From: Nocardia vinacea
GTDB lineage: Bacteria > Actinomycetota > Actinomycetes > Mycobacteriales > Mycobacteriaceae
Length of the DNA stretch: 64,000 nt
Direction: 5' to 3'
Assembly (NCBI RefSeq): GCF_035920345.1
Contig: NZ_CP109149.1
Coordinates: forward strand, 8,866,001-8,930,000
The translations under genes were made by a program, and so were the position numbers. The notes beneath the pieces were generated by a model. It was not told where the DNA came from. It worked only from the letters and a program-made list of their open reading frames with translations, and made no database searches. Numbering within the stretch: position 1 is the first letter of the stretch; each line of letters opens with the position of its first letter. This document shows positions 1 through 64,000 of the stretch, piece after piece.

Positions 1-69
1 GGAGCGGGCTGTTGACGTTCTTTCGACTTCGGTTTCGTCCCTCTGCGCGGCCGAATTGCCGGTGCCCGT

Positions 70-510
70 TCAGATCTCCCGGTACCGCGACAGAACCTGC
101 TTTACAGCATCGGTGACCGGTGGTTCTTCGGTCAGACTGGTCCACGTGTAAGTGTCGTGCTCAGTCAGCTCGACCGAATCGGCACTAGCAATCTCGACAG
201 TGAAGTTGAACTGGCGGCTCTTCTTGCCGCTGCCGGACTGGTAGTCGAACTCGCCGAGGTAGTTCGTGATGGCGGTGACGTCGAGGCCGGTCTCCTCTTT
301 GACTTCCCGGATCAGGGCTTGGTCGATGGATTCGCCGGGATCGACTTTGCCGCTGGGAAGTTCCCAGATCCCACCCATGAAATCATCAGCGGGGCGTTGC
401 AACAGCAGAATCTTGCCGCCGTGTTCGACGACCGCCCCCACGACGAGTTGTTGCACCTCGTCACGGTCGGCTTCCCGCGTCAACTTCTCCAGCAGTGTTG
501 TCTCGATCAT
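70..510 (-). CDS. Nudix hydrolase
   Basis: 146 aa, a typical single-domain Nudix length. The Nudix box is intact at residues 54-76, from GKVDPGES to REVKEETGL, with the metal-binding REVKEE core, so a metal-dependent pyrophosphohydrolase acting on a nucleoside-diphosphate-linked substrate is expected; the substrate cannot be read from the sequence. The ATG start has a GAAAGGG-type ribosome site lying in the last codons of the aminotransferase gene, and only 6 bases separate the two genes, so they are co-transcribed and probably translationally linked. It is the last gene of a leftward three-gene unit (oxidoreductase, aminotransferase, Nudix), which suggests a house-cleaning or nucleotide-sugar-related role in the same pathway. 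Family call is firm; pathway role is inference. Confidence 0.93.
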   Translation of the reverse strand: MIETTLLEKLTREADRDEVQQLVVGAVVEHGGKILLLQRPADDFMGGIWELPSGKVDPGESIDQALIREVKEETGLDVTAITNYLGEFDYQSGSGKKSRQFNFTVEIASADSVELTEHDTYTWTSLTEEPPVTDAVKQVLSRYREI

Positions 511-516
511 CGAGTT

Positions 517-1770
517 CTACCCTTTCAAATCGGCGTGGTGAGTGATGACTTTGTAGAGCGCTTCGATGTAGTGGTCGACGAGCGGCAGGTCCTCATCTCG
601 ATGCCAAACAGGGAGCTTGAGCGTGGCATGGTGGAGCTCTTCGGCCCGTGGATAGTCACCTGGGGCGTAAGCCAGCTTGCCAGTGAAGGCGGGAAACAAT
701 GGACCTGGTTCTTGGAAAAGCGGCAGCAGGTTCAGCGGGCAGGTCGATCCTGGTCGGTCGAATTCGTGGCAGCCCTCGGCCTGCAACGCGGCGTGGAAGC
801 GCTCGCCCGGCACGTCATCGAAGAATTCACCGTCGTAGAGAATCGTGAGTCCGTACCAGGCTGGCCGGGTGTGTGGTTCGTGCCAGGTGATGGTCAGGCC
901 CGGCTCTAGCTGGAGTTCGTCGTGGATGTGCTCGGCGATGCGCTGTCGCCCGGCGAGGTAGTCATCCAGATGTGAAAGCTGTTGCAGCGCAATGGCTGCG
1001 GCCAGTGGGTGGATGCGATGTTTGAGTCCCATACCTGTAACGGCGTATCGGCTGAGGTCGGAACGCGTTGGGATTTCGTTTCGGCACCGCTTGTTGTACT
1101 GGCCATGTAGCAAGACGCGGTGATACACCTGCTCGTCATCGGTGAGGATGAAGCCGCCTTCCCCGGCAGACAGCGGTTTTGGTCCATTCATGCTGAAAGC
1201 GGCGGCTCGCCCGAACGTGCCGAGCTTCTTCTCACCGATGCTCGCCCCGTGAGCGTGGGACGCGTCTTCGAGCAGTAACAAGCCGTGAGCGTCCGCCAGT
1301 GTGCGCAGACGTTGGACTTGTGCGGGCATCCCCCACATATGCGTTACCACAATGGCTTTGGTGCGTTCGGTGATACGTCGCGGCACGTCGACCGGATCGA
1401 GGTTGCCACTCGTGTCGCAGTCGGCCAGGACGGGGGTCGCGCCCAGGTGCAAGAGCGGTGTGGCGGTGGCGAAGAACGTATACGCAGGCACGATCACTTC
1501 ATCGCCTGGCCCGATGCCGCAGGCGGCGTACATCGAATACAGCGCAGATGTGCCTGAGCTGGTGAGGATGGCGTGGCGGACACCGAAGTAGTGCTGAAGT
1601 GCATCTTCCAGTCGGGCGATGACACCCGAGCGATCGTAGATCGAGATGCCTTGGTCGAGCTGATCGAGGACGGCGATGCTGGTGGCCTCGGTCAGTGGCG
1701 GCCATGAAAAGTGCCGCGCCACTCCAGATATGACAGGCGGGCCGCCGAGCAGGGCGAGTGGTGAGGTCAC
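517..1770 (-). CDS. DegT/DnrJ/EryC1/StrS-family PLP aminotransferase
   Basis: 417 aa, full length for the sugar/cyclitol aminotransferase family. Visible hallmarks are TSSGTSALYSMY near residue 70 (PLP phosphate contact), the VPAYTFFATA loop near 95, LLLLEDASHAHGA near 165, and the PLP lysine K198 in FSMNGPKPLSAGEGG. Known members transaminate keto-sugars or scyllo-inosose-type ketones, or make aminohydroxybenzoate; which of these applies is not visible. The start is GTG; its GTGA overlaps the stop of the upstream oxidoreductase by 4 bases, indicating translational coupling. The pairing of a DegT aminotransferase with a Gfo/Idh dehydrogenase is the classical arrangement for oxidise-then-aminate chemistry on a sugar or cyclitol. 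Confidence 0.92.
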   Translation of the reverse strand: MTSPLALLGGPPVISGVARHFSWPPLTEATSIAVLDQLDQGISIYDRSGVIARLEDALQHYFGVRHAILTSSGTSALYSMYAACGIGPGDEVIVPAYTFFATATPLLHLGATPVLADCDTSGNLDPVDVPRRITERTKAIVVTHMWGMPAQVQRLRTLADAHGLLLLEDASHAHGASIGEKKLGTFGRAAAFSMNGPKPLSAGEGGFILTDDEQVYHRVLLHGQYNKRCRNEIPTRSDLSRYAVTGMGLKHRIHPLAAAIALQQLSHLDDYLAGRQRIAEHIHDELQLEPGLTITWHEPHTRPAWYGLTILYDGEFFDDVPGERFHAALQAEGCHEFDRPGSTCPLNLLPLFQEPGPLFPAFTGKLAYAPGDYPRAEELHHATLKLPVWHRDEDLPLVDHYIEALYKVITHHADLKG

Positions 1771-2873
1771 AACAGTTCCTTGGGATTGAGGTGGATGTGG
1801 GTGCGCGCAGCCTCGTAGCAGGAGGCGACAAAGGCCATGTGCGCGAGGTTTTCGGCTGGACCGCTGAGGTTCGGTCGTGTGCCGTCGATGACGCGGTGAA
1901 AGTAGTCGATCTGGCAGGCTGCGGCCGAGGGCCAGGCTTGTTCACGATGCAGTGACTCGATGACCTCGCCGCTGTTCGTTAGTCGGCGGATGCGGCCACG
2001 CTCCAGATGCACGACACCCTCAGACCCGACGAGCCGGATCTCTTCGGTCTTCGGCCCGAGGAACCGCGACAGGAGCAACGAACCGTAGAGGCCACTCTCG
2101 TACGAAAAGTGAACGAGCGCAGTGTCCTCGGCGTCGTAACGCCGGTCCGGCCGCGCACCGACCGACAGCTCAGCAGCGATGCTATCGGGCAACCCGAAAT
2201 ACCACAGGAGCAAGTCGATGAGGTGGTAACCCATGTCGATCACGCAGCCGCCACCCGCCTTGGCAGTCTGCCCACGCCAGCCCTCCGACGGGTCATCGAC
2301 ATGCACGGTGTAGCGCGCGTCGATCAGAAACGGCGCGCCGATCTGATCAGCGAGCTGCGGAAAGCTCGTATAGATCGGATTGAATCGCCGTTGCAGCGTG
2401 ACCATCAGCTCGATGCCGGATCGTTCGCACAAATCCGCCAGTTCGATGGCCTCCAACAGGTCGGTGGCAAACGGCTTCTCCTTCAGCACGTGCACCCGAT
2501 GCTTTGCGGCACACTCGATCACCGCCCGACCAACATCGTGCGGCACGCAAACCACTACGAGGTCGAGCACCTCGGCCTCGAACATTTCGAGGTAATCGGT
2601 GAAACCGGGCACCTGATGCAATGTTTGCTGCTCGCGCACGACGCTCGCGTCCGCATCACAGACGGCAACCAGGTCGACATGCTGTGACGCCACCAGCGCT
2701 GGAAGGTGATCGTTGATTGCCTGACGCCCGAGGCCCACCACAGCGGCGCGCAGTGTTGTGCCGCGGTCAGCGACACGGCGCGAAGTGCGCCACCCGGATT
2801 CAACGTCCGAACAGGCGATGCGCGACGCCGGTGCCGCACCGAGAGCGCCTCGGACCGATGCACATGGTCTCAT
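1767..2873 (-). CDS. Gfo/Idh/MocA-family NAD(P)-dependent oxidoreductase
   Basis: About 368 aa. The Rossmann motif LRAAVVGLGRQAINDHLPAL begins near residue 40. It is followed by the family signature KEKPFATDLLEA (catalytic Lys of the E-K-P motif) and the substrate-side GGGCVIDMGYHLIDLLLWYFG. It probably oxidises a sugar or cyclitol alcohol with NAD(P), supplying the ketone for the adjacent aminotransferase. The stretch before the Rossmann fold is unusually long; I chose ATG at 2873 because a GGGGGA tract lies just upstream, although an in-frame TTG at 2885 exists and no later good start is visible. It heads the leftward unit and is divergent from the XRE-type regulator gene starting at 3049; the roughly 175-base gap must hold both promoters. 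Confidence 0.88.
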   Translation of the reverse strand: MRPCASVRGALGAAPASRIACSDVESGWRTSRRVADRGTTLRAAVVGLGRQAINDHLPALVASQHVDLVAVCDADASVVREQQTLHQVPGFTDYLEMFEAEVLDLVVVCVPHDVGRAVIECAAKHRVHVLKEKPFATDLLEAIELADLCERSGIELMVTLQRRFNPIYTSFPQLADQIGAPFLIDARYTVHVDDPSEGWRGQTAKAGGGCVIDMGYHLIDLLLWYFGLPDSIAAELSVGARPDRRYDAEDTALVHFSYESGLYGSLLLSRFLGPKTEEIRLVGSEGVVHLERGRIRRLTNSGEVIESLHREQAWPSAAACQIDYFHRVIDGTRPNLSGPAENLAHMAFVASCYEAARTHIHLNPKELL

Positions 2874-3048
2874 TGGATCCCCCAACTGATCACGTTGTGC
2901 ATGACGTCCCCGCTAGATCGGAGCCGTTGTTCCAGCCTCACGTACGCGGCGCTTTTAAAAGAGGGCAAGTTACGGGGCAGACAATCCGCTCCAGCTCCGC
3001 GTCGGTGCCGGTGGATAGACTTGACCAACCGATACCGGCAAGGGACGC

Positions 3049-4356
3049 ATGCAACCGAACGTGCAACTCCAGCAGCGACGGGAAGCCACACCGTCGCGGG
3101 TGACTTCTGGTCAGGTAATGGGCCGCGCCGAGCTGGCCGAGGCCGTCAATGCCTACATCTGGCGCCAGCACGGTCAGCGGCGCGAACTCGATGCCCGCAC
3201 CATCGCCCGCTACGAGCGCGGCACTGTCCGCTGGCCCAACGAGCTCTACCGGGAAGCGTTCCGCACCATCCTGCACGCCACCGATAACGAGCTGGGCTTC
3301 ATACCGAATCGTCGGCGACGCGAAGCGGCGCTACAGCCGGACGGCACGCTAGCGATAAACCTGTTCAGCCCTTTCGATCCAGGCATCGGTCCTGCCCACT
3401 ATTTCGGCCCGAACGCCGACGACAAGCCGATCCGCCGTGTCGGCACGACCGAGGTCATCGACGTCCAAACGGCCACGCGCACAATCGCTTCGGCGGAAAA
3501 CCTGCGTGGCGGCGGCTCGATCAGCCTTGTCGCGGGCAGACAACTTGGCCGCTTCGCGCGACTACTCGATGCGAAAGCGTCGCCGACCACCCGCCGGGCC
3601 CTGCTCGAAGCGATCGGCAACTTCGGCAGCGTCGCCGGATACGCCGCCTTCGACATCGGCGATCACACAGCGGCCGAGCGCAGATTCCGGCTCGCACTCT
3701 GGTGCGCCGACACAGCCGGATCGTGGGAGCTGCGCGCCAGCACGCTCGCCGACATGGCACGCAAGATGGCCTATATCGGCAACGCTGATGGCGGATTGTC
3801 GCTCATCGAGCTGGCCCAAGTGCGATCCGACCGACTCTCCGCCACAACACGCGCCATGCTCAGCGCCCTACGCGCCCAATACCTGGCCGCTACAGCACGA
3901 CCCGACGAAGCACTCTCCGAAGTGGCACACGCCGACGAATACTTTGCCCAACGCACCCCCGCCACCGACGCCCCCTGGCTGTGCTTCTACGACGAGGCGG
4001 AGCACCTCGGCAGCACCGGCAAAGCCCTGATCCCGATCGCACAAGCTCGACACCGAATCGAGCTGGCGGCTCCTAGGATTCAGCGAGCCGTCGAACTTCA
4101 AGCCGCGGAATACCCCCGCTCCCAGACGTTCTCGCTCACGCGCCTGGCTACCCTGACCATGCAGCTCGGCGACCCGAAAGAAGCAGTAGCTCTTGGGCTC
4201 CGTGCCGCCACACAGGCCGGCCAGCTCGACTCTCATCGCATCCACAACGAACTGCAGCGATTGGCTGCTGCTTCGTCACGTCACCGGCGAATGAGGGACG
4301 TCGTGGAACTGCGCGAAGTCATCACCCGCCGATCTGCGGCGAAAGCAGCGTTATGA
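3049..4356 (+). CDS. XRE-type helix-turn-helix regulator with TPR-like C-terminal region
   Basis: 435 aa. Residues about 20-80 (SGQVMGRAELAEAVNAYIW, then DARTIARYERGTVRWP) form a variant XRE helix-turn-helix typical of actinobacterial regulators. The remaining 350 residues are Ala-rich amphipathic helices with repeated A-x-Y/W spacing, consistent with a TPR-like sensor region. ATG start with an AAGGGA ribosome site 5 bases upstream. Its last ATGA overlaps the kinase gene start, so the two are coupled. It is divergent from the oxidoreductase/aminotransferase/Nudix unit and is the obvious candidate regulator of it. No enzyme motif is visible. The DNA-binding assignment is good; the TPR call is from composition and helix pattern only. 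Confidence 0.8.
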   Translation: MQPNVQLQQRREATPSRVTSGQVMGRAELAEAVNAYIWRQHGQRRELDARTIARYERGTVRWPNELYREAFRTILHATDNELGFIPNRRRREAALQPDGTLAINLFSPFDPGIGPAHYFGPNADDKPIRRVGTTEVIDVQTATRTIASAENLRGGGSISLVAGRQLGRFARLLDAKASPTTRRALLEAIGNFGSVAGYAAFDIGDHTAAERRFRLALWCADTAGSWELRASTLADMARKMAYIGNADGGLSLIELAQVRSDRLSATTRAMLSALRAQYLAATARPDEALSEVAHADEYFAQRTPATDAPWLCFYDEAEHLGSTGKALIPIAQARHRIELAAPRIQRAVELQAAEYPRSQTFSLTRLATLTMQLGDPKEAVALGLRAATQAGQLDSHRIHNELQRLAAASSRHRRMRDVVELREVITRRSAAKAAL

Positions 4357-5234
4357 CCGCAGCAACATCATCCGAGGAAATACTGGCGAAGGCCGCTCAA
4401 CGAGCCGACCTCAACCTGAATGAGCACGAGGTGATCCGCGAAGGATCCCACGCCATCTATCGGGTCGGTGACATCGTGGCGCGGATCGGGAGACCCGGCA
4501 GCCTGAAGGATGCCGAGCGGGAGCTGCGGGTGTCGCAGTGGCTCAACAGGTCTGGTGTCCCGACCGTGGCAGCGGTATCGGAACTGCCTCAACCGATCGT
4601 TGTCGCCGACCGACCCGTCACCTGGTGGCATCTCATCCCGGACCATCGGCCAGCAACGCCTGCCGAGCTCGGAGCAATGCTCCGAGCACTCCATTCCTTG
4701 GCACCACCGGCCGATCCGGAGCTGCCGACATACGATCCGCTTGGTGATCTTCGCACCCGGTTGGCAACTGCGGGCACGGTGAACGACGATGACCGAACGT
4801 GGCTGCTGGCGCGCTACGACGAGCTACGCCAGCAATATGACACGCTGCCGGATCCGCTACGGCACTCGGTGATTCATGGTGATGCCTGGCAAGGCAATCT
4901 GGCCGTGCCGCCATCGGGTGTTCCGACAGTGCTGGATCTCGACAAGGTGTCGGTTGGCCGACCAGAATGGGATCTTGTTCAGCTCGCTGTCGACTACACG
5001 GACTTCGCGCGGATTCCCGAGACTGACTACCTGTCGTTCGTGGACACTTATGGCGGCCAGGACATCACACGGTGGTCGGACTTCAGAATCTTCGCCGATA
5101 TCCAAGAGCTACGTTGGGTGGGATTCGCGCTGGAGCGCGCTGCAGCTAATGAGGTTGCGGCGCAACAAGCGAAGCATCGAATTGCTTGCTTGCGTGGGTA
5201 CGTACCGAAGCCGTGGGAGTGGAAGGCACTCTAA
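4353..5234 (+). CDS. Aminoglycoside phosphotransferase (APH)-family small-molecule kinase
   Basis: 293 aa. The C-terminal lobe carries the Brenner-type catalytic loop HSVIHGDAWQGNLAV near residue 170 and the metal-binding LDLDKVSVGRPEWDL near 190. The N-lobe has the short VREGSHAIYRVGDIVARIGRP region expected of APH/ChoK kinases. It should transfer ATP gamma-phosphate to a hydroxyl of a small molecule. In many actinobacteria such kinases act on antibiotics, homoserine or sugars; the cassette context (oxidoreductase and sugar-type aminotransferase next door) favours a self-made amino-sugar or cyclitol, which is inference. ATGA overlap with the upstream regulator shows an operon. The gene ends 4 bases before the inverted repeat of the IS remnant, so anything once downstream has been replaced. 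Confidence 0.88.
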   Translation: MTAATSSEEILAKAAQRADLNLNEHEVIREGSHAIYRVGDIVARIGRPGSLKDAERELRVSQWLNRSGVPTVAAVSELPQPIVVADRPVTWWHLIPDHRPATPAELGAMLRALHSLAPPADPELPTYDPLGDLRTRLATAGTVNDDDRTWLLARYDELRQQYDTLPDPLRHSVIHGDAWQGNLAVPPSGVPTVLDLDKVSVGRPEWDLVQLAVDYTDFARIPETDYLSFVDTYGGQDITRWSDFRIFADIQELRWVGFALERAAANEVAAQQAKHRIACLRGYVPKPWEWKAL

Positions 5235-5238
5235 GAGA

Positions 5239-5253
5239 TCAGTTCAGAATGAG
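5239..5253 (+). repeat. Left terminal inverted repeat of IS5-like element
   Basis: TCAGTTCAGAATGAG, matched exactly by the reverse complement at 6090-6104. The match breaks immediately outside. Confidence 0.8.
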
Positions 5254-5271
5254 GCGGCGTGTCGGTTTGGT

Positions 5272-6112
5272 GTGCCGTGCAACGTCTTTGGGGCTCTTGC
5301 TGTGGTTGATGAAGTGGTGGCCGATGCGTTGTGGGCGAGGCTGGAGCGATTGATTCCGGTTCGGTAGCCGTGATTTCGGTATCCCGGCCGTCGGTGGACC
5401 GGCGACCGCGCGGCGTTGGAAGGCATCCTGTTCGTGGCCCGCACCGGTATCGGCTGGAACCAGCTGCCGACCGGACTGTTCGGAGCCTTCGGCGCGACCT
5501 GCTGGCGGCGGCTGGCCGAATGGCACGAAGCGGGCGTGTGGCAGCGGGCTGCATGAACACAGCTACTGAGCGAACTGCGCGCCGCCGGGCAGCTGGAGCT
5601 GTCGAACGCGCTTGTCGACTCCTCGCAGCTGCGGGCTCTCGAAGGGGGACCACACCGGCCACAGCCCCATCGACCGAGGCAAGCCCGGCTCCAAGCACCA
5701 CCTGATCACCGACGCAGGCGGAACACCCCTTGCCGTCACACTGACCGGAACCGCAACGACGTCACCCAGCTCATCCCGCTGCTGGATGCCCTTGCCCGTC
5801 ATCGGTGGGCGGGTCGGCCGCCCCTGGCGGCGTCCCCGATGGCTCTACGCCGACCGCGGCTACGACCACGACAAATACCGCAGGCTGGTCCGCGCTCGCG
5901 GCATCACATCGGTCATCGCCCGCCGCGGCACCACCCACGGTTCCGGACTCGGCAACGTCGCCTGGCCGGTAGAACGGACCTTCGCGTGGCTGCACGCATT
6001 CAAACGCCTCAGGACCTGCTACGAACGCTGCGCCGACATCCACCACGCCCTACATCTGCCTCGCCTGCTCGGTCATCTGCCTCCGAAAACTCATTCTGAA
6101 CTGAGTTTTTAG
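5272..6112 (+). pseudogene. IS5-family transposase, multiply disrupted
   Basis: Assembled across frames, the product is a standard short IS5-type DDE transposase. It shows ALWARLERLIP, RAALEGILFVARTGIGWNQL, ALVDSSQLRAL, then GKPGSKHHLITDAGGTPLAV, LYADRGYDHDKYRRLVRARG and WPVERTFAWLHAFKRLR. Reading is broken by in-frame TAG at 5365 and TGA at 5371, by indels near 5548-5565 (after VWQR), by a frame change at a G-run near 5641, and by further shifts near 5755-5800. Some IS5 relatives use one programmed frameshift, but two stops plus several shifts show decay. The longest intact stretch runs from about 5612 to the TAG at 6110 and keeps the C-terminal catalytic Glu region. Confidence 0.85.
6090..6104 (-). 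repeat. Right terminal inverted repeat of IS5-like element
   Basis: CTCATTCTGAACTGA, the exact reverse complement of the left repeat. It lies inside the last codons of the transposase frame. Confidence 0.8.
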
Positions 6113-6605
6113 CGCGTTGAAACGCTGGTTTCATCGAGGATGTGCCGCGCGATCCGGACCGGCACACAGCCAGCCGGTTGGTGTCTTGCGTCAGCCTTCT
6201 GGCAGGAACTGGCTGGTCATAAGGTTGATGCCATGAGTCGTGTCTCGCATAGCCGTCTTGTGGGCGGGGTGTGGTAGTTCCGCTTACATCATGTGCAGGC
6301 CGCTCGTACGTCAGGGTTGCGGACTCTGCTGGCCAGGCCGAGGCGATTGCTTGGTTGTCGGGTGGACAGCCCTCGAAGGGCCCCGACGCACCCACTTGAT
6401 GATCTTGTTCTGGCGATCGGCAGTACTGCTTCATTTCCGTACCGCCACCACATCACCGCAGGTAGGATTTTCGCCGGGGGTTCGAGTCTGTGGGGTATTC
6501 GGGGGGTTGGGGGTATCTGCTGCGGGAGGGCACCACGCAGTGGTGCCCTCCCAGCACTTGCAATACACCGTCGTTCTACGAGAACTCGAGAAGAGGGAGG
6601 CTTCC
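6113..6605 (+). other. Non-coding stretch and leader of the NHL-repeat gene
   Basis: About 490 bases with no convincing gene on either strand; the open frame reading into the NHL gene here lacks any recognisable protein character. The last ~60 bases (6543-6605, GGTGCCCT to GGGAGGCTTCC) are a conserved leader with a strong ribosome site, and the same leader recurs inside the gene at 8373-8436. Confidence 0.6.
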
Positions 6606-9600
6606 ATGAGCACAGCAGCTATCGCTACCGGGGCCGTTACCACGGTGGCAGGTACCGGCGCCTTTGGCTACGACGGCGATAACAAGCTCGCCATCTTCGC
6701 TGACCTCGGCAACCCGAGCGGTGTGGCGATGGACGGGGCGGGCAACCTCTACATCGCCGACGACGTCAACCATCGGGTGCGGAGGGTGGATCATGTCACC
6801 GGGCGCATCACCACGGTGGCGGGTACCGGCACCGAGGGCTACAACGGCGACGACCAGCTCGCCGTCAACGCCGACCTCAACTACCCGAGCGGTGTGGCGG
6901 TGGACGGGGCGGGCAACCTCTACATCGCCGATTTCGCCAACGATCGGGTGCGGAGGGTGGATCTTGCCACCGGGCGCATCACCACGGTGGCGGGTACCAG
7001 CCCCGACGGCCTCGCCGACGACGGCCTCGCCATCCACGCCTTACTCCGCGAGCCGCAGGGTGTGGCGGTGGATGGGGCGGGCAATTTCTACATCGCCGAC
7101 TGCGACAACGGTCGGGTGCGGAGGGTGGATCCTGACGGGGTCATCACCACGGTCGCGGGTACCGGCATCTGGGGCTACAACGGCGACAACAAGCCCGCCA
7201 TCGACGCCGAACTGCGCCAGCCGACCGATGTGGCGGTGGACGGGGCGGGCAACCTCTACATCGCCGACACCAATAACAACCGGGTGCGGAGGGTAGATCC
7301 AGCCGGGGTCATCACCACGGTGGCGGGCACCGGCACCGCGGGCTACGACAGCGACAACAAGCCCGCCATCAACGCCGAACTCAACGAGCCGACCGGTGTG
7401 GCGGTGGACGGGGCGGGCAACCTCTACATCGCCGACAACACAAACCAGCGGGTGCGGAGGGTGGATCCTGACGGGGTCATCACCACGGTGGCCGGTACCG
7501 GCACCCAGGGCTACAACGGCGACAACCAGCCCGCCATCGACGCCGAACTCCGCGAGCCGGAGGGTGTGGCGGTGGACGGGGCGGGCAACCTCTACATCGC
7601 CGACAGCAGCAACAATCGAGTGCGGAGGGTGGAGCCTGTCTTCACCGTCGTGCAGGACCCACCGGATCCGGTGGTGATGACCGCAGGGGTGAGCACGCAA
7701 CTGAAGTTCACGCTGTCGGCGAACACTACGGTTCCCGCCGGTCGGAGTATCGTCCTCGGTTTCCCCTCCGGGGTGGGCCTGGCGCCCGGCGGCGTCGTCC
7801 GCTACCACTGCACCGACACCGACACTCCGCTGCCGGTCACGGTCGGCGCCGACGGGTCGGTGAGTGTCACCGCCGAGGAGATCACTGCCTCGACGGGATG
7901 CTTCTACTCCGTAGACGTCTGGGCCCCGGTCTTCATCGAGGATGTGCCCGAGGGCACCATCTCCATCGGCGGCACTACCCAGCCGATCCGTTTCCGCGTT
8001 CAGGAGCCTGTCTTCACCGTCGTTCAGGATGCCCCGGATCCGGTGGTGATGACCGCAGGGGTGACCACGCAGCTGGCATTCTCCGTGTCGGCGAACTGCA
8101 CGGTTCCCACCGGTCAGAAAATCACCCTCGGTTTCCCCGCAGGCGTCGGTCTGGCACCGGGCGGCGTCGTCCGCTACCGCTGCCCGGACACCGGTATCGA
8201 CACCCCACTGCCGGTCACGACCAGCCCCAACGGATCCGTCAGCGTCACCGCGAACGAGATCACCACCTCCACGACGTGCTTCTACTCCGCCGACGTCCAG
8301 GCCCCGGCGATCCCTGGGGGCACCGTCTGCGTCGGCGGCACCACCCAGCCGATCCACTTCAGTGTCGAAGCGGTGCCCTTACAGACACTTGCAACACACC
8401 GTCGTTATACGGAACTCGAGAAGAGGGAGGCTTCCAAGAGCACAGCAGCTATCGCTATCGGGGCCATTACCACGGTGGCAGGTACCGACGCCTCCGGCTA
8501 CAACGGCGACAACCAGCCCGCCATCAACGCCGAACTCAACAGCCCGAGCGGTGTGGCGGTGGACGGGGCGGGCAACCTCTACATCGCCGACACCAATAAC
8601 AACCGGGTGCGGAGGGTGGATCATGCCACCGGGCGCATCACCACGGTGGCGGGAACCGGCACCAACGGCTACAACGGCGATAACCAGCCCGCCATCAACG
8701 CCGGACTCGGCCCGTTCGATGTGGCCGTGGACGGGGCGGGCAACCTCTACATCGCCGACCTCGTAAACCAGCGGGTGCGGAGGGTAGATCCAGCCGGGGT
8801 AATCACCACGGTGGCGGGTACCGGCACCGCGGGTTACAACGGCGACAACCAGCCCGCCATCAACGCCAAACTCAACGAGCCGAACGGTGTGGCGGTGGAC
8901 GGGGCGGGCAACCTCTACATCGCCGACCTCATAAACCAGCGGGTGCGGAGGGTAGATCATGCCACCGGGGTCATCACCACGGTGGCCGGTACCGGCACCC
9001 AGGGCTACAACGGCGACAACCAGCCCGCCATCCACGCCGAACTCTACCTCCCGCGTAATGTGGCGGTAGATGGGGCGGGCAACCTCTACATTGGGGACGA
9101 AGTCAACGATCGGGTGCGGAGAGTGGATCCCGCCGGGGTCATCACCACCGTGGCTGGTTGCGGCACCCAGGGCTACAACGGCGACAACCAGCCCGCCATC
9201 AGCACCATCCTCGACGGCCCGTGTGGTGTGGCGGTGGAGGGGGCGGGCAACCTCTACATCGCCGACCGCGGGGACCAGCGGGCGCGGAGGGTGGATCATG
9301 CCACCGGGCGCATCACCACGGTGGCGGGTACCGGCACCGCGGGCTACAACGGCGACAACCAGCCAGCCATCAACGCCGAACTCAGCTGGCCGCAGAGTGT
9401 GGCGGTGGACGGGATGGGCAACCTCTACATCGTCGACACCGGCAATGCGCGGGTCAGGAAGGTGGAGCATGCCGTGTTCACGGTCGTTCAGGATCCACCG
9501 GATCCGGTGGTGATGACGCCGGGGGTGACCACGCAGCTGAAGTTCACGGTGTCTGCGAACGCCACGATTCCCGCCGGTCAGACGACCATCACGCTCGATT

Positions 9601-9842
9601 TCCCCGCAGGCGTGGGCCTGGCCCCGGGCGGCGTCGTCCGCTACGTCTGCCCGGACACCGGCACCGACACCGAACTGCCCGTCACAGTCGGCCCCGACGG
9701 GTCCGTCAGCGTCACGGCCGAGGAGATCACAGCCTCGACAGCATGCTTCTACACCGCCGACGTCCAGGCCTCGACGATCCCCGAGGGCACCGTCTGCGTC
9801 GGCGGCACTACCCAGCCGACCAACTTCCGCATCAACCTGTAG
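6606..9842 (+). CDS. Double six-bladed NHL beta-propeller protein with Ig-like domains (fused tandem duplicate)
   Basis: 1078 aa from ATG 6606, chosen for the GAGGGAGG ribosome site 5-10 bases upstream; a longer open frame starts at 6240 but is not protein-like. Order: six NHL repeats (6638-7632; each with TTVAGTG, GYNGDNQPAI, GVAVDGAGNLYIAD and NRVRRVD), then two ~120-aa beta-rich Ig-like domains (VFTVVQDPPDPVVM start, GFPxGVGLAPGGVVRY core, GTTQPIxF end). An odd linker follows (8372-8466), then six more NHL repeats and one further Ig-like domain. Each Ig-like domain keeps one Cys after GGVVRY and one in CFY, suggesting a disulfide, yet no signal peptide or membrane segment is visible. NHL propellers are usually binding or scaffold modules; no enzymatic motif is seen. 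Function unknown. Confidence 0.9.
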   Translation: MSTAAIATGAVTTVAGTGAFGYDGDNKLAIFADLGNPSGVAMDGAGNLYIADDVNHRVRRVDHVTGRITTVAGTGTEGYNGDDQLAVNADLNYPSGVAVDGAGNLYIADFANDRVRRVDLATGRITTVAGTSPDGLADDGLAIHALLREPQGVAVDGAGNFYIADCDNGRVRRVDPDGVITTVAGTGIWGYNGDNKPAIDAELRQPTDVAVDGAGNLYIADTNNNRVRRVDPAGVITTVAGTGTAGYDSDNKPAINAELNEPTGVAVDGAGNLYIADNTNQRVRRVDPDGVITTVAGTGTQGYNGDNQPAIDAELREPEGVAVDGAGNLYIADSSNNRVRRVEPVFTVVQDPPDPVVMTAGVSTQLKFTLSANTTVPAGRSIVLGFPSGVGLAPGGVVRYHCTDTDTPLPVTVGADGSVSVTAEEITASTGCFYSVDVWAPVFIEDVPEGTISIGGTTQPIRFRVQEPVFTVVQDAPDPVVMTAGVTTQLAFSVSANCTVPTGQKITLGFPAGVGLAPGGVVRYRCPDTGIDTPLPVTTSPNGSVSVTANEITTSTTCFYSADVQAPAIPGGTVCVGGTTQPIHFSVEAVPLQTLATHRRYTELEKREASKSTAAIAIGAITTVAGTDASGYNGDNQPAINAELNSPSGVAVDGAGNLYIADTNNNRVRRVDHATGRITTVAGTGTNGYNGDNQPAINAGLGPFDVAVDGAGNLYIADLVNQRVRRVDPAGVITTVAGTGTAGYNGDNQPAINAKLNEPNGVAVDGAGNLYIADLINQRVRRVDHATGVITTVAGTGTQGYNGDNQPAIHAELYLPRNVAVDGAGNLYIGDEVNDRVRRVDPAGVITTVAGCGTQGYNGDNQPAISTILDGPCGVAVEGAGNLYIADRGDQRARRVDHATGRITTVAGTGTAGYNGDNQPAINAELSWPQSVAVDGMGNLYIVDTGNARVRKVEHAVFTVVQDPPDPVVMTPGVTTQLKFTVSANATIPAGQTTITLDFPAGVGLAPGGVVRYVCPDTGTDTELPVTVGPDGSVSVTAEEITASTACFYTADVQASTIPEGTVCVGGTTQPTNFRINL
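8372..8478 (+). repeat. Fossil 5' leader and lost start codon embedded in the NHL coding sequence
   Basis: This segment repeats the gene's own upstream leader at 6543-6655 almost base for base: GGTGCCCT, CACTTGCAA, ACACCGTCGTT, AACTCGAGAAGAGGGAGGC, TTCCA, then GCACAGCAGCTATCGCTA. The authentic start ATG of the first copy corresponds here to AAG (Lys). So the second half was once a separate gene with its own ribosome site, and the two copies have fused in frame. The leader is now translated as the linker containing RRYTELEKREASKSTAAIA. Confidence 0.92.
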
Positions 9843-9960
9843 ACACATCTGGTGTAAGCGGTGCGGGGCGCGGAGGGGAGGATCACGATCATCGGGCCGA
9901 CCCAGCCGGGCAGAGTCCTGAAGACAACGACCAATCCGGCTGCGGGCTGGTGTGACATCG

Positions 9961-9991
9961 AGGGCGGTCGCGTCTATGCCGCGACCGCCCT
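9961..9991 (+). terminator. Hairpin downstream of the NHL gene
   Basis: Perfect 12-bp stem AGGGCGGTCGCG / CGCGACCGCCCT with a 7-base loop, 120 bases after the stop. Only a short T run follows, so it may be an I-shaped actinobacterial terminator. Confidence 0.6.
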
Positions 9992-10848
9992 TCACCCTGA
10001 AGACCTCGCGCCTCATCAATAGCCAGGACCGGCACGGACGGGGACACTCCGAATCCAACCACCTCACCCCGACGGCGGAGTCGACCGCGCCTTGAGGAGC
10101 AAGGACGGCACCCACCGGCGACTGGACGACATCGACGCCCGCCGCAGGATCTGGACGCCCGGCGAGGACGACCCCGCGGCCCGGCTCTTCAACGCCGAGG
10201 CGCTCGACTGACTCGGCTCATCCCGGGATTTCGTGTGGTCAGCGCCGGGTTCGGGCGAGCGGCGCCAGGCATCGGCCCGCGTGACGATTTCCTCAATCGT
10301 CACAAACTCTGATCAGACAGATTGGGTCCTGGATGGCCCTGCGGTCAGCGCGGGACATCCCGTTGCTGTCCATGATCCGGGGCGAAAGGGGGGCCTTCAG
10401 TGGACAACGGATTGGGGCCGCTGCCGGATATCGCGACCGTGATGAGAGTGTTCGTGCGGACCGCAGACCGGGCGTCTCCTGGTGCCGGTCACTTCCATCG
10501 CGTCGAGGTCCGCGATATCGTGCCGCCCACCGGTCGCCTTTCGACCGCGATCAGCGAATCGTCGGGATCTGTCCGGGTGTGCGCGGCGAGTCGCAGAAAC
10601 TTGCGTAGCTGTCTACCAGCAAACCAGACTTATCCAGTTTCAGCGGCACTCGTCCAGGACCAGAGATTGTTGCTAACAAGTGTGTGATTGCTGACGCTGC
10701 TCGAGTTGCTGGCCTGGCTCGGATTCGCGTGCGCCGCTGATGGTTTCGTGTCGTCGTGGGTGCAGCGAATGTCGATTGATGGGGTGATCTGCGCGCCGGT
10801 GCGACACCACGGTCTTAGCGTGTCTCACCGGCGTGTCGATGATTGTTT
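9992..10848. other. Decayed region without an intact gene
   Basis: About 860 bases with no supported gene. One plausible remnant is the C-terminal tail ending at 10211 on the plus strand (frame reading HRRLDDIDARRRIWTPGED, then FNAEALD and stop); it has no start codon after the preceding stop near 10020. A 9-bp hairpin GTGACGATT/AATCGTCAC sits at 10281-10303. Short open frames at 10333-10690 look like chance frames of GC-rich DNA. Confidence 0.45.
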
Positions 10849-11664
10849 TCAGATGTCGGTGGGGTCGGGTCCGGAGTAGGGCTGGCGGATGGCGGTGACG
10901 AGTTGGACGTGTTGGTTCTGGGTCAGGTCGGCGATGCTGATGCGGTAGGAGGCCAGGTCGTGGGTGTCGGGGTCGCGTCGGTGCAGCAGGTCGTTGACGT
11001 GGCGGCCGTAGGCGACGTAGGTGCTGGAGTTCCAGAGGCGCTGGACGTCTCGGTTGGGGCGAAGTTGCCGTATCAGGTCGCGGGCTTGTTCGGAGTCGCG
11101 GTAGAGCGCCAATGCCGCCTTGACGACGGCGACGGTGCGCTTGGCTTCGTAGCGCCAGTCGGTCAGGACTTCGCGGGCGTGCGGGGTGAACAGCCATGCC
11201 CGCACATTCCCGTCTTCACCGATACCTGTGAGCCATGATCGGAATCCGTCGGTCGAGGCCAGGATGTTCCACAGCGGGTCGACATACGCTGCGAAAAGAT
11301 CACGTCTGTCGAGGTAGCGCAGGTATGTCATGAGGCCGACGTTGTCGTGCACACACCGGCGAAGGCTGTCCGCGGTGGGCAGCTGCTCGGCGGGAGAGCG
11401 TAGCTCGCGCAGGTATTTCGTGCGCATGGGATCGAGTTCGTAACCGGCGATGAGCTTTTCGAGGGTTTCGGGTTTTGGTGTGGTGCGGTCGGTTTCGATG
11501 TCGGCCAGATAGCTGGTACTGATCCCGTGACGTTGCTGGGCAACCGCGCGCGAGAGCCCCAACTCGTTGCGGATATGGAAGCAGGTGCTGCCCAGGGTCG
11601 GGATGTGCGGCAGTGACCCACCTCGTGTGTGGTCGTGTGCACGGTGTGCAGGATTCTGGCTCAT
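10849..11664 (-). CDS. XRE-family regulator with MmyB-like ligand-binding domain
   Basis: 271 aa. Residues about 25-85 hold a Cro/CI-type helix-turn-helix (FHIRNELGLSRAVAQQRHG, then STSYLADIETDRTTPKPETL). Residues about 110-260 match the PAS-like MmyB ligand-binding domain of actinobacterial regulators, with SLRRCVHDN, DPLWNILASTDGF, VLTDWRYEAKRTVAVVKAAL and the late LWNSSTYVAYGR. The M. smegmatis-type MmyB fold is thought to bind fatty-acid-like ligands. It is read away from the peptide/cutinase operon starting at 12055, with nearly 400 bases of relatively AT-rich DNA between them, and is the natural candidate to regulate that operon. That link is inference. Several N-terminal starts are possible. 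Confidence 0.88.
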   Translation of the reverse strand: MSQNPAHRAHDHTRGGSLPHIPTLGSTCFHIRNELGLSRAVAQQRHGISTSYLADIETDRTTPKPETLEKLIAGYELDPMRTKYLRELRSPAEQLPTADSLRRCVHDNVGLMTYLRYLDRRDLFAAYVDPLWNILASTDGFRSWLTGIGEDGNVRAWLFTPHAREVLTDWRYEAKRTVAVVKAALALYRDSEQARDLIRQLRPNRDVQRLWNSSTYVAYGRHVNDLLHRRDPDTHDLASYRISIADLTQNQHVQLVTAIRQPYSGPDPTDI

Positions 11665-12054
11665 GTGCAGAGCCCCCCTCTTCTAGAGTCTTCCACTACA
11701 GATCTAGCAAGGTTATGGTGATTGGTTGCCCCCGAGATGATGTTCTTGTTCCTACCAGACGGTCTCTGATGCGACAAGGTCTTTGCACCGGGAGATCGCA
11801 ATGAGGTAGCTCACCAACGAGCCGTCGGTGGTCGTGCCCCACCACGAATCAGTATGCCGCGCAGAAGATTCAGCAAAAAAGTTTCATTGACGTTCCCAGC
11901 GTCAATTCGTCAGCAAACCCGCTGGATATGCCCAGAATAGCAATTTGACGCTCTGAGCATTACCGCAAAATAGGTGAGCGTAAACCCTGGTATTCCACGA
12001 GGTTTCACGGTTTGGATAGAACCGCAAGTCCAAACCGATTGAAAGGAAACCGAT
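11665..12054. other. AT-richer intergenic region with promoter-like repeats
   Basis: 390 bases between divergent genes, noticeably less GC-rich than the surroundings. It holds an inverted repeat TTGACG-N7-CGTCAA (about 11888-11907) and further TGACGC elements near 11944. These look like operator or promoter elements for the divergent MmyB regulator and micropeptide operon. No gene is seen. Confidence 0.45.
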
Positions 12055-12153
12055 GTGGATCCCATCCAGATCCTGAACGACGGCCTGATCGTGGCATCCA
12101 ACGCCTTGAACGTGGTGTGGCAGGCGCTGTCGATCATCTTCATGTTCGTGTGA
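12055..12153 (+). CDS. 32-aa hydrophobic micropeptide
   Basis: Too short for routine gene calling but supported by a good ribosome site (GAAAGGA, 7 bases before GTG 12055) and an immediate downstream hairpin. Sequence begins MDPIQILNDGLIVASNAL and ends WQALSIIFMFV, giving an amphipathic or membrane-inserting helix with no cysteine and only two acidic residues. The overlapping ATG at 12053 gives just seven codons. It precedes a hairpin at 12171-12207 and then the glycine-zipper/cutinase/lipase genes. Possible roles are a holin- or toxin-like peptide, a leader peptide controlling read-through into the operon, or a small membrane subunit. No homologue recognised. Confidence 0.6.
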   Translation: MDPIQILNDGLIVASNALNVVWQALSIIFMFV

Positions 12154-12170
12154 CCTGAACACCTGAGAAG

Positions 12171-12207
12171 CGGCCTCCCAGAAGCACTTTCGCCTCTGGG
12201 AGGGCCG
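12171..12207 (+). terminator. Hairpin after the micropeptide
   Basis: Arms CGGCCTCCCAGA and TCTGGGAGGGCCG pair with one bulged base around a 12-base loop. Placed 18 bases after the micropeptide stop; could be a terminator or an attenuator ahead of the operon at 12285. Confidence 0.55.
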
Positions 12208-12284
12208 CGATAACACGCGCCCGCCCCCGCGTATTCACCATTCTTTCTCATTTATCGCCCTGACCGATGAAGGGTTTATTCGGC

Positions 12285-13184
12285 ATGTCCAAAACACGGA
12301 AATCCCCCCGTACCCGTCTGGTTCAGCACTGTGTATTCGGCGATGTGCGCCGAAACCGTGTGCACGCCACTGTGTCTCGCGGCGGCAGGACGGTTGTCGG
12401 CGGTGCGGTGCCTATCGTGATGTTGCTGTCGGCGGCGACCGCGAGCGCGACCGGTGCGCCTGCGGCGATCACTGATCAGCCCGGTGTGACCAGCCCCGCG
12501 CAGCCCGGCACTTCCACCCCAGCTCCGCCGCCGGAACCCGTACCGCCCCCGCCGGTGTACTACTCCCAGCCCCCCGAGATCCGCAACGGATCCGGGTTAC
12601 GTCCGGCACCGTCGGTGGACCTACCTGTGGAGCCGATCGCGATCGAGGACCTGCATTTGCCCGAACCGGTGGCACCGGTAGCCCCGATCGAGCCGCCGGA
12701 GAACACGATTCGCGTCGGGCAGTGGGAAGCACCGCGCCCGGACTGGCTACCCCCGGAGTGCGCCGACGCCATCAACGACGCCGCGGCAGGCGCTGAGGCG
12801 CAGGTCGCGACCGCGCTGGATTCGGTCGGCATCCCCGCCGGACGATCCGATCGAGTCAGCGGAGCCACGCTGGGAGGGGCAGTGCTCGGCGGTGCTGGTG
12901 GCGCGGTTGTTGCCGGAGCACCGGCCGCAACCCTCGGCGCGGTCGTGGGCGGTCTCATCGGCGGCACCATCGGCGGAATCGCCGGTGCCGCACTGGGCAC
13001 CGTGGTGGCGGTACCGGTCATCGGAACGATCACCTCCGGTGTGGCCGGTACCGCGTTAGGGGCGGCGGTGGGCGCTGCCGTGGGTGCGGTCGTGGCTGGA
13101 TTTCCCGCCGCTGTTGTGGGTGCGGTGGCCGGTGGCACGGTGGGGGCGGGGTTCGGTGCCGGTGTGGGGGTGGGCCAGCCATGA
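12285..13184 (+). CDS. Exported Pro-rich / glycine-zipper membrane protein
   Basis: 299 aa from ATG 12285, preferred because GAAGGG lies 10 bases upstream; ATG 12267 would add six residues. The N-terminus is a long basic region followed by a hydrophobic segment (VVGGAVPIVMLLSAATASA), a Sec-type signal or anchor. Residues about 60-160 are Pro-rich (PPPEPVPPPPVYY, PEPVAPVAPIEPPE). From about residue 190 the protein is a ~100-residue run of Gly/Ala/Val with GxxxG spacing (GAVVGGLIGGTIGGIAGAAL and repeats), i.e. glycine zippers able to pack in a membrane. Its ATGA overlaps the cutinase start, so the two are translationally coupled. A mycomembrane pore or anchor is possible; no family recognised. 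Confidence 0.75.
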   Translation: MSKTRKSPRTRLVQHCVFGDVRRNRVHATVSRGGRTVVGGAVPIVMLLSAATASATGAPAAITDQPGVTSPAQPGTSTPAPPPEPVPPPPVYYSQPPEIRNGSGLRPAPSVDLPVEPIAIEDLHLPEPVAPVAPIEPPENTIRVGQWEAPRPDWLPPECADAINDAAAGAEAQVATALDSVGIPAGRSDRVSGATLGGAVLGGAGGAVVAGAPAATLGAVVGGLIGGTIGGIAGAALGTVVAVPVIGTITSGVAGTALGAAVGAAVGAVVAGFPAAVVGAVAGGTVGAGFGAGVGVGQP

Positions 13185-14434
13185 CCGGCACGACGAAGAA
13201 TCGTGCGCGCGTCCTCGCGGCGGTCGCGATGGCGACCGCGTTCGGCGCAGCCGGCGCGATGAGCGCGACGACCCCGAGCGTGCAAGCGGACCCGATCAAT
13301 GGGTGCCCGGCACTGTATTTGCTAGGAGTGCAGGGCACTGGGCAGTCCTCACCCGAGGCGGATCCGCTGGCCGATACCGGGATGCTCGGCGCGTTGCTCG
13401 GTCCGGTGGTGGCCGCTGTGCCGGATCTGGTGCAGCGCAGCTACATTGCCTATCCGGCCGGGTTTGGGGGCGCGGTGGGCACCGGCGGCGGCTCCGATGC
13501 CTACGCGGACTCGGTGCGCGAGGGCCTGGCCGCGCTCGGGGCTGCCGCTGACCAGATTTCCGCCGCGTGCCCGGACACCGCTTTGGCCGGGGTCGGGTAT
13601 TCCCAAGGCGCGCAGGTGGTCTCGGAATTCGCGCGAGCTGTCGGCGCGGGCGAGGGACCGGTCGGACCCGAGAAGATCGCGGGTATCGCTCTCTATTCCG
13701 ATCCTGATCGCGCTCCCGGATCGCCTGTGATCCCCGGTCGCCCTGGCCAACTCACCCCCGACCCGGCCCCCGGCACAGCGGGGGCGGCGGTGTCGGGGGT
13801 GGCGATCACCACCGCCCCCGCATCCGGCAGCGGGATCGCCGCCGACGGCGTCAGCTACGGCGCGCTGACCGGCCGTGTGGCCGAGATCTGTGTCGAGGGT
13901 GACTTGAGTTGTGCGGCACCCGATCACGCCGCGTTGTTGCGGGTGGCCGCCGAGATCGCCGCCCAGGCCGACCTGCGTGATCCCCTAGCAGCGCTCGGCT
14001 CGATCCAGGCACTGCTCTCGGGCGTGCTCGGTGACGCCTGGACCACCGTGGTGAACCGCGACTTCCACCTCGGCCCTGGCGTCGTCGACTATGTGCCCGG
14101 GGCCAGTCTCGCCGAGCGGCTCACCACTGCCGCCGATCCCCGCACCCCACCTCCGACCCCGGAGGAGACGGCCGCCGCGACGGCACGGTGGGCGCAGATC
14201 GCCGGGGTCGTGGCCTCGGATCCGGTCGGGCAGTTGCCGAAACTGGCCGCCCGGTTGTCGGGCGCGTGGGGGCAGTTGGTCGCCGACAACGCCGATCTGA
14301 TGAATCCGGCTGTGTGGCTTCGATACTCCGACCTGGTCGGCCGCCACACCGGTTACGCCGCCGCCGGACAGCTCGCCAGTGGGATCGCGTGGATGATCGC
14401 ACTCGCCCACGACCTCGCCGGGAGGCACCGGTGA
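13181..14434 (+). CDS. Secreted cutinase-family serine esterase
   Basis: 417 aa, longer than the usual ~220-aa cutinases because of a ~190-aa C-terminal extension. Signal peptide at the N-terminus (RVLAAVAMATAFGAAGAMSA, cleaved near VQA-DP). The cutinase domain shows CPALYLLGVQGTGQS (oxyanion region), the nucleophile elbow GVGYSQGAQVV near residue 139, and the later ICVEGDLSC...DHAAL segment supplying Asp and His. Mycobacterial cutinase-like proteins hydrolyse esters, lipids or mycolate conjugates outside the cell. The extension is Ala-rich and helical with no recognised domain. The start ATG overlaps the upstream glycine-zipper gene by 4 bases and the stop overlaps the lipase GTG by 4 bases, so the three act as one tightly coupled operon. 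Confidence 0.9.
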   Translation: MTGTTKNRARVLAAVAMATAFGAAGAMSATTPSVQADPINGCPALYLLGVQGTGQSSPEADPLADTGMLGALLGPVVAAVPDLVQRSYIAYPAGFGGAVGTGGGSDAYADSVREGLAALGAAADQISAACPDTALAGVGYSQGAQVVSEFARAVGAGEGPVGPEKIAGIALYSDPDRAPGSPVIPGRPGQLTPDPAPGTAGAAVSGVAITTAPASGSGIAADGVSYGALTGRVAEICVEGDLSCAAPDHAALLRVAAEIAAQADLRDPLAALGSIQALLSGVLGDAWTTVVNRDFHLGPGVVDYVPGASLAERLTTAADPRTPPPTPEETAAATARWAQIAGVVASDPVGQLPKLAARLSGAWGQLVADNADLMNPAVWLRYSDLVGRHTGYAAAGQLASGIAWMIALAHDLAGRHR

Positions 14435-15591
14435 ACACCGAGTTCTACGACATCCCGACCCTCGACGGCCGCCATGCCGGGGACCTGGTGCGGACGCGGC
14501 CGGTGTTCGTGCCGCAACTGACTGCGGTGGCGGGAGCGTGGCAGATCATCTACGTCTCCACCAATTCCCGCTCCGAACTCATCCCCGCTTCGGGGATCGT
14601 GCTGATCCCCGAGGCGGTCGCCGCCCCTGGTGCCACCGCGATCCTGGTGCATTGCCCGGAGTTTCGCGGACTGGGCGGGGTGTGCGCGCCCTCGAAGCTG
14701 CTGGCGATCGGCGCAGAGCCCGACACCACGGGGATCGAGGCGGCCTTGCGGCGGGGGTGGGTGGTGGCGATACCCGACGGCGAGGGACTCGGCCTCACTG
14801 GTGCCGGGCCGCATACCTTCCTCGCCGCCCGCGCCGGGGGCCGTATCGTGCTCGATCTCGCGCGCGCGTTCTATCGCGGTGCGGACCTCGGTGCTCCGGT
14901 CGCGCCGGTGGTGGCCTGGGGATACGCCGACGGTGGGCGAGCGGTCGCCGCCGCCGGTGAACTGCACCCCTGGTACGCGCCCGAGCTGGATCTACGCGGC
15001 ATCGCCGCCGGAGCCGTCGCCTCCGACCTCGCAGCGATGGCACCGGCTTTCAGCCAGGGCGCGGGCGCGGCAGTGGGACTGGCCGCTTTGATCGGACTCT
15101 CCCGAGCCTACGAGCATATCCCGCTGCGCCACGTCCTGAACGAGGACGGAGTGCAGGCTGTGGCCGAAGCCGAACATCTCACGAGCACCGAACTGCTGCA
15201 ACGGTTTCCGCAACCCTTGGCGCATTGGTGCCGACGGCCCGACCCCTGGAACGACGTGTGGTGGCGGCGGGTGCTGGCGTTGGAAACCCTCGCCCACACC
15301 AAGCCCATGATGCCGCTGCACTTGTATCACGGCAGTGCCGACGCGATCGTTCCCGTGCAGGCCGGGCGTCGCACACTCATCGCCTACCGGCAGCAATGTC
15401 AGGCGGGCGGCCAGGAGTCTGCCCAGTGCGGAGGGCGGATGGACCAGGAGCTGTTCGCGGCTGCGGCGGCCGGTCAGCAGGACGCGCTGGCCGATGAGGA
15501 GGCTGACTCGGCGTCGTTGCCGGAACGGGATGCGGAAATAGCCGTCGCCGGTGACGCGTACCTGACCGTCGGGAGACGGGCCGACAAGTAG
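14431..15591 (+). CDS. Secretory-lipase (LIP) family pseudoenzyme, 3' end replaced
   Basis: 386 aa from GTG 14431 (GTGA overlap with the cutinase stop); the open frame extends further upstream but that part is antisense-type noise. LIP-family features are YDIPTLDGRHAGDLVR, VSTNSRSELIPASGIVLIP, VVAIPDGEGLGLTGAGPHTF and LYHGSADAIVPVQAGRR. The nucleophile elbow, normally GYSxGG, reads VAWGYADGGRAV: the serine is Ala (codon GCC). After QAGRR (about 15370) the expected His-containing C-terminus is missing and the frame runs into the antisense of an AbrB-like gene. No signal peptide is apparent. It is probably inactive as a lipase; it may be a binding partner of the cutinase or a decaying gene. Confidence 0.8.
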   Translation: MNTEFYDIPTLDGRHAGDLVRTRPVFVPQLTAVAGAWQIIYVSTNSRSELIPASGIVLIPEAVAAPGATAILVHCPEFRGLGGVCAPSKLLAIGAEPDTTGIEAALRRGWVVAIPDGEGLGLTGAGPHTFLAARAGGRIVLDLARAFYRGADLGAPVAPVVAWGYADGGRAVAAAGELHPWYAPELDLRGIAAGAVASDLAAMAPAFSQGAGAAVGLAALIGLSRAYEHIPLRHVLNEDGVQAVAEAEHLTSTELLQRFPQPLAHWCRRPDPWNDVWWRRVLALETLAHTKPMMPLHLYHGSADAIVPVQAGRRTLIAYRQQCQAGGQESAQCGGRMDQELFAAAAAGQQDALADEEADSASLPERDAEIAVAGDAYLTVGRRADK

Positions 15592-15807
15592 AACGTCGTC
15601 GACAGGCTGTATCTGCAGCTTCGTTCCCGGCGACCAGTCGAGCGCTGCCATGACATACCGGTCGAGGACTCTGCCGGCCTCGCCGAGCGTTGATATGCCG
15701 CACAGGATGTCGTCGTCGGGGATGGACGCCGGTTCCGGCGGGCCCGGCAGCGGACCGCGGATCAGCTGTTCCAGTGGTGCCTGCGGGAGAACGAGCGGGG
15801 GAATCAT
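15388..15807 (-). pseudogene. AbrB/MazE/SpoVT-like DNA-binding protein, 3' end disrupted
   Basis: The first ~140 codons read leftward from 15807 as an AbrB-type small regulator: ISTLGEAGRVLDRYVMAALD, GTKLQIQPVDDVLLVGPSPD, then a second swapped-hairpin unit with RIPFRQRRRVSLLIGQRVLL and LLVHPPSALGRLLAARL. There is no stop there; the frame runs on to 14992 as antisense of the lipase gene, which is not protein-like. The simplest reading is that a deletion or insertion joined the 3' ends of this gene and the lipase near 15.38-15.41 kb. It lies between the island and tRNA-Leu and may be the native chromosomal neighbour of that tRNA. No good ribosome site is visible. Confidence 0.6.
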
Positions 15808-15979
15808 CGGCGGCCCCGATCGTTTCCCGCCGCCGGCCCGGCAGGGTCATCGATGGTCGATCCTGGCGGATCTGTCAGAAGTTGTCGCAGGTGGGTGCGC
15901 ATTTTCCCTGGTCACCTCCGTGTGTTCGAGTGCGCTCGAACACACGGCACGCAAATCCGGCAAATCTGCCGGGAATCTG

Positions 15980-16061
15980 TGCGCGAGAGGGGACTTGAAC
16001 CCCTACGTCCGTGGACACCAGAACCTAAATCTGGCGCGTCTGCCAATTTCGCCACTCGCGC
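15980..16061 (-). tRNA. tRNA-Leu (anticodon TAG)
   Basis: 82 nt including discriminator A. Acceptor stem GCGCGAG/CTCGCGC, long variable arm typical of leucine tRNA, T-loop GGTTCAAGTCC, and anticodon loop TTTAGGT giving anticodon TAG. No encoded CCA. It closes the accessory region on the right and is a plausible integration site. Confidence 0.96.
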
Positions 16062-16152
16062 TTGATGGTACGACCGTCCAAACTCTACCGGGCTTGACCG
16101 ACATCGCGAAGCGCAGCCCCGGCATGTCGTACTCGCCGGTAACCCCACCTGG

Positions 16153-16160
16153 TATTATAA
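16153..16160 (+). promoter_or_regulatory. Possible -10 element of the fas promoter
   Basis: TATTATAA is the only clearly AT-rich hexamer in the region and lies 17 bases before the first operator-like palindrome. No good -35 is seen at the expected spacing, so the call is tentative. The leader to the fas start would be about 280 bases. Confidence 0.4.
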
Positions 16161-16176
16161 CGATTCGGTAACGGTC

Positions 16177-16197
16177 AACATGAGGAGTGCTCATGTT
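16177..16197. promoter_or_regulatory. Palindrome AACATGAG-N5-CTCATGTT upstream of fas
   Basis: Perfect 8+8 inverted repeat with a 5-base spacer. A second copy lies 58 bp downstream centre to centre (16235-16255). Size and symmetry fit a dimeric repressor such as a TetR-family protein. Confidence 0.7.
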
Positions 16198-16234
16198 TCG
16201 TACGCGTTGGTAACCGGGTAGACCAGCGAGTTTG

Positions 16235-16255
16235 AACATGAGGGAGGGTCATGTT
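16235..16255. promoter_or_regulatory. Second fas-upstream palindrome AACATGA-N7-TCATGTT
   Basis: Same half-sites and same 21-bp total length as the site at 16177-16197. A weaker related inverted repeat (AACGTGAG / CTCATGAT) lies at 16317-16338. Confidence 0.65.
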
Positions 16256-16448
16256 TCTGAGCATTCTGGTACGGGGGTACGGGAATACTCGGCGGTAAGC
16301 GCGAATTCTAAGAGCAAACGTGAGGATTTCCTCATGATTTTCTGGAATCCTTGCGGTCATCAGGGCTCATTGGTGAGGAACACCTGCGCACCGGAGGGAG
16401 CGGCGTGTCTTGAACGGCATGTCGCCAGGAGAAGGAAGTCGAAGCGTC

Positions 16449-19400
16449 TTGACGATCAATGAGAGCACTGCGGCCGGAACCGGACAGAGCCCGAAAGTGG
16501 TTGGGGCGCCACAGCAGGGGGGTTCGCGGGCTCCGCTGCTGGATCGACTGCTGGGCGGAACGCCCTATGCGCTTGCCTTCGGTGGGCAGGGTGCGCGTTG
16601 GCTCGGTGAGTTGGAGGAGATCGGGCGCGACGCCGCACTGGAGCCCGAACTGACCGCATTGGTCAATGAAGCGGCGACGCTGCTGGAACCCGTTGCGGCG
16701 CAACTACTTGTGGTGCGACCGGTCGGTTTCGACCCGATCGGCTGGATGCTCGAGAACGAGCTCGCCGACGGTGACGAGGCGGAGGTTTCCGCTGCGCCTT
16801 CGGAGCAGGTGCTCCGCTCGGCTGTGGTGTCGATGCCGGGCGTATTCCTGACGCAGGTGGCCGCCGTGCGCGCGCTGCGGCTGCAGGGTCTGGATGCCAA
16901 CGAGCACGCGCCGGTCGCGGTCGTCGGCCACTCGCAGGGGCGCCTCGCCGCGACCTCGGTGCAGGCCGGTGGACAGCGTGACGCCGAACTGCTCGCCATC
17001 GCCCAAATGATCGGCGCCGCAGCGGGTTTGGTTGCCCGACGGCGCGGTCTCATGCCGGTGGGCGAGCGTTCGTCGATGGTCGCGGTATCGAATGTCGATC
17101 CCGAGCATCTGCGCACGGTGGTGGCCGAGGTGTCCGCGGGCGTGGACCCTGCCGCGGCCGCGGTGGTTTCGATTCGTAACGGTCGGCGGCGCGTGGTGCT
17201 TTCCGGTACGCCGACCCAGTTGGAGCGGGTGCGTCAGCGTTGCACCCAGATCCATGACGAGCAGACTCGCGAACGCGATGCGAAGTCGCGCGGTGGCGCG
17301 GTGTTCGCGCCGGTCTTCGAGGACCTGGCCGTCGATGTCGCCTTCCATCACCCCGCGCTCGCCGACACGGTCGACATCGTGAGCGGCTGGGCGTCCCAGT
17401 GCGGTCTGGACGCGGAGCTTGCGGGTTCGCTCGCCAAGGAGATCCTCGTCGACCCGATCGACTGGGTCGAGGAGGTCGACGGCGTCGTCGCCGCGGGCGC
17501 GCAGTGGATTCTCGATCTGGGCCCCGGCGATCTGCTCAGTCGGCTCACCAGCGGCTCGCTCAAGGGCACCGGTGTCGGCATCCTCGCGGCCGCGACCCGC
17601 GCGGGTCAGCGCAGCCTGCTGACCCCCGGCGCCTCGCCCGAGGTGGCTCAGCCGTGGTCGGCCTTCGCGCCGCGCCCGGTGCGCCTGCCGAGCGGACGCA
17701 TCGTGGTCGAGACCTCGTTCACCAAGCTGACGGGTCGCTCGCCGATCCTGCTCGCGGGCATGACCCCGACCACCGTCGACGCGAAAATCGTTGCGGCAGC
17801 GGCGAATGCGGGCCACTGGGCGGAGCTGGCCGGTGGCGGTCAGGTCACCGAGCAGATCTTTGCCGACCGGGTCGCCGAGCTGAAGACGCTGCTGCATCCG
17901 GGCCGCGCGGTGCAGTTCAACTCGCTGTTCCTCGACCCGTACCTGTGGAAGCTGCAGCTCGGCGGTAAGCGCCTGGTGCAGAAGGCCCGTATGGCGGGTG
18001 CGCCGTTCGACGGTGTAATCGTCACCGCGGGCATTCCGGAGCTGGAAGAGGCCGTCGCGCTGATCGCGGAGCTGACCGAGGTCGGTATCACGCATGTGGC
18101 GTTCAAGCCGGGCACCGTCGCCCAGATCCGCGCGGTGCTGCGCATCGCCGACGAGGTACCGAACTATCCGGTGATCATGCACATCGAGGGCGGCCGGGCC
18201 GGTGGACACCACTCCTGGGAGGACCTGGACGACCTGCTGCTGGAGACCTACGCCGAGCTGCGCAACCGCGACAATGTGGTGGTCTGCGTCGGCGGTGGCA
18301 TCGGTACCCCGGAGCGTGCGACCGAATACCTGACCGGTGAATGGGCTGTGCCGCACGGCTATCCGGTGATGCCGCTCGATGGCGTGCTGGTCGGCACCGC
18401 CGCCATGGCGACGCTCGAGGCCACCACCGCACCCGAGGTCAAGCAGTTGCTCGTCGACACCCCCGGTACCCCGGACTGGGTCGGCGCGGGCACCGCGACC
18501 GGCGGAATGGCTTCCGGCCGTAGCCAATTGGGCGCCGATATCCATGAGATCGACAATGCGGCCTCGCGCACCGGCCGCCTGCTCGACGAGGTCGCCGGTG
18601 ACGCCGACGCGGTCGCCGAGCGTCGCGACGAGATCATCGCCGCGCTGAATGCCACCGCCAAGCCGTACTTCGGCGATGTCACGACCATGACCTACCTCGA
18701 GTGGCTCGAACGCTACGTCGAGCTGGCTGTCGGCCTGGACCGCCGCAAGGACTTCGACTGCGGCAGTGACCTCGGCGACGCCATCCTGGACGCCACCCGT
18801 TCGGTCTGGCTCGACATCACGTGGCGTGACCGGTTCGCGGAGATGATGCGCCGCACCGAATCCCGGCTGCATTCGGCCGACCGCGGCGAGATTCCGACAC
18901 TGTTCGAATCCGACGCGGTCTTCGAGAACCCGGTCGAGGCGCTGTGCACGCTGAAGCAGCAGTACCCGGCCGCCGAGCAGACCCTGCTGCACCCGGCGGA
19001 TGTGCCGTTCTTCGTCAGCCTCTGCAAGACCCCGGGTAAGCCGGTGAACTTCGTGCCCGTGGTGGACCGCGACGTGCGCCGCTGGTGGCGTTCGGATTCG
19101 CTGTGGCAGGCCCATGATCCGCGTTACTCGGCCGATCAGGTCTGTGTCATTCCTGGCACGGTCTCGGTCGCCGGTATCACCCGCGTCGACGAGCCGGTCG
19201 GCGAATTGCTCGATCGCTTCGAGCAGGACGCGGCGTACGCGCTGGTTCGCGCCGGTGTGTCGCCGGTCGCGGTCGACGCGCGCCGCTCCGCCGGTGTCAC
19301 CGAGGGACCGGTCGACGCGGTGCTGGCCGCGCCGGATGTCGAATGGTCCGGCCGCACCACGGTCAACCCGATCCACCGCCTCGGCGACCTCGCCGAATGG

Positions 19401-22400
19401 ACCGTCGACGACAAGGGCGCCGTCCATCCGCCGACCGGTGCGACGATCACCGAAACCACCGGCCCGGACGCCGATCATGCCTACGTCGAGCTCGCGGTGC
19501 CGCTGTTCGGCGGTGATGCTGTGCGCATCCGCCTGCGCATCACCGTCCCGACCTCTCTCTACAACGGCGGCGCACCGGTCATCACCGAAACCGATGCCGA
19601 CACCGCCATGTCCGCACTGCTCGCGGTCGCCGCGGGCCAGGCGCTGCCGGAGGTGAAGGGCAAGATCGCACACCTCAATGTCGCCTGGACCCCGGACCTC
19701 ATCGCCGATCACGCGGGCGTCACCGGTTCGGGCCTCCCCGGCGCACTGAGCACGCTCGGACGCAGCGTGCCCGATGTGCTCGTCGGTGCGTGCTGGCCCG
19801 CCGTCTTCGCGGTACTCGGTGCCGCGCGCAGCGCCGACGGCGACAGTGTCATCGAGGGCATGCTGGATCTGGTCCATCTCGATCACCAGATCGCACTCGA
19901 GCGTGACCTGCCGCACGACACCAGCATTCTCGTTGTCCGCGCCGAATCGGGCGACGTTGTCGACACCGACCTGGGACGCGTCGTCGAGGTGCGGGTGTCC
20001 GTCGGTGAGATGCGGGATCAGGGCCTCGACGTGGTGCCGCTGGCGACGCTGACCGAACGCTTCGCCATCCGCGGCCGCAACGGCGCGGGCGAGCTGACCG
20101 ATCCGCCGCGCGCGGCGGGTGTGGTCTCGGATGCGGCCACCGACACCCAGCGTCGCCGCCGTCGCGACGTCACCATCCTGGCGCCGCGCACGATGCGTGC
20201 CTTCGCCGCGGTCTCCGGTGACTACAACCCGATCCACACCAGCGATTCGGCCGCCAAGCTGGCCGGACTCGGTAGCCCGATCGTGCACGGCATGTGGCTC
20301 TCGGCCGCCGCGCAGCATGTGGTGTCCGCAGTGGATCCCGAAAGCTCCACTCCGGCACGGACTTTGACCGCGTGGACCACCCGCTTCCTCGGCATGGTCC
20401 GCCCGGGCGCGGAGATCGATGTGCGCGTCGAGCGGATCGCGGTCGACGCGGGTAGCGAGATCGTCGAGGTCTCCTGCCGCGCCGACGGGGATCTGGTGAT
20501 GACCGCAACCGGTCGCACCGCTGCCCCGAAGACCGTCTACGCCTTCCCGGGCCAGGGCATTCAGCGCAAGGGTATGGGCCTGGACGCCCGTGCTCGCTCC
20601 AAGGCTGCCAAGGAGATCTGGGAGCGTGCCGATAAGCACACCCGTGCGGCACTTGGCTTTTCGATCCTGGCCGTGGTCCGGGACAACCCGACCTACCTCA
20701 AGGCGCGCGGCGTCGAACACCGGCACCCGGACGGCGTGCTGCACCTGACCCAGTTCACCCAGGTCGCCATGGCGGTGCTCGGTGTGGCGCAGGTCGCCGA
20801 GTTGCGCGAGGCCGGCGCCTACGTCGAGGGCGCCATGCTGGCCGGACATTCGGTCGGTGAGTACAACGCGCTCGCGGCTGTCGCCGGTGTGCTGCCGCTG
20901 GAGGCGGTGCTGGAGGTCGTCTTCCAGCGCGGTTCCGCCATGCACGAGCTGGTGCCCCGGGATGCGCAGGGCCGCAGTGACTACCGGATGGCGGCTATCC
21001 GTCCGTCGCAGATCGGTCTGCCCGATGACGAGGTCATCGACTTCGTCAAGGGTGTCGGCGAGAGCGTCGGGGAATTCCTCGAGGTCGTCAACCTGAACCT
21101 GCGCGGTTCGCAGTACGCGATCGCGGGCACGGTCAAGGGCCTCGAGGCGCTGGAGACCGAAATCGACCGCCGCCGTGCCGAATTCGGCGGTAAGCGGGCA
21201 TTCATTCTGGTCCCCGGCATCGATGTGCCGTTCCACTCCACCGTGCTGCGCGAGGGTGTGCCGGAGTTCCGGCAGAAGCTCGAACAGCTGCTGCCCGCGG
21301 ACCTGCACCCGGAAATCCTGGTCGGACGCTACATTCCGAACCTGGTGCCCAAGCCGTTCTCGCTGGAGCGCGCGTTCATCCAGGAGATCGCCGATCTGGT
21401 GCCCTCGGAGCCGCTGGCCACCGTGCTCGCCGACTTCGACAACTGGGCCGCACGCCCGACCGAACTGTGCCGCGTGGTGCTGATCGAGCTGCTGGCCTGG
21501 CAGTTCGCCAGCCCGGTGCGCTGGATCGAGACCCAGGATCTGCTGTTCACCGATGCCGCCCACGGCGGACTCGGCGTGCAGCGTTTCGTCGAAATCGGTT
21601 TGGGCGCAACGCCGACCGTGGCGAACCTGGCCAGCCAGACGCTGAAGCTGCCCGCTTTCGGCACGGTCACCGTCGAGGTGCTGAATATCGAGCGCGAGGC
21701 CGCGATCGTCTACTCGACCGATACCGATCCCGCCCCGGTCGACGAGCCCGCCGACGAGCCGGTCGAAACCGCTTCGGCCGCAGCGCCGGTCGCGGCGGCA
21801 ACGGTGGCCGCTCCGGTCGCGAGCTCGGGTGGTCCGCGTCCGGATGACATCGCGTTCACCGCCGCCGACGCCACCCGCGTACTCATCGCGCTGTGGACCA
21901 AGCTGCGGCTGGATCAGATCGGCCCGGTCGACACCATCGAGGGCCTCTGCGACGGCGTCTCGTCGCGGCGCAATCAGCTGCTCGTCGACCTCGGCTCCGA
22001 GCTGTCGCTCGGTGCGATCGACGGTGCCGCCGACGCCGATATGGGTGCGCTCTCGGCCACCGTCGAGCGACTTGCCCGTACCTACAAGCCTTTTGGTTCG
22101 GTGCTCTCCGATGCCATCGGCGATCACCTGCGCAAGGTCTTCGGTCCGTCCGGCAAGCGGCCCGCCGCGATCGCCGAGCGGGTCAAGAAGGTCTGGGAGC
22201 TGGGCGACGGCTGGGCCCACCATGTCACCGCCGAGGTTTCGCTCGGCACCCGCGAGGGTGTCAGCGTGCGCGGTGGCGATCTCGGCGGACTGGTCGCGAG
22301 TGTGAGCGACGCCGCCTCGGTCGATGCGGCCATCGACGCCGCCGTGCAGGCCGTCGCAGCCCGTCGCGGTGTCGCGGTATCGCTGCCGAGCGCGGGCGGC

Positions 22401-25400
22401 GGTGGCGGCGCCACCGTGGACGCCGCGGCGCTGGGTGAGTTCACCGAACAGATCACCGGTCGCGACGGCGTGCTCGCCACGGCCGCCCGCGTGGTGCTCG
22501 AACAGCTCGGGCTGACCGAGCAGGCCTCCGCGCCGGAGGCCTCGGACGACACCCTGGTCGATCTTGTCTCGGCCGAATTGGGTTCGGACTGGCCGCGTTT
22601 GGTCGCGCCCGCCTTCGACGGCCGCAAAGCCGTGCTGATCGACGACCGCTGGGCGACCGCACGCGAGGATCTGGCCAAGCTCTGGCTGCTCGACGACATC
22701 GGTTCCGGCGAGGAGTCGGTGGACGGCTTCCTCGGTGCTGGCGAAGCCGTTGCGGCACAGGCGAACTGGTGGCGTGAGAAGGCCAAGCACGAGGCCCGCT
22801 CGGTGCTTGCCGGGTTATACGAGCGCATCGCCGAGGCGGCGCTGAACACCGAAGAGTCCGGCCTGTGGTCCTCGGACATCGCCGTGATCACCGGTGCCAG
22901 TAAGGGTTCCATCGCGGCGGCCGCCACCGGTCGACTGCTCGGCGGCGGCGCCACGGTGGTGGTCACCACCTCGAGCCTCAACGACGAGCGGCTCGGCTTC
23001 TACCGCAAGCTCTACCGCGAGAATGCGCGCCATGGTGCCGCGCTGTGGGTCGTCCCCGCGAATATGGCGTCTTACCGGGACGTCGACGCGCTGATCGATT
23101 GGGTCGGCAGCGAGCAGGTCGACAATGCGGGCGGTGCGAAGGTCAAGATCAAGGACGCGATGACCCCGACACTGCTGCTGCCGTTCGCGGCACCGCGGGT
23201 CGCCGGTGATCTCGCCGACGCCGGCGCCCGCGCCGAAATGGAGATGCGGGTCCTGCTCTGGTCGGTCGAGCGGCTGATCGGTGGGCTGTCCAAGATCGGC
23301 GTCGATCACGATGTCGACGCGAAACTGCATGTGGTGCTTCCGGGTTCGCCCAACCGCGGCATGTTCGGCGGCGACGGCGCCTACGGTGAGTCCAAGGCCG
23401 CACTCGACGCGGTGGTCGCCAAGTGGCGGGCCGAGAAGTCGTGGTCGAGTCGAGTCACCCTGGTACACGCCCTCATCGGCTGGGTTCGCGGCACCGGGCT
23501 CATGGGCCACAACGATCCGATGGTGACCGCGGTCGAGAAGGCCGGTGTGCACACCTGGTCCACCGCCGAGATGGCCGATGAGCTGCTCAAGTGGTGCACC
23601 TCGCGGGCCCGTCAGGTGACCGCCACCGGACCGCAGCAGATCGACCTCACCGGCGGACTCGCCAGGGTCAAGCTCGATCTGCCCGCACTGGCCAAGCAGG
23701 CTCAGGAGGCCGCCGCAGCCGAGACCGAGGAAGCCGTTGCGGCGGGGACGATTTCGGCGCTGCCCACACCGCCGACCATGAGCTCGGCGCTGCCGGTGCC
23801 CGAATGGGGTTCGGTGACCGCCGATCTCGCCGATATGGTCGTCATCGTCGGTGCCGGTGAGCTCGGCCCGTACGGTTCGGCGCGCACCCGGTTCGAGATG
23901 GAGGTCTCCGACGAGCTCTCGGCCGCTGGTGTGCTCGAACTCGCCTGGACCACCGGCCTGGTCGTCTGGGAGAACGATCCCAAGCCCGGCTGGTACGACA
24001 CCGAATCCGGTGACTACGTCCCCGAACACGAGCTGGCCGAGAAGTATCACGATGCGGTCGTCGCGCGCTGCGGTGTGCGCCGCTACGAGGACGACGGCGC
24101 CATGATCGACAATGCCGCACCGCTGATGACCTCGGTCTTCCTGGACCAGGATCTGACCTTCACGGTCGGCGGCGAGGCCGAGGCGCGCGCCTTCTACGCA
24201 TCCGATCCGGAGCGCACGGTGATCACGCCAGTCCCGGATTCCGCTGACTGGCAGGTGATCCGCAAGGCGGGCACCGAGATTCGGGTGCCGCGCAAAGCCA
24301 AGCTGTCGCGCACCGTCGGCGGTCAGATCCCGACCGGCTGGGATCCCACCATTTGGGGCATCTCCGCCGACATGGCCGCCTCGGTGGACCGGGTCGCGCT
24401 GTGGAACATCGTCTGCACAGTGGACGCGTTCATCAGCTCCGGGTTCAGCCCGGCCGAGCTCATGAGCTGGGTGCACCCGAGCCTGGTCGCCAACACCCAG
24501 GGCACCGGCCTGGGCGGCATGACCTCGATGCGCACGCTCTACGTCGACAACCTGCTCGGTGAGCCGCGCCCGAACGACATCCTGCAGGAGGCGCTGCCGA
24601 ACGTCGCGCTCGCGCATGTGGTGCAGTCCTACGTCGGCAGCTACGGTGCGATGGTGCATCCGGTGGCGGCCTGCGCGACGGCCGCGGTGTCGGTCGAGGA
24701 GGGCGTCGACAAGATCCGTTTGGGCAAGGCCGAATTGGTGGTCGCCGGTGGTTTCGACGATCTCGGTATCGAGGGCATCGTCGGCTTCGGTGATATGTCG
24801 GCCACCGCGGATTCCGCGGCCATGAGCGCCAAGGGCATCAGCGATCGGTACTTCTCCCGCGCCAACGACCGCCGTCGCGGCGGCTTCGTGGAATCGCAGG
24901 GTGGTGGCACCGTCCTGCTGGCGCGCGGTGACGTGGCGGTGGAAATGGGCCTGCCGGTGCTCGGTGTGGTTGCCTTCGCGCAGTCCTTCGCCGACGGCGT
25001 GCACACCTCCATCCCGGCGCCGGGCCTGGGCGCGCTCGGTGCGGGACGGGGCGGTCGCGAATCCAAATTCGCAGCCGAACTGCGCAAACTCGGTGTGGCG
25101 CCGGACGATATCGCGGTCATCTCCAAGCACGACACCTCGACCGCGGCCAATGATCCGAACGAGTCCGAACTGCACGAGCGGTTGGCCACGGCCGTCGGAC
25201 GATCCGAAGGGGCGCCGCTGTTCGTGGTTTCGCAGAAGAGCCTGACCGGACATGCCAAGGGCGGCGCGGCCGCCTTCCAGCTCATCGGCCTGTGCCAGGT
25301 GCTGGAAAACGGTGTGGTGCCGCCGAATCGGAGCCTGGACTGTGTCGACGACAAGATGCAGGCCTACCCGCATCTGGTCTGGGCGCGCGAACCGCTGCGC

Positions 25401-25802
25401 TTCGGTGAGCGGTTCCCGCTCAAGGCCGGTCTGCTGACCTCGCTGGGCTTCGGCCACGTCTCGGGTCTGCTCGCGGTGGTGCATCCGGAGGCGTTCATCC
25501 AGGCGATCGAGCCGGGTCGGCGCGAGGAGTACCAGCGCCGGGCGCAGCAGCGTCAGCTCGCCGGACGGCAGCGGTTCACCGAGGCCATGTGCGGTGGCGC
25601 CCCGCTGTACGAGCGGCCGGCGGATCGGCGCCTCGGTGCCGACGGCACGCCGTCGGAGCAGAAGCGTCAGCTGGAGGCCGACGTGCTGCTCTCGCCGGAG
25701 GCACGGCTGTCCGGCGACGGCACCTACCGGGCCGACGGCGCGGGTTGTGGCACCGGGGCAGTGATTCTCGGGCAACTCGATGCCGGTGGCTCTATGGCAT
25801 AG
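16449..25802 (+). CDS. fas: Type I multifunctional fatty acid synthase
   Basis: About 3117 aa, the size of mycobacterial Fas, and in its domain order: acetyltransferase (GHSQGR near 160), enoyl reductase (AGMTPTTVDAKIVAAAANAG near 440), hot-dog dehydratase (SGDYNPIHTSD near 1256), malonyl/palmitoyl transferase (GHSVGEYNA near 1466), ACP (phosphopantetheine serine in DGVSSRRNQLL near 1835), ketoreductase (ITGASKGSI near 2146), and ketosynthase with catalytic Cys in VAACATAAV near 2740 and His in KHDTSTAAND and LTGHAKGG. It makes C16-C24+ acyl-CoAs for membrane lipids and mycolate precursors. I place the start at TTG 16449, giving (M)TINES as in M. tuberculosis Fas (MTIHE), with GAAGGAAG upstream; longer frames begin at TTG 16410 or ATG 16419. 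Two 21-bp palindromes lie upstream; acpS follows. Confidence 0.98.
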   Translation: MTINESTAAGTGQSPKVVGAPQQGGSRAPLLDRLLGGTPYALAFGGQGARWLGELEEIGRDAALEPELTALVNEAATLLEPVAAQLLVVRPVGFDPIGWMLENELADGDEAEVSAAPSEQVLRSAVVSMPGVFLTQVAAVRALRLQGLDANEHAPVAVVGHSQGRLAATSVQAGGQRDAELLAIAQMIGAAAGLVARRRGLMPVGERSSMVAVSNVDPEHLRTVVAEVSAGVDPAAAAVVSIRNGRRRVVLSGTPTQLERVRQRCTQIHDEQTRERDAKSRGGAVFAPVFEDLAVDVAFHHPALADTVDIVSGWASQCGLDAELAGSLAKEILVDPIDWVEEVDGVVAAGAQWILDLGPGDLLSRLTSGSLKGTGVGILAAATRAGQRSLLTPGASPEVAQPWSAFAPRPVRLPSGRIVVETSFTKLTGRSPILLAGMTPTTVDAKIVAAAANAGHWAELAGGGQVTEQIFADRVAELKTLLHPGRAVQFNSLFLDPYLWKLQLGGKRLVQKARMAGAPFDGVIVTAGIPELEEAVALIAELTEVGITHVAFKPGTVAQIRAVLRIADEVPNYPVIMHIEGGRAGGHHSWEDLDDLLLETYAELRNRDNVVVCVGGGIGTPERATEYLTGEWAVPHGYPVMPLDGVLVGTAAMATLEATTAPEVKQLLVDTPGTPDWVGAGTATGGMASGRSQLGADIHEIDNAASRTGRLLDEVAGDADAVAERRDEIIAALNATAKPYFGDVTTMTYLEWLERYVELAVGLDRRKDFDCGSDLGDAILDATRSVWLDITWRDRFAEMMRRTESRLHSADRGEIPTLFESDAVFENPVEALCTLKQQYPAAEQTLLHPADVPFFVSLCKTPGKPVNFVPVVDRDVRRWWRSDSLWQAHDPRYSADQVCVIPGTVSVAGITRVDEPVGELLDRFEQDAAYALVRAGVSPVAVDARRSAGVTEGPVDAVLAAPDVEWSGRTTVNPIHRLGDLAEWTVDDKGAVHPPTGATITETTGPDADHAYVELAVPLFGGDAVRIRLRITVPTSLYNGGAPVITETDADTAMSALLAVAAGQALPEVKGKIAHLNVAWTPDLIADHAGVTGSGLPGALSTLGRSVPDVLVGACWPAVFAVLGAARSADGDSVIEGMLDLVHLDHQIALERDLPHDTSILVVRAESGDVVDTDLGRVVEVRVSVGEMRDQGLDVVPLATLTERFAIRGRNGAGELTDPPRAAGVVSDAATDTQRRRRRDVTILAPRTMRAFAAVSGDYNPIHTSDSAAKLAGLGSPIVHGMWLSAAAQHVVSAVDPESSTPARTLTAWTTRFLGMVRPGAEIDVRVERIAVDAGSEIVEVSCRADGDLVMTATGRTAAPKTVYAFPGQGIQRKGMGLDARARSKAAKEIWERADKHTRAALGFSILAVVRDNPTYLKARGVEHRHPDGVLHLTQFTQVAMAVLGVAQVAELREAGAYVEGAMLAGHSVGEYNALAAVAGVLPLEAVLEVVFQRGSAMHELVPRDAQGRSDYRMAAIRPSQIGLPDDEVIDFVKGVGESVGEFLEVVNLNLRGSQYAIAGTVKGLEALETEIDRRRAEFGGKRAFILVPGIDVPFHSTVLREGVPEFRQKLEQLLPADLHPEILVGRYIPNLVPKPFSLERAFIQEIADLVPSEPLATVLADFDNWAARPTELCRVVLIELLAWQFASPVRWIETQDLLFTDAAHGGLGVQRFVEIGLGATPTVANLASQTLKLPAFGTVTVEVLNIEREAAIVYSTDTDPAPVDEPADEPVETASAAAPVAAATVAAPVASSGGPRPDDIAFTAADATRVLIALWTKLRLDQIGPVDTIEGLCDGVSSRRNQLLVDLGSELSLGAIDGAADADMGALSATVERLARTYKPFGSVLSDAIGDHLRKVFGPSGKRPAAIAERVKKVWELGDGWAHHVTAEVSLGTREGVSVRGGDLGGLVASVSDAASVDAAIDAAVQAVAARRGVAVSLPSAGGGGGATVDAAALGEFTEQITGRDGVLATAARVVLEQLGLTEQASAPEASDDTLVDLVSAELGSDWPRLVAPAFDGRKAVLIDDRWATAREDLAKLWLLDDIGSGEESVDGFLGAGEAVAAQANWWREKAKHEARSVLAGLYERIAEAALNTEESGLWSSDIAVITGASKGSIAAAATGRLLGGGATVVVTTSSLNDERLGFYRKLYRENARHGAALWVVPANMASYRDVDALIDWVGSEQVDNAGGAKVKIKDAMTPTLLLPFAAPRVAGDLADAGARAEMEMRVLLWSVERLIGGLSKIGVDHDVDAKLHVVLPGSPNRGMFGGDGAYGESKAALDAVVAKWRAEKSWSSRVTLVHALIGWVRGTGLMGHNDPMVTAVEKAGVHTWSTAEMADELLKWCTSRARQVTATGPQQIDLTGGLARVKLDLPALAKQAQEAAAAETEEAVAAGTISALPTPPTMSSALPVPEWGSVTADLADMVVIVGAGELGPYGSARTRFEMEVSDELSAAGVLELAWTTGLVVWENDPKPGWYDTESGDYVPEHELAEKYHDAVVARCGVRRYEDDGAMIDNAAPLMTSVFLDQDLTFTVGGEAEARAFYASDPERTVITPVPDSADWQVIRKAGTEIRVPRKAKLSRTVGGQIPTGWDPTIWGISADMAASVDRVALWNIVCTVDAFISSGFSPAELMSWVHPSLVANTQGTGLGGMTSMRTLYVDNLLGEPRPNDILQEALPNVALAHVVQSYVGSYGAMVHPVAACATAAVSVEEGVDKIRLGKAELVVAGGFDDLGIEGIVGFGDMSATADSAAMSAKGISDRYFSRANDRRRGGFVESQGGGTVLLARGDVAVEMGLPVLGVVAFAQSFADGVHTSIPAPGLGALGAGRGGRESKFAAELRKLGVAPDDIAVISKHDTSTAANDPNESELHERLATAVGRSEGAPLFVVSQKSLTGHAKGGAAAFQLIGLCQVLENGVVPPNRSLDCVDDKMQAYPHLVWAREPLRFGERFPLKAGLLTSLGFGHVSGLLAVVHPEAFIQAIEPGRREEYQRRAQQRQLAGRQRFTEAMCGGAPLYERPADRRLGADGTPSEQKRQLEADVLLSPEARLSGDGTYRADGAGCGTGAVILGQLDAGGSMA

Positions 25803-25822
25803 CGGCTTCGGCCATTACCGTG

Positions 25823-25861
25823 CAGAGTGCGGTCGCTACGGCGGCCGCACTCTGACTTTTT
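25823..25861 (+). terminator. Terminator-like hairpin between fas and acpS
   Basis: Perfect 10-bp stem CAGAGTGCGG / CCGCACTCTG with a 12-base GC-rich loop, followed by ACTTTTTC. This is a classical intrinsic terminator in the middle of the expected fas-acpS operon. Confidence 0.75.
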
Positions 25862-25894
25862 CATTGAGCTCGAAGGCTGAGGAGCGGCGACGCA

Positions 25895-26329
25895 TTGACC
25901 ATCCTGGGTATCGGCTTGGACTTGGTGACCATCTCCGAGTTCGCCGAACAGTTGCAACGGTCCGGAACCACCATGCTCCGGGAGAGTTTCACCGCCGGTG
26001 AGCGGCGCTACTGTCAGAGCAAGGGCACCGACCCGGCACGTAGTTACGCGGCACGCTGGGCGGCCAAAGAAGCGGTGTTGAAGGCATGGGCGTCTTCGCG
26101 TTTCGCGCGCCGCCCGCAGATCGGCGACAATCCGTACCCCCTCATCGAGGTGGTCAACGACGCCTGGGGTCGCCCGAGCATCAAACTGCACGGCTTGGCC
26201 GCCGAATTCCTGCCCCGCGCAAGGGTTCACCTGTCCCTGACGCACGACGGCGACACCGCTGCCGCCATGGTCGTCCTCGAGGATCCGGGTGAACTCGCCG
26301 ACCTCATCGAAGGTCGCGAAGCGCAGTAG
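25895..26329 (+). CDS. acpS: Holo-[acyl-carrier-protein] synthase
   Basis: 144 aa. Transfers the 4'-phosphopantetheine arm of CoA to the ACP-domain serine of Fas and other carriers in the cytosol. The first AcpS motif GIGLDLVTISEF (metal-binding Asp) is at residue 5, and the second motif WAAKEAVLKAW (Glu, Lys) near residue 55, followed by SLTHDGDTAAAMVVLE near the end. TTG start with GAGGAG 10 bases upstream; no closer ATG fits. It sits 92 bases after fas as in mycobacteria, but with an intrinsic-type hairpin in the gap, so it may depend on read-through or on its own promoter. The convergent TetR gene is separated by an 18-bp perfect hairpin. Confidence 0.97.
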   Translation: MTILGIGLDLVTISEFAEQLQRSGTTMLRESFTAGERRYCQSKGTDPARSYAARWAAKEAVLKAWASSRFARRPQIGDNPYPLIEVVNDAWGRPSIKLHGLAAEFLPRARVHLSLTHDGDTAAAMVVLEDPGELADLIEGREAQ

Positions 26330-26341
26330 CCGAATCCCATA

Positions 26342-26381
26342 TTCGAGCCGGGCACCCTGGAAACAGGGTGCCCGGCTCGAA
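26342..26381. terminator. Bidirectional terminator hairpin between acpS and the TetR gene
   Basis: 18-bp perfect stem (TTCGAGCCGGGCACCCTG and its complement) closed by a GAAA tetraloop, placed between convergent genes. Confidence 0.85.
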
Positions 26382-26397
26382 CATGGGTTGCTGAAGG

Positions 26398-27099
26398 TTA
26401 GCGCTCGCCGCCGGTTCGGGATTCCTTTTCGGCAACCATGAGGTACGCGACCATCAGCCGTTTGAGTTCGGAGACCGCTTCGGTGTTGCTCTGGTCGTCT
26501 TGCACGGAGAAGTTCAGCATCGAGTAGACGACGTGCACCAGGACTTCGGCCATCATGGTGCGGCGCGCGCGGGGGGTGCGCGGGGTCAGTGGGCGCAGCA
26601 TTTGCGAGACGACCTCGGCGAATTCCTTTTCGTGGATCGCACCGGTGGCTCGGGTGGACGGGGTGGACTGCATTGCCAGCCACACTTCGCGCCGGGACGG
26701 GTCGGTCATCCACAGATTCGCCAGATGGTCGACGAACTGGTTCATATGCCGCAACCAGTCCAATGACGGAATCTCGCCGTGGAAATCGGCGAGTTCCTGG
26801 GAAACCGCAACCAGGTCTTGGCGATTCAGCTCGCAGACGATGACGTATTTGTTGGCGAAGAACTGATACAGCGTGCCGATCGGCACTTCCGCCCGCGCCG
26901 CCACCTCTTCACAGGTGAACGATTCGAACCCGACCTCGACGAGCAATTCCCGGGACGCCTGCAAGAGGGCATCGAACTTGCGTTTACTGCGTTCCTGAGT
27001 CGGCCTGCGCCGCGGCATGAGCTCCTGCGGGTCGTCCTGCAGGTCCAACGCAGGGTCCAGACGTCGCTGCTTCGACCTGGCCTCCGTGCGTACATCCAC
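26398..27099 (-). CDS. TetR-family transcriptional regulator
   Basis: 233 aa from GTG 27099; ATG 27018 (MPRRRPTQERSKRK) is the likely alternative because the first 27 residues are outside the fold. The TetR helix-turn-helix reads ASRELLVEVGFESFTCEEVA, then ARAEVPIGTLYQFFANKYVI. The ligand-binding half is all-helical with WLAMQSTPSTRATGAIHEKE. It is convergent with acpS and lies 26 kb-side of the fas/acpS unit, so control of fatty-acid synthesis is a reasonable guess; the 21-bp palindromes upstream of fas have the right size for a TetR dimer, but no copy of that palindrome is seen at its own promoter. It is not an obvious orthologue of M. tuberculosis FasR. Confidence 0.9.
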   Translation of the reverse strand: MDVRTEARSKQRRLDPALDLQDDPQELMPRRRPTQERSKRKFDALLQASRELLVEVGFESFTCEEVAARAEVPIGTLYQFFANKYVIVCELNRQDLVAVSQELADFHGEIPSLDWLRHMNQFVDHLANLWMTDPSRREVWLAMQSTPSTRATGAIHEKEFAEVVSQMLRPLTPRTPRARRTMMAEVLVHVVYSMLNFSVQDDQSNTEAVSELKRLMVAYLMVAEKESRTGGER

Positions 27100-27317
27100 G
27101 TATCAAGGCTAGCGGTATCGGCACACGTGCGACACGCGCACCGTATCTGCGTGTTAAGGACTGTCACATTTCATCACCCATCCAAGCCCGAGATGGCGCC
27201 GAACACATAACCGAGCGTGCGTGCATCTCAACGCACGTTTCGTGCCGGGGAATCCAAGGGGCTCAGGGGTTTCGGCAAGCTCGTGAGCTCGGTAATTGCA
27301 CTGGGAAGGCGTGATCA

Positions 27318-28592
27318 GTGGGAGCTCGATCCGTGGTAACTCTAGGCGTTTCCACCGAACGCGGCGCCGTTCACGCGGTAGCCCTCGTCGACGGCGGCGA
27401 GCAGCTATCCGAGCGGGTGCTGCTGCAGCGGGTGGTGAAAACTCGAGGCGATTCGAAGGCGGACCTGGCGGTTGCGGTCCAGACGGCGATGGACACACTA
27501 GCGGCGGAGTTGGAGTCCGAGCGGGATATCGTGGGTGCGGCGGTCACCTACCGCGATGCCGTTGAGCGGCGTGCCATCGTCACCAAATTGGCGTCCGGCC
27601 CGTGGCATACTGCCTCGCTGGTATCGGCCAAGTCTGCACATCTGAGTGTGGCCGGGGTCATGACCTGGCTCGATGAATTCGACGATCTGCTCATCTGCGA
27701 AGTGGTCCCAGGGCATCAGGCGTTCACACTGATCGACCGCAAGCGCAGTCGGGTGCTGGCCGCGACGAGTCAGTCCGGTAGTGCGACGGCCGAGGCGCTC
27801 GACGCCGCGGTTTCGGATGCGTGGGACCAGTTCGAGGCCGCCATGGTTCGGCCGGATGCGGTGGTGCTGATCGGCTCGGCCGCGGACGGGTCGGTGGTGG
27901 CCACCGCGATGGACGGCTTCGGTGCCCCGGTGCTGTCGTGCAAGATCGCGACCTCCGCCTCGGCGGTCGGTGCGGCGCTGTTCGCGATGAGCGATGCGAC
28001 GGGTGTGAGCGAGCCGGTCGAGCGAGTACGAAGTACGCGTGGTCACACGGCCATGTTCGCCGCGGCCAGTGTGCTGGCGGGCGGGCTGGTCGCGGGCGGC
28101 TTGTACGTCACAACGCGTACGGGGGCAGTCGTCGCTGACGCGCGGGTCACCGCGGATGCCCGCGTGGTCGACGGTGATACCGGATCGGCGAGCGGCTCCA
28201 CCGCGGGCTCCTCGGTGCAGCCGAATATCAACCCGTTCAATCGTCCGGAGGCCCGGCAACCCGCGGCCGCCGGAAACACCGCCGACTCGACGGTGACTGA
28301 GTTCGATCTGGACAATCTTCCGCAGTACAACGAACACTGGGGCGCTGAGCCACCCGTATTGGTCTCTCCGGATGCACACGAGCACGGAAACGAGGCGGCC
28401 GGATCGCCTCAGCAGCTCCCGGGCACCGGAACCCCGGGGCCGACTACCAAAGTCGGTGCTCCGAACGACGCCATGCTCTTCCCGGGTGAGGCTCCGCCGC
28501 CGGCGGCCTTCACACCCGAGTTCTATCACTGGTGGGATAACCACGTCCGCATGCTCGCGCAATGGGCGGCCCAGCAGTTGCAGCCCACCTAG
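27318..28592 (+). CDS. DUF7159-like membrane-anchored protein with Pro-rich tail
   Basis: 424 aa (GTG 27318; GTG 27333 with GGGAG upstream is equally possible, giving MVTLGVSTERG). The N-terminal ~230 residues resemble an ASKHA-like/DUF7159 fold common in Mycobacteriales, with VVTLGVSTERGAVHAVALVD and later DAVVLIGSAADG. A single membrane helix follows near residue 245 (TAMFAAASVLAGGLVAGGLY). The C-terminal 150 residues are low-complexity Ser/Pro/Gly ending in a WW-containing helix (FYHWWDNHVRMLAQWAA). Topology suggests a cytosolic sensor domain and an extracytoplasmic tail. Function unknown; in M. tuberculosis this position is taken by an unrelated peptidase gene. Confidence 0.75.
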   Translation: MGARSVVTLGVSTERGAVHAVALVDGGEQLSERVLLQRVVKTRGDSKADLAVAVQTAMDTLAAELESERDIVGAAVTYRDAVERRAIVTKLASGPWHTASLVSAKSAHLSVAGVMTWLDEFDDLLICEVVPGHQAFTLIDRKRSRVLAATSQSGSATAEALDAAVSDAWDQFEAAMVRPDAVVLIGSAADGSVVATAMDGFGAPVLSCKIATSASAVGAALFAMSDATGVSEPVERVRSTRGHTAMFAAASVLAGGLVAGGLYVTTRTGAVVADARVTADARVVDGDTGSASGSTAGSSVQPNINPFNRPEARQPAAAGNTADSTVTEFDLDNLPQYNEHWGAEPPVLVSPDAHEHGNEAAGSPQQLPGTGTPGPTTKVGAPNDAMLFPGEAPPPAAFTPEFYHWWDNHVRMLAQWAAQQLQPT

Positions 28593-28606
28593 GAGAAATC
28601 TTCGAG

Positions 28607-28635
28607 AGGTCCGGTGCCCCAGTGGCTCCGGACCT
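28607..28635 (+). terminator. Hairpin after the DUF7159-like gene
   Basis: AGGTCCGG / CCGGACCT stem followed by TTCGCTTT, 15 bases after the stop. Confidence 0.6.
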
Positions 28636-28699
28636 TTCGCTTTATGCACCTTCGACCTGGACGAAACCCGTTGGAGGGGAACCCGATCTGCGCTTCGGT

Positions 28700-29203
28700 C
28701 TACACCGACAGGTCGCGACGAAGTTTGGCTACGTGGCCGGTGGCGCGGACGTTGTATTGCGCCACTTCGATTTCGCCTTTTTCGTCGACCAGGAATGTGG
28801 AGCGGATAACGCCGGTGACGGTCTTGCCGTACATGGTCTTCTCGCCGAACGCACCCCATGCGGTGAGGACGGATTTGTCCGGATCCGAGAGCAGCGGGAA
28901 GGTGAGCTTTTCGTGGTCGCGGAACTTGGCCAATTTGGCGGGCTTATCGGGCGATATGCCGATGACCTCGATGCCCGCACCTTCGAGGTCGGCGAGGTTG
29001 TCGCGGAAATCGCAGGCCTGTTTGGTGCAGCCGGGGGTGCTCGCGGCGGGGTAGAAGTAGACGATCACCTTGCGGCCGCGGTAGTCGGACAATGACACGT
29101 CTTTGCCGTCGGCGTCGGGCAGGGTGAAATCGGGGGCGGCATCGCCGGGGGAGAGTCGTTGGTTGTCGGTCACCTCTTGCACGGTAATCGAATGCCCCGA
29201 CAA
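28700..29203 (-). CDS. bcp: Bcp/PrxQ-type peroxiredoxin
   Basis: 167 aa; reduces hydroperoxides using thioredoxin-type electron donors in the cytosol. AhpC/TSA fold with LSPGDAAPDFTLPDADG, the peroxidatic Cys in FYPAASTPGCTKQACDFRDN and, five residues later, the second Cys typical of the PrxQ/Bcp atypical 2-Cys class. DKSVLTAWGAFGEKTMYGK and RSTFLVDEKGEI are family hallmarks. Start at ATG 29203 adds a short tail; GTG at VTDNQRLSPG is an alternative. It is divergent from the DUF3618 gene, exactly as bcp (Rv2521) and Rv2520c are arranged in M. tuberculosis, supporting orthology. Confidence 0.96.
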   Translation of the reverse strand: MSGHSITVQEVTDNQRLSPGDAAPDFTLPDADGKDVSLSDYRGRKVIVYFYPAASTPGCTKQACDFRDNLADLEGAGIEVIGISPDKPAKLAKFRDHEKLTFPLLSDPDKSVLTAWGAFGEKTMYGKTVTGVIRSTFLVDEKGEIEVAQYNVRATGHVAKLRRDLSV

Positions 29204-29283
29204 CGCGGCCGCACCGACGCAGCCCGGCTGGCTAGACTCGTCGGCAGCGCGGTTCGCGGCATATTGAACACAGGAGGATATAC

Positions 29284-29505
29284 GTGGCTAGGGATACCGA
29301 GCGGATCGAGCGGGAGATCGAGGCCGCACGGACACGGCTCGCGAGCACGCTCGACGAAATCGCCGTACGGGCCGATCCGCAGCGCATCGCCGATGACACC
29401 AAGCACATGGTGCTGGCGAAGCTCAACCAGCCGAAGGTGAAGTACAGCCTGATCGGCGCGGCCGCGGTGGTCGTCGGGTTGGTACTGGTGAAGATCTTCC
29501 GCTGA
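29284..29505 (+). CDS. DUF3618 small membrane protein
   Basis: 73 aa. GTG start with a near-perfect AGGAGG 7 bases upstream. The N-terminal ~45 residues are a charged helix (RDTERIEREIEAARTRLAST) typical of DUF3618, followed by one membrane helix at the C-terminus (YSLIGAAAVVVGLVLVKIF). Likely a peripheral/integral inner-membrane protein of unknown role. Neighbour of bcp, as in mycobacteria. A 21-bp perfect hairpin follows six bases after the stop. Confidence 0.93.
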   Translation: MARDTERIEREIEAARTRLASTLDEIAVRADPQRIADDTKHMVLAKLNQPKVKYSLIGAAAVVVGLVLVKIFR

Positions 29506-29511
29506 GCCGAA

Positions 29512-29557
29512 AACGTAGAACACCCGGTGTGGCCAGCCACACCGGGTGTTCTACGTT
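29512..29557. terminator. Bidirectional terminator after the DUF3618 gene
   Basis: 21-bp perfect stem (AACGTAGAACACCCGGTGTG and onward) with a CCAG loop, between convergent genes. Confidence 0.88.
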
Positions 29558-29565
29558 CAGGACTA

Positions 29566-29862
29566 TCAGACCGTCGGGCAGGCGAAACCGTCGCCGTCCG
29601 GATCCAAATGCGGGCCGTAGCCCGGTTCCCCGCGGAACAGCGGTGCCCGACCGGCCGCGCGGGCCTCGTCGCAGTTGGCGAATGCGCCACCGGCCGAGCC
29701 GGTCTGGGACATGCCTGCCGAACCGGTCGCGGCCGATCCGGTATCGATGGCGGATGAGCCCGTTCCTGCGGAACCGGTGGGGACGTCGGCCAGAGCTGCG
29801 GGTGCCGCTAGGAAGGCGAGTCCTGCGGCGGCAATGCTGACGGTGAGCCGGCGAACGTTCAT
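29566..29862 (-). CDS. Secreted Excalibur calcium-binding domain protein
   Basis: 98 aa from ATG 29862 (AGAGGAATTT just upstream; the longer open frame has no ribosome site). Signal peptide VSIAAAGLAFLAAPAALADV cleaved near ALA-D. A Gly/Ser/Thr linker with repeated TGSAG follows, then the C-terminal Excalibur motif with CDEARAAGRAPLFRGEPGY and DPDGDGFACP: two Cys and the DPDGDG calcium loop. The domain is extracellular and calcium-binding; enzymatic activity is not expected. The TGSAG linker is shared with the small secreted protein at 44615-44893. Confidence 0.92.
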   Translation of the reverse strand: MNVRRLTVSIAAAGLAFLAAPAALADVPTGSAGTGSSAIDTGSAATGSAGMSQTGSAGGAFANCDEARAAGRAPLFRGEPGYGPHLDPDGDGFACPTV

Positions 29863-29998
29863 AAATTCCTCTGTTTGTGTGCTGCGGTGGAGTAGCGTCC
29901 AGGGGGAGACGCCGCATCCACTGTTGTGACGGGCCGCGTACTTGTCAACCGCGCAGCAAAACAATTAGGGGCATTAGGGGACAACACCCCTTCGTTCG

Positions 29999-30976
29999 TT
30001 ATTCGCCCAAACGCCTACCCGCCAGATGTTCGGCCGGGATATTGCCCATGCGTCCGGCCTGGTAATCCGCCATGGCCTGGATAATTTCGGCGCGGGTGTT
30101 CATGACGAACGGACCGTATTGCACCACAGGCTCTTTGATCGGCAGGCCGCCGAGCAGCAGCACCTCCAGGTCGCCGGTTCTGTTGTGTTGCAATGCATCC
30201 GCGGCGACGGTGATCGAGTCACCGGGGCCGAATACCGCGAGTTGGCCTTCGCTGATCGCCCGACGCTCGGCGCCCACTGTTCCGCTGCCGGACAGTACGT
30301 ATGCCATCGCGGTAAACCGTTGCGGCCATGGGGTTTCCAGCTGGCTACCCGGAGCGAGGGAGGCGTGTGCGTAGGCGATCGGGGTATAGGTCGAACCCGG
30401 ACCCTCGAAGCCGCCCATCTCGCCCGCGATTATGCGCACCAATGCGCCACCGTCGTGCGAACTGACCAGCGTCAATTCACTGCCGCGCAGATCCTGATAG
30501 CGCGGTGCGGCCATCTTCTGTGCGCGCGGCAGATTGACCCACAGTTGGATGCCGTGGAACCAGCCGCCCGCGATGACCAATTCCTCGGCGGGCAGTTCAT
30601 CGTGCAGGATGCCGGAACCGGCCGTCATCCACTGGGTATCGCCCTCGCTGATGACGCCACCGCCGCCATTGGAATCGTGATGCACCATGGTGCCGTCCAT
30701 GACGTAGGTGACGGTCTCGAAGCCGCGATGTGGATGCCACGGCGCGCCCTTGGCCTCGTACGGCTCATAGGCGACCGGACCCATCTGGTCGAGCAGGATG
30801 AATGGATCGGCCGAGCGCAGATCCATGCTCGGGAACGGCCTGCGCACCTCGAAGCCCGCGCCTTCGCGCTGCTGATGTGCGGTGCTGATGCTGCTCACCT
30901 TGCGTTCCCGCGTCGAATCCGTGGGTCGAGGGAGTCGCGGCAGCACCATGATGTCGGGGACGGTGATGGCCGGCAT
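29999..30976 (-). CDS. Pirin-family cupin protein
   Basis: 325 aa from ATG 30976, which has AGGAGGT at the right distance; the longer open frame extends into the divergent regulator. N-terminal pirin cupin with DPFILLDQMGP and the metal-site APWHPHRGFETVTYVMDGTM, then GDTQWMTAGSGILHDELP; the C-terminal pirin domain contains FTAMAYVLSGSGTVG and the NTRAEI end typical of the family. Bacterial pirins are iron cupins; some have quercetin dioxygenase activity, others act as redox-linked regulators. It is divergent from a MarR gene with a TTGGT/ACCAA inverted repeat in the 58-base gap, suggesting control by that MarR. Confidence 0.94.
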   Translation of the reverse strand: MPAITVPDIMVLPRLPRPTDSTRERKVSSISTAHQQREGAGFEVRRPFPSMDLRSADPFILLDQMGPVAYEPYEAKGAPWHPHRGFETVTYVMDGTMVHHDSNGGGGVISEGDTQWMTAGSGILHDELPAEELVIAGGWFHGIQLWVNLPRAQKMAAPRYQDLRGSELTLVSSHDGGALVRIIAGEMGGFEGPGSTYTPIAYAHASLAPGSQLETPWPQRFTAMAYVLSGSGTVGAERRAISEGQLAVFGPGDSITVAADALQHNRTGDLEVLLLGGLPIKEPVVQYGPFVMNTRAEIIQAMADYQAGRMGNIPAEHLAGRRLGE

Positions 30977-31034
30977 GGGCACCTCCTGAATAGTTGGTGT
31001 CCATGTCAACCAATCGCTGGCTAGGATCATTCCC

Positions 31035-31499
31035 GTGGTGCGTTGGTTGAGCGATGACGAGCAGCAGACCTGGCAGGCCTTCATCCGGCTGCGCCAGCGC
31101 CTCGATGCGGCACTATCGGCCGGGCTGGCCCAGGACGGCCTGTCCACCGCCGACTACGAGCTCCTGGTGCCGTTGTCGGCCGCGCCCGGCGCCTGTCTGC
31201 GCGCCAAGGAATTGGCCGCCGAGGTCTGCTGGGAGAAGAGCAGACTTTCGAAACACTTGGCGCGCATGGCCGCTCGCGGACTCGTCGACCGTCGCCCGGC
31301 CGAGGACGACGCCAGGGGGATTCTGGTCGAACTCACACCCCAGGGACGCAAGGTCCTCGAGAAGGCGGCCCCGAACCATGTCGAACTGGTGCGCCGGATC
31401 TTCGTCGATCCGATGACACCCGCCGAGGCGCGTGCGCTGCGCTCGCTGGCCGACAAGGTGGTCGTCGAGGCCGAGAGCGAGTCCGAACTCGGCTACTGA
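31035..31499 (+). CDS. MarR-family regulator (divergent from pirin gene)
   Basis: 154 aa, GTG start. Winged helix: LSTADYELLVPLSAAPGACL, RAKELAAEVCWEKSRLSKHL (recognition helix), then the wing with RRPAEDDARGILVELTPQGR. A Cys in AEVCWEK lies at the start of the recognition helix and could be redox-sensitive, though that is inference. The gap to the pirin start contains TTGGTGTCCATGTCAACCAA, an inverted repeat suited to a MarR dimer. Together they look like a redox- or phenolic-responsive regulator/pirin switch. Confidence 0.92.
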   Translation: MVRWLSDDEQQTWQAFIRLRQRLDAALSAGLAQDGLSTADYELLVPLSAAPGACLRAKELAAEVCWEKSRLSKHLARMAARGLVDRRPAEDDARGILVELTPQGRKVLEKAAPNHVELVRRIFVDPMTPAEARALRSLADKVVVEAESESELGY

Positions 31500-31500
31500 A

Positions 31501-31812
31501 TCACCACGGGGTGATCGGCGGTTTCACCCACAGCAGCTTCTCGTCGCTGTGATTGCGCTGTGCCGCAGGATGATTCGGATGACGAGCGGCCCAGGTGTCC
31601 TTCTCGTCGAGCAGCTTCGCCACAGTCGTCCACGTCTCGTCGGTGCTCGGCGGATTCGTCTCGGCCGCGCGCGCCAGCTTCCGGCGGACCGCGGCCGGCA
31701 TATCCAGCAGTTCCGTTCCGGTGATGCCGCGATCCCAGATAAAGGTGGCCAGGCGGCGCGCCTTCTCGGCGCGGCTCTTCGACGCATGGTCGGAGTGGGC
31801 GTAATCGGTCAT
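31501..31812 (-). CDS. Conserved actinobacterial hypothetical protein
   Basis: 103 aa. Soluble, basic and helical (HASKSRAEKARRLATFIWDR, then LDMPAAVRRKLARAAE) with a tryptophan-rich C-terminal half (ETWTTVAKLLDEKDTWAARH, LLWVKPPITPW). Looks like a small nucleic-acid- or protein-binding factor, but I do not recognise a named family. It is convergent with the MarR gene, with only one base between the stops, and is followed upstream by the hairpin at 31857. Confidence 0.7.
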   Translation of the reverse strand: MTDYAHSDHASKSRAEKARRLATFIWDRGITGTELLDMPAAVRRKLARAAETNPPSTDETWTTVAKLLDEKDTWAARHPNHPAAQRNHSDEKLLWVKPPITPW

Positions 31813-31856
31813 GGCGGAATCCGCATCGGTGGTGGTCGGTCCTGGTCGACCCTACG

Positions 31857-31892
31857 ACAATGCCTCCCCGCCATCGGGCGGGGAGGCATTGT
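31857..31892. terminator. Hairpin terminator downstream of the transglycosylase gene
   Basis: 16-bp perfect stem ACAATGCCTCCCCGCC with an ATCG loop and complementary arm, in the 95-base gap between two leftward genes. Confidence 0.85.
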
Positions 31893-31907
31893 TCGCGAAG
31901 TCGTGGA

Positions 31908-32525
31908 TCAGTACGCCGAGTTGACGTTATCCATCGAGCCGTAGCGGTGGGCCGCGTAGTTGCAGGCCGCGGTGATGTTGGCGACCGGTTCGTAGATGTC
32001 CCAGGAAGTGCCCTCGACGTGGTAGGCGTTGAAGGTTGGGTCGATCACCTGGAGCAGGCCCTTGGACGGGATGCCGGCGGCGGCGTTGGAGTCCCACAGG
32101 TTGATGGCCTGGGGGTTGCCGCCCGATTCGCGCATGATGTTGCGGTAGATGCCGTCGTAGCTACCCGGGATGCCCTGCGCGCCCATGATGTCGAGCGCGT
32201 GGTGGATCCAGCCGTTGAGGTTGTCCTCGTAGACCGGTGCCGGGGGCGGCGGCAGGGGCAGGCCGGGGACCTGCGGCAGTTCCGGCAGCGCGGGCAGACC
32301 GGGAATGAGCGGCGCATCGACCGGCGTGGCCGCGGCATCGACCGGTGCGGCCGCGGGGGCGGGCTGCTGCTCGGCGACCATGGCAATGCGCGACGGAACG
32401 CTGTCGTCGGCCAGCGCGACTACGGAGGAGGTGCCGACGGCGATGACACCGGCCGCGGCCACAGCGAGGGTGACACTGTCACGCAGCGATAGGCGGCGGA
32501 AAGAGGGGAGGCGTTTGTCGAGCAT
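31908..32525 (-). CDS. Secreted SLT-type lytic transglycosylase
   Basis: 205 aa. Signal peptide near residues 15-40 (SVTLAVAAAGVIAVGTSSVVALA), a Pro/Ala-rich linker (residues about 50-95), then a compact soluble-lytic-transglycosylase domain. This has the catalytic Glu in YRNIMRESGGNPQAINLWDS, GIPSKGLLQVIDPTF and the closing AACNYAAHRYGSMDNVNSAY. It should cleave peptidoglycan glycan strands by a non-hydrolytic mechanism in the cell wall, comparable to resuscitation-type wall enzymes. AAGGAA lies 10 bases before ATG. A candidate c-di-AMP riboswitch fills the leader (32613-32749), the usual arrangement for actinobacterial wall hydrolases. Confidence 0.92.
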   Translation of the reverse strand: MLDKRLPSFRRLSLRDSVTLAVAAAGVIAVGTSSVVALADDSVPSRIAMVAEQQPAPAAAPVDAAATPVDAPLIPGLPALPELPQVPGLPLPPPPAPVYEDNLNGWIHHALDIMGAQGIPGSYDGIYRNIMRESGGNPQAINLWDSNAAAGIPSKGLLQVIDPTFNAYHVEGTSWDIYEPVANITAACNYAAHRYGSMDNVNSAY

Positions 32526-32612
32526 TTCGAAATCAGTTCCTTGATCGTTTCCAGAGAGGCGATCCGGCCCGGTTCAGGCAGCGCGGATCTCCGACGGGGC
32601 ACCCGGTGGGAA

Positions 32613-32749
32613 GGCCCGCCTGAATCGGTTCCGTATGCTGTTTTCGGGTTTTGTTATGAAGGCCAGGCGAGCCCTGGCGCGCGACGCGGTGTAAGCCACC
32701 CGGGGTCGGTTCCCGGCGGGTGCCGCTGTCGAGCGAGGAGAAGGCGGTC
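32613..32749 (-). promoter_or_regulatory. Candidate c-di-AMP (ydaO/yuaA) riboswitch
   Basis: On the minus strand the leader of the transglycosylase gene shows the ordered conserved blocks of this class. There is a P1 arm GACCGCCTT, then GCCGGGAACCGA, CCCCGGGTGGCTTACACC, CCAGGGCTCGCCTGG, ACCCGAAAACAGCATACGG and AACCGATTCAGGCGGG, whose AGGCGG re-pairs with CCGCCT of the first arm. In actinobacteria this riboswitch precedes rpf and other cell-wall hydrolase genes. I aligned it by eye only. Confidence 0.6.
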
Positions 32750-33064
32750 ACGGGCTGTGGTGCCGCTGGTATCTCCGGCGACCGCGGCGGGTGAAACCCA
32801 TCTGCCGTTTCGGTCGTTTTCCGACTGTGTGTGGATTGCTCCACGGTGTAACCAAACTGTAGGTCTGCTTGCGACCTGATCTCAGCTTGGTCACGGTCGG
32901 TTAACGCAGCATGAACGAATAGTGAATGGCAGGGGTTGCCGATCTTGGAAAGCCCTGGTCGAGCTCCTGGAAACCCTCCGTATGCGGGGAGTTTGCCGCT
33001 AAACGTGATGTGACGCAGGTCACGGAAATTTCAGGGTAACCCAGGCCACTTTGTCTCGATTTGG
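32750..33064. other. Promoter region of the transglycosylase gene
   Basis: About 315 bases with no gene. It must contain the leftward promoter for the riboswitch transcript. I see no firm -10/-35 pair and no terminator hairpin for the convergent MarR gene. Confidence 0.5.
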
Positions 33065-33544
33065 TCACCAAGAGGCCGGACGGACCCTTCCGGGGGCCAC
33101 CACGCGGGTCAAAGTGTTACGCAATTCGGCCACCGTGGAATCGCCCAAAACGGACGCCCACTGATCGGCGAATTCGGCCGCGGCGGCATCGGCCGCGCGC
33201 GTGCAAGCCCACCCCTTCGCGGTCAGTGTGATCATCCGTGCACGCGCGTCGTCCGGATGCGCGTTGCGCTCGGCGTAACCCTTGCGCACGAGTTCGTCCA
33301 CCAACTGGCTGGCCGCCTGTTTGGTCACTCCCAGATGTTCGGCCAACTCGCCGACCGTTGCCCCGTTCGGCGACAGCCGCACGAATGCGAACCCGTGCGT
33401 CGGCCGCACATCGGCGAATCCGGCCGCGACCACCCCGGCGTGAATGGCGTCGGTGGCAGCAGCCCCTGCGGCGAGTAGCAGCAGCGCGAGATCCTGGCCG
33501 GGTCGCAGGGTCGAAGCGGGTTTCAGATTCGACATGACTGACAT
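33065..33544 (-). CDS. MarR-family regulator (divergent from cupin gene)
   Basis: About 159 aa from ATG 33544; ATG 33535 and a start at 33562 are also possible and no strong ribosome site discriminates, so a near-leaderless transcript is likely. Winged helix with PTHGFAFVRLSPNGATVGEL, AEHLGVTKQAASQLVDELVR and the wing NAHPDDARARMITLTAKGW. It is divergent from a small cupin; the gap contains a perfect 16-bp palindrome TTGACTATATAGTCAA, the likely operator for both genes. Confidence 0.92.
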   Translation of the reverse strand: MSVMSNLKPASTLRPGQDLALLLLAAGAAATDAIHAGVVAAGFADVRPTHGFAFVRLSPNGATVGELAEHLGVTKQAASQLVDELVRKGYAERNAHPDDARARMITLTAKGWACTRAADAAAAEFADQWASVLGDSTVAELRNTLTRVVAPGRVRPASW

Positions 33545-33567
33545 CTTGACACGTATAGGCAAGTTGC

Positions 33568-33583
33568 TTGACTATATAGTCAA
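33568..33583. promoter_or_regulatory. Perfect 16-bp palindromic MarR operator
   Basis: TTGACTATATAGTCAA lies between divergent MarR and cupin genes and overlaps plausible -35/-10 sequences in both directions (TTGACT on each strand). Confidence 0.8.
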
Positions 33584-33612
33584 CCTGCTTGACCAAATGA
33601 AGGAGTTAGGAC

Positions 33613-33987
33613 ATGCCAGTAACCCGCGCCGCAGATGCCGAAGTCCACGAAATGCACGGCACCCGATTCACCTCCTACATCCGCCCTGGCACCGGCAGCA
33701 CCGAACTCTGCGTCTGGCAGATCCAGGTGTCGGCCGAGACGGAAGGCGTGCCGCACAAGGTGTTGCGCGAGGAGGCCTTCGTAGTGATCCAGGGGGCGGT
33801 GACGATCACGATCGATGGGCAGGCGGAGGCGCTGGTGGCCGGTGACGCTGCGGTGGCACCCGCGAATTCGATGATCTCCCTGACGAATTCGGCCGCCGAG
33901 CCAGCCGTGCTCGTCGTGACGGTTCCGGTCGGATTCCAGGGTGAATTGCCCGACGGAACCGTCATCAACCCGCCCTGGGTCGGCTGA
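33613..33987 (+). CDS. Small cupin-domain protein
   Basis: 124 aa single cupin barrel. AAGGAG ribosome site 9 bases before ATG. Cupin motif 1 is degenerate (GVPHKVLREEAFVVIQGAVTITIDG: one His and one Glu kept) and motif 2 reads GDAAVAPANSMISLTNSAAEPAVLVVTV without the usual His, so metal binding may be weak and the protein could be a small-molecule binding or isomerase-type cupin. Its promoter carries the palindrome 33568-33583, so it is the probable target of the adjacent MarR. Substrate unknown. Confidence 0.9.
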   Translation: MPVTRAADAEVHEMHGTRFTSYIRPGTGSTELCVWQIQVSAETEGVPHKVLREEAFVVIQGAVTITIDGQAEALVAGDAAVAPANSMISLTNSAAEPAVLVVTVPVGFQGELPDGTVINPPWVG

Positions 33988-34121
33988 GCCGCGATGCCCC
34001 CGCGTGGCGGACCGGGTGATGAACACACCCGGCGTTACCGCTTCGATGGCGGTGCGTAACCGGAGCCGCCGGTTGGTGCAGTAGGCCACGAACTTGTGCA
34101 GCCACGCACAGCGTCGAGGCG

Positions 34122-34559
34122 CTATCCGCCGAATCCGATCAGTGCGTCCGCGAGGTTATCGGTGTCGAGCACATCGAGGGCGCGCTGACGTACGTCGGGG
34201 CAGGTCTGGACGGTGACGCGGTCGATGATGGTCTTGTCTCGGATGACGTCGTCGTTGAGGCCGTCGTTGCGGATAGCCCAGTCCTGGACGGTGCCGTTGA
34301 AGCTCACCTTGGCGATGACCGTGCCCTGGTCGCGCCAGTTGTCGATTTCGGTTCCGATCATGTCGCACAGCTGACGGGCTGCCTGGGGCGTGATGTCGGG
34401 ACCCGTCGACGGCGAAGACGTCGGCCTCGAGGTCGTCGGCAGAGTGCGCGTCACTACCTTCTCAGCGTTGTCGTTGTTGTCGGAGCATCCGGTGAGGGCT
34501 GCCAGACCCAATGTGCCGACAGCGAGAAACGAGCGTGCGATGTGGTGGTGTGTCGACAT
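34122..34559 (-). CDS. Secreted lipoprotein, conserved actinobacterial
   Basis: 145 aa from ATG 34559 with AAGGAGATGCC directly upstream. Signal peptide with lipobox (FLAVGTLGLAALTGC-SD), a Thr/Ser/Pro linker, then a ~90-residue domain with TPQAARQLCDMIGTEIDNWR and TVQTCPDVRQRALDVLD: two Cys that may form a disulfide. It is expected on the outer face of the plasma membrane. Similar lipoproteins are common in Nocardia and Mycobacterium; role unknown. Confidence 0.88.
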   Translation of the reverse strand: MSTHHHIARSFLAVGTLGLAALTGCSDNNDNAEKVVTRTLPTTSRPTSSPSTGPDITPQAARQLCDMIGTEIDNWRDQGTVIAKVSFNGTVQDWAIRNDGLNDDVIRDKTIIDRVTVQTCPDVRQRALDVLDTDNLADALIGFGG

Positions 34560-34591
34560 GGCATCTCCTTCGGGGAGTATCGATCTGGGCA

Positions 34592-34720
34592 TCACATGGG
34601 GACGACGGTCTTGACCCATCCGTCTTCGCGGCGATCGAATGTCTCGTAGGCGTCGATCATCGACAGCGGCTCCGCGTGCTGGGTGATGAACCGCAGCTGG
34701 GGTGTGGCGTCGTCATGATC
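34592..34720 (-). pseudogene. C-terminal fragment of a zinc-type alcohol/formaldehyde dehydrogenase
   Basis: Forty-two codons read QLRFITQHAEPLSMIDAYE, then TFDRREDGWVKTVVPM and stop, the characteristic C-terminus of Zn-dependent medium-chain dehydrogenases (cf. AYDLFDKKEDGCVKVVL-type ends). Nothing upstream matches: the 5' part is replaced by the small membrane protein gene ending at 34713, so this is a deletion remnant. Confidence 0.75.
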
Positions 34721-34898
34721 GCCTGCGCCGCAGGATGATCCAGGTGAGCACGGCGGCGGAACCGGCGGTGATCGCCGCGACGGGCACGCGGCTCCTGCGA
34801 GCCGAATCCGCGACCTGTTTGCCTACGTCCTGGAGCGGTTCCGATACCGACGGCGTCGGGTTCTCGACCGGCGGGGTATAGGGGAGGTCTCCGGTCAT
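34713..34898 (-). CDS. Small single-pass membrane protein
   Basis: 61 aa, ATG with GGAG 6 bases upstream. Pro-rich N-terminus (YTPPVENPTPSVSEPLQD), a basic segment, then one membrane helix VPVAAITAGSAAVLTWIIL with a terminal RRRRS stop-transfer. Resembles the membrane-anchor tails of DUF3618-type proteins, without that domain's charged helix. Its 3' end abuts the dehydrogenase fragment. Confidence 0.65.
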   Translation of the reverse strand: MTGDLPYTPPVENPTPSVSEPLQDVGKQVADSARRSRVPVAAITAGSAAVLTWIILRRRRS

Positions 34899-35738
34899 CG
34901 TCGACTCCGATCTGCTCCGGTGGCCCGATCCTGCAAGCGAACTCGCCGCGTCTCGGCATGCACGCGGTGCGTCAACCGCATGGTCGCATCGGCGACTGGT
35001 CTCGACGTCGGACGTGTTTCGGTGTCCGGTCGGTTCCGCGTGTGGTGGACCATGGATACCTCACCTCCTGTGCGCCGCCTACCCGTCGACGCCTGGATGA
35101 AACGGGAACACTCCGTGCGAGCTTCTCGACGCGCTGCGACCGCCCTCGGACGTGCCGAGCGTGCACGGATTCGTTCCTGCTGCGTCGGGTAAACGGGGAC
35201 AGTCAGCTGATCGCTCGTGGAGCGGTCACAGGCGCGATGACGTCGAGCGTCGCTGGGCGCGGGAGGAAAGGAGTGATCTCGCCGAAGGCTTGGACCCGCC
35301 GCGGTGAGGTGGGTGCACCGATATCGGTTCGCGCTCGCTAGCGATCCGGGTGCGGTACCGAAACCCGTTGCCTGGCAGTGCAGTTAGCTGGTCGGTAGTG
35401 AGGCGTGATCGCAACGCAGGTTCGACGTAGTCGAAAAAGACGGTGAGCGATTCGGGTTTCGCAACCGCAGGTGTGAGTGCGACTGACGTCCGGTTGTATT
35501 CGTGGCCGCAGGTGCCGTCACTGCCTGTTCGAGCGTTTCGGCGTCGAAAGTGAGGCAGCGCGGTGGGACCCAGGGTTGCGGAGGCGGCACCGAGCCTTAT
35601 TTCGACTTGCGCGACCGTTTCGCTGGGGCTGGCTCGGGTAGGTGCTTATCCGGGCACGGATCCTTTGTGACTGTGACTGCCGGTGCGAGACCAGCCCACG
35701 CGCCGGAAACGACCTGGCGACCAATCGGAAGAAGGCCC
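34899..35738. other. Intergenic region without supported genes
   Basis: 840 bases. Open frames here are short, Arg/Ser-rich and lack ribosome sites, so I support none. Codon-position bias seems lost, suggesting decayed accessory DNA between the small membrane protein and the epsilon-like gene. Confidence 0.5.
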
Positions 35739-36209
35739 ATGATGCGGCGAAAGTCCGGCCCCGAGGTGCGGCAGCTCAGCTCTGGCACATTGACGGTCAC
35801 GCTGTGGGTGCCCGGCTACCACGAATTCGTCTTCAGCGCCGACTCGATTCATGTCCCCACCGCCGATGGTGCACGCGTGATCGAACCCGGACACCGTCGA
35901 CTGGACATCACAGTCGACGTCGGGGTGCTTACGGTGCGTGCTGGTGCGAAGGAGTGGCTGGCCGCGTTGCACGGCGGACGGCTGCGGGCCGATGACGACC
36001 AGGTTCGTCTCGTGGCCGAGACCCTGGAGTTCGCCGAGCGCATCGATGTGGGCCGAGCGCGCGCCGCGCAAGCGGATGCGGCGCAGCGGCTGGAGTCCGA
36101 TCGTGCGGATACCGAAGCCCATGCGGCCTTGCGGCGCGCGAATCTTCGGCTGGCGGTCGCGGCCCGCGTTCACCCTGATCCTGGCTCGTGCACTGTTTCA
36201 CCGGCCTGA
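35739..36209 (+). CDS. Orphan F-type ATP synthase epsilon-like subunit
   Basis: 156 aa from ATG 35739 with GGAAGAAGG 3 bases upstream. The N-terminal half fits the epsilon beta-barrel (LTVTLWVPGYHEFVFSADSI, GVLTVRAGAKEWLAALHGGR). The C-terminal half fits the two-helix hairpin with VRLVAETLEFAERIDVGRAR, AAQADAAQRLESDRADTEAH and ALRRANLRLAVAARV. In ATP synthases epsilon couples and inhibits the rotor, but no other F1/Fo gene is here and the barrel lacks the conserved GxxGILPxHxP loop (reads DGARVIEPGHRRLD). It may be a stand-alone ATPase inhibitor or a remnant of an N-ATPase-type operon. Adjacent to a universal stress protein. Confidence 0.72.
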   Translation: MMRRKSGPEVRQLSSGTLTVTLWVPGYHEFVFSADSIHVPTADGARVIEPGHRRLDITVDVGVLTVRAGAKEWLAALHGGRLRADDDQVRLVAETLEFAERIDVGRARAAQADAAQRLESDRADTEAHAALRRANLRLAVAARVHPDPGSCTVSPA

Positions 36210-36460
36210 ATCCGGACACCCTGCATAGCGGATCGGATCGACCCACGGCGTGGCCGTGATCGCTAGCCGCGCATCCCGGTCACCACGAAGACGGGAGAAA
36301 TCCAAATCGCTGAGTGCGCGATCGTCGGCTATGAGGATGGCGCCCACAAGATTTTCGGTGACGTGGACGATTGCGGGGCCGCCGATGTCGGGGTGGGCAT
36401 GTCGCGCTCGGCGTGGATCTCCGCGCCTCACGGTGCGATACCCGGCCGTGCCTTGTTCGC
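36210..36460 (-). other. Short region, possible gene remnant
   Basis: In the minus strand the frame ending at 36198 reads GGPAIVHVTENLVGAILIAD, then DLDFSRLRGDRDARLAI, which is protein-like for about 60 codons, but no start codon or family can be identified and upstream it merges with an alternate frame of the universal stress gene. Possibly the 3' remnant of a gene. Confidence 0.3.
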
Positions 36461-37336
36461 CTATTTGGGGCGCACGATGATCATCGGGATTTCCGCTGAG
36501 TGCAGGAGGACGCTGCTGGTGGAGCCGAGGATCATGGTGGCGAAGCCCCCGCGGCCGTGGCTGCCGACGATCAGGAGTTGGGCATTGGCGGATTCTTCGA
36601 GGAGGCAGCGGCCGGGCCGATCGACGACGACGATCCGACGGACCGGGACGTCGGGGTATTTGGCGGTGTAGCCTGCCAGACTTTCGGCGAGTACGACCTG
36701 TTCCTGCCGATGTAAGTCCTCCCAGTCGCCGATCGGCAGATCCAGGCCGGTGACGTCGCTCCAAGCATGCAGGGCGATAACGCCGACGCCGCGTAGCGAG
36801 GCTTCCTCGAAGGCCAGTTCGACGGCGGGAACGCTGTTGGCGGTGCCGTCGACGCCGACCAGGATCGGCTTGGTCGCCGACACCGCGTCGATTCCGGACG
36901 TGCTGTGGATCACCGCGACCGGGCAACGAGCGTGGTGAGTGGCAGCCGTGCTGACCGAGCCGAGCAGCTCACGCCGGAATGCGCCCACGCCGCGGCTACC
37001 GACAACCAGCATTCTGGTGTGGTCGCTTCGATCGATCAGCGTGGGAATGATCGAGTCGAACGTCACCTCGCTGGTGATATCCGGCTCTGTGCCGTGCGCG
37101 GCCGTGCGGGCCACACGCGTTGCCTCGTTCAGGACCCGTTCACCGTCGTGGCGCAGCGACTCCAGGTCGGTTTCCCCGAGCGACATGCCCGGACCGAAGC
37201 CGGTCGGGATCGCCATCGAGGTGAGAATGTGCAGCGGGCTGCGATGCAGCGTGGCTTCTACCGCCGCCCAAGCGACGGCATGATAAGAGCTGGGCGAGCC
37301 GTCCACGGCCGTGAGAATCGGTGGATTGCCTACCAT
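36461..37336 (-). CDS. Universal stress protein with tandem Usp domains
   Basis: 291 aa, two UspA domains. The first (residues 5-145) has ILTAVDGSPSSYHAVAWAA and MLVVGSRGVGAFRRELLGSV; the second (150-290) has ILVGVDGTANSVPAVELAFE and LLIVGSHGRGGFATMILGST. Both carry the G-x2-G-x9-G-[ST] ATP-binding loop, so ATP binding is expected. In mycobacteria such two-domain USPs are hallmark DosR/hypoxia-regulon proteins; I do not see a convincing DosR box in the 375-base upstream gap. Neighbours (epsilon-like subunit, hemerythrin, DNA end-joining polymerase) fit a stress block. Confidence 0.96.
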   Translation of the reverse strand: MVGNPPILTAVDGSPSSYHAVAWAAVEATLHRSPLHILTSMAIPTGFGPGMSLGETDLESLRHDGERVLNEATRVARTAAHGTEPDITSEVTFDSIIPTLIDRSDHTRMLVVGSRGVGAFRRELLGSVSTAATHHARCPVAVIHSTSGIDAVSATKPILVGVDGTANSVPAVELAFEEASLRGVGVIALHAWSDVTGLDLPIGDWEDLHRQEQVVLAESLAGYTAKYPDVPVRRIVVVDRPGRCLLEESANAQLLIVGSHGRGGFATMILGSTSSVLLHSAEIPMIIVRPK

Positions 37337-37711
37337 GGGTTACCTTTCGCTGCAGAGATCACTACTTGGTCGCATGCGGGATACCCGGTTCCGGCGGCGC
37401 GACGCCGAGCCGCGATTCAGTTGGCCGACGCGGGAATCGGTTTCGGGCCTGCCAATGGCGAAGCGCCTCGCGCAGGACTCCGGGTGGTAACCCAGGTGGA
37501 TTCGCCCACTTCATTTCGTGGGTGCGCTACGACGCCGTCGCTGTCCGAGTCGACCCGCCGAGCAACTCGATGTGCTACGCGGCCTCACCGCGCATGAAAG
37601 CCAGTTTCCGGCGGAACGGTCGGGGCGAGCAACCGCCTCCGCGGTGCGGTGTCGTCGCCACAATGACGGGTATGTCGCTAACGACCCTCGACGTCGAGCG
37701 AAGGAGCGGAC
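37337..37711. other. Divergent promoter region, no gene
   Basis: 375 bases between the stress-protein start and the epimerase start. No gene seen. The rightward gene has AAGGAG 7 bases before its ATG. Confidence 0.5.
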
Positions 37712-38779
37712 ATGCGAGTCGTTGTCGTCGGCGCGACCGGAAACGTCGGAACGAGTGTGCTGGAGGCGCTATCGGACGAAGCGGAAGTCAGCTCGATCGT
37801 TGGGGTTGCGCGGCGCGTACCGGGCAAGCTCCACGCCGGCGTCGAATGGGTGCGTGCCGATGTGCGGACCGACGATCTGGAATCCTGCTTCCATGACGCC
37901 GATGTGGTAGTTCACCTGGCGTGGTTGTTCCAGCCGACCCATCGGCCGTTGGTCACGTGGCGCGCGAACGTCGGCGGCACCGAACGTGTGCTGCGCGCCG
38001 TGGCGGCGGCCCAGGTACCCGCATTGGTATACGCCTCCTCGGTCGGTGCGTATTCCCCGTGTCAGGACGACCGGCCGGTACCTGAGAGCTGGCCGACCGA
38101 CGGCTGGCCTCCGGCCGCGTATATGCGTGAGAAAGCCTACGTGGAACGGCTTTTCGACCGATTCGAGGCCGAGCACCCAGAGCTCCGGGTGGTTCGGATG
38201 CGACCGGCGTTCACCTTCTGCCGGGAGACAGCGAGCCAGCAGCGGCGATTGTTCGCCGGTCCACTGCTACCGAATCGCCTGATCAGACCCGGGATCACGC
38301 CGGTCCTGCCGGTTCCGCGCGGCCTGCGGTTTCAGGCCGTGCACAGCCGTGACGTCGGTCGCGCCTACGCACTGGCGATCAATTCCGATGCCCGCGGTCC
38401 GTTCAACCTGGCCGCGGAGCCGGTGATCGACCGTTTGCGTCTGGCCGAACTGTTCGGTGCCCGTGTGGTGTCAGTGCCGCCCGCACTCGCGCGCACGGCG
38501 CTCGCGGTGGGATGGCACGCGCGAGCGCTGCCTGCGGCGCCGGAGTTGTTCGATGCGGTGATGCACCTGCCGATTCTGGATACCGGGCGGGCCCGAGCCG
38601 AGCTGGGGTGGACGCCTCGTTTCACGGCGGTCCAGGCACTCCGACAGATGCTGGCCGGTCTTCGTGCAGGCACTGGAGAGGACACCCCACCCCTGACAGC
38701 CGACGCGGGCGGACCATTGCGATGGCGCGAGTTCCTTTCCGGAGTCGGTGGTCGAGACCTCATCGACCAGCGGGGCTGA
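37712..38779 (+). CDS. NAD-dependent epimerase/dehydratase (extended SDR)
   Basis: 355 aa. Rossmann motif MRVVVVGATGNVGTSVLEAL at the N-terminus; active-site YASSVGAYSP supplies the Ser and AAYMREKAYVE the YxxxK pair, all intact. RMRPAFTF and the VHSRDVGRAYALAI segment are typical of extended SDRs acting on nucleotide sugars or other bulky alcohols. AAGGAG upstream of ATG. The exact substrate is not evident. It is followed in the same direction by the broken LigD-type polymerase gene. Confidence 0.9.
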   Translation: MRVVVVGATGNVGTSVLEALSDEAEVSSIVGVARRVPGKLHAGVEWVRADVRTDDLESCFHDADVVVHLAWLFQPTHRPLVTWRANVGGTERVLRAVAAAQVPALVYASSVGAYSPCQDDRPVPESWPTDGWPPAAYMREKAYVERLFDRFEAEHPELRVVRMRPAFTFCRETASQQRRLFAGPLLPNRLIRPGITPVLPVPRGLRFQAVHSRDVGRAYALAINSDARGPFNLAAEPVIDRLRLAELFGARVVSVPPALARTALAVGWHARALPAAPELFDAVMHLPILDTGRARAELGWTPRFTAVQALRQMLAGLRAGTGEDTPPLTADAGGPLRWREFLSGVGGRDLIDQRG

Positions 38780-38850
38780 GATCCCGGTTGCCGTTGCGGC
38801 GGCTGAGGCAGTGTCGGTTTTCGGCCGATATCGGCGGGTACGGCCTGGAT

Positions 38851-39754
38851 ATGACGGCTCGCATCGACATCGAGATCACCCACGCGGACCGGGTGCTGTT
38901 CCCGGCCGACGGAATCACCAAGGGCGACCTCGTCGACTACTACGGCGAGGTAGCCGCCGTGATGTTGCCGCACCTGAAGGACCGGTCCGTTGATGCTGCA
39001 GCGGCATCCGCGCGGCATCGGGGAGCAGGGCTTCGTTCAGAAGGATTTCGCCGACTCACTGCCGGACTGGATGGACCGGGCAGAAGTCGCCAAAGCGGGT
39101 GGGACCGTTGTACACCCGCTCGCCGAACACCGTCAGTCACTCGAATGGCTGGCCAACCAGGACTGCAGCACGCCGCATACCTGGCTGTCGCGGCAAGGCC
39201 GCCTCGACACACCGGACCGGATCGTGTTCGACCTCGACCCCTCCGACAATGACTTCGCTGCGATACGCGCCACGGCCCACACCCTCGCAGCCGTACTGAA
39301 AGAAATCGGGCTGGTCCCCTACGTACAGACAACAGGCTCACGGGGACTGCACGTCGTCGCGTCGTTGCGCGCCGAGGCCGACTTCGACACGGTCCGGCAG
39401 TTCGCCCGCGACGTTGCCGAACTGGTCGCCGACGATGATGCCGCGCACCGCACCATCGAGGTTCGCAAGGAAAAACGCGGCGACCGGATCTACCGAGACA
39501 TCATGCGCAACGCCTACGCGCAGACCGCGGTCACCCCGTACGCGGTACGGGTCCGCCGCGGCGCGCCGGTCGCCACCCCGCTGGAGTGGGACGAACTGGA
39601 CAGCAACGACATGCGGCCGGACCGGTTCACACTGCGCGACATACCCAAACGGATCGCCGCGCAGCCCGACCCCTGGGCCCACCTGAACAGGCACGCCCGC
39701 TCACTGACCCGCCCGAGCCGGCGCCTGTCCAGACTGCGAGGCGACCCTTCCTGA
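38851..39754 (+). pseudogene. LigD-type polymerase/primase domain protein, split by one frameshift
   Basis: Reads as a ~300-aa stand-alone NHEJ polymerase (PolDom) in two frames. Frame one gives RIDIEITHADRVLFPADGIT, KGDLVDYYGEVAAVMLPHLK; near 38987, at GACCGGTCCGTTGATG, one extra base shifts the reading, and frame two continues MLQRHPRGIGEQGFVQKDF to RIVFDLDPSDNDF (catalytic Asp pair), TTGSRGLHVVASL and TPLEWDEL. The second half (from about 38990) is a 254-aa open frame that starts at ATG 38990. In mycobacteria such proteins fill ends during Ku/LigD repair. Either a real inactivating insertion or a sequencing error; all catalytic motifs are otherwise intact. Confidence 0.85.
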
Positions 39755-39818
39755 ACTGAACACGACAAGGCCACCTGACAGCCCGTTCGAGGCGGTTGCT
39801 GGCACGCACCCTGCAGCC

Positions 39819-40151
39819 TCAGCGGATTTGCGCGCGGATGATCGCAGCGTGGGCGTGCAGGACGGTGGGCAGCGTGCCGATAAGAACGGCGGTCGAGGCT
39901 TGATCGATGACCGAGGTATCGGCGCGGCATACCGTGAGGTTGCAGCCGATCAGCGGCCGCTCCAGTAAAGACAAGGCTCGGGTCCAATGGTCGATGTCGA
40001 TGCGGCGGGCGAGCTCATCGAGCGCGGCGGCGACCTGCGTGCCGCTGCCGATGTGATACACGCTCCACCACACGCCCCGACCAGCGGGCCAGGTGAGGTC
40101 GACCAGGCAGTCCAGCTGCTCCGCAGGGCTCACTACCGATCGGGTGGCCAC
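39819..40151 (-). CDS. Hypothetical protein
   Basis: 110 aa from GTG 40151 with AGGAGG about 11 bases upstream. Moderately hydrophobic with TWPAGRGVWWSVYHIGSGT, an ALDELARRIDIDHWTRALSL helix and a C-terminal segment TAVLIGTLPTVLHAHAAII. No family recognised. The good ribosome site and codon pattern support a real gene. Confidence 0.55.
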   Translation of the reverse strand: MATRSVVSPAEQLDCLVDLTWPAGRGVWWSVYHIGSGTQVAAALDELARRIDIDHWTRALSLLERPLIGCNLTVCRADTSVIDQASTAVLIGTLPTVLHAHAAIIRAQIR

Positions 40152-40283
40152 CGAATCATTGTCCTCCTCATGATCGACGGCGGCGACTCATACGGCTAGA
40201 CGCAGCGTTTCCCGCCTGTGCAGACCCGATCTCGGGCCAGGCAAATCGATATGAGCCGGCGCGCTCCGGCGAAGCCGGTTGAT

Positions 40284-41402
40284 TCAGTGCAATTCGTACG
40301 TAGACAAGCCATTTCCCAATCGGAAGGATTCGACGAGTTCTTTCAGCCCGAGCCTTGCCATGCTTCGCTGTCGTGCGGCACCGGTTCCGTGGTGTTCAAT
40401 CCCGGTCAGCAATCGTCTGGCCACCGCGGTGTCACCGGCTTCTTCGAGTTCGTCGGCGATCCACTCGATCAGATTGCCCAGCATTTTCAAAGCGGGCACC
40501 TGTACTTCCTCGACCGTATCGATCGCGGGTCCGGTGAGACCATGTCGGGCAGCCGACCAAACCGCGGCCGCCCCGACCTGTTGGTCGATATGCGGGCCCT
40601 CGATTCCGGCGTCCAGTGCGGCGATCGCGGTTTGCACCAGCCCACGTGTCAGTACCGCCTGCAGGACGGCATCGTCGACGGTCGCGGCAGTGTCGGCGGC
40701 GCGAACTTCTACGGTGGGGTACACGTCGGAGGGGCGAGCCAGCCAGAACGACATGTGGTCGTCGATGAGGACGCCGGATTCGACGAGCGTCGCCACTCGA
40801 TTCTCATAGTCGTCGGCCGAACGCGCATACGGCGGCAACCCCGAACCAGGGAACCGAGACAACTCGGCGATCCGCCACGAGCTGTAGCCGGAGTCGTGAC
40901 CTTCATGGAAGGGCGAATTCGCGCCGACCGCGATCAGCGTCGGTAACCATGGCCGTAGATGATTCACCACGGCGACGGCCTGGTCGTCCCCGTCGACGCC
41001 GACATGCACATGCGCACCGCAGGCGGTATAGGTTTGCGCCATTTCTCGATATCGGTTGTGGATACGCGCGTATCGGCTGTCCTCGGTGCCGCCACAGTGC
41101 GGGGTGCCGCAGATGGGCGCGTAACCGATCGGGAGAACCAGCAGTTCGCAGTCGTGCCCAGCGGTCGCGAGTTTGCTGCGTGCCGCGCTCAAATCCGACT
41201 GCAGGGTTTGCATCGTCGTGTGGACGAGGCTGACCGACTCGATCTGAACGCGTTGCAACTCCGGTTTGAATCTGTTCGATTCATCGGGTCCGAGATTCGT
41301 ATGGATCCAGTCGATAACCGCGTCCACCCCCGCGACCGGCACTCCACCGACGTCGAGTAGGAGAAATTCTTCCTCGAATCCCACTGTGCGCCGTTGCGGC
41401 AT
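40284..41402 (-). CDS. YbdK-type glutamate-cysteine ligase-like carboxylate-amine ligase
   Basis: 372 aa from ATG 41402 (GAAGGT upstream; an upstream in-frame extension is not protein-like). Starts with the family signature RRTVGFEEEFLLLDV, followed by LPIGYAPICGTPHCGGTEDS, ACGAHVHVGVDGDDQAVAVV, SPFHEGHDSGYSSWR and YPTVEVRAADT. Members ligate glutamate or similar carboxylates to amines using ATP. Actinobacterial homologues are linked to thiol or antibiotic biosynthesis, but the substrate here is unknown. Transcribed alone, leftward. Confidence 0.92.
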   Translation of the reverse strand: MPQRRTVGFEEEFLLLDVGGVPVAGVDAVIDWIHTNLGPDESNRFKPELQRVQIESVSLVHTTMQTLQSDLSAARSKLATAGHDCELLVLPIGYAPICGTPHCGGTEDSRYARIHNRYREMAQTYTACGAHVHVGVDGDDQAVAVVNHLRPWLPTLIAVGANSPFHEGHDSGYSSWRIAELSRFPGSGLPPYARSADDYENRVATLVESGVLIDDHMSFWLARPSDVYPTVEVRAADTAATVDDAVLQAVLTRGLVQTAIAALDAGIEGPHIDQQVGAAAVWSAARHGLTGPAIDTVEEVQVPALKMLGNLIEWIADELEEAGDTAVARRLLTGIEHHGTGAARQRSMARLGLKELVESFRLGNGLSTYELH

Positions 41403-41844
41403 CGGATCTACCTTCGTCGCGAATACTCCTGCCAAGTCGGCATACCCGCGAAATATTGTGGCAAACACCTGGCATCCGCAGCGTGTGCGCAGCGCACGCC
41501 CCGTTGGCCCGCGCCCGGCAGGCGAAGCTCTGCCGCGTGATCCGCCTGTAGTCGATAAACGTTTCTTTGCAATCAAGGCGTTTCAGTGGCCCATTCGGGC
41601 TCACGCAGGGAACTGCACGCCCCGTCGCGCACGTCGAATTCTCAGCCCGCAACCGAAGCGGATCAGGTTTCCCATCGGATCCGGCCCGGTTGCCGTGTCT
41701 CACCGAGGTAGCCGAGGTTCGCGTCCGTCCGGACTCGTGGCCATCTCCCGCTTCGCGACCCGGCCGGACCCCGGCGAAGCCCTCGAGACCTGAGCGTCCA
41801 ACCGTGCTAGGTGTTCGCCGGGCCGGGAAGCGCGCGGGCGGTGA
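41403..41844. other. Intergenic region, no supported gene
   Basis: About 440 bases upstream of the carboxylate-amine ligase and downstream of the hemerythrin gene. No ribosome-site-supported frame or strong hairpin seen. Confidence 0.5.
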
Positions 41845-42414
41845 TCATTTCGTGCGGGGTTTGCTGATGGCGTCTTTGGCGCGGTCCATCATGGCCGCGA
41901 ATGGTCCGACGAGCAGATTCGCGCTCGCGGACTCGACGCCGGGGTGCGGACGTGTCGGTGCCATGGCTTCGGCGAATTTCACCGCGTTGCGCAGGCGCTC
42001 GAGCTCGTTGGGTTCCAGCTGGGAACGCAACCGGTTGAACTCCTCGTGCTCCTCGTGTTCGGCGTGTGCGAGCACTCCGTCGCGCAGGGCCGCGAGCTTG
42101 GCGTCGAACTCGGGAGAATTGATGTCGACTGCTTCGATGTCGGCGAGCTGGCGCTTGGCTTTGTTCTCTTCCTCGAGTCGAGCCTCGATGATGTCGGCGC
42201 CGTCGTGGACTTCTCGCCGGAAGCGCGGGTGGATGATTTCTTCCTCGGCGGTTTCGTGGACCGCCAGCAAGCGGCGCAGTTCGTAGAATTTCTGCTCTCG
42301 CTGTTCTGCTGTTGGGGCCTGCTCGACCTGGGCGAACAGCTCGCGGATGCGCACGTGCTGCTCGATCAGGAACGTGACGACGTCATCGGTGGTGTTGATC
42401 GATGTTGCTTCCAC
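41845..42414 (-). CDS. Hemerythrin HHE-domain protein
   Basis: 189 aa from GTG 42414 with AAGGAG 6 bases upstream. HHE cation-binding motifs: FLIEQHVRIRELFAQVE (first His), LLAVHETAEEEIIHPRFR (His, Glu, His) and LAHAEHEEHEEFNRLR (His/Glu cluster), giving a di-iron four-helix bundle. Likely binds O2, NO or peroxide, or acts in iron storage under redox stress. The C-terminal 40 residues are an extra helix region. Comparable actinobacterial hemerythrins are stress-induced, in keeping with the stress-flavoured neighbours. Confidence 0.94.
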   Translation of the reverse strand: MEATSINTTDDVVTFLIEQHVRIRELFAQVEQAPTAEQREQKFYELRRLLAVHETAEEEIIHPRFRREVHDGADIIEARLEEENKAKRQLADIEAVDINSPEFDAKLAALRDGVLAHAEHEEHEEFNRLRSQLEPNELERLRNAVKFAEAMAPTRPHPGVESASANLLVGPFAAMMDRAKDAISKPRTK

Positions 42415-42656
42415 GATCGTCTCCTTCGGCAAGTAGTACGGTCAGCGCGGATTGCGCTGCTGCGGCCTTACCCCTGGAAGGGGACAGCAAACACCTCGCA
42501 TGCTTGGGGAAACCGTCCGCCGGGCAGTCGAGGGAGTCGACGGATGGACACCTTCAGGGCGGCGTCGGCGAGTTGCAAGCCGTCAGCGGTCTCACTGTTT
42601 CCTCGGCCTGTCCGGAACGGGTTTCCAGGAGCCGACGGTCTAACCCGCCGCCTAGG

Positions 42657-42902
42657 GGTGGAGTGGTGCGCGATCCGCACAACTTCAACCGGACATGGCG
42701 GGACGCACGAGGCATTCGGTACAAGGATGTGACTCAGTACACATTCTGGAAGACAGTCGCAACGCTGATTGCTGAGGGGTCGGATTCGAAGACGGCCGCG
42801 AAGCAGTTGGGGCATTCTCGTGAGGGCATCACGGAGCGGCATTACATCGTCTCGCCGGAGCAGCCACCGGACTCATCGCCTGTGCTGGGCACGGCCAGCT
42901 GA
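42657..42902 (+). pseudogene. C-terminal remnant of a tyrosine recombinase (phage-type integrase)
   Basis: About 80 codons matching the end of actinophage-type integrases: NFNRTWRDARG, then TFWKTVATLIAEGSDSK, TAAKQLGHSREGITERHYI with the catalytic Tyr and box-C His. The usual FRKTVAT catalytic Arg is Trp here, and the N-terminal 300 residues are missing. It lies 99 bases from tRNA-Lys, a common attachment site, so it marks a decayed integrated element. Confidence 0.8.
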
Positions 42903-42959
42903 GAAACCATTGGTGGTGACTTTTTGATGTTTGTTTGGTGACGGTCCGGTAGAGCAAAA

Positions 42960-42985
42960 CAGGCCCGATCATGAAATCGGGCCTG
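42960..42985 (-). terminator. Intrinsic terminator of tRNA-Lys
   Basis: 10-bp perfect stem CAGGCCCGAT / ATCGGGCCTG with a 6-base loop; read leftward it is followed by TTTTGC. It lies just 3' of tRNA-Lys. Confidence 0.8.
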
Positions 42986-43000
42986 AACTGCTAATTTATG

Positions 43001-43073
<73 letters not shown>

Positions 43074-43389
43074 GTGTCTTGCTGCGCTCCGTGTTCCGGT
43101 GCGGGACAAAGATTAACAGGCCGAGTACCCAGAAGTGAAATCGCTTTCTGACCGGGGGCGATGGGGGAGTTCGCGATGGGTGTTAACACCCGGCGGGGTG
43201 CGGATGATCTAACCGGTGGAACTCGCCTGTGACGGAGTGATTTCACATTGGACTGGACCCGTTGAACTGGCAGAATGTCTGGAGCGTGGTCCAGACCGAA
43301 CTCCGTCGGCGTTGCGGGAGGAGCGTGGTCGGGTTGGATCCGAAGCCGTCGGTGCCCTGGCTGCATCGGCACTTGAAACGGGGTTGGTA

Positions 43390-44604
43390 ATGAGCGTTGG
43401 TCAGGGTCGACATCGGTCGATGAGAAAGATCACGGGACCGGTAATCGTATGCGCGGTGTTGGCGCTGGCCTTGACGGCGTGTTCGTCGTCCAACGCCACC
43501 GACGCCTCGACGGTGGCCATCGACCGTAATCCGATCACCGAACTGATAAAGCCCAAGCTGTTGTCGCCGGTCAAGGACGGTGACATGGGAGTTTCGCCGG
43601 GCGTGCCGCTGACCTTCAAGGTCGACGACGGCAAGTTCACCACCGTGACATTGACCAGCCCGCAGGGTGTTCCGGTCGCGGGCAAGCTGGCAGCGGACGG
43701 CCGGACCTGGGAGAACACCGAGGTACTCGGCTACGGCAAGACCTACAGGCTGAAGGCCGACGCGATCGGTCTTGGCGGCGCGAACTCCACGATGTTGAGC
43801 TTCACCACCAGCTCCCCGGACAGCCAGACCAAGCCGTATCTGCTGCCGGGCGAGGGCGAAGTGGTCGGCATCGGCCAGCCGGTGGCCGTGCAGTTCGACG
43901 AGAACATCCCGGACCGCATGGCCGCGCAGAAGGCAATCAAGATCACCACGGAGCCGCCGGTCGAGGGCGCCTTCTACTGGGTGAACAAGCGCGAGGTCCG
44001 GTGGCGGCCGGAGCATTTCTGGGCGCCGGGAACCAAGGTCACCATCGATGTGAACGTCTACGGCCGTGATCTCGGCAGCGGGCTGTTCGGCCAGGACAAT
44101 ATCCACTCGTTCTTCACCGTCGGCGATCCGACGATCTTCACCGCGGACGACAACACCAAGGAGGTGACGGTGGAGATGAACGGTCAGGTGGTGCGGACCA
44201 TGCCCACCTCGATGGGTAAGGACAGCACCCCCACCGATAACGGCATCTATATCGTCGGTGACCGCTTCGACCGCATCATCATGGACTCCTCGACTTACGG
44301 CGTCGCGGTGAGTTCGCCGAACGGCTACAAGACGCCGGTCGACTACGCGACCCGACTTTCCTACTCCGGCATCTTCTTTCACTCCGCACCGTGGTCGGTC
44401 GGTGCGCAGGGCTCCTCGAATACCAGCCACGGCTGCCTGAACCTGAGCCCCGCGAACGCGCTGTGGGTTTTGCAGAACGCCAAGCGTGGCGACATCACCA
44501 TCGTCAAGAACACTGTGGGCGGCACGCTTTCGGGCGTCGACGGACTCGGTGACTGGAACATTCCGTGGCCGGAGTGGAAGGCGGGCAACGCCGACAACCG
44601 CTAG
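43390..44604 (+). CDS. ldtB: L,D-transpeptidase, LdtMt2/LppS orthologue
   Basis: 404 aa from ATG 43390 (ATG 43420, MRKITG, is possible). Lipoprotein signal with lipobox [12 protein letters not shown], two Ig-like domains (residues about 50-250), then a YkuD catalytic domain with [39 protein letters not shown] and the catalytic HGCLNLSP Cys, ending [12 protein letters not shown]. The match to M. tuberculosis LdtMt2 (Rv2518c) is near-continuous from the Ig domains onward. It makes 3->3 peptidoglycan cross-links in the periplasm and is the target of carbapenems. Placed beside tRNA-Lys as in mycobacteria. Confidence 0.96.
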
Positions 44605-44614
44605 GCAATCGCCT

Positions 44615-44893
44615 CTACGCGCAACTGAGCGTCGCCCCGACGGCGCTCCCGAGCGCGGCACACAGCAGCGGCCCGCCGAACAGCAGATTCTCGAAGCCGG
44701 ACATCGCGGCACCGGCCGAGCCGGTGCCCGAGGAGCCGGTGGTGGTGACACCGCCGGCAGATCCGGTGGTGACCGAGCTCGAACCCGTGCTGGATCCGGT
44801 GCCCGGTTCGATCGCGATATCCGCGGTTGCGGTACCGGTGGCGCCTGCGAGCAGGGTTGTGCCGACGAAAGCTGCGATTACCGCGGAACGCAT
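44615..44893 (-). CDS. Small secreted Gly/Ser/Thr-rich protein
   Basis: 92 aa from ATG 44893. Signal peptide IAAFVGTTLLAGATGTATAD, then a low-complexity linker with TGSSTGSSS, TTGSAGG, TTTGSSGTGSAG, and a hydrophobic C-terminal segment FENLLFGGPLLCAALGSAVG ending in SCA with two Cys. Its TGSAG linker is shared with the Excalibur protein at 29566. No domain recognised; likely an envelope-associated small protein. It is convergent with the transpeptidase gene, 10 bases between stops. Confidence 0.8.
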   Translation of the reverse strand: MRSAVIAAFVGTTLLAGATGTATADIAIEPGTGSSTGSSSVTTGSAGGVTTTGSSGTGSAGAAMSGFENLLFGGPLLCAALGSAVGATLSCA

Positions 44894-45038
44894 CACGAAC
44901 TTGGTGTCTTTCTGATCAGCCGGGGTGGCGTCCCGGTGACACCGCCCCTGATGACCGCAGTCTACGGAGTGAAACGGCGATCTGTCAGATAATCGGTGAT
45001 AGTAAACGGCTATCGACAAGGGGTTGATATGCCAAGCT

Positions 45039-46151
45039 GTGAAGGTGAGGCTCGAGGGCGTTGAGCTGCGTCGGCTGGGCCTTCCGCTACGCAGCCCATT
45101 TCGGACCTCGTTCGGGGTCGAATTGTGGCGCGACATTCTCCTGCTGCGGGTGGTTGCCTCGGACGCCCAGGGTTGGGGCGAGTGCGTCGCACTGCCCTCT
45201 CCGAGTTTTTCCTCCGAGTACATCGATGGCGCCGCCGACGTCATCCGCCGGTTTCTGTTGCCGGCGCTGGCCGGCCGAGATCTCGACCCGGATGATGTAG
45301 CGCCCACGCTCGCGCGGTTTCGTGGTCATCGAATGGCCAAGGCCGCGTTGGAGATGGCGATCCTCGACGCCTGGCTGCGCTCCCGACGACGTTCTTACGC
45401 CGGATATCTCGGCGCGACTCGCACATCGGTGGCCGCGGGTGTCTCGATCGGGATCATGGACGAGATACCCGAACTGCTGGATACCGTTATGGAATATCTG
45501 GAACAGGGCTACCAGCGGATCAAGCTCAAGATCGAGCCAGGATGGGATATCGCGCCCGTGCGGGCGGTACGGGAGCGGTTCGGTGACGCTCTCGAGCTGC
45601 AGGTCGACGCGAACGGCGCCTATACATCGGCCGATGTAGACCGCCTCGCTGGTCTCGACGAGTTCGGACTCGAACTGCTGGAACAGCCTCTTGCCGCGGA
45701 CTGCTGCCGCGATCACATCATGCTCGCCCGTCGCTTGCGTACGCCGATTTGCCTCGACGAATCGATTCTCTCGGCCCGGGGCGCTGCCGATGCGATCGAG
45801 CTGGGGGCGTGCTCGGTGGTGAATATCAAAGCCGGACGTGTCGGCGGCTATCTCGAGGCACGCTCGACGCACGATGTCTGTGTGACACACGGCGTACCGG
45901 CATTTTGCGGCGGAATGCTGGAAACCGGGCTCGGTCAGGCGGCGAATCTGGCGGTAGCGGCGCTACCCGGTTGTACGTTGCCCGCGGACATCGTGGCCTC
46001 GGATCGCTATTACGAACGAGACATCATCGAACCGCTGCGGCTGGAAGCCGGATACATCACAGTGCCGGACGGGCCCGGCCTCGGTGTCGACCCGTTGCCG
46101 GATGCGCTGGAGGCGGCAACGACGAGTAAGGAATGGTTGTCGCCGATATGA
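45039..46151 (+). CDS. Enolase-superfamily enzyme (o-succinylbenzoate synthase / N-acylamino-acid racemase type)
   Basis: About 370 aa from GTG 45039 (TTG 45024 possible). Opens RRLGLPLRSPFRTSFGVELW as in MenC/NAAAR enzymes. Catalytic barrel residues: K-x-K in GYQRIKLKIEPG, metal ligands in ELQVDANGAY, LLEQPLAAD and ICLDESILS, and the opposing Lys in SVVNIKAGRVGG. It could be a second MenC, an N-acylamino-acid racemase or dipeptide epimerase. The gene directly runs into the remnant of an adenylating enzyme, so it may belong to a lost siderophore- or menaquinone-related cluster. Function not settled. Confidence 0.9.
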   Translation: MKVRLEGVELRRLGLPLRSPFRTSFGVELWRDILLLRVVASDAQGWGECVALPSPSFSSEYIDGAADVIRRFLLPALAGRDLDPDDVAPTLARFRGHRMAKAALEMAILDAWLRSRRRSYAGYLGATRTSVAAGVSIGIMDEIPELLDTVMEYLEQGYQRIKLKIEPGWDIAPVRAVRERFGDALELQVDANGAYTSADVDRLAGLDEFGLELLEQPLAADCCRDHIMLARRLRTPICLDESILSARGAADAIELGACSVVNIKAGRVGGYLEARSTHDVCVTHGVPAFCGGMLETGLGQAANLAVAALPGCTLPADIVASDRYYERDIIEPLRLEAGYITVPDGPGLGVDPLPDALEAATTSKEWLSPI

Positions 46152-46482
46152 CCCGAACCGCGGGGGCGAAAAGATCTCCGCCGAGGAGGTCGAGAACCTC
46201 GTCTACCAGCTAGCCGAGGTCAGTCAGGTTGCGGCGGTCGCGATGCCCGACCCGATACTGGGAGAGCGGGTGTGCGTCTATGTCGTGCTCAAACCTGGTG
46301 CGCCGCTCGCCCTGGAGGAAATCCGGTCGACGATGGACCGCGCCGGTGTCGCCCGCTTCAAGCTTCCGGAACACCTGGTGATCGTGGACGAGCTGGCGAC
46401 AACCAAAGTCGGCAAGATCGACAAGAAGGCATTGCGAGGCGGATATCGCCGGACGGACATAACGATCCGGCTGGGGTACTAG
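46150..46482 (+). pseudogene. C-terminal fragment of an aryl/acyl-AMP ligase (EntE/MbtA-like)
   Basis: 110 codons read DPNRGGEKISAEEVENLVYQ (the conserved NRGGEKI hinge), VAVAMPDPILGERVCVYVVL and VDELATTKVGKIDKKALRGG (catalytic C-terminal Lys region). The N-terminal ~430 residues with the AMP-binding core are absent; the fragment starts exactly where the enolase-superfamily gene stops (2-base overlap), so a deletion fused them. DHB-AMP ligases of siderophore pathways are the closest class I can name. Confidence 0.82.
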
Positions 46483-47753
46483 GCGCGTGCGGTGGCCGCG
46501 CCCCACTCGTGGGCCAGTGCGGCCGCCTCGCCGCGTGAGCCGACGCCAAGCTTCTCGAGGATCTTCGCCACGTGAAACTTCACCGTGGACTCACTGATGT
46601 GCAGTTCGCCGGCGATATCCCGGTTGCGCCGTCCGCGGGCCAGCTGAGCCAGCACTTCCAACTCCCGCGCGCCCAGCACGGTCAGCGGGTCCTCCCGCGG
46701 GGTGTCCGGCGGTCCGAGCGGGACCTGGACGGTCACCGTCGTGCCCCAGCCCGGTACCGCGTCCACCTCCAGCCGCCCGCCCAGCGGGCCCAGCCGTTCG
46801 CTGACCCGGCGTGCGTCGAGGGCGCCACGCGACAGCGCGCCGGGGCCGTCGTCCCGCACGGTGGCGCGCAGTTCGGCTGCGTCGATCTTCCAGCTGACGT
46901 GGATCCGCCGCACCTGCCGCTGGTCGTCCAGCATCGCGTGCACGACAGCCCGGACCACCGCGCGTGCCGCGGCGGCGACGTCGGCGGGCAGCACCCGGTC
47001 CGCGCCTTCCTCCGCGCCGGGCGTGCCCAGTTCCAGCAGCACGCCGCGGGGGCGCAGGACGCGGCTCAGCGACTTGGCAAGCCGGTCGAACGCGTCGCCG
47101 GCCCGCTCCTCGGCCATCGCGTGGTCCAGTTCGGCCCGTGCACGCAGCTCGACCAGCGCAGTGACGGCGAGGTCGACGGCGCGGGTCCGGGCGTCATCGT
47201 CACTGAGCGAACGGTCGCGCAGGATGCGGAGCAGGGCGGTCAGCGCGGTCCCGTGCGCGTCGCCGAGGTCGGAGATGGCTACGGCGCGTGCCGCCGCGGC
47301 CGCCCGGGACATGGCCAGCCATTCGGGCGCGGCCTCGTTCCGCAGGCCCTCCCGGTGGGCGGTCACTATGTCCCACACCGCCAGGGCGGACGCCAGCGCC
47401 TCTTCCGGCACCGGAGTGTCCTCGGTCCGCACGAGGACCAGCAGCGCACCTTGCTCGGTGGCATCGCTGGCCAGGGCCAGCACGGGCACCTCGACGCCTG
47501 CCATTGTGGCCCGTCCCTGCCAGGTGCCCCGCGCGGGCATCAGCGGCCGGATCGCGGCGAGGTCGGCGATCGTGACGGACGAACCCGGCGCGCCGGGCGA
47601 CTCGCCGTAGGTCTTGAACGGCGCGAACGGGCAGTTGGCGGACAGCTGGGCGAGCGTCCGGTGCGGGATCGCCTCAGCGAAGGCCGCGGACAGCAGCGTC
47701 TGGGTCTCGGTCAGGGGCGCCCGGATCACCTCGACGGCCGACATCAGGTCCAT
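46479..47753 (-). CDS. LuxR-type regulator with fused histidine-kinase-like ATPase domain
   Basis: 424 aa from ATG 47753. Residues about 1-130 look like a small sensor/GAF-like domain; about 220-340 resemble the ATP-binding region of histidine kinases (VRDDGPGALSRGALDARRVS, LGGRLEVDAVPGWGTTVTVQ) after a short alpha-helical dimerisation stretch; the last 65 residues are a GerE/LuxR helix-turn-helix (LGARELEVLAQLARGRRNRD, SESTVKFHVAKILEKLGVGS). The phospho-acceptor His of two-component kinases is not obvious. It is divergent from the quinone oxidoreductase gene at 47891 and likely regulates it. Richer in GC than its neighbours, suggesting transfer with that gene. Confidence 0.82.
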   Translation of the reverse strand: MDLMSAVEVIRAPLTETQTLLSAAFAEAIPHRTLAQLSANCPFAPFKTYGESPGAPGSSVTIADLAAIRPLMPARGTWQGRATMAGVEVPVLALASDATEQGALLVLVRTEDTPVPEEALASALAVWDIVTAHREGLRNEAAPEWLAMSRAAAAARAVAISDLGDAHGTALTALLRILRDRSLSDDDARTRAVDLAVTALVELRARAELDHAMAEERAGDAFDRLAKSLSRVLRPRGVLLELGTPGAEEGADRVLPADVAAAARAVVRAVVHAMLDDQRQVRRIHVSWKIDAAELRATVRDDGPGALSRGALDARRVSERLGPLGGRLEVDAVPGWGTTVTVQVPLGPPDTPREDPLTVLGARELEVLAQLARGRRNRDIAGELHISESTVKFHVAKILEKLGVGSRGEAAALAHEWGAATARA

Positions 47754-47890
47754 GGTTTCCGAGCTTAGCTGTGCGCAACACACGTTCCGGCTGTCCTTTC
47801 GGCCAGGGCGAACTGGCCGAACGGCTGGCGGGGGTGGAGCCGGTCCATCTTCAGGATGGAGTTGTCACCGGAACAACTTGGGAGTGAGAG

Positions 47891-48793
47891 ATGAAGGCGA
47901 TCGTTTACGCCGAGTACGGCGGTCCGGAGGTCCTGCGGTTGGCGGACGTCGAGGAACCGCACGCTGCGGTCGGACAGGTGCGGCTGAAGGTCGTGGCCGC
48001 CGGCGTCAACCCGGTGGACTACAAGATCCGCAGGGGCTGGATGCAGGACATGGCGCCCGCGTCCCTGCCGGCGATCCCCGGCTTGGAAGCGGCCGGCGTG
48101 GTCGATGAGGTCGGGGCGGGTGTCACCGGTGTGGCGGTGGGCGACGAGGTGATGGCCTGGACAGTGACCGGCTCCTACGCCGAGTACGCCTTGGCCGACG
48201 ACTTCGCACTCAAGCCGGCCGGGCTCGGCTGGGAGACCGCCGCCGCGCTGCCGGTGGCCCTGGAGACCGCGAACCGCGTGCTCGACGTCCTAGGGGTGAC
48301 GGCCGGGGAGACGCTGCTGGTGCACGGCGCAGCAGGAGTGGTGGGCGCGTTCGGCGTCCAGCTCGCGGTGGCCCACGGCGTTACCGTCGTCGGCACCGCG
48401 TCGCCGCGCAACCACAACTACCTGCACTCGCTCGGCGCGATCCCGGTCACCTACGGCGAAGGACTCGCCGACCGGGTCCGGGCCCTCGCGCCGCAGGGCG
48501 TCGACGCGGTCTTCGACGTCGCCGGGCAGGCCGCCCTGGACGTGTCGATCGAACTGCGCGGCGGCACCGACCGGATCGTGACGATCACCGACCTGCGGGC
48601 CTTCGAACTGGGCGTCGTGTTCTCCGGCGATAGCCGGCGGTTCGGGGCGCAGCTCGCCGATTACGCCCAGCTCGTCGTGGACGACGCGCTCGGCGTGCGC
48701 GTCGCCGCGAGCTTCGCGCTGACCGACGCCGGCCGGGCACACGACCTGAGTGAGACCGGCCATGCGGACGGAAAGGTAATCCTGGTCCCGTAG
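47891..48793 (+). CDS. NADPH:quinone reductase-like zinc-independent MDR oxidoreductase
   Basis: 300 aa. MDR fold with YAEYGGPEVLRLADVEEP, AGVNPVDYKIRRGWMQD, PGLEAAGVVDEVGAGVTGVA, ETLLVHGAAGVVGAFGVQL (NADPH loop) and a shortened C-terminal half. No zinc-ligand cysteine pattern, so a quinone-oxidoreductase-type enzyme reducing quinones or enones is expected. GAGAGATG start context; strongly GC-biased. Divergent from the LuxR hybrid regulator; a 13-bp perfect hairpin follows the stop. Confidence 0.92.
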   Translation: MKAIVYAEYGGPEVLRLADVEEPHAAVGQVRLKVVAAGVNPVDYKIRRGWMQDMAPASLPAIPGLEAAGVVDEVGAGVTGVAVGDEVMAWTVTGSYAEYALADDFALKPAGLGWETAAALPVALETANRVLDVLGVTAGETLLVHGAAGVVGAFGVQLAVAHGVTVVGTASPRNHNYLHSLGAIPVTYGEGLADRVRALAPQGVDAVFDVAGQAALDVSIELRGGTDRIVTITDLRAFELGVVFSGDSRRFGAQLADYAQLVVDDALGVRVAASFALTDAGRAHDLSETGHADGKVILVP

Positions 48794-48827
48794 CGAGGAA
48801 GCGCGGGACCCGGCCACGGGGCGGGCG

Positions 48828-48858
48828 GATGGTGTCGGCCTTGTCGGCCGACACCATC
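48828..48858 (+). terminator. Terminator of the quinone reductase gene
   Basis: 13-bp perfect stem GATGGTGTCGGCC / GGCCGACACCATC with a TTGTC loop, 35 bases after the stop. Confidence 0.8.
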
Positions 48859-49148
48859 CACTCCGACAGTCAGCTGGTACACGATTCGCCAGATCCAGCG
48901 CGCGGACCGTCAGTGTGAATCGTCATACCACTGCTGCGGGACCGACCAATCCCAATGCCCGCGTTGATATTTGGATCGCTTGTACTCGGCGTATGCCTGA
49001 GATCCACCGTGTACGCCACCGAGTGCGATCAGGCCCTCGATCAGATACTGGTACAGACGAGAATGTGCGATACGTTGCCACATCGTTCGATCGCCGCCGA
49101 GCGGGATTCGGTGGCGGCCGGTGGCCCGCCTCGGACCCCGATGGGCAG

Positions 49149-49940
49149 TTATCGAGGCACCGGCTGGTATCGCGATGCGGGTGTGGGGCGGTTGCCGCCG
49201 TTGAGCACGCCGGTTTCGGCGGCAAGCAGCGCGTCGAACGCGGCGGTCGCGTCCTCCAGTCCTGGCGCGCAGATCGTCTCACCGAGCTCGATACCGGCCA
49301 GGCTCGCGGCGGCGACGTCTTCGGGGCTCATTGCGAACGGGACCTGTTGGCCGACACCGCCGTTGAACTCTGTGGCGACCACGCCGGGGCAGACCACCTG
49401 CGTCCGGATGGCAGTGTCGGCCAGTTCGTGGGCGAGGGTGCGGGTGAAGGCCAGGGTAGCGGCTTTCGCCGCGGCGTAGAGGGTGCGGTGCGGCATCCGT
49501 GGATCGGTTTGGCCGCCACTGAATGCCAGTAGCGACGCGACCGTGATGATGGTGCCGTCGCCTGCGGCGAGCATGCCGGGCAGGGCGGCGCGGACCAGTT
49601 GGATCGGCGCAATGGCATTCAGCGTGAGCGACGTGTCCACCTCGGCGAGGTCGACATCGATCAGCGGTGCGTATCCGCCGGCACCGGCGTTGCTGATCAA
49701 CAGCCGGACGTCACCGGTAGCCAATCGGCCGGTCACCACGGCCAGCCCTTCCGGTTTGCTGAGATCGGCAGGCAGGACCTCGACTTCGGCGTCGGCCGCC
49801 TGGAGTTCTGCGGCTAGGTCGGACAGACGATCGGCGCGGCGAGCGACCAGCACGAAGTCGCAGTCCCCGGCGAGCGACCTGGCGTAGGCGGCACCGATAC
49901 CGGAGGAGGCGCCCGTGATCAACGCGAGAGTCCGAGTCAT
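49149..49940 (-). CDS. Short-chain dehydrogenase/reductase
   Basis: 263 aa from ATG 49940. Classical SDR: TGASSGIGAAYARSLAGD cofactor motif, ISNAGAGGYAPL, active-site Ser in TIITVASLLAFSGGQ and Tyr/Lys in RTLYAAAKAATLAFTRTL. NAD(P)-dependent oxidoreduction of an unknown small molecule. It is divergent from a MarR gene, with the TCAAACGTTTGA palindrome in the gap, so it is probably derepressed by that regulator's ligand. Confidence 0.95.
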   Translation of the reverse strand: MTRTLALITGASSGIGAAYARSLAGDCDFVLVARRADRLSDLAAELQAADAEVEVLPADLSKPEGLAVVTGRLATGDVRLLISNAGAGGYAPLIDVDLAEVDTSLTLNAIAPIQLVRAALPGMLAAGDGTIITVASLLAFSGGQTDPRMPHRTLYAAAKAATLAFTRTLAHELADTAIRTQVVCPGVVATEFNGGVGQQVPFAMSPEDVAAASLAGIELGETICAPGLEDATAAFDALLAAETGVLNGGNRPTPASRYQPVPR

Positions 49941-49973
49941 AACACCCATGGTGCGTCAAACGCCTGGTTGATG

Positions 49974-49985
49974 TCAAACGTTTGA
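49974..49985. promoter_or_regulatory. Palindromic operator TCAAACGTTTGA
   Basis: Perfect 12-bp palindrome in the SDR/MarR divergent gap, with an extra TCAAACG half-site at 49956-49962 spaced 18 bp upstream, suggesting two dimer sites. Confidence 0.7.
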
Positions 49986-50013
49986 TATCCATACGACGTA
50001 ATATCCTCTTCGG

Positions 50014-50493
50014 GTGGACGAGAGCAGAATCGACCCGACGGATCCCGCACTGCACAAGCGGGTCACCTGGGCATTGCGGCGGACCGAGATCGCCGTGCAG
50101 GCCGTCAAGGAACAGGGATTGCGACCGTTGGGCATGGCGGTGGCGCACTACTCGTTGCTGATGTCGCTCCACGTCGACCCCGGTTTGACCGGGGCGGAAC
50201 TGGCTCGTCGGCTGGGTGTCACGCCACAGGCCGTCGCCTCGCTCGTCGCTCGGCTGGAGCAGCGGGGTCACTTGGAACGGCGCGCGCATCCCCGGCACGG
50301 TCATGTGCAGGAGTTGTACGTGACCGATGCGGGACAGCAGGCGCTGCACACGGCCGATGCGGTGATCGCCGAGATCGAGCAGCGGATCACCCAACAGCTC
50401 GGCGATGACAGCACGAGACTGGTCGCATTACTCGAGCGAGTTATCGACACGGTTGAAGACAGACACGTCCACACAGCTCGCCGCGGACGATAG
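50014..50493 (+). CDS. MarR-family regulator (divergent from SDR gene)
   Basis: 159 aa, GTG start. Winged helix: MAVAHYSLLMSLHVDPGLTG, AELARRLGVTPQAVASLVAR (recognition helix), and wing RRAHPRHGHVQELYVTDAGQ. Likely binds the palindrome at 49974-49985 and controls the divergent SDR. No ribosome site is clear, so translation may be leaderless. Confidence 0.93.
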   Translation: MDESRIDPTDPALHKRVTWALRRTEIAVQAVKEQGLRPLGMAVAHYSLLMSLHVDPGLTGAELARRLGVTPQAVASLVARLEQRGHLERRAHPRHGHVQELYVTDAGQQALHTADAVIAEIEQRITQQLGDDSTRLVALLERVIDTVEDRHVHTARRGR

Positions 50494-50803
50494 CCGCCAC
50501 CGGGTCGGCTCGCTGCACGAGATCCACCACTGGCGCGGAGCACCCCCGCGGCGCCGGACTCCACGCTGGAGGTGGGGCTCGCTGGTTACCGTCATGACCA
50601 GCGCGCTCATCATCGTCGCCGATAGCACGGTCGCGATCCTCGCGACAATGGTGCGTTCTCCGGGTGCGGTATCAGGCCATGGCTCGATCACCGTCGCGCC
50701 ACCGCGAGCGGCCGCACGACTACGGCGGTTCGTGCGTTATTCGGGGCAGTGTCCCAGTGTGCGAACCGGAGTTGCTCAGGTTGTCTCTAGCTGGGCGAAA
50801 GAA
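50494..50803. other. Intergenic region, no gene
   Basis: 310 bases; nothing gene-like or structured seen before the tRNA-His terminator. Confidence 0.5.
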
Positions 50804-50833
50804 GAGGGCGCGAACCGTTTGGTTCGCGCCCTC
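50804..50833 (-). terminator. Intrinsic terminator of tRNA-His
   Basis: 13-bp perfect stem GAGGGCGCGAACC / GGTTCGCGCCCTC with GTTT loop, just 3' of the leftward tRNA; followed (leftward) by TTCTTTCG. Confidence 0.8.
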
Positions 50834-50840
50834 GCGTAAG

Positions 50841-50914
50841 GGTGGCTGACGGGACTCGAACCCGCGACAGCCAGGATCACAACCTGGTGCTCTACCAACT
50901 GAACTACAGCCACC
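50841..50914 (-). tRNA. tRNA-His (anticodon GTG)
   Basis: 74 nt. Encodes the extra 5' G(-1) pairing with C73, the identity mark of histidine tRNA; acceptor GTGGCTG/CAGCCAC, anticodon loop TTGTGAT, T-loop GGTTCGAGTCC. Confidence 0.97.
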
Positions 50915-50968
50915 ATCGCCGGTGAATCACCAGCGCGGTCGATATTAGCGTGTCAACCCCTCGAGTCC

Positions 50969-51610
50969 CTAATCGGTTTCTGACGTCGCGTTTTGCTCGG
51001 CCGTCTTGTCGCTACCGCTCACTTCGTTGGCAACGGCGGTGATCTCTGCGGTCGACGGGCCGGGTGCGGCGACGAAGGCCGTGCGTCGGTAGTACTCGAG
51101 TTCGCGGATGGATTCCTTGATATCGGCCAGGGCGCGGTGGGTCAGGCCCTTCTCCGGCTGGCCGAAGTAGATGCGGGGGTACCAGCGGCGGCACAGCTCC
51201 TTGATGGAACTCACATCGATCATCCGGTAGTGCAGATGCGCATCGAGGGCGGGCATATCGCGGGCGATGAAGCCGCGGTCGGTTGCGATGGAATTGCCGG
51301 CCAATGGGACCGTGCCCGCGGTCGGTGCGTATTCGCGGATGTAGTCGAGTACCTGTTTTTCGGCATCGGCGAGGGTGACCGTGGAGCGGCGCACTTCCTC
51401 GGTCAGGCCCGAACGTGCGTGCATATCGGCGACCACCTGCGGCATGGCGGCCAGGGCCGCGTCGTCGGCGTGGATGACGATATCGACACCGTCACCGAGA
51501 ATATTGAGGTCGCTGTCGGTCACGAGTGCGGCCACCTCGATCAGCTTGTCGCTGTCGAGGCGCAGGCCGGTCATCTCACAATCCATCCACACCACGTATT
51601 TGTCGGACAC
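50969..51610 (-). CDS. orn: Oligoribonuclease
   Basis: 213 aa from GTG 51610 (giving (M)[14 protein letters not shown], which lines up with M. tuberculosis Orn; the open frame starts 20 codons earlier). DEDDh 3'->5' exonuclease: WMDCEMTGL (first D and E), [20 protein letters not shown], and the C-terminal [20 protein letters not shown] with His and Asp. Degrades 2-5 nt RNAs and pGpG in the cytosol; usually essential. Located beside tRNA-His as in mycobacteria (Rv2511). The C-terminal 25 residues are a disordered acidic tail. Confidence 0.97.
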
Positions 51611-51829
51611 CCCGGCAACATTAGCTGTATTTATCGGCGATGCCTTCGGCACCGCGTGTTCTCGCTTCACTCGAAACCGGAGGTTGTTCCGGTGCTGGTT
51701 GTGTAGGAGTGCACGTCACCACTGGGTTGAGCCGTCTCAGGGGGAGCAGCGGCGATAGAGTTTGCGGGAGATCGGCGTATGCGTTTTCGGCACGACAGCT
51801 AACACTGCGGACCAGACGGAGGACGCGCG

Positions 51830-53629
51830 ATGACAACCCCTCAGGAGAAGGCGGCTGCGGCACGGAAGGCGGCCGAGGAGGCGGCGCGCGTGGCCGCGGA
51901 AGCCGCCGCTGCGGCCGAAGCCGCTGAACGCGAGTTGGCCGAGCAGGAGGCGGCGGCCGCGAGCGCGGATCCGAATGCGGCGAATGCGGTGGCGCAGGCC
52001 GAGGCCGCGCAATCGAAGGCCGCCGCGACGACGGAGACCGCGGTCGCCAGCGCTGCCGCGGCGGAATCCGCGCAGTTAGCGGCGACCAACACCGCGCAGG
52101 CCGCGGAACAGTCGGTGGCGCAGCAGATCGCTGCCGGATACGCGTTCGACGGAGCAGCACTGGAATTGGGCGCAGTTGTCGTGGACGGTGCCGTGGATTC
52201 GACTGCGCGCGTGCGGATTCCGATGCGCACCATGAATCGGCACGGGCTGGTCGCCGGTGCGACCGGCACCGGTAAGACGAAAACACTGCAGGGCATCGCC
52301 GAACAGCTTTCGCGGGCCGGGGTTCCGGTGGTACTCGCCGATATCAAGGGCGACCTGTCGGGGCTCGCGCAGCAGGGACAGGCCAATGAAAAGCTCAGCG
52401 CCAGGGCCGCCGAGACCGGTGCGCCGGACTGGGCGCCGACCGGCTATCCGACCGAATTCGTCTCGCTCGGCACCGGCGGTATCGGGGTGCCGATCCGCGC
52501 GACCATCACCGCATTCGGGCCGGTGCTGCTCAGTAAGGTGTTGGAGCTCAACGAAACTCAGGAGTCGACACTCGGGCTGATTTTCCACTGGGCGGATAAG
52601 GCGGGTCTCGGTCTGCTGGATCTGAAGGATCTGCGCGCGGTTATTACCCATCTCACGAGTCCAGAGGGCAAGGAGGATCTCAAGGGAATCGGCGGGGTTT
52701 CGGCTGCCACCGCGGGGGTGATCCTGCGCGCGCTGGTGAATCTCGAGGCCGACGGTGGCGACACCTTCTTCGGTGAGCCCGAACTGGATCCGGCCGATCT
52801 GCTGCGCACCGCGGGCGGTCAGGGCGTGATCACGCTGTTCGAACTCGGTGCGCAGGCGGCCCGACCGGTGATGTTCTCAACGTTCCTGATGTGGGTACTC
52901 GCCGATCTGTTCCAGACGCTGCCCGAGGTCGGTGATGTCGAAAAGCCGAAGCTGGTCTTCATTTTCGACGAGGCGCACCTGTTGTTCGCGGATGCCTCGA
53001 AGGCTTTCCTGGAGCAGGTGGAGCAGACGGTCAAGCTGATCCGGTCCAAGGGTGTCGGCGTCTTCTTCTGCACCCAACTGCCCACAGATATTCCGAATTC
53101 GGTGCTCTCTCAACTGGGTGCGCGCATTCAGCACGCGCTGCGTGCCTTCACGCCCGACGATCAGAAGGCGTTGTCCAAGACGGTGCGCACCTACCCGAAG
53201 ACCGGTGTCTACGACCTGGAGCAGGCGCTCACCTCGCTGGGTACCGGTGAGGCGATCGTGACGGTGCTCTCGGAGAAGGGCGCGCCAACTCCCGTGGCGT
53301 GGACCAGGATTCAGCCGCCGCGCTCGATGATGGACACCATCGGAGCGGATCAGATCAAGTCGCGGGCGCTGTCCAGCGCGCTGGCCGCGAAATACGGCCA
53401 GACCATCGATCGTGAGTCGGCCTACGAGATCATGGCCGCGAAAGTCGCTGCGGCACAACAGGAACCGGCTCCGGCTCCCGCACCGGGGCGTTCGAAGGCC
53501 GCTCCCGAGGAGGAATCCGCCGCCGAGCGCATCATGAAGAATCCGGCGGTGAAGAGCTTCCTGCGTTCGGCCGCGACCGCCGCGGGGCGCGAGATCAGCC
53601 GCAGCATTTTCGGCACCCGCAAGCGCTGA
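51830..53629 (+). CDS. HerA-like ATPase (DUF853 family)
   Basis: 599 aa. Residues 1-95 are a long Ala/Glu coiled coil (KAAAARKAAEEAARVAAEAA). The P-loop follows at residue 142 (GLVAGATGTGKTKTLQGIAE), then VVLADIKGDLSGLAQQGQAN, Walker B near 376 (LVFIFDEAHLLFADASKAFL), GVGVFFCTQLPTDIPNSVLS and a C-terminal Arg-finger-like region ending SRSIFGTRKR. HerA/FtsK-like hexameric DNA translocase fold; the physiological role of this family is not established. The coiled coil is unusually Ala-rich. Transcribed alone. Confidence 0.94.
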   Translation: MTTPQEKAAAARKAAEEAARVAAEAAAAAEAAERELAEQEAAAASADPNAANAVAQAEAAQSKAAATTETAVASAAAAESAQLAATNTAQAAEQSVAQQIAAGYAFDGAALELGAVVVDGAVDSTARVRIPMRTMNRHGLVAGATGTGKTKTLQGIAEQLSRAGVPVVLADIKGDLSGLAQQGQANEKLSARAAETGAPDWAPTGYPTEFVSLGTGGIGVPIRATITAFGPVLLSKVLELNETQESTLGLIFHWADKAGLGLLDLKDLRAVITHLTSPEGKEDLKGIGGVSAATAGVILRALVNLEADGGDTFFGEPELDPADLLRTAGGQGVITLFELGAQAARPVMFSTFLMWVLADLFQTLPEVGDVEKPKLVFIFDEAHLLFADASKAFLEQVEQTVKLIRSKGVGVFFCTQLPTDIPNSVLSQLGARIQHALRAFTPDDQKALSKTVRTYPKTGVYDLEQALTSLGTGEAIVTVLSEKGAPTPVAWTRIQPPRSMMDTIGADQIKSRALSSALAAKYGQTIDRESAYEIMAAKVAAAQQEPAPAPAPGRSKAAPEEESAAERIMKNPAVKSFLRSAATAAGREISRSIFGTRKR

Positions 53630-53818
53630 GCGCGCGAGTACCGATGACGCCGATCCCGATCAGTGCTGGTCTGCGGATCAAGGGGACGGTGGACCTGCAA
53701 ATGGGCCGCCGACCACGGCGCCGACGTCATCTCGTCTAGTCGGGTCCGGCCGATGGACTCTGGTTCCAGCCGGACGATACGGCGCACGATCAGGTCGTGC
53801 CGGGGGCCGCAGTGCGCA

Positions 53819-54913
53819 TCAGGTAGCGCTGCGCAGCGAGCGCTCCACCATCGCGAAACCGTAGTCGAGCATTTCGGTTTCGTAGGCGTGCACCGCGTCG
53901 CGCAGTGAACCGGTCCGCTCGGTAATGCGGCGGCAGAGCAGGGCGGCGTCGCGCAGGGCTGTCGCCGCGCTGCTCCCAGCGGGGATCATGGTGTGGATGG
54001 CGTCGCCCATCAGCGTGACCGGCCCGGTTTCCCAGTACGGCAACGGTTTTGCCGTCCGGATCGTGGTGTTGTGGACGGACTCCGGATCGGCATGCCACAC
54101 GAGTGCGGCGAGATTCTCGGGCCAGTCGGCGATCAGTTCCGCGGCGACCTTCTGCAGTTGCTGCTTGTCCATCGCGGACAGGTCGGCCGGAATCAGTGTG
54201 TCCGGCGCGGCGACCACCCACATCACGTAATCCTCGCCGTCGCCGGAGGTGAATTCGTGCGCGGCCAGCGACATGAACCGGCCGTCGTCACCGGCGACCA
54301 CGCTGAATCCATCCAGTGCGGCCTCCGGTGTCAGCGTGCGGATCTCGTCGGTCAGCGATGTCTTGCCGTAGATCTCCGCTTTGCCGGTCTGGATTACCTC
54401 GGCATCCGGCAGCCACTGGGCGCGGATGCGGGAATGCGTGCCGTCCGCGGCGACCAGTAGATCCGCATCGGTGACTGTGCCATCGTCGAAGTAGGTCCGG
54501 ACCCGGCCGTCGTCGAGCAGTTCGAAGCGTTGGAACGATGCACCGTGGTGGACGTCGATCCCGGTGAGCAGGATCTTGCGCAGCGTGAGTCGGTCGACGG
54601 TCAGATGCCGCCCATGCACCTCCTCGGCGGCCGTCGGTGGCACCAGGATCTCGCGGACGACGTGCAGTTGTGGGTCGAGGAACCGAACGCCCGAACCGCG
54701 CTTGCCCGCGGTGGCGACGATTCGTTCGTAGCGGTCCGGCGGCAGACAGGCGCGCAGTGCGAGGTCGCCCTCCGGGTCGAGGGCGATGCGATAGCCCTGG
54801 CCGCAATGGCCCGCGGCTTCCCGTTCGTAGAGCTCGACGGTGATTCCGGCACGGTGCAGGCCCTGTGTGAGCAGAGGTCCGGCCAGCCCAGCTCCGACGA
54901 TGACAATCTTCAT
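53819..54913 (-). CDS. FAD-dependent aromatic-hydroxylase-type monooxygenase
   Basis: 364 aa. N-terminal FAD motif IVIVGAGLAGPLLTQGLHRA, the DG motif in LLVAADGTHSRIRAQWLP, and the second FAD motif in TLMGDAIHTMIPAGSSAATA. Belongs to the PHBH/UbiH-like class that hydroxylates phenolics or performs antibiotic inactivation (TetX-like members share this outline). It is divergent from a MarR gene; the 51-base gap holds the palindrome TCTGAATTCAGA and the ATG lies only a few bases from it, so translation could be leaderless. Confidence 0.9.
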   Translation of the reverse strand: MKIVIVGAGLAGPLLTQGLHRAGITVELYEREAAGHCGQGYRIALDPEGDLALRACLPPDRYERIVATAGKRGSGVRFLDPQLHVVREILVPPTAAEEVHGRHLTVDRLTLRKILLTGIDVHHGASFQRFELLDDGRVRTYFDDGTVTDADLLVAADGTHSRIRAQWLPDAEVIQTGKAEIYGKTSLTDEIRTLTPEAALDGFSVVAGDDGRFMSLAAHEFTSGDGEDYVMWVVAAPDTLIPADLSAMDKQQLQKVAAELIADWPENLAALVWHADPESVHNTTIRTAKPLPYWETGPVTLMGDAIHTMIPAGSSAATALRDAALLCRRITERTGSLRDAVHAYETEMLDYGFAMVERSLRSAT

Positions 54914-54925
54914 ATGTCTAAACTA

Positions 54926-54937
54926 TCTGAATTCAGA
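54926..54937. promoter_or_regulatory. Palindromic operator TCTGAATTCAGA
   Basis: Perfect 12-bp palindrome in the 51-base gap between divergent monooxygenase and MarR genes, with TATAGT at 54953-54958 seven bases before the MarR GTG. Confidence 0.75.
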
Positions 54938-54964
54938 CGATCTGTCATCGGATATAGTTTGCCC

Positions 54965-55408
54965 GTGGCGGAAACTTCGGAGCAGCTCGGCGCCCAGATC
55001 GGTGGTCAGCTCTATCTGGCGCACCGCTATGCGCGTGCGGCGGCCAATCGTGCACTGCGGGAACAGCGGCTCGAGCTGCGTCACCTCGGGGTGCTCGGCT
55101 GTCTGGCCGAGGCGGGGCCGCTCAGTCAGCGCGCGTTGGTCGATCGGCTGCAGCTGGACAAGTCGTCGATGGTCTACATCATCGATGAGTTGGAGCGGCA
55201 GGGGCTGGCGGAGCGGCGTAAGGATGAGCGGGATCGTCGCAGCTATGCCGTGCACATCACGCCGAGCGGACGGGAGCGGCTCGATGCCGCCAATCGCACC
55301 GCCGATGCGGCGGTGGTCGAACTGCTCACGCCGTTCTCAGCGGCCGAACGCCGACAGTTGCACGAACTTCTCGGCCGGTTCATCGAGCACGCCGCCGGAC
55401 AGGCCTGA
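54965..55408 (+). CDS. MarR-family regulator (divergent from monooxygenase)
   Basis: 147 aa from GTG 54965. Winged helix: EQRLELRHLGVLGCLAEAGP, SQRALVDRLQLDKSSMVYII (recognition helix), and wing RRKDERDRRSYAVHITPSGR. The GTG is 7 bases after a TATAGT -10-like hexamer, so the transcript is probably leaderless. It most likely represses the monooxygenase gene through the palindrome at 54926. Confidence 0.93.
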   Translation: MAETSEQLGAQIGGQLYLAHRYARAAANRALREQRLELRHLGVLGCLAEAGPLSQRALVDRLQLDKSSMVYIIDELERQGLAERRKDERDRRSYAVHITPSGRERLDAANRTADAAVVELLTPFSAAERRQLHELLGRFIEHAAGQA

Positions 55409-55418
55409 GATCGGCCCC

Positions 55419-56762
55419 TCAGTTGCCGATATCGCGGGCGAGTAGATCGTCGGTGGTTTCGCGGCGGATCAGTTGGCGGGCGCGTCCGTCGCGTACCGCG
55501 ATGATCGGTGGACGACCGACACTGTTGTAGGACGAGGCGAGGCTGTGGTGGTAGGCGCCGGTACACGGCACCGCGAGAACCTCGCCGGGGCGCAGGTCGG
55601 CCGGGAGCCGGATATCGGTGGCCAGCACATCACCCGCCTCGCAGTAGCGACCCGCCACCGTCGCGGTCATCTGTGGGCCGCAGGGATGCCGATTGGCAAT
55701 AACCACTTCGTAATTCGCGCCGTACAGCGCGACGCGGGCGTTATCGCCCATGCCGCCGTCGACGGTGACGTAGGTCCGTCCGCCATCGATATGCTTGACC
55801 GACAGCACGCGATACAGCGTCACGCCTGCGCGCGCGACAATGGCGCGACCCGGCTCCAAGGCGATATTCGGGCGCGGGAAGTGGTTCCGCGCGCAGGCCG
55901 CGTCCAAGGCGTCGTCGATGATGTCGGCGAGTTCGGACAGATTCATCTCGGCGTCGCCGCTGCGGTAGGCGACCGCATGCCCGCCGCCGAGGTCGAGATC
56001 GGTGAGTATTCGACCGTGATCCGCACGGACCCTTGCCATTTCGGCGATCATCCGGCGCACCGCATCGCCGTAGTGGTCCGGATCGTAGATCTGCGAACCG
56101 AGGTGGCAGTGAAAGCCGATCAGCTCGAGGTTCGGCTGGCGCATAATGCGTTCGACCGCCTCGGCGGCCATATCGCTGCCGAGCGGAAAACCGAATTTCT
56201 GGTCCAGCACACCGGTTTTTACGGCCGGATGCCCGTGCACATCGATGCCGGGCGACAGTCGGAGCAAGACCTGTTGGGGTCGGGTGGCCAGTGCGGAGAG
56301 CAGGGTGATCTCGGTCATCGAATCGATCACGATCCGGCCGACACGGCTGTGCACGGCGGCTTCGAGTTCGTCGAAGGATTTGCCATTGCCGTGCAACACG
56401 ATTCGCTTCGGGTCGACACCGGCCGCGATGGCGATGGCGAGTTCACCAGCCGAACATACGTCGACCGAAAGTCCTTCCTGGGTAACCCATTCCGCGACCG
56501 CGCGGATCATCAGCGCCTTGCCCGCATAGATGATCTCGGCCTCCGGGAAGGCCTTCTTGTAGGCGCGACAGCGGGTGCGGACCTCGTGCTCGTCGAGCAC
56601 ATAGGTGGCGGTGCCGTACTGGTCGGCGATATCGGCGAGGGCGACCCCGCCGAGGGTGATTTTGCCGTCGTCGTCGTAGTGGGTGTCCTGCGGCCAGACC
56701 GCGGAGTCGAGGCGCGAAGGCATTCCCGACCGCAGCGACGGGAAGATCTCGAGCAGCGTCAC
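55419..56762 (-). CDS. lysA: Diaminopimelate decarboxylase (possibly a second copy)
   Basis: 447 aa from GTG 56762 (AGGAG upstream; longer frame is not conserved). PLP barrel: EIIYAGKALMIRAVAEWVTQ with the PLP Lys, DVCSAGELAIAIAAG, LHGNGKSFDELEAAV, ELIGFHCHLGSQIYD, DLGGGHAVAYRS, ALEPGRAIVARAGVTLY and the C-terminal VPCTGAYHHSLASSYNSVGR. Decarboxylates meso-diaminopimelate to lysine. In M. tuberculosis lysA (Rv1293) sits in the thrA operon and uses the motif YAAKA; this copy stands alone with YAGKA, so it may be a paralogue, but substrate residues look intact. Confidence 0.9.
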   Translation of the reverse strand: MTLLEIFPSLRSGMPSRLDSAVWPQDTHYDDDGKITLGGVALADIADQYGTATYVLDEHEVRTRCRAYKKAFPEAEIIYAGKALMIRAVAEWVTQEGLSVDVCSAGELAIAIAAGVDPKRIVLHGNGKSFDELEAAVHSRVGRIVIDSMTEITLLSALATRPQQVLLRLSPGIDVHGHPAVKTGVLDQKFGFPLGSDMAAEAVERIMRQPNLELIGFHCHLGSQIYDPDHYGDAVRRMIAEMARVRADHGRILTDLDLGGGHAVAYRSGDAEMNLSELADIIDDALDAACARNHFPRPNIALEPGRAIVARAGVTLYRVLSVKHIDGGRTYVTVDGGMGDNARVALYGANYEVVIANRHPCGPQMTATVAGRYCEAGDVLATDIRLPADLRPGEVLAVPCTGAYHHSLASSYNSVGRPPIIAVRDGRARQLIRRETTDDLLARDIGN

Positions 56763-56952
56763 GTCGTTCTCCTGGGTGTGCCCCCGCTTTCTCGGCATGC
56801 GGGGCCGATATCAGGACTACGCCGGTTCGTACTGATCATGGGCGATGCTGACGGATCCTTGACGCACCCGAAATATTTACTGACGGATTGCTGACTGGCG
56901 CTGTGATGCGGACCGCGCTCGAATCGTGCGGTGACGGCGGAGCTTCTTTCGC

Positions 56953-57756
56953 TCAGCCGCCGAGCTTCTTGTAGAACGCACCGGCGACGGGGGCGGTGAG
57001 GGCGCGGGGGCCGTATTGGCCTGCGACGCTCATGCCCTTGCTGATCAGGCCGGGGACCACACGCATCTTGTTGCGGGCCAAGGCGTCGATGGAGATCTTG
57101 GCCGTGTATTGGGAGGTGACCCACATGAAGTCGGGCACCATTCGATCGACGATGGAGGCGTCGGTCGGATCGGGGGTTTCGGTGCGGACCGGGCCCGGGG
57201 CGAGCAGGGTGACGTGCACGCCGGAGCCCTTCAATTCGCCGCGCAGCGATTCGGAGAAGGTATTGGCGAAGGCCTTGCTCGCCGCATAGGTCGCATTGTT
57301 CGGAATCGGCATATTGCCCGCCGCCGAACCACTGATCAGGATGCCACCGCCACCCCTGGCGATCATGCCGGGCAGCACGGCCAGGGTGAGGTCGTGCACC
57401 GCGACGGCATTGAGCTCCATTTGGGCCCGCTCATACGCCGGATCCAATTCGGCGACCGCACCGAAGGTCGCGATACCGGCGTTGTTGCACAGGATCGAAA
57501 TATCGCGGGCCGCCAACTCCTCGACCAGCGCCCCCCGCGCCGTCCGATCGGCCAGATCGACCGCCCGCACCTCCGCGGTAATCCCATGCGCCAACGTCAA
57601 CCGCTGCGCAAGCTCGGTCAACACCTCCCCGCGCCGGGCAACCAGGATCAACGAATACCCGCGAGCAGCGAGCTCAGCAGCAAGCGCCGTCCCGATACCA
57701 GAAGAGGCACCAGTAACGACCGCACGATTCTCGGAGGTAGCAGAGGGCAAACTCAC
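56953..57756 (-). CDS. Short-chain dehydrogenase/reductase
   Basis: 267 aa. TGASSGIGTALAAELAARGY cofactor motif, LCNNAGIATFGAVAELDPAY, Ser in GILISGSAAGNMPIPNNATY and the YAASK pair just after (TYAASKAFANTFSESL). The C-terminal helix (YGPRALTAPVAGAFYKKLGG) is typical of mycobacterial SDRs of unknown substrate. Stand-alone gene read leftward. Confidence 0.94.
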   Translation of the reverse strand: MSLPSATSENRAVVTGASSGIGTALAAELAARGYSLILVARRGEVLTELAQRLTLAHGITAEVRAVDLADRTARGALVEELAARDISILCNNAGIATFGAVAELDPAYERAQMELNAVAVHDLTLAVLPGMIARGGGGILISGSAAGNMPIPNNATYAASKAFANTFSESLRGELKGSGVHVTLLAPGPVRTETPDPTDASIVDRMVPDFMWVTSQYTAKISIDALARNKMRVVPGLISKGMSVAGQYGPRALTAPVAGAFYKKLGG

Positions 57757-57960
57757 GAGAGGAGCCTAGGCGATACGGGTGGGAAGTGGCCCCAGCACCC
57801 ATTCCGGGTGCGGCGGGCTCATGCCAGGCGGTAGAGGGCGGGCTGGGCGGAGATGTTGTTGGCATCATCGCCGACCCAGGCGGATGGCTGACAGAATCCA
57901 TGCCCGGCATCTGCGCGATACGCGGAAGCCAAGAGGGGCACGGCGTGGCGAGAGGAGTCG

Positions 57961-60000
<2,040 letters not shown>

Positions 60001-60570
60001 TCACCTTTCTACGGGTCCGCGTGCAGGGCTGTTGCACGCCGGTTGCAGGGCTTGCAGTACTTCGTCGCACCATTCGACGAATCCGGACTCGACGCGGATG
60101 CCCGCGCGCAGCACGAGGTACTGGTGCAGCGGGGTGCCGGAGAGCTGATCCGGAGCAGGGAAGTCGCGTTTCTCGATGAGCAGGAACAGCTCGAGGCGCT
60201 GATTGTGCTGTTCCCGATGTCGGACGACCTCATCGCAGAGCGCGCCGATATCGCCGTGCGCTGCGGCGCGGACCTTCACGCCGAGTTCGTTACGCGGCAT
60301 GGAGGTATCGGTCGGCGCGGCGATCCAGCGCGCCAGCTCTGCCTGGCCCGCCTCGTTGACCGAGTAGACCTTCTTGTCCGGCCTGCCCTCCTGGGCCACC
60401 GCCTCGCTGCTGATCCAGCCGGATTCCTCCATGCGCTTGAGCACGCGATAGATCTGCTGATGGGTGGCCCGCCAGAAGAAGCCGATGGACTTGTCGAAGC
60501 GGCGCGCCAGCTCATAACCCGAACCGGCGCGCTCGGTCAGCGATACCAGCAGCGCATGTTCGAGTGCCAT
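60001..60570 (-). CDS. PadR-family regulator with C-terminal Vir-like domain
   Basis: 189 aa. N-terminal PadR winged helix: MALEHALLVSLTERAGSGYE, RFDKSIGFFWRATHQQIYRV and wing GRPDKKVYSVNEAGQAEL. The C-terminal half is the helical Vir-like domain (LGVKVRAAAHGDIGALCDEV, WCDEVLQALQ). First gene of the operon with the dienoyl-CoA reductase, which it probably autoregulates. Divergent from the MFS gene. Confidence 0.95.
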   Translation of the reverse strand: MALEHALLVSLTERAGSGYELARRFDKSIGFFWRATHQQIYRVLKRMEESGWISSEAVAQEGRPDKKVYSVNEAGQAELARWIAAPTDTSMPRNELGVKVRAAAHGDIGALCDEVVRHREQHNQRLELFLLIEKRDFPAPDQLSGTPLHQYLVLRAGIRVESGFVEWCDEVLQALQPACNSPARGPVER

Positions 60571-60675
60571 GACGTCAGGTTATCGTTACAGCCGGTACTA
60601 TGCAACTGAGTGCATAGCCGGGACGGTATCGAGTGTTGGCCCGCCCGCCGCCGAAATCCGCACTAGGCTGCGCCC

Positions 60676-62067
60676 ATGAGCGCCGCATCGCGCAGCGGAT
60701 TCGACGAGGGTGGTGGCCGGGTGACGGACGAGCTGGAGGTTGACGCGCGGGCGACTGTCGGGCAGGCCGCCGGGCGCGGACAGGTGGTGGCATGGGGGTT
60801 GTGGGACTGGGGATCCTCGGCATTCAATGCCGTGATCCTGACCTTCGTATTCTCGGTGTACCTCACCGATAAGGTCGGCGACGATCTGCCGGGCGGGGTG
60901 TCACCGAGCGCATGGCTCGGCTGGGCCCTCGGCCTCGCGGGTTTCGTGGTCGCACTCACCGCGCCGATCAGCGGCCAGCGCTTCGACGCGAGCGCGAAAC
61001 GTAAACGCTCACTTGGCGTATTGACCGCGCTGACCATCTTGACGATGGCGCTGATGTTCTTCGTCCACGACGACTACCACCACTTCTGGTTCGGCCTGGT
61101 CCTGCTCGGCTTCGGCTCCGCATTCTTCGAATTGGCGGGCGTGCCGTACAACGCCATGCTGCGTCAGGTCTCCACCCCGGCCGATGTCGGTCGTGTGTCC
61201 GGATTCGGTTGGGCCATGGGTTATTTCGGCGGCATCTTCATCCTGTTGATCAGCTACTTCGGCTTCATCTCCGGTAATGGTGACAACCGCGGCCTACTTG
61301 GCGTGCCCATCGATGACGGTACGAATATCCGCTTGGTCGCGATGCTGGCCGCGGTCTGGTTCGCCGCCTTCGCGTTGCCGGTGCTATTCGCTGTACCCGA
61401 ACTACCGCCCACCAATGCCGATCCCGGTGCGGCGAAGGCCGGATTTTTCGGCTCGTACCGGGTGCTGTGGCGGGATCTGCGCGAGCTGTGGGCCGTGGAT
61501 CGACGCACCGTCGGCTTCCTTATCGCCAGTGCGATCTTCCGCGACGGTCTGGCCGGGGTATTCACCTTCGGTGCGATCCTGGCCGTGCGGGTCTACGGCA
61601 TCGACGACTCCGACGTGCTGCTGTTCGGCATTGCCGCGAATATCGTTGCGGCACTCGGCGCGGTCACCGCCGGTCGTTTCGACGACCGCGTCGGCCCGAA
61701 GATCGTGATCGTGGTCTCGTTGATCGCCATGGTGATCTGCGGCATCGCGCTGTTGATCGTGTCCGGACCGGCCATGTTCTGGGTCTTCGGCCTACTGCTC
61801 ACCATCTTCGTCGGCCCCGCCCAATCCGCCGCACGCTCCTTCCTCACCCGCCTGGCCCCACCCGGCCGCGAGGGCCAGATGTTCGGCCTCTACACCACCA
61901 CCGGCCGCGCCGTATCCTTCCTCGCCCCAGCACTTTTCGGCTTCTTCGTCTGGGCGTTCGACGCCGACCGCGCGGGCATTGTCGGCATTGTGGTAGTTCT
62001 CGCCGTCGGTTTGGTGGCGTTGCTCCCGGTCCGCAAGCCGGATCGCGCCGTTGAGCCCGCCGAGTAA
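60676..62067 (+). CDS. UMF1-type MFS transporter
   Basis: 463 aa with 12 hydrophobic segments; the first is WGLWDWGSSAFNAVILTFVF, the UMF1/Atg22-like signature D-W-(A/G)-x-S-(A/S)-F. Others include WALGLAGFVVALTAPISGQR and FFELAGVPYNAMLRQVST. GTG at 60721 (VTDELEV) is an alternative start. Integral inner-membrane transporter of unknown substrate (amino acids or sugars are transported by relatives). Strong GC bias in the 3' third. Divergent from the PadR operon. Confidence 0.93.
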   Translation: MSAASRSGFDEGGGRVTDELEVDARATVGQAAGRGQVVAWGLWDWGSSAFNAVILTFVFSVYLTDKVGDDLPGGVSPSAWLGWALGLAGFVVALTAPISGQRFDASAKRKRSLGVLTALTILTMALMFFVHDDYHHFWFGLVLLGFGSAFFELAGVPYNAMLRQVSTPADVGRVSGFGWAMGYFGGIFILLISYFGFISGNGDNRGLLGVPIDDGTNIRLVAMLAAVWFAAFALPVLFAVPELPPTNADPGAAKAGFFGSYRVLWRDLRELWAVDRRTVGFLIASAIFRDGLAGVFTFGAILAVRVYGIDDSDVLLFGIAANIVAALGAVTAGRFDDRVGPKIVIVVSLIAMVICGIALLIVSGPAMFWVFGLLLTIFVGPAQSAARSFLTRLAPPGREGQMFGLYTTTGRAVSFLAPALFGFFVWAFDADRAGIVGIVVVLAVGLVALLPVRKPDRAVEPAE

Positions 62068-62103
62068 ATTCGTGCCGCGAGATCGGCTGTCTAGCATGGG
62101 ATT

Positions 62104-62862
62104 GTGGCTGTTTCGTATGTGGTGACCGGCGGTGGCCGAGGGATCGGGCGGGCGATCGTGCAAAGCCTGCTCGGCACCGAGAACACGGTGGTGGCCATCG
62201 AGCGTGACGCGGCGGCGCTGGCATGGGCGGGCGACCGGGTGCTCGCCGTGATCGGCGACGCATCGTCGGTCGAGACCGCCGAGCGCGCCGCGGATCTCGC
62301 GCAGGCGGTAGGCCCGCTGGTGGGATGGGTGAACAATGCGGCGGTTTTCCGGGATGCCGTGGTGCATACCGCGCCCGCGCCGCAGGTGCTCGAGCTGATC
62401 AATGCCAACCTGGCACCCGCCGTCATCGGCTGCACGACCGCGGTGCGCCGGTTCCTCGCGGCGGGAGCTGGGGGCGCGATCGTGAATGTCAGCTCGCACC
62501 AAGCACAGCGGGCGGTGCCGGGTGCACTGCCCTACAGCACGGCGAAGGCGGCGATCGAAGGGCTGACCCGGGCCATCGCGGTCGAATATGGGCGCAACGA
62601 TATTCGGTGCAATGCGGTCGCGCCGGGCTCGGTGGATACCGAAAGGTATACCGAATTCCTGGCCGGACTGAGTCCTTCGGCATCGGCGAAGGTGGAGCGG
62701 GAAATGGCTGCGCTGCATCCGATCGGGCGTGTGGCCACGACGGGTGAGGTCGCGGCAGCGGTTGCCTTTCTCTTATCGGCGGATGCGAGCTTCATCAACG
62801 GGGCGGTGGTCCCGGTGGACGGTGGCCGCTCGGTGCTCGCACTCGATCCGGAAGCCGGCTAG
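62104..62862 (+). CDS. Short-chain dehydrogenase/reductase
   Basis: 252 aa, GTG start 36 bases after the transporter. Classical SDR: VTGGGRGIGRAIVQSLLG, VNNAAVFRDAVVHTAPAP, Ser in GAIVNVSSHQAQRAVPGALP with YSTAKAAIEGLTRAIAV, and the C-terminal FLLSADASFINGAVVPVDGG of 3-oxoacyl-ACP reductase-like enzymes. Substrate unknown; the 4-base overlap at its 3' end is with the convergent TetR gene. Confidence 0.95.
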   Translation: MAVSYVVTGGGRGIGRAIVQSLLGTENTVVAIERDAAALAWAGDRVLAVIGDASSVETAERAADLAQAVGPLVGWVNNAAVFRDAVVHTAPAPQVLELINANLAPAVIGCTTAVRRFLAAGAGGAIVNVSSHQAQRAVPGALPYSTAKAAIEGLTRAIAVEYGRNDIRCNAVAPGSVDTERYTEFLAGLSPSASAKVEREMAALHPIGRVATTGEVAAAVAFLLSADASFINGAVVPVDGGRSVLALDPEAG

Positions 62863-63479
62863 CGCTCCTTGCTCGGCCACCAGGCGGCCATGCCGAGTGC
62901 GATGAGACGGACCTGGCGGACGGTGCGGTCGATGATCGCGGGTTGGTCGCGTGGAGTGGCGGCGACGTAGTCGGCAATGCAGTCGGCGACCGTGGAGACG
63001 ATCAGGTCGGCGGCCAATTCGAGGTCGTCGGCGGACCAGGAGTCCAGGTCCGGGATACGGGACAGGTCGACGACCAGTTCGCGGACGATCAATTGCAGTT
63101 CGAGTGCGATGGCGTGTTGCAGGGCGGCCGAGCCGCCGCGGCGTTCGCGGGTGATGAAGCCGAAGAGTTCGCGTTTTATGGCGACCTGATCGAAAACAAA
63201 CCGCACGGTCTCCGAGAGTCGGGCGTCGGGTGTGCGGCGCAGTTGACGCAAGGCCAGGCGTAGCGCCCGGATGCCCTCGTCGACCAGAGCCGCGCCGAGA
63301 TCGTCGAGTGAGGCGAAATGCCGGTAGAACGCGGTCGGCACAATGCCCGCGGAGCGGGCGATCTCACGCAGGCTCAGCGCGCCGAAGCCGCGTTCGGCGG
63401 CCAGTGCGAGCGTGCCGTCGAGCAGGGCCTGCCTGGTGCGCTCCTTGCGCTCGCCCCGGGTAGCTGCGGTCTCGGTCAT
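62859..63479 (-). CDS. FabR/DesT-like TetR-family regulator
   Basis: 206 aa from ATG 63479. Helix-turn-helix ERKERTRQALLDGTLALAAE, ERGFGALSLREIARSAGIVP, TAFYRHFASLDDLGAALVDE; the phrase SAGIVPTAFYRHF...LGxALVDEG is characteristic of the FabR/DesT group that senses unsaturated acyl-CoA and controls desaturases. It is divergent from the ferredoxin reductase gene at 63663, as DesT is from desCB in Pseudomonas, and an imperfect palindrome AGTGTACA...GTGCACT lies in the gap. The acyl-lipid role is inference from these two features. Confidence 0.9.
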   Translation of the reverse strand: MTETAATRGERKERTRQALLDGTLALAAERGFGALSLREIARSAGIVPTAFYRHFASLDDLGAALVDEGIRALRLALRQLRRTPDARLSETVRFVFDQVAIKRELFGFITRERRGGSAALQHAIALELQLIVRELVVDLSRIPDLDSWSADDLELAADLIVSTVADCIADYVAATPRDQPAIIDRTVRQVRLIALGMAAWWPSKER

Positions 63480-63585
63480 CACAGTGAGCATACAGCCGTT
63501 CACCATTCGTCTATTCCTAGGATGTAGTTCGGGTCACATCATTTCCTGGTTGACACTGGACCCGGTCCATCGGTCACACTAGTTG

Positions 63586-63603
63586 AGTGTACAGGCGTGC
63601 ACT
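63586..63603. promoter_or_regulatory. Candidate FabR/DesT-type operator
   Basis: AGTGTACA-GGC-GTGCACT, an imperfect palindrome (one mismatched position in seven) in the gap between the TetR gene and the ferredoxin reductase gene. Confidence 0.5.
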
Positions 63604-63662
63604 GAAATCTTCGCCGATGAGGGTTCAGGAGTACGCCGCGGCCCGAAAGTAGAGGCAACCGC

Positions 63663-64000
63663 ATGGTGGGACTCATCGACCTGGTGCAAACCCTGACCAC
63701 ACCGCACCCGCTCGACCGCTACCTGGAACTCGTCCGCCCCACGCTGACGGTTCGGGAGTTGCGGGCGGAGATCACCCACGTCCGCCGCTCGGTGCCGGGT
63801 TCGGTGACGCTGACCCTGCGCCCCACCCGGCAGTGGCGCGGCCACGTCGCGGGGCAATATGTGCAGATCGGCGTCGTGATCGACGGCATCCGGCACACCA
63901 GGTGCTATTCACCGGTCAATCCGGCTGGTCGGCGCGACCGGCACCTGCAACTGACGGTCAAGGCGCATCCGGGCGGCCTGGTATCGCAATACCTCTACCG
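63663..64000 (+). CDS. Ferredoxin-NADP reductase-type oxidoreductase, cut by window end
   Basis: N-terminal 112 residues of an FR-type flavoprotein (LDRYLELVRPTLTVRELRAE, GSVTLTLRPTRQWRGHVAGQ, and the FAD signature RHTRCYSPVN). Resembles M. tuberculosis Rv3230c, the electron-donor partner of acyl-CoA desaturase DesA3; a desaturase is therefore expected just to the right of the window. The gene is incomplete here, so the NADP and iron-sulfur parts cannot be checked. Confidence 0.88.
   Translation, partial: MVGLIDLVQTLTTPHPLDRYLELVRPTLTVRELRAEITHVRRSVPGSVTLTLRPTRQWRGHVAGQYVQIGVVIDGIRHTRCYSPVNPAGRRDRHLQLTVKAHPGGLVSQYLY

Follow-up and report, generated by a model that had tools for sequence, protein, structure and literature searches.

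The window, a 64,000-nucleotide stretch of the Nocardia vinacea genome (contig NZ_CP109149.1), contains at 6606–9842 on the forward strand an open reading frame of 1,078 amino acids, running from ATG to TAG and matching the Pfam families TEN_NHL, NHL and DUF7933. Its product has the layout NHLx6–D–D–linker–NHLx6–D, where D denotes a DUF7933-like domain. A first array of six NHL units (repeat family D1) occupies 6636–7634 and is followed by D domains at 7638–8000 and 8010–8365, a linker of 33 residues at 8367–8465 that we trace to a former leader and first codons, a second array of six units at 8466–9470 and a terminal D domain at 9474–9839, all on the forward strand. Counting by motif gives 12 units, as the 6 + 6 claimed in the first-pass annotation, and the two halves are not of equal make-up: the first array is followed by a pair of D domains, the second by a single one. 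Upstream of the ATG at 6606 the reading frame stays open as far as a GTG at 6240, which we do not think is used as a start.

The product scored 206.6 bits against NHL (PF01436; cut-off 20) and 238.5 bits against TEN_NHL (PF25021; cut-off 27.1), both above the curated cut-off. DUF7933 (PF25564; cut-off 26.5) was matched with 37 bits by the whole protein, in three stretches at E values up to 1, and with 29.9 bits, again above the cut-off, by the two middle D domains alone, in one stretch. The three D domains show a mean column identity of 84% and share two invariant cysteines, yet the complete N-termini in the family have no obvious signal peptide by eye. Relatives of solved structure, found by sequence, include Teneurin-like (E = 2e-98), Pizza7H (2e-27) and PknD (8e-19), the last described as a six-bladed NHL propeller (PMC6805158, in extract). 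Going by their names, none of the best 60 of 67 structure matches is a twin-NHL DUF7933 protein, and a sequence search with the D–D region found no PDB relative (best E 0.35). AlphaFold, run on six sequences, produced a model of moderate confidence (mean pLDDT 68.9, pTM 0.42) in which each NHL unit has about four or five strands and the D domains are all-beta; a separate model of the D domain was poor (pLDDT 59). Linker residues 600–609 are modelled as a helix with very low confidence (block means 27–28).

NHL propellers commonly bind partners, and the doubling of the propeller suggests bivalent binding. The product is most likely a bivalent binding protein, in which two six-bladed NHL propellers would be carried on D-domain stalks.

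Just upstream of the gene, 5331–6112 holds an apparently frameshifted transposase remnant, of which 5612–6112 matches the DDE transposase domain PF01609. The adjoining DNA at 6130–6146 is identical over 17 bases to 7932–7948 in the first D domain and has a gapped D-like extension covering 6127–6195. The extended match is borderline, scoring 48 against a maximum of 45 in 200 shuffles and 71 for the best of 320 other pieces of the window, and one other 17-mer match occurs elsewhere in the window; it is possibly the remnant of a further copy, or chance. On the reverse strand, an open frame of 578 amino acids (8379–10115) lies opposite the second half of the gene and is probably a side effect of GC-rich codon use. 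Outside the window, the same genome has two more NHL-like stretches, L002 and L003, which share 42% and 40% identity with the propellers.

The repeated leader

The sequence at 6536–6640, spanning the leader and first codons of the gene, is repeated at 8366–8470 with ~90% identity in a local alignment bounded at both ends by the supplied stretches, and in a genome-wide search the similarity extends to 6660/8490 at 90%. The recurrence of leader and first codons had been noted in the first-pass annotation, which let it start at 6543; the recurrence stands, while the similarity begins at 6536. The non-coding part alone gave an alignment score of 98; when one side was plainly shuffled 300 times, the highest score was 31. 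The leader of copy 1 (6536–6605) is identical to 8366–8435 at 63 of 69 aligned bases (91.3%), and the first 36 coding bases of the two copies agree at 33. Across the full 10.36 Mb of the genome, the leader query matched itself, copy 2 and one weak third place, where the match covers query bases 125–160 only, that is, the NHL-coding end.

Both copies contain the Shine–Dalgarno-like AGGGAGG (6594–6600 and 8424–8430), placed 5 bases ahead of the ATG at 6606–6608 in copy 1 and, as the annotation had recognised, of an AAG at 8436–8438 in copy 2. In the latter, the former Shine–Dalgarno is read as AGG GAG G, giving Arg–Glu and the first base of Ala within the residues KREA, and the putative fossil start codon is read as Lys; the helix modelled at residues 600–609 contains the residues encoded by the old Shine–Dalgarno. 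Two single-base indels distinguish the leaders: an A at 8385 is present only in copy 2 and an A at 6581 only in copy 1. They cancel in frame, and the frame stays open across the second copy with no stop. The A at 8385 is sited where the D-domain frame comes into register with the second array. A relative in another genome of the genus, G082, is without both bases, and the insertion at 8385 is thus copy-2-specific in the three-way comparison.

Upstream of copy 1, 6524–6552 on the forward strand is predicted to form a hairpin with a 13-bp stem and a 3-base loop (RNA fold z = -4.67 for 6515–6612). The linker segment 8345–8442 has no such stem (z = 0.02): copy 2 retains the right arm only, now coding within VPLQT, and the fusion join therefore falls between the hairpin arms. 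We place the join at 8366, the first base similar to the leader, within the D-domain code ending in HFSV. The hairpin of G082 has an 11-bp stem (z = -3.08), in which the G–C pair 6525/6551 is replaced by U–A and the A–U pair 6535/6541 is lost. A promoter and terminator scan gave no site.

Aligned at the DNA level, as the annotation had proposed, the arrays of the two halves are 82% identical, compared with 91% for the leaders. The blades within the gene are 73.9–91.7% identical to each other, and the positional counterpart is the best match among the 11 other units for only one of the six copy-1 units, the first. The blades have apparently been reshuffled; the missing blade-by-blade correspondence is expected if blades exchange, and it is mainly the leader that records the duplication. 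The fusion by tandem duplication described in the annotation is supported, but its description as clean does not, as only the first blade keeps its positional best match. The leaders being more alike than the arrays, despite an old-looking fusion, a later exchange between the leader copies is also possible.

Relatives with and without the join

A protein search with the whole product considered the best 120 of 7,997 matches, and a second protein search the best 120 of 7,980, such that more Nocardia members may exist. A search with the D–D–linker region, made among the 7,993 candidates of ~410–1,304 amino acids sharing most words, matched 10 proteins, and half of these carry the join and linker: the window product and four other Nocardia proteins. 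The protein of Nocardia sp. CA-135398 (P0002) has the layout NHL6–D3–linker–NHL6–D with 6 + 6 NHL motifs; that of N. amikacinitolerans (P0007) likewise has 6 + 6, with six past the linker, and an apparently frameshifted C-terminus. The N. gamkensis protein (P0008) is N-terminally partial, with 3 + 6 motifs, and the partial protein of Nocardia sp. NPDC023852 (P0240) also spans the join. The linker is 33 residues long in all five, with lysine at the fossil start in each (known from protein only in the other four) and 22 of 33 columns invariant. Between species, pairwise identity is 70–97% in the linker, 79–97% in the preceding D domain and 72–86% in the next two blades, suggesting that the linker is about as conserved as the folded parts of the protein. 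The remaining matched proteins, one from Nocardia sp. NPDC004750 (P0091) and four from Streptomyces, lack the linker; among the 10, it was thus seen in join-spanning proteins only and in no distant single-gene homologue, the finding that the annotation had named as refuting its reading.

Single-propeller versions, for which the annotation had suggested a search, are represented by the Streptomyces proteins P0242 and P0243, each with one NHL array, two D domains (by eye) and no linker. By eye they have 5 and 4 NHL units; a script searching for the motif in its Nocardia form finds 3 and 2. Both start with MTTPAIAQGTITTVAGTG (MTTPAIA), which aligns ungapped with KSTAPIAFGLITTVAGTG of the linker and puts M exactly at the fossil-start site. 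Three other Nocardia proteins (P0002, P0007 and P0091) start with MSTAAIAIEAITTVAGTG; all these starts follow the source annotation. Given M at this site in the single-array Streptomyces proteins and three Nocardia starts, a start codon there is probably ancestral and the AAG derived.

Genome, family and protein searches found no unfused tandem pair of the kind the annotation had proposed to look for, among 150 genomes of the genus and 401 of the family. Such a pair is an expected intermediate and no requirement, as one join can fuse two copies directly. With the two middle D domains as query, D domains were found in 2 of the 150 genus genomes, the window's own and G082. The leader query matched in five genus genomes, three of them by 26–28 bases only, and in four family genomes, two of them by short NHL-end matches only. 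At E 1e-30, with five candidates scored per genome, the full protein found its own gene, that of G082 and an NHL gene of genome G002. The Streptomyces D domains matched only the window's own among 394 genomes of the class, and none among 392 genomes presumed to be Streptomyces, a search with no positive control. A contig scan gave five distant loci. Among plasmids, a DNA search matched nine records (the best covering 59%) and a protein search with P0242 matched 35 (none covering 80%), the best places listed omitting the start in both cases; in phages the leader was unmatched.

G082 holds a single gene with one terminal-type D domain and a broken NHL frame. Its upstream sequence resembles that of copy 1 from window position 6486 on and then continues in the manner of copy 2, with AAG and FGL. 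At the sites differing between the window copies, before 6576 G082 agrees with copy 2 at three base sites and with copy 1 at two and in a missing A; from 6576 to 6729, 15 sites agree with copy 2, 2 with copy 1 and 3 with neither. The downstream flank 10040–10087 is also common to G082 (L015 2957–2910, reverse strand; 48 bases, 85%); counting the shared upstream sequence, the two genomes thus agree in flanking DNA on either side of the gene.

We consider it highly probable that an ancestral single-array gene was duplicated in tandem and fused in frame, its second leader becoming a linker. That a non-coding leader turned into coding sequence by duplication and fusion was the reading of the first-pass annotation, and it is supported by the five join-spanning proteins with the linker and K and the two single-array relatives with M and no linker. 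An alternative polarity takes the leader to have been coding from the outset, with a protein start further upstream (M-HRRY-ELDKREDSK in G082), an ancestral AAG and a later origin of the ATG of copy 1. It draws on G082 itself: a single gene with AAG and an open frame MHRRYPELDKREDSKNTAAIA in the same frame as the linker, and with several leader sites where it agrees with copy 2 against copy 1. We find it unlikely. The reading frame of G082 is broken downstream, and the FGL that follows its IA is of the copy-2 type, found in all three copy-2 linkers of its clade (CA-135398, N. amikacinitolerans and N. gamkensis), whereas the three complete starts of that clade (CA-135398, N. amikacinitolerans and NPDC004750) all have IEA. 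Moreover, five other proteins, three from Nocardia and two from Streptomyces, have their annotated M start precisely at this site, and copy 1 has a Shine–Dalgarno and a hairpin there.

If the fusion is real and the halves are also made separately by internal initiation, the preservation of AGGGAGG 5 bases ahead of the former start would be accounted for; AAG is, however, not a normal start codon, and 8420–8470 contains no ATG, GTG or TTG in any frame, which makes this very improbable. Repeats also invite misassembly, and a yeast fusion of the same geometry, in which the stop is lost and the join falls within the leader of the downstream gene, keeping the frame of that gene's start, turned out to be an assembly error (PMC4494051, in extract). 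The Nocardia join differs in being found in five separate records: the window lies within a one-contig 10.36-Mb genome, and the identical join and linker appear in four other separately named Nocardia records. An error of sequencing or assembly can hardly be credited here.

Probable fusion history and possible reversal

Under the tandem fusion that we favour, the ancestral gene would have had a leader with hairpin and Shine–Dalgarno, followed by one NHL array and at least one D domain. Following tandem duplication, a single join from about two codons before the first stop, as judged by the terminal D domain, to a point inside the second leader would have deleted the stop together with the left arm of the hairpin and brought both copies into one frame. 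The second leader would then have become the 33-residue linker, with the Shine–Dalgarno turned into the Arg–Glu of KREA, and the start codon would have changed to AAG, which should abolish internal initiation. We infer the order of these steps, the loss of internal initiation and the outcome of a single product, one protein of ~110 kDa with two six-bladed propellers.

The event appears to be older than N. vinacea. In a midpoint-rooted tree of D domains (16 rows), the last middle D domains of the five join-spanning proteins form one clade (98/93), which splits into the window and NPDC023852 (91/89) versus the other three (98/95). Among the terminal D domains the window is basal (80/83), with N. 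gamkensis, G082, CA-135398 and NPDC004750 grouped at 97/94; deeper branches are weak (78/83). These groupings suggest that the fusion probably predates the split of the window lineage from that of N. amikacinitolerans, N. gamkensis and CA-135398.

Two relatives may have undone the fusion by recombination between its repeats. Because its D domain groups in the tree with the terminal ones of N. gamkensis and CA-135398 and its FGL has the copy-2 form, G082 is best read as the product of an excision between the two leaders, with an AAG derived from copy 2 and DNA sites that are mixed. For the same reasons we set aside G082 as a pre-fusion gene, though its DNA sites are mixed; the copy-2-like sites could be ancestral states lost from copy 1 of the window. 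The protein of NPDC004750 has nine NHL units and one D domain. Its units 1–6 score best with copy-1 units of the relatives and units 7–9 with those of copy 2, although for several the margin is small and the positional order is not always kept, a pattern consistent with a crossover between the arrays. A bolder proposal, which we offer tentatively and hold to be somewhat doubtful, is that a leader with one hairpin arm and a Shine–Dalgarno became in one step a selected linker of fixed length, its start silenced against internal translation, and that the leader copies serve as an excision site by which the gene may switch between twin and single forms over evolution.

Re-amplified beta-propellers (PMC9218822 and PMC6805158, in extract) likewise have near-identical blades, changing blade numbers and disrupted genes, and the first of these extracts describes a disrupted WD40 propeller with at least 12 blades. 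There, as far as described, the amplified unit is the blade, whereas here it is a whole propeller-plus-stalk gene and a leader has become a linker. Among the papers listed by word searches of the open-access literature, none has a title or opening of its abstract that deals with this gene or with a start codon and ribosome site preserved as fossils within a linker. The fusion of adjacent genes is already known, being given as the predominant prokaryotic route to domain gain (PMC2926785, in extract), and the Nocardia case is unusually legible. In our judgement the joins of fusions are seldom readable, whereas here one gene preserves both the regulatory leader and the copy of it that is translated, and related species keep or apparently undo the fusion. 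The conversion of non-coding to coding sequence can thus be dated in this family, and the constraint on it measured.
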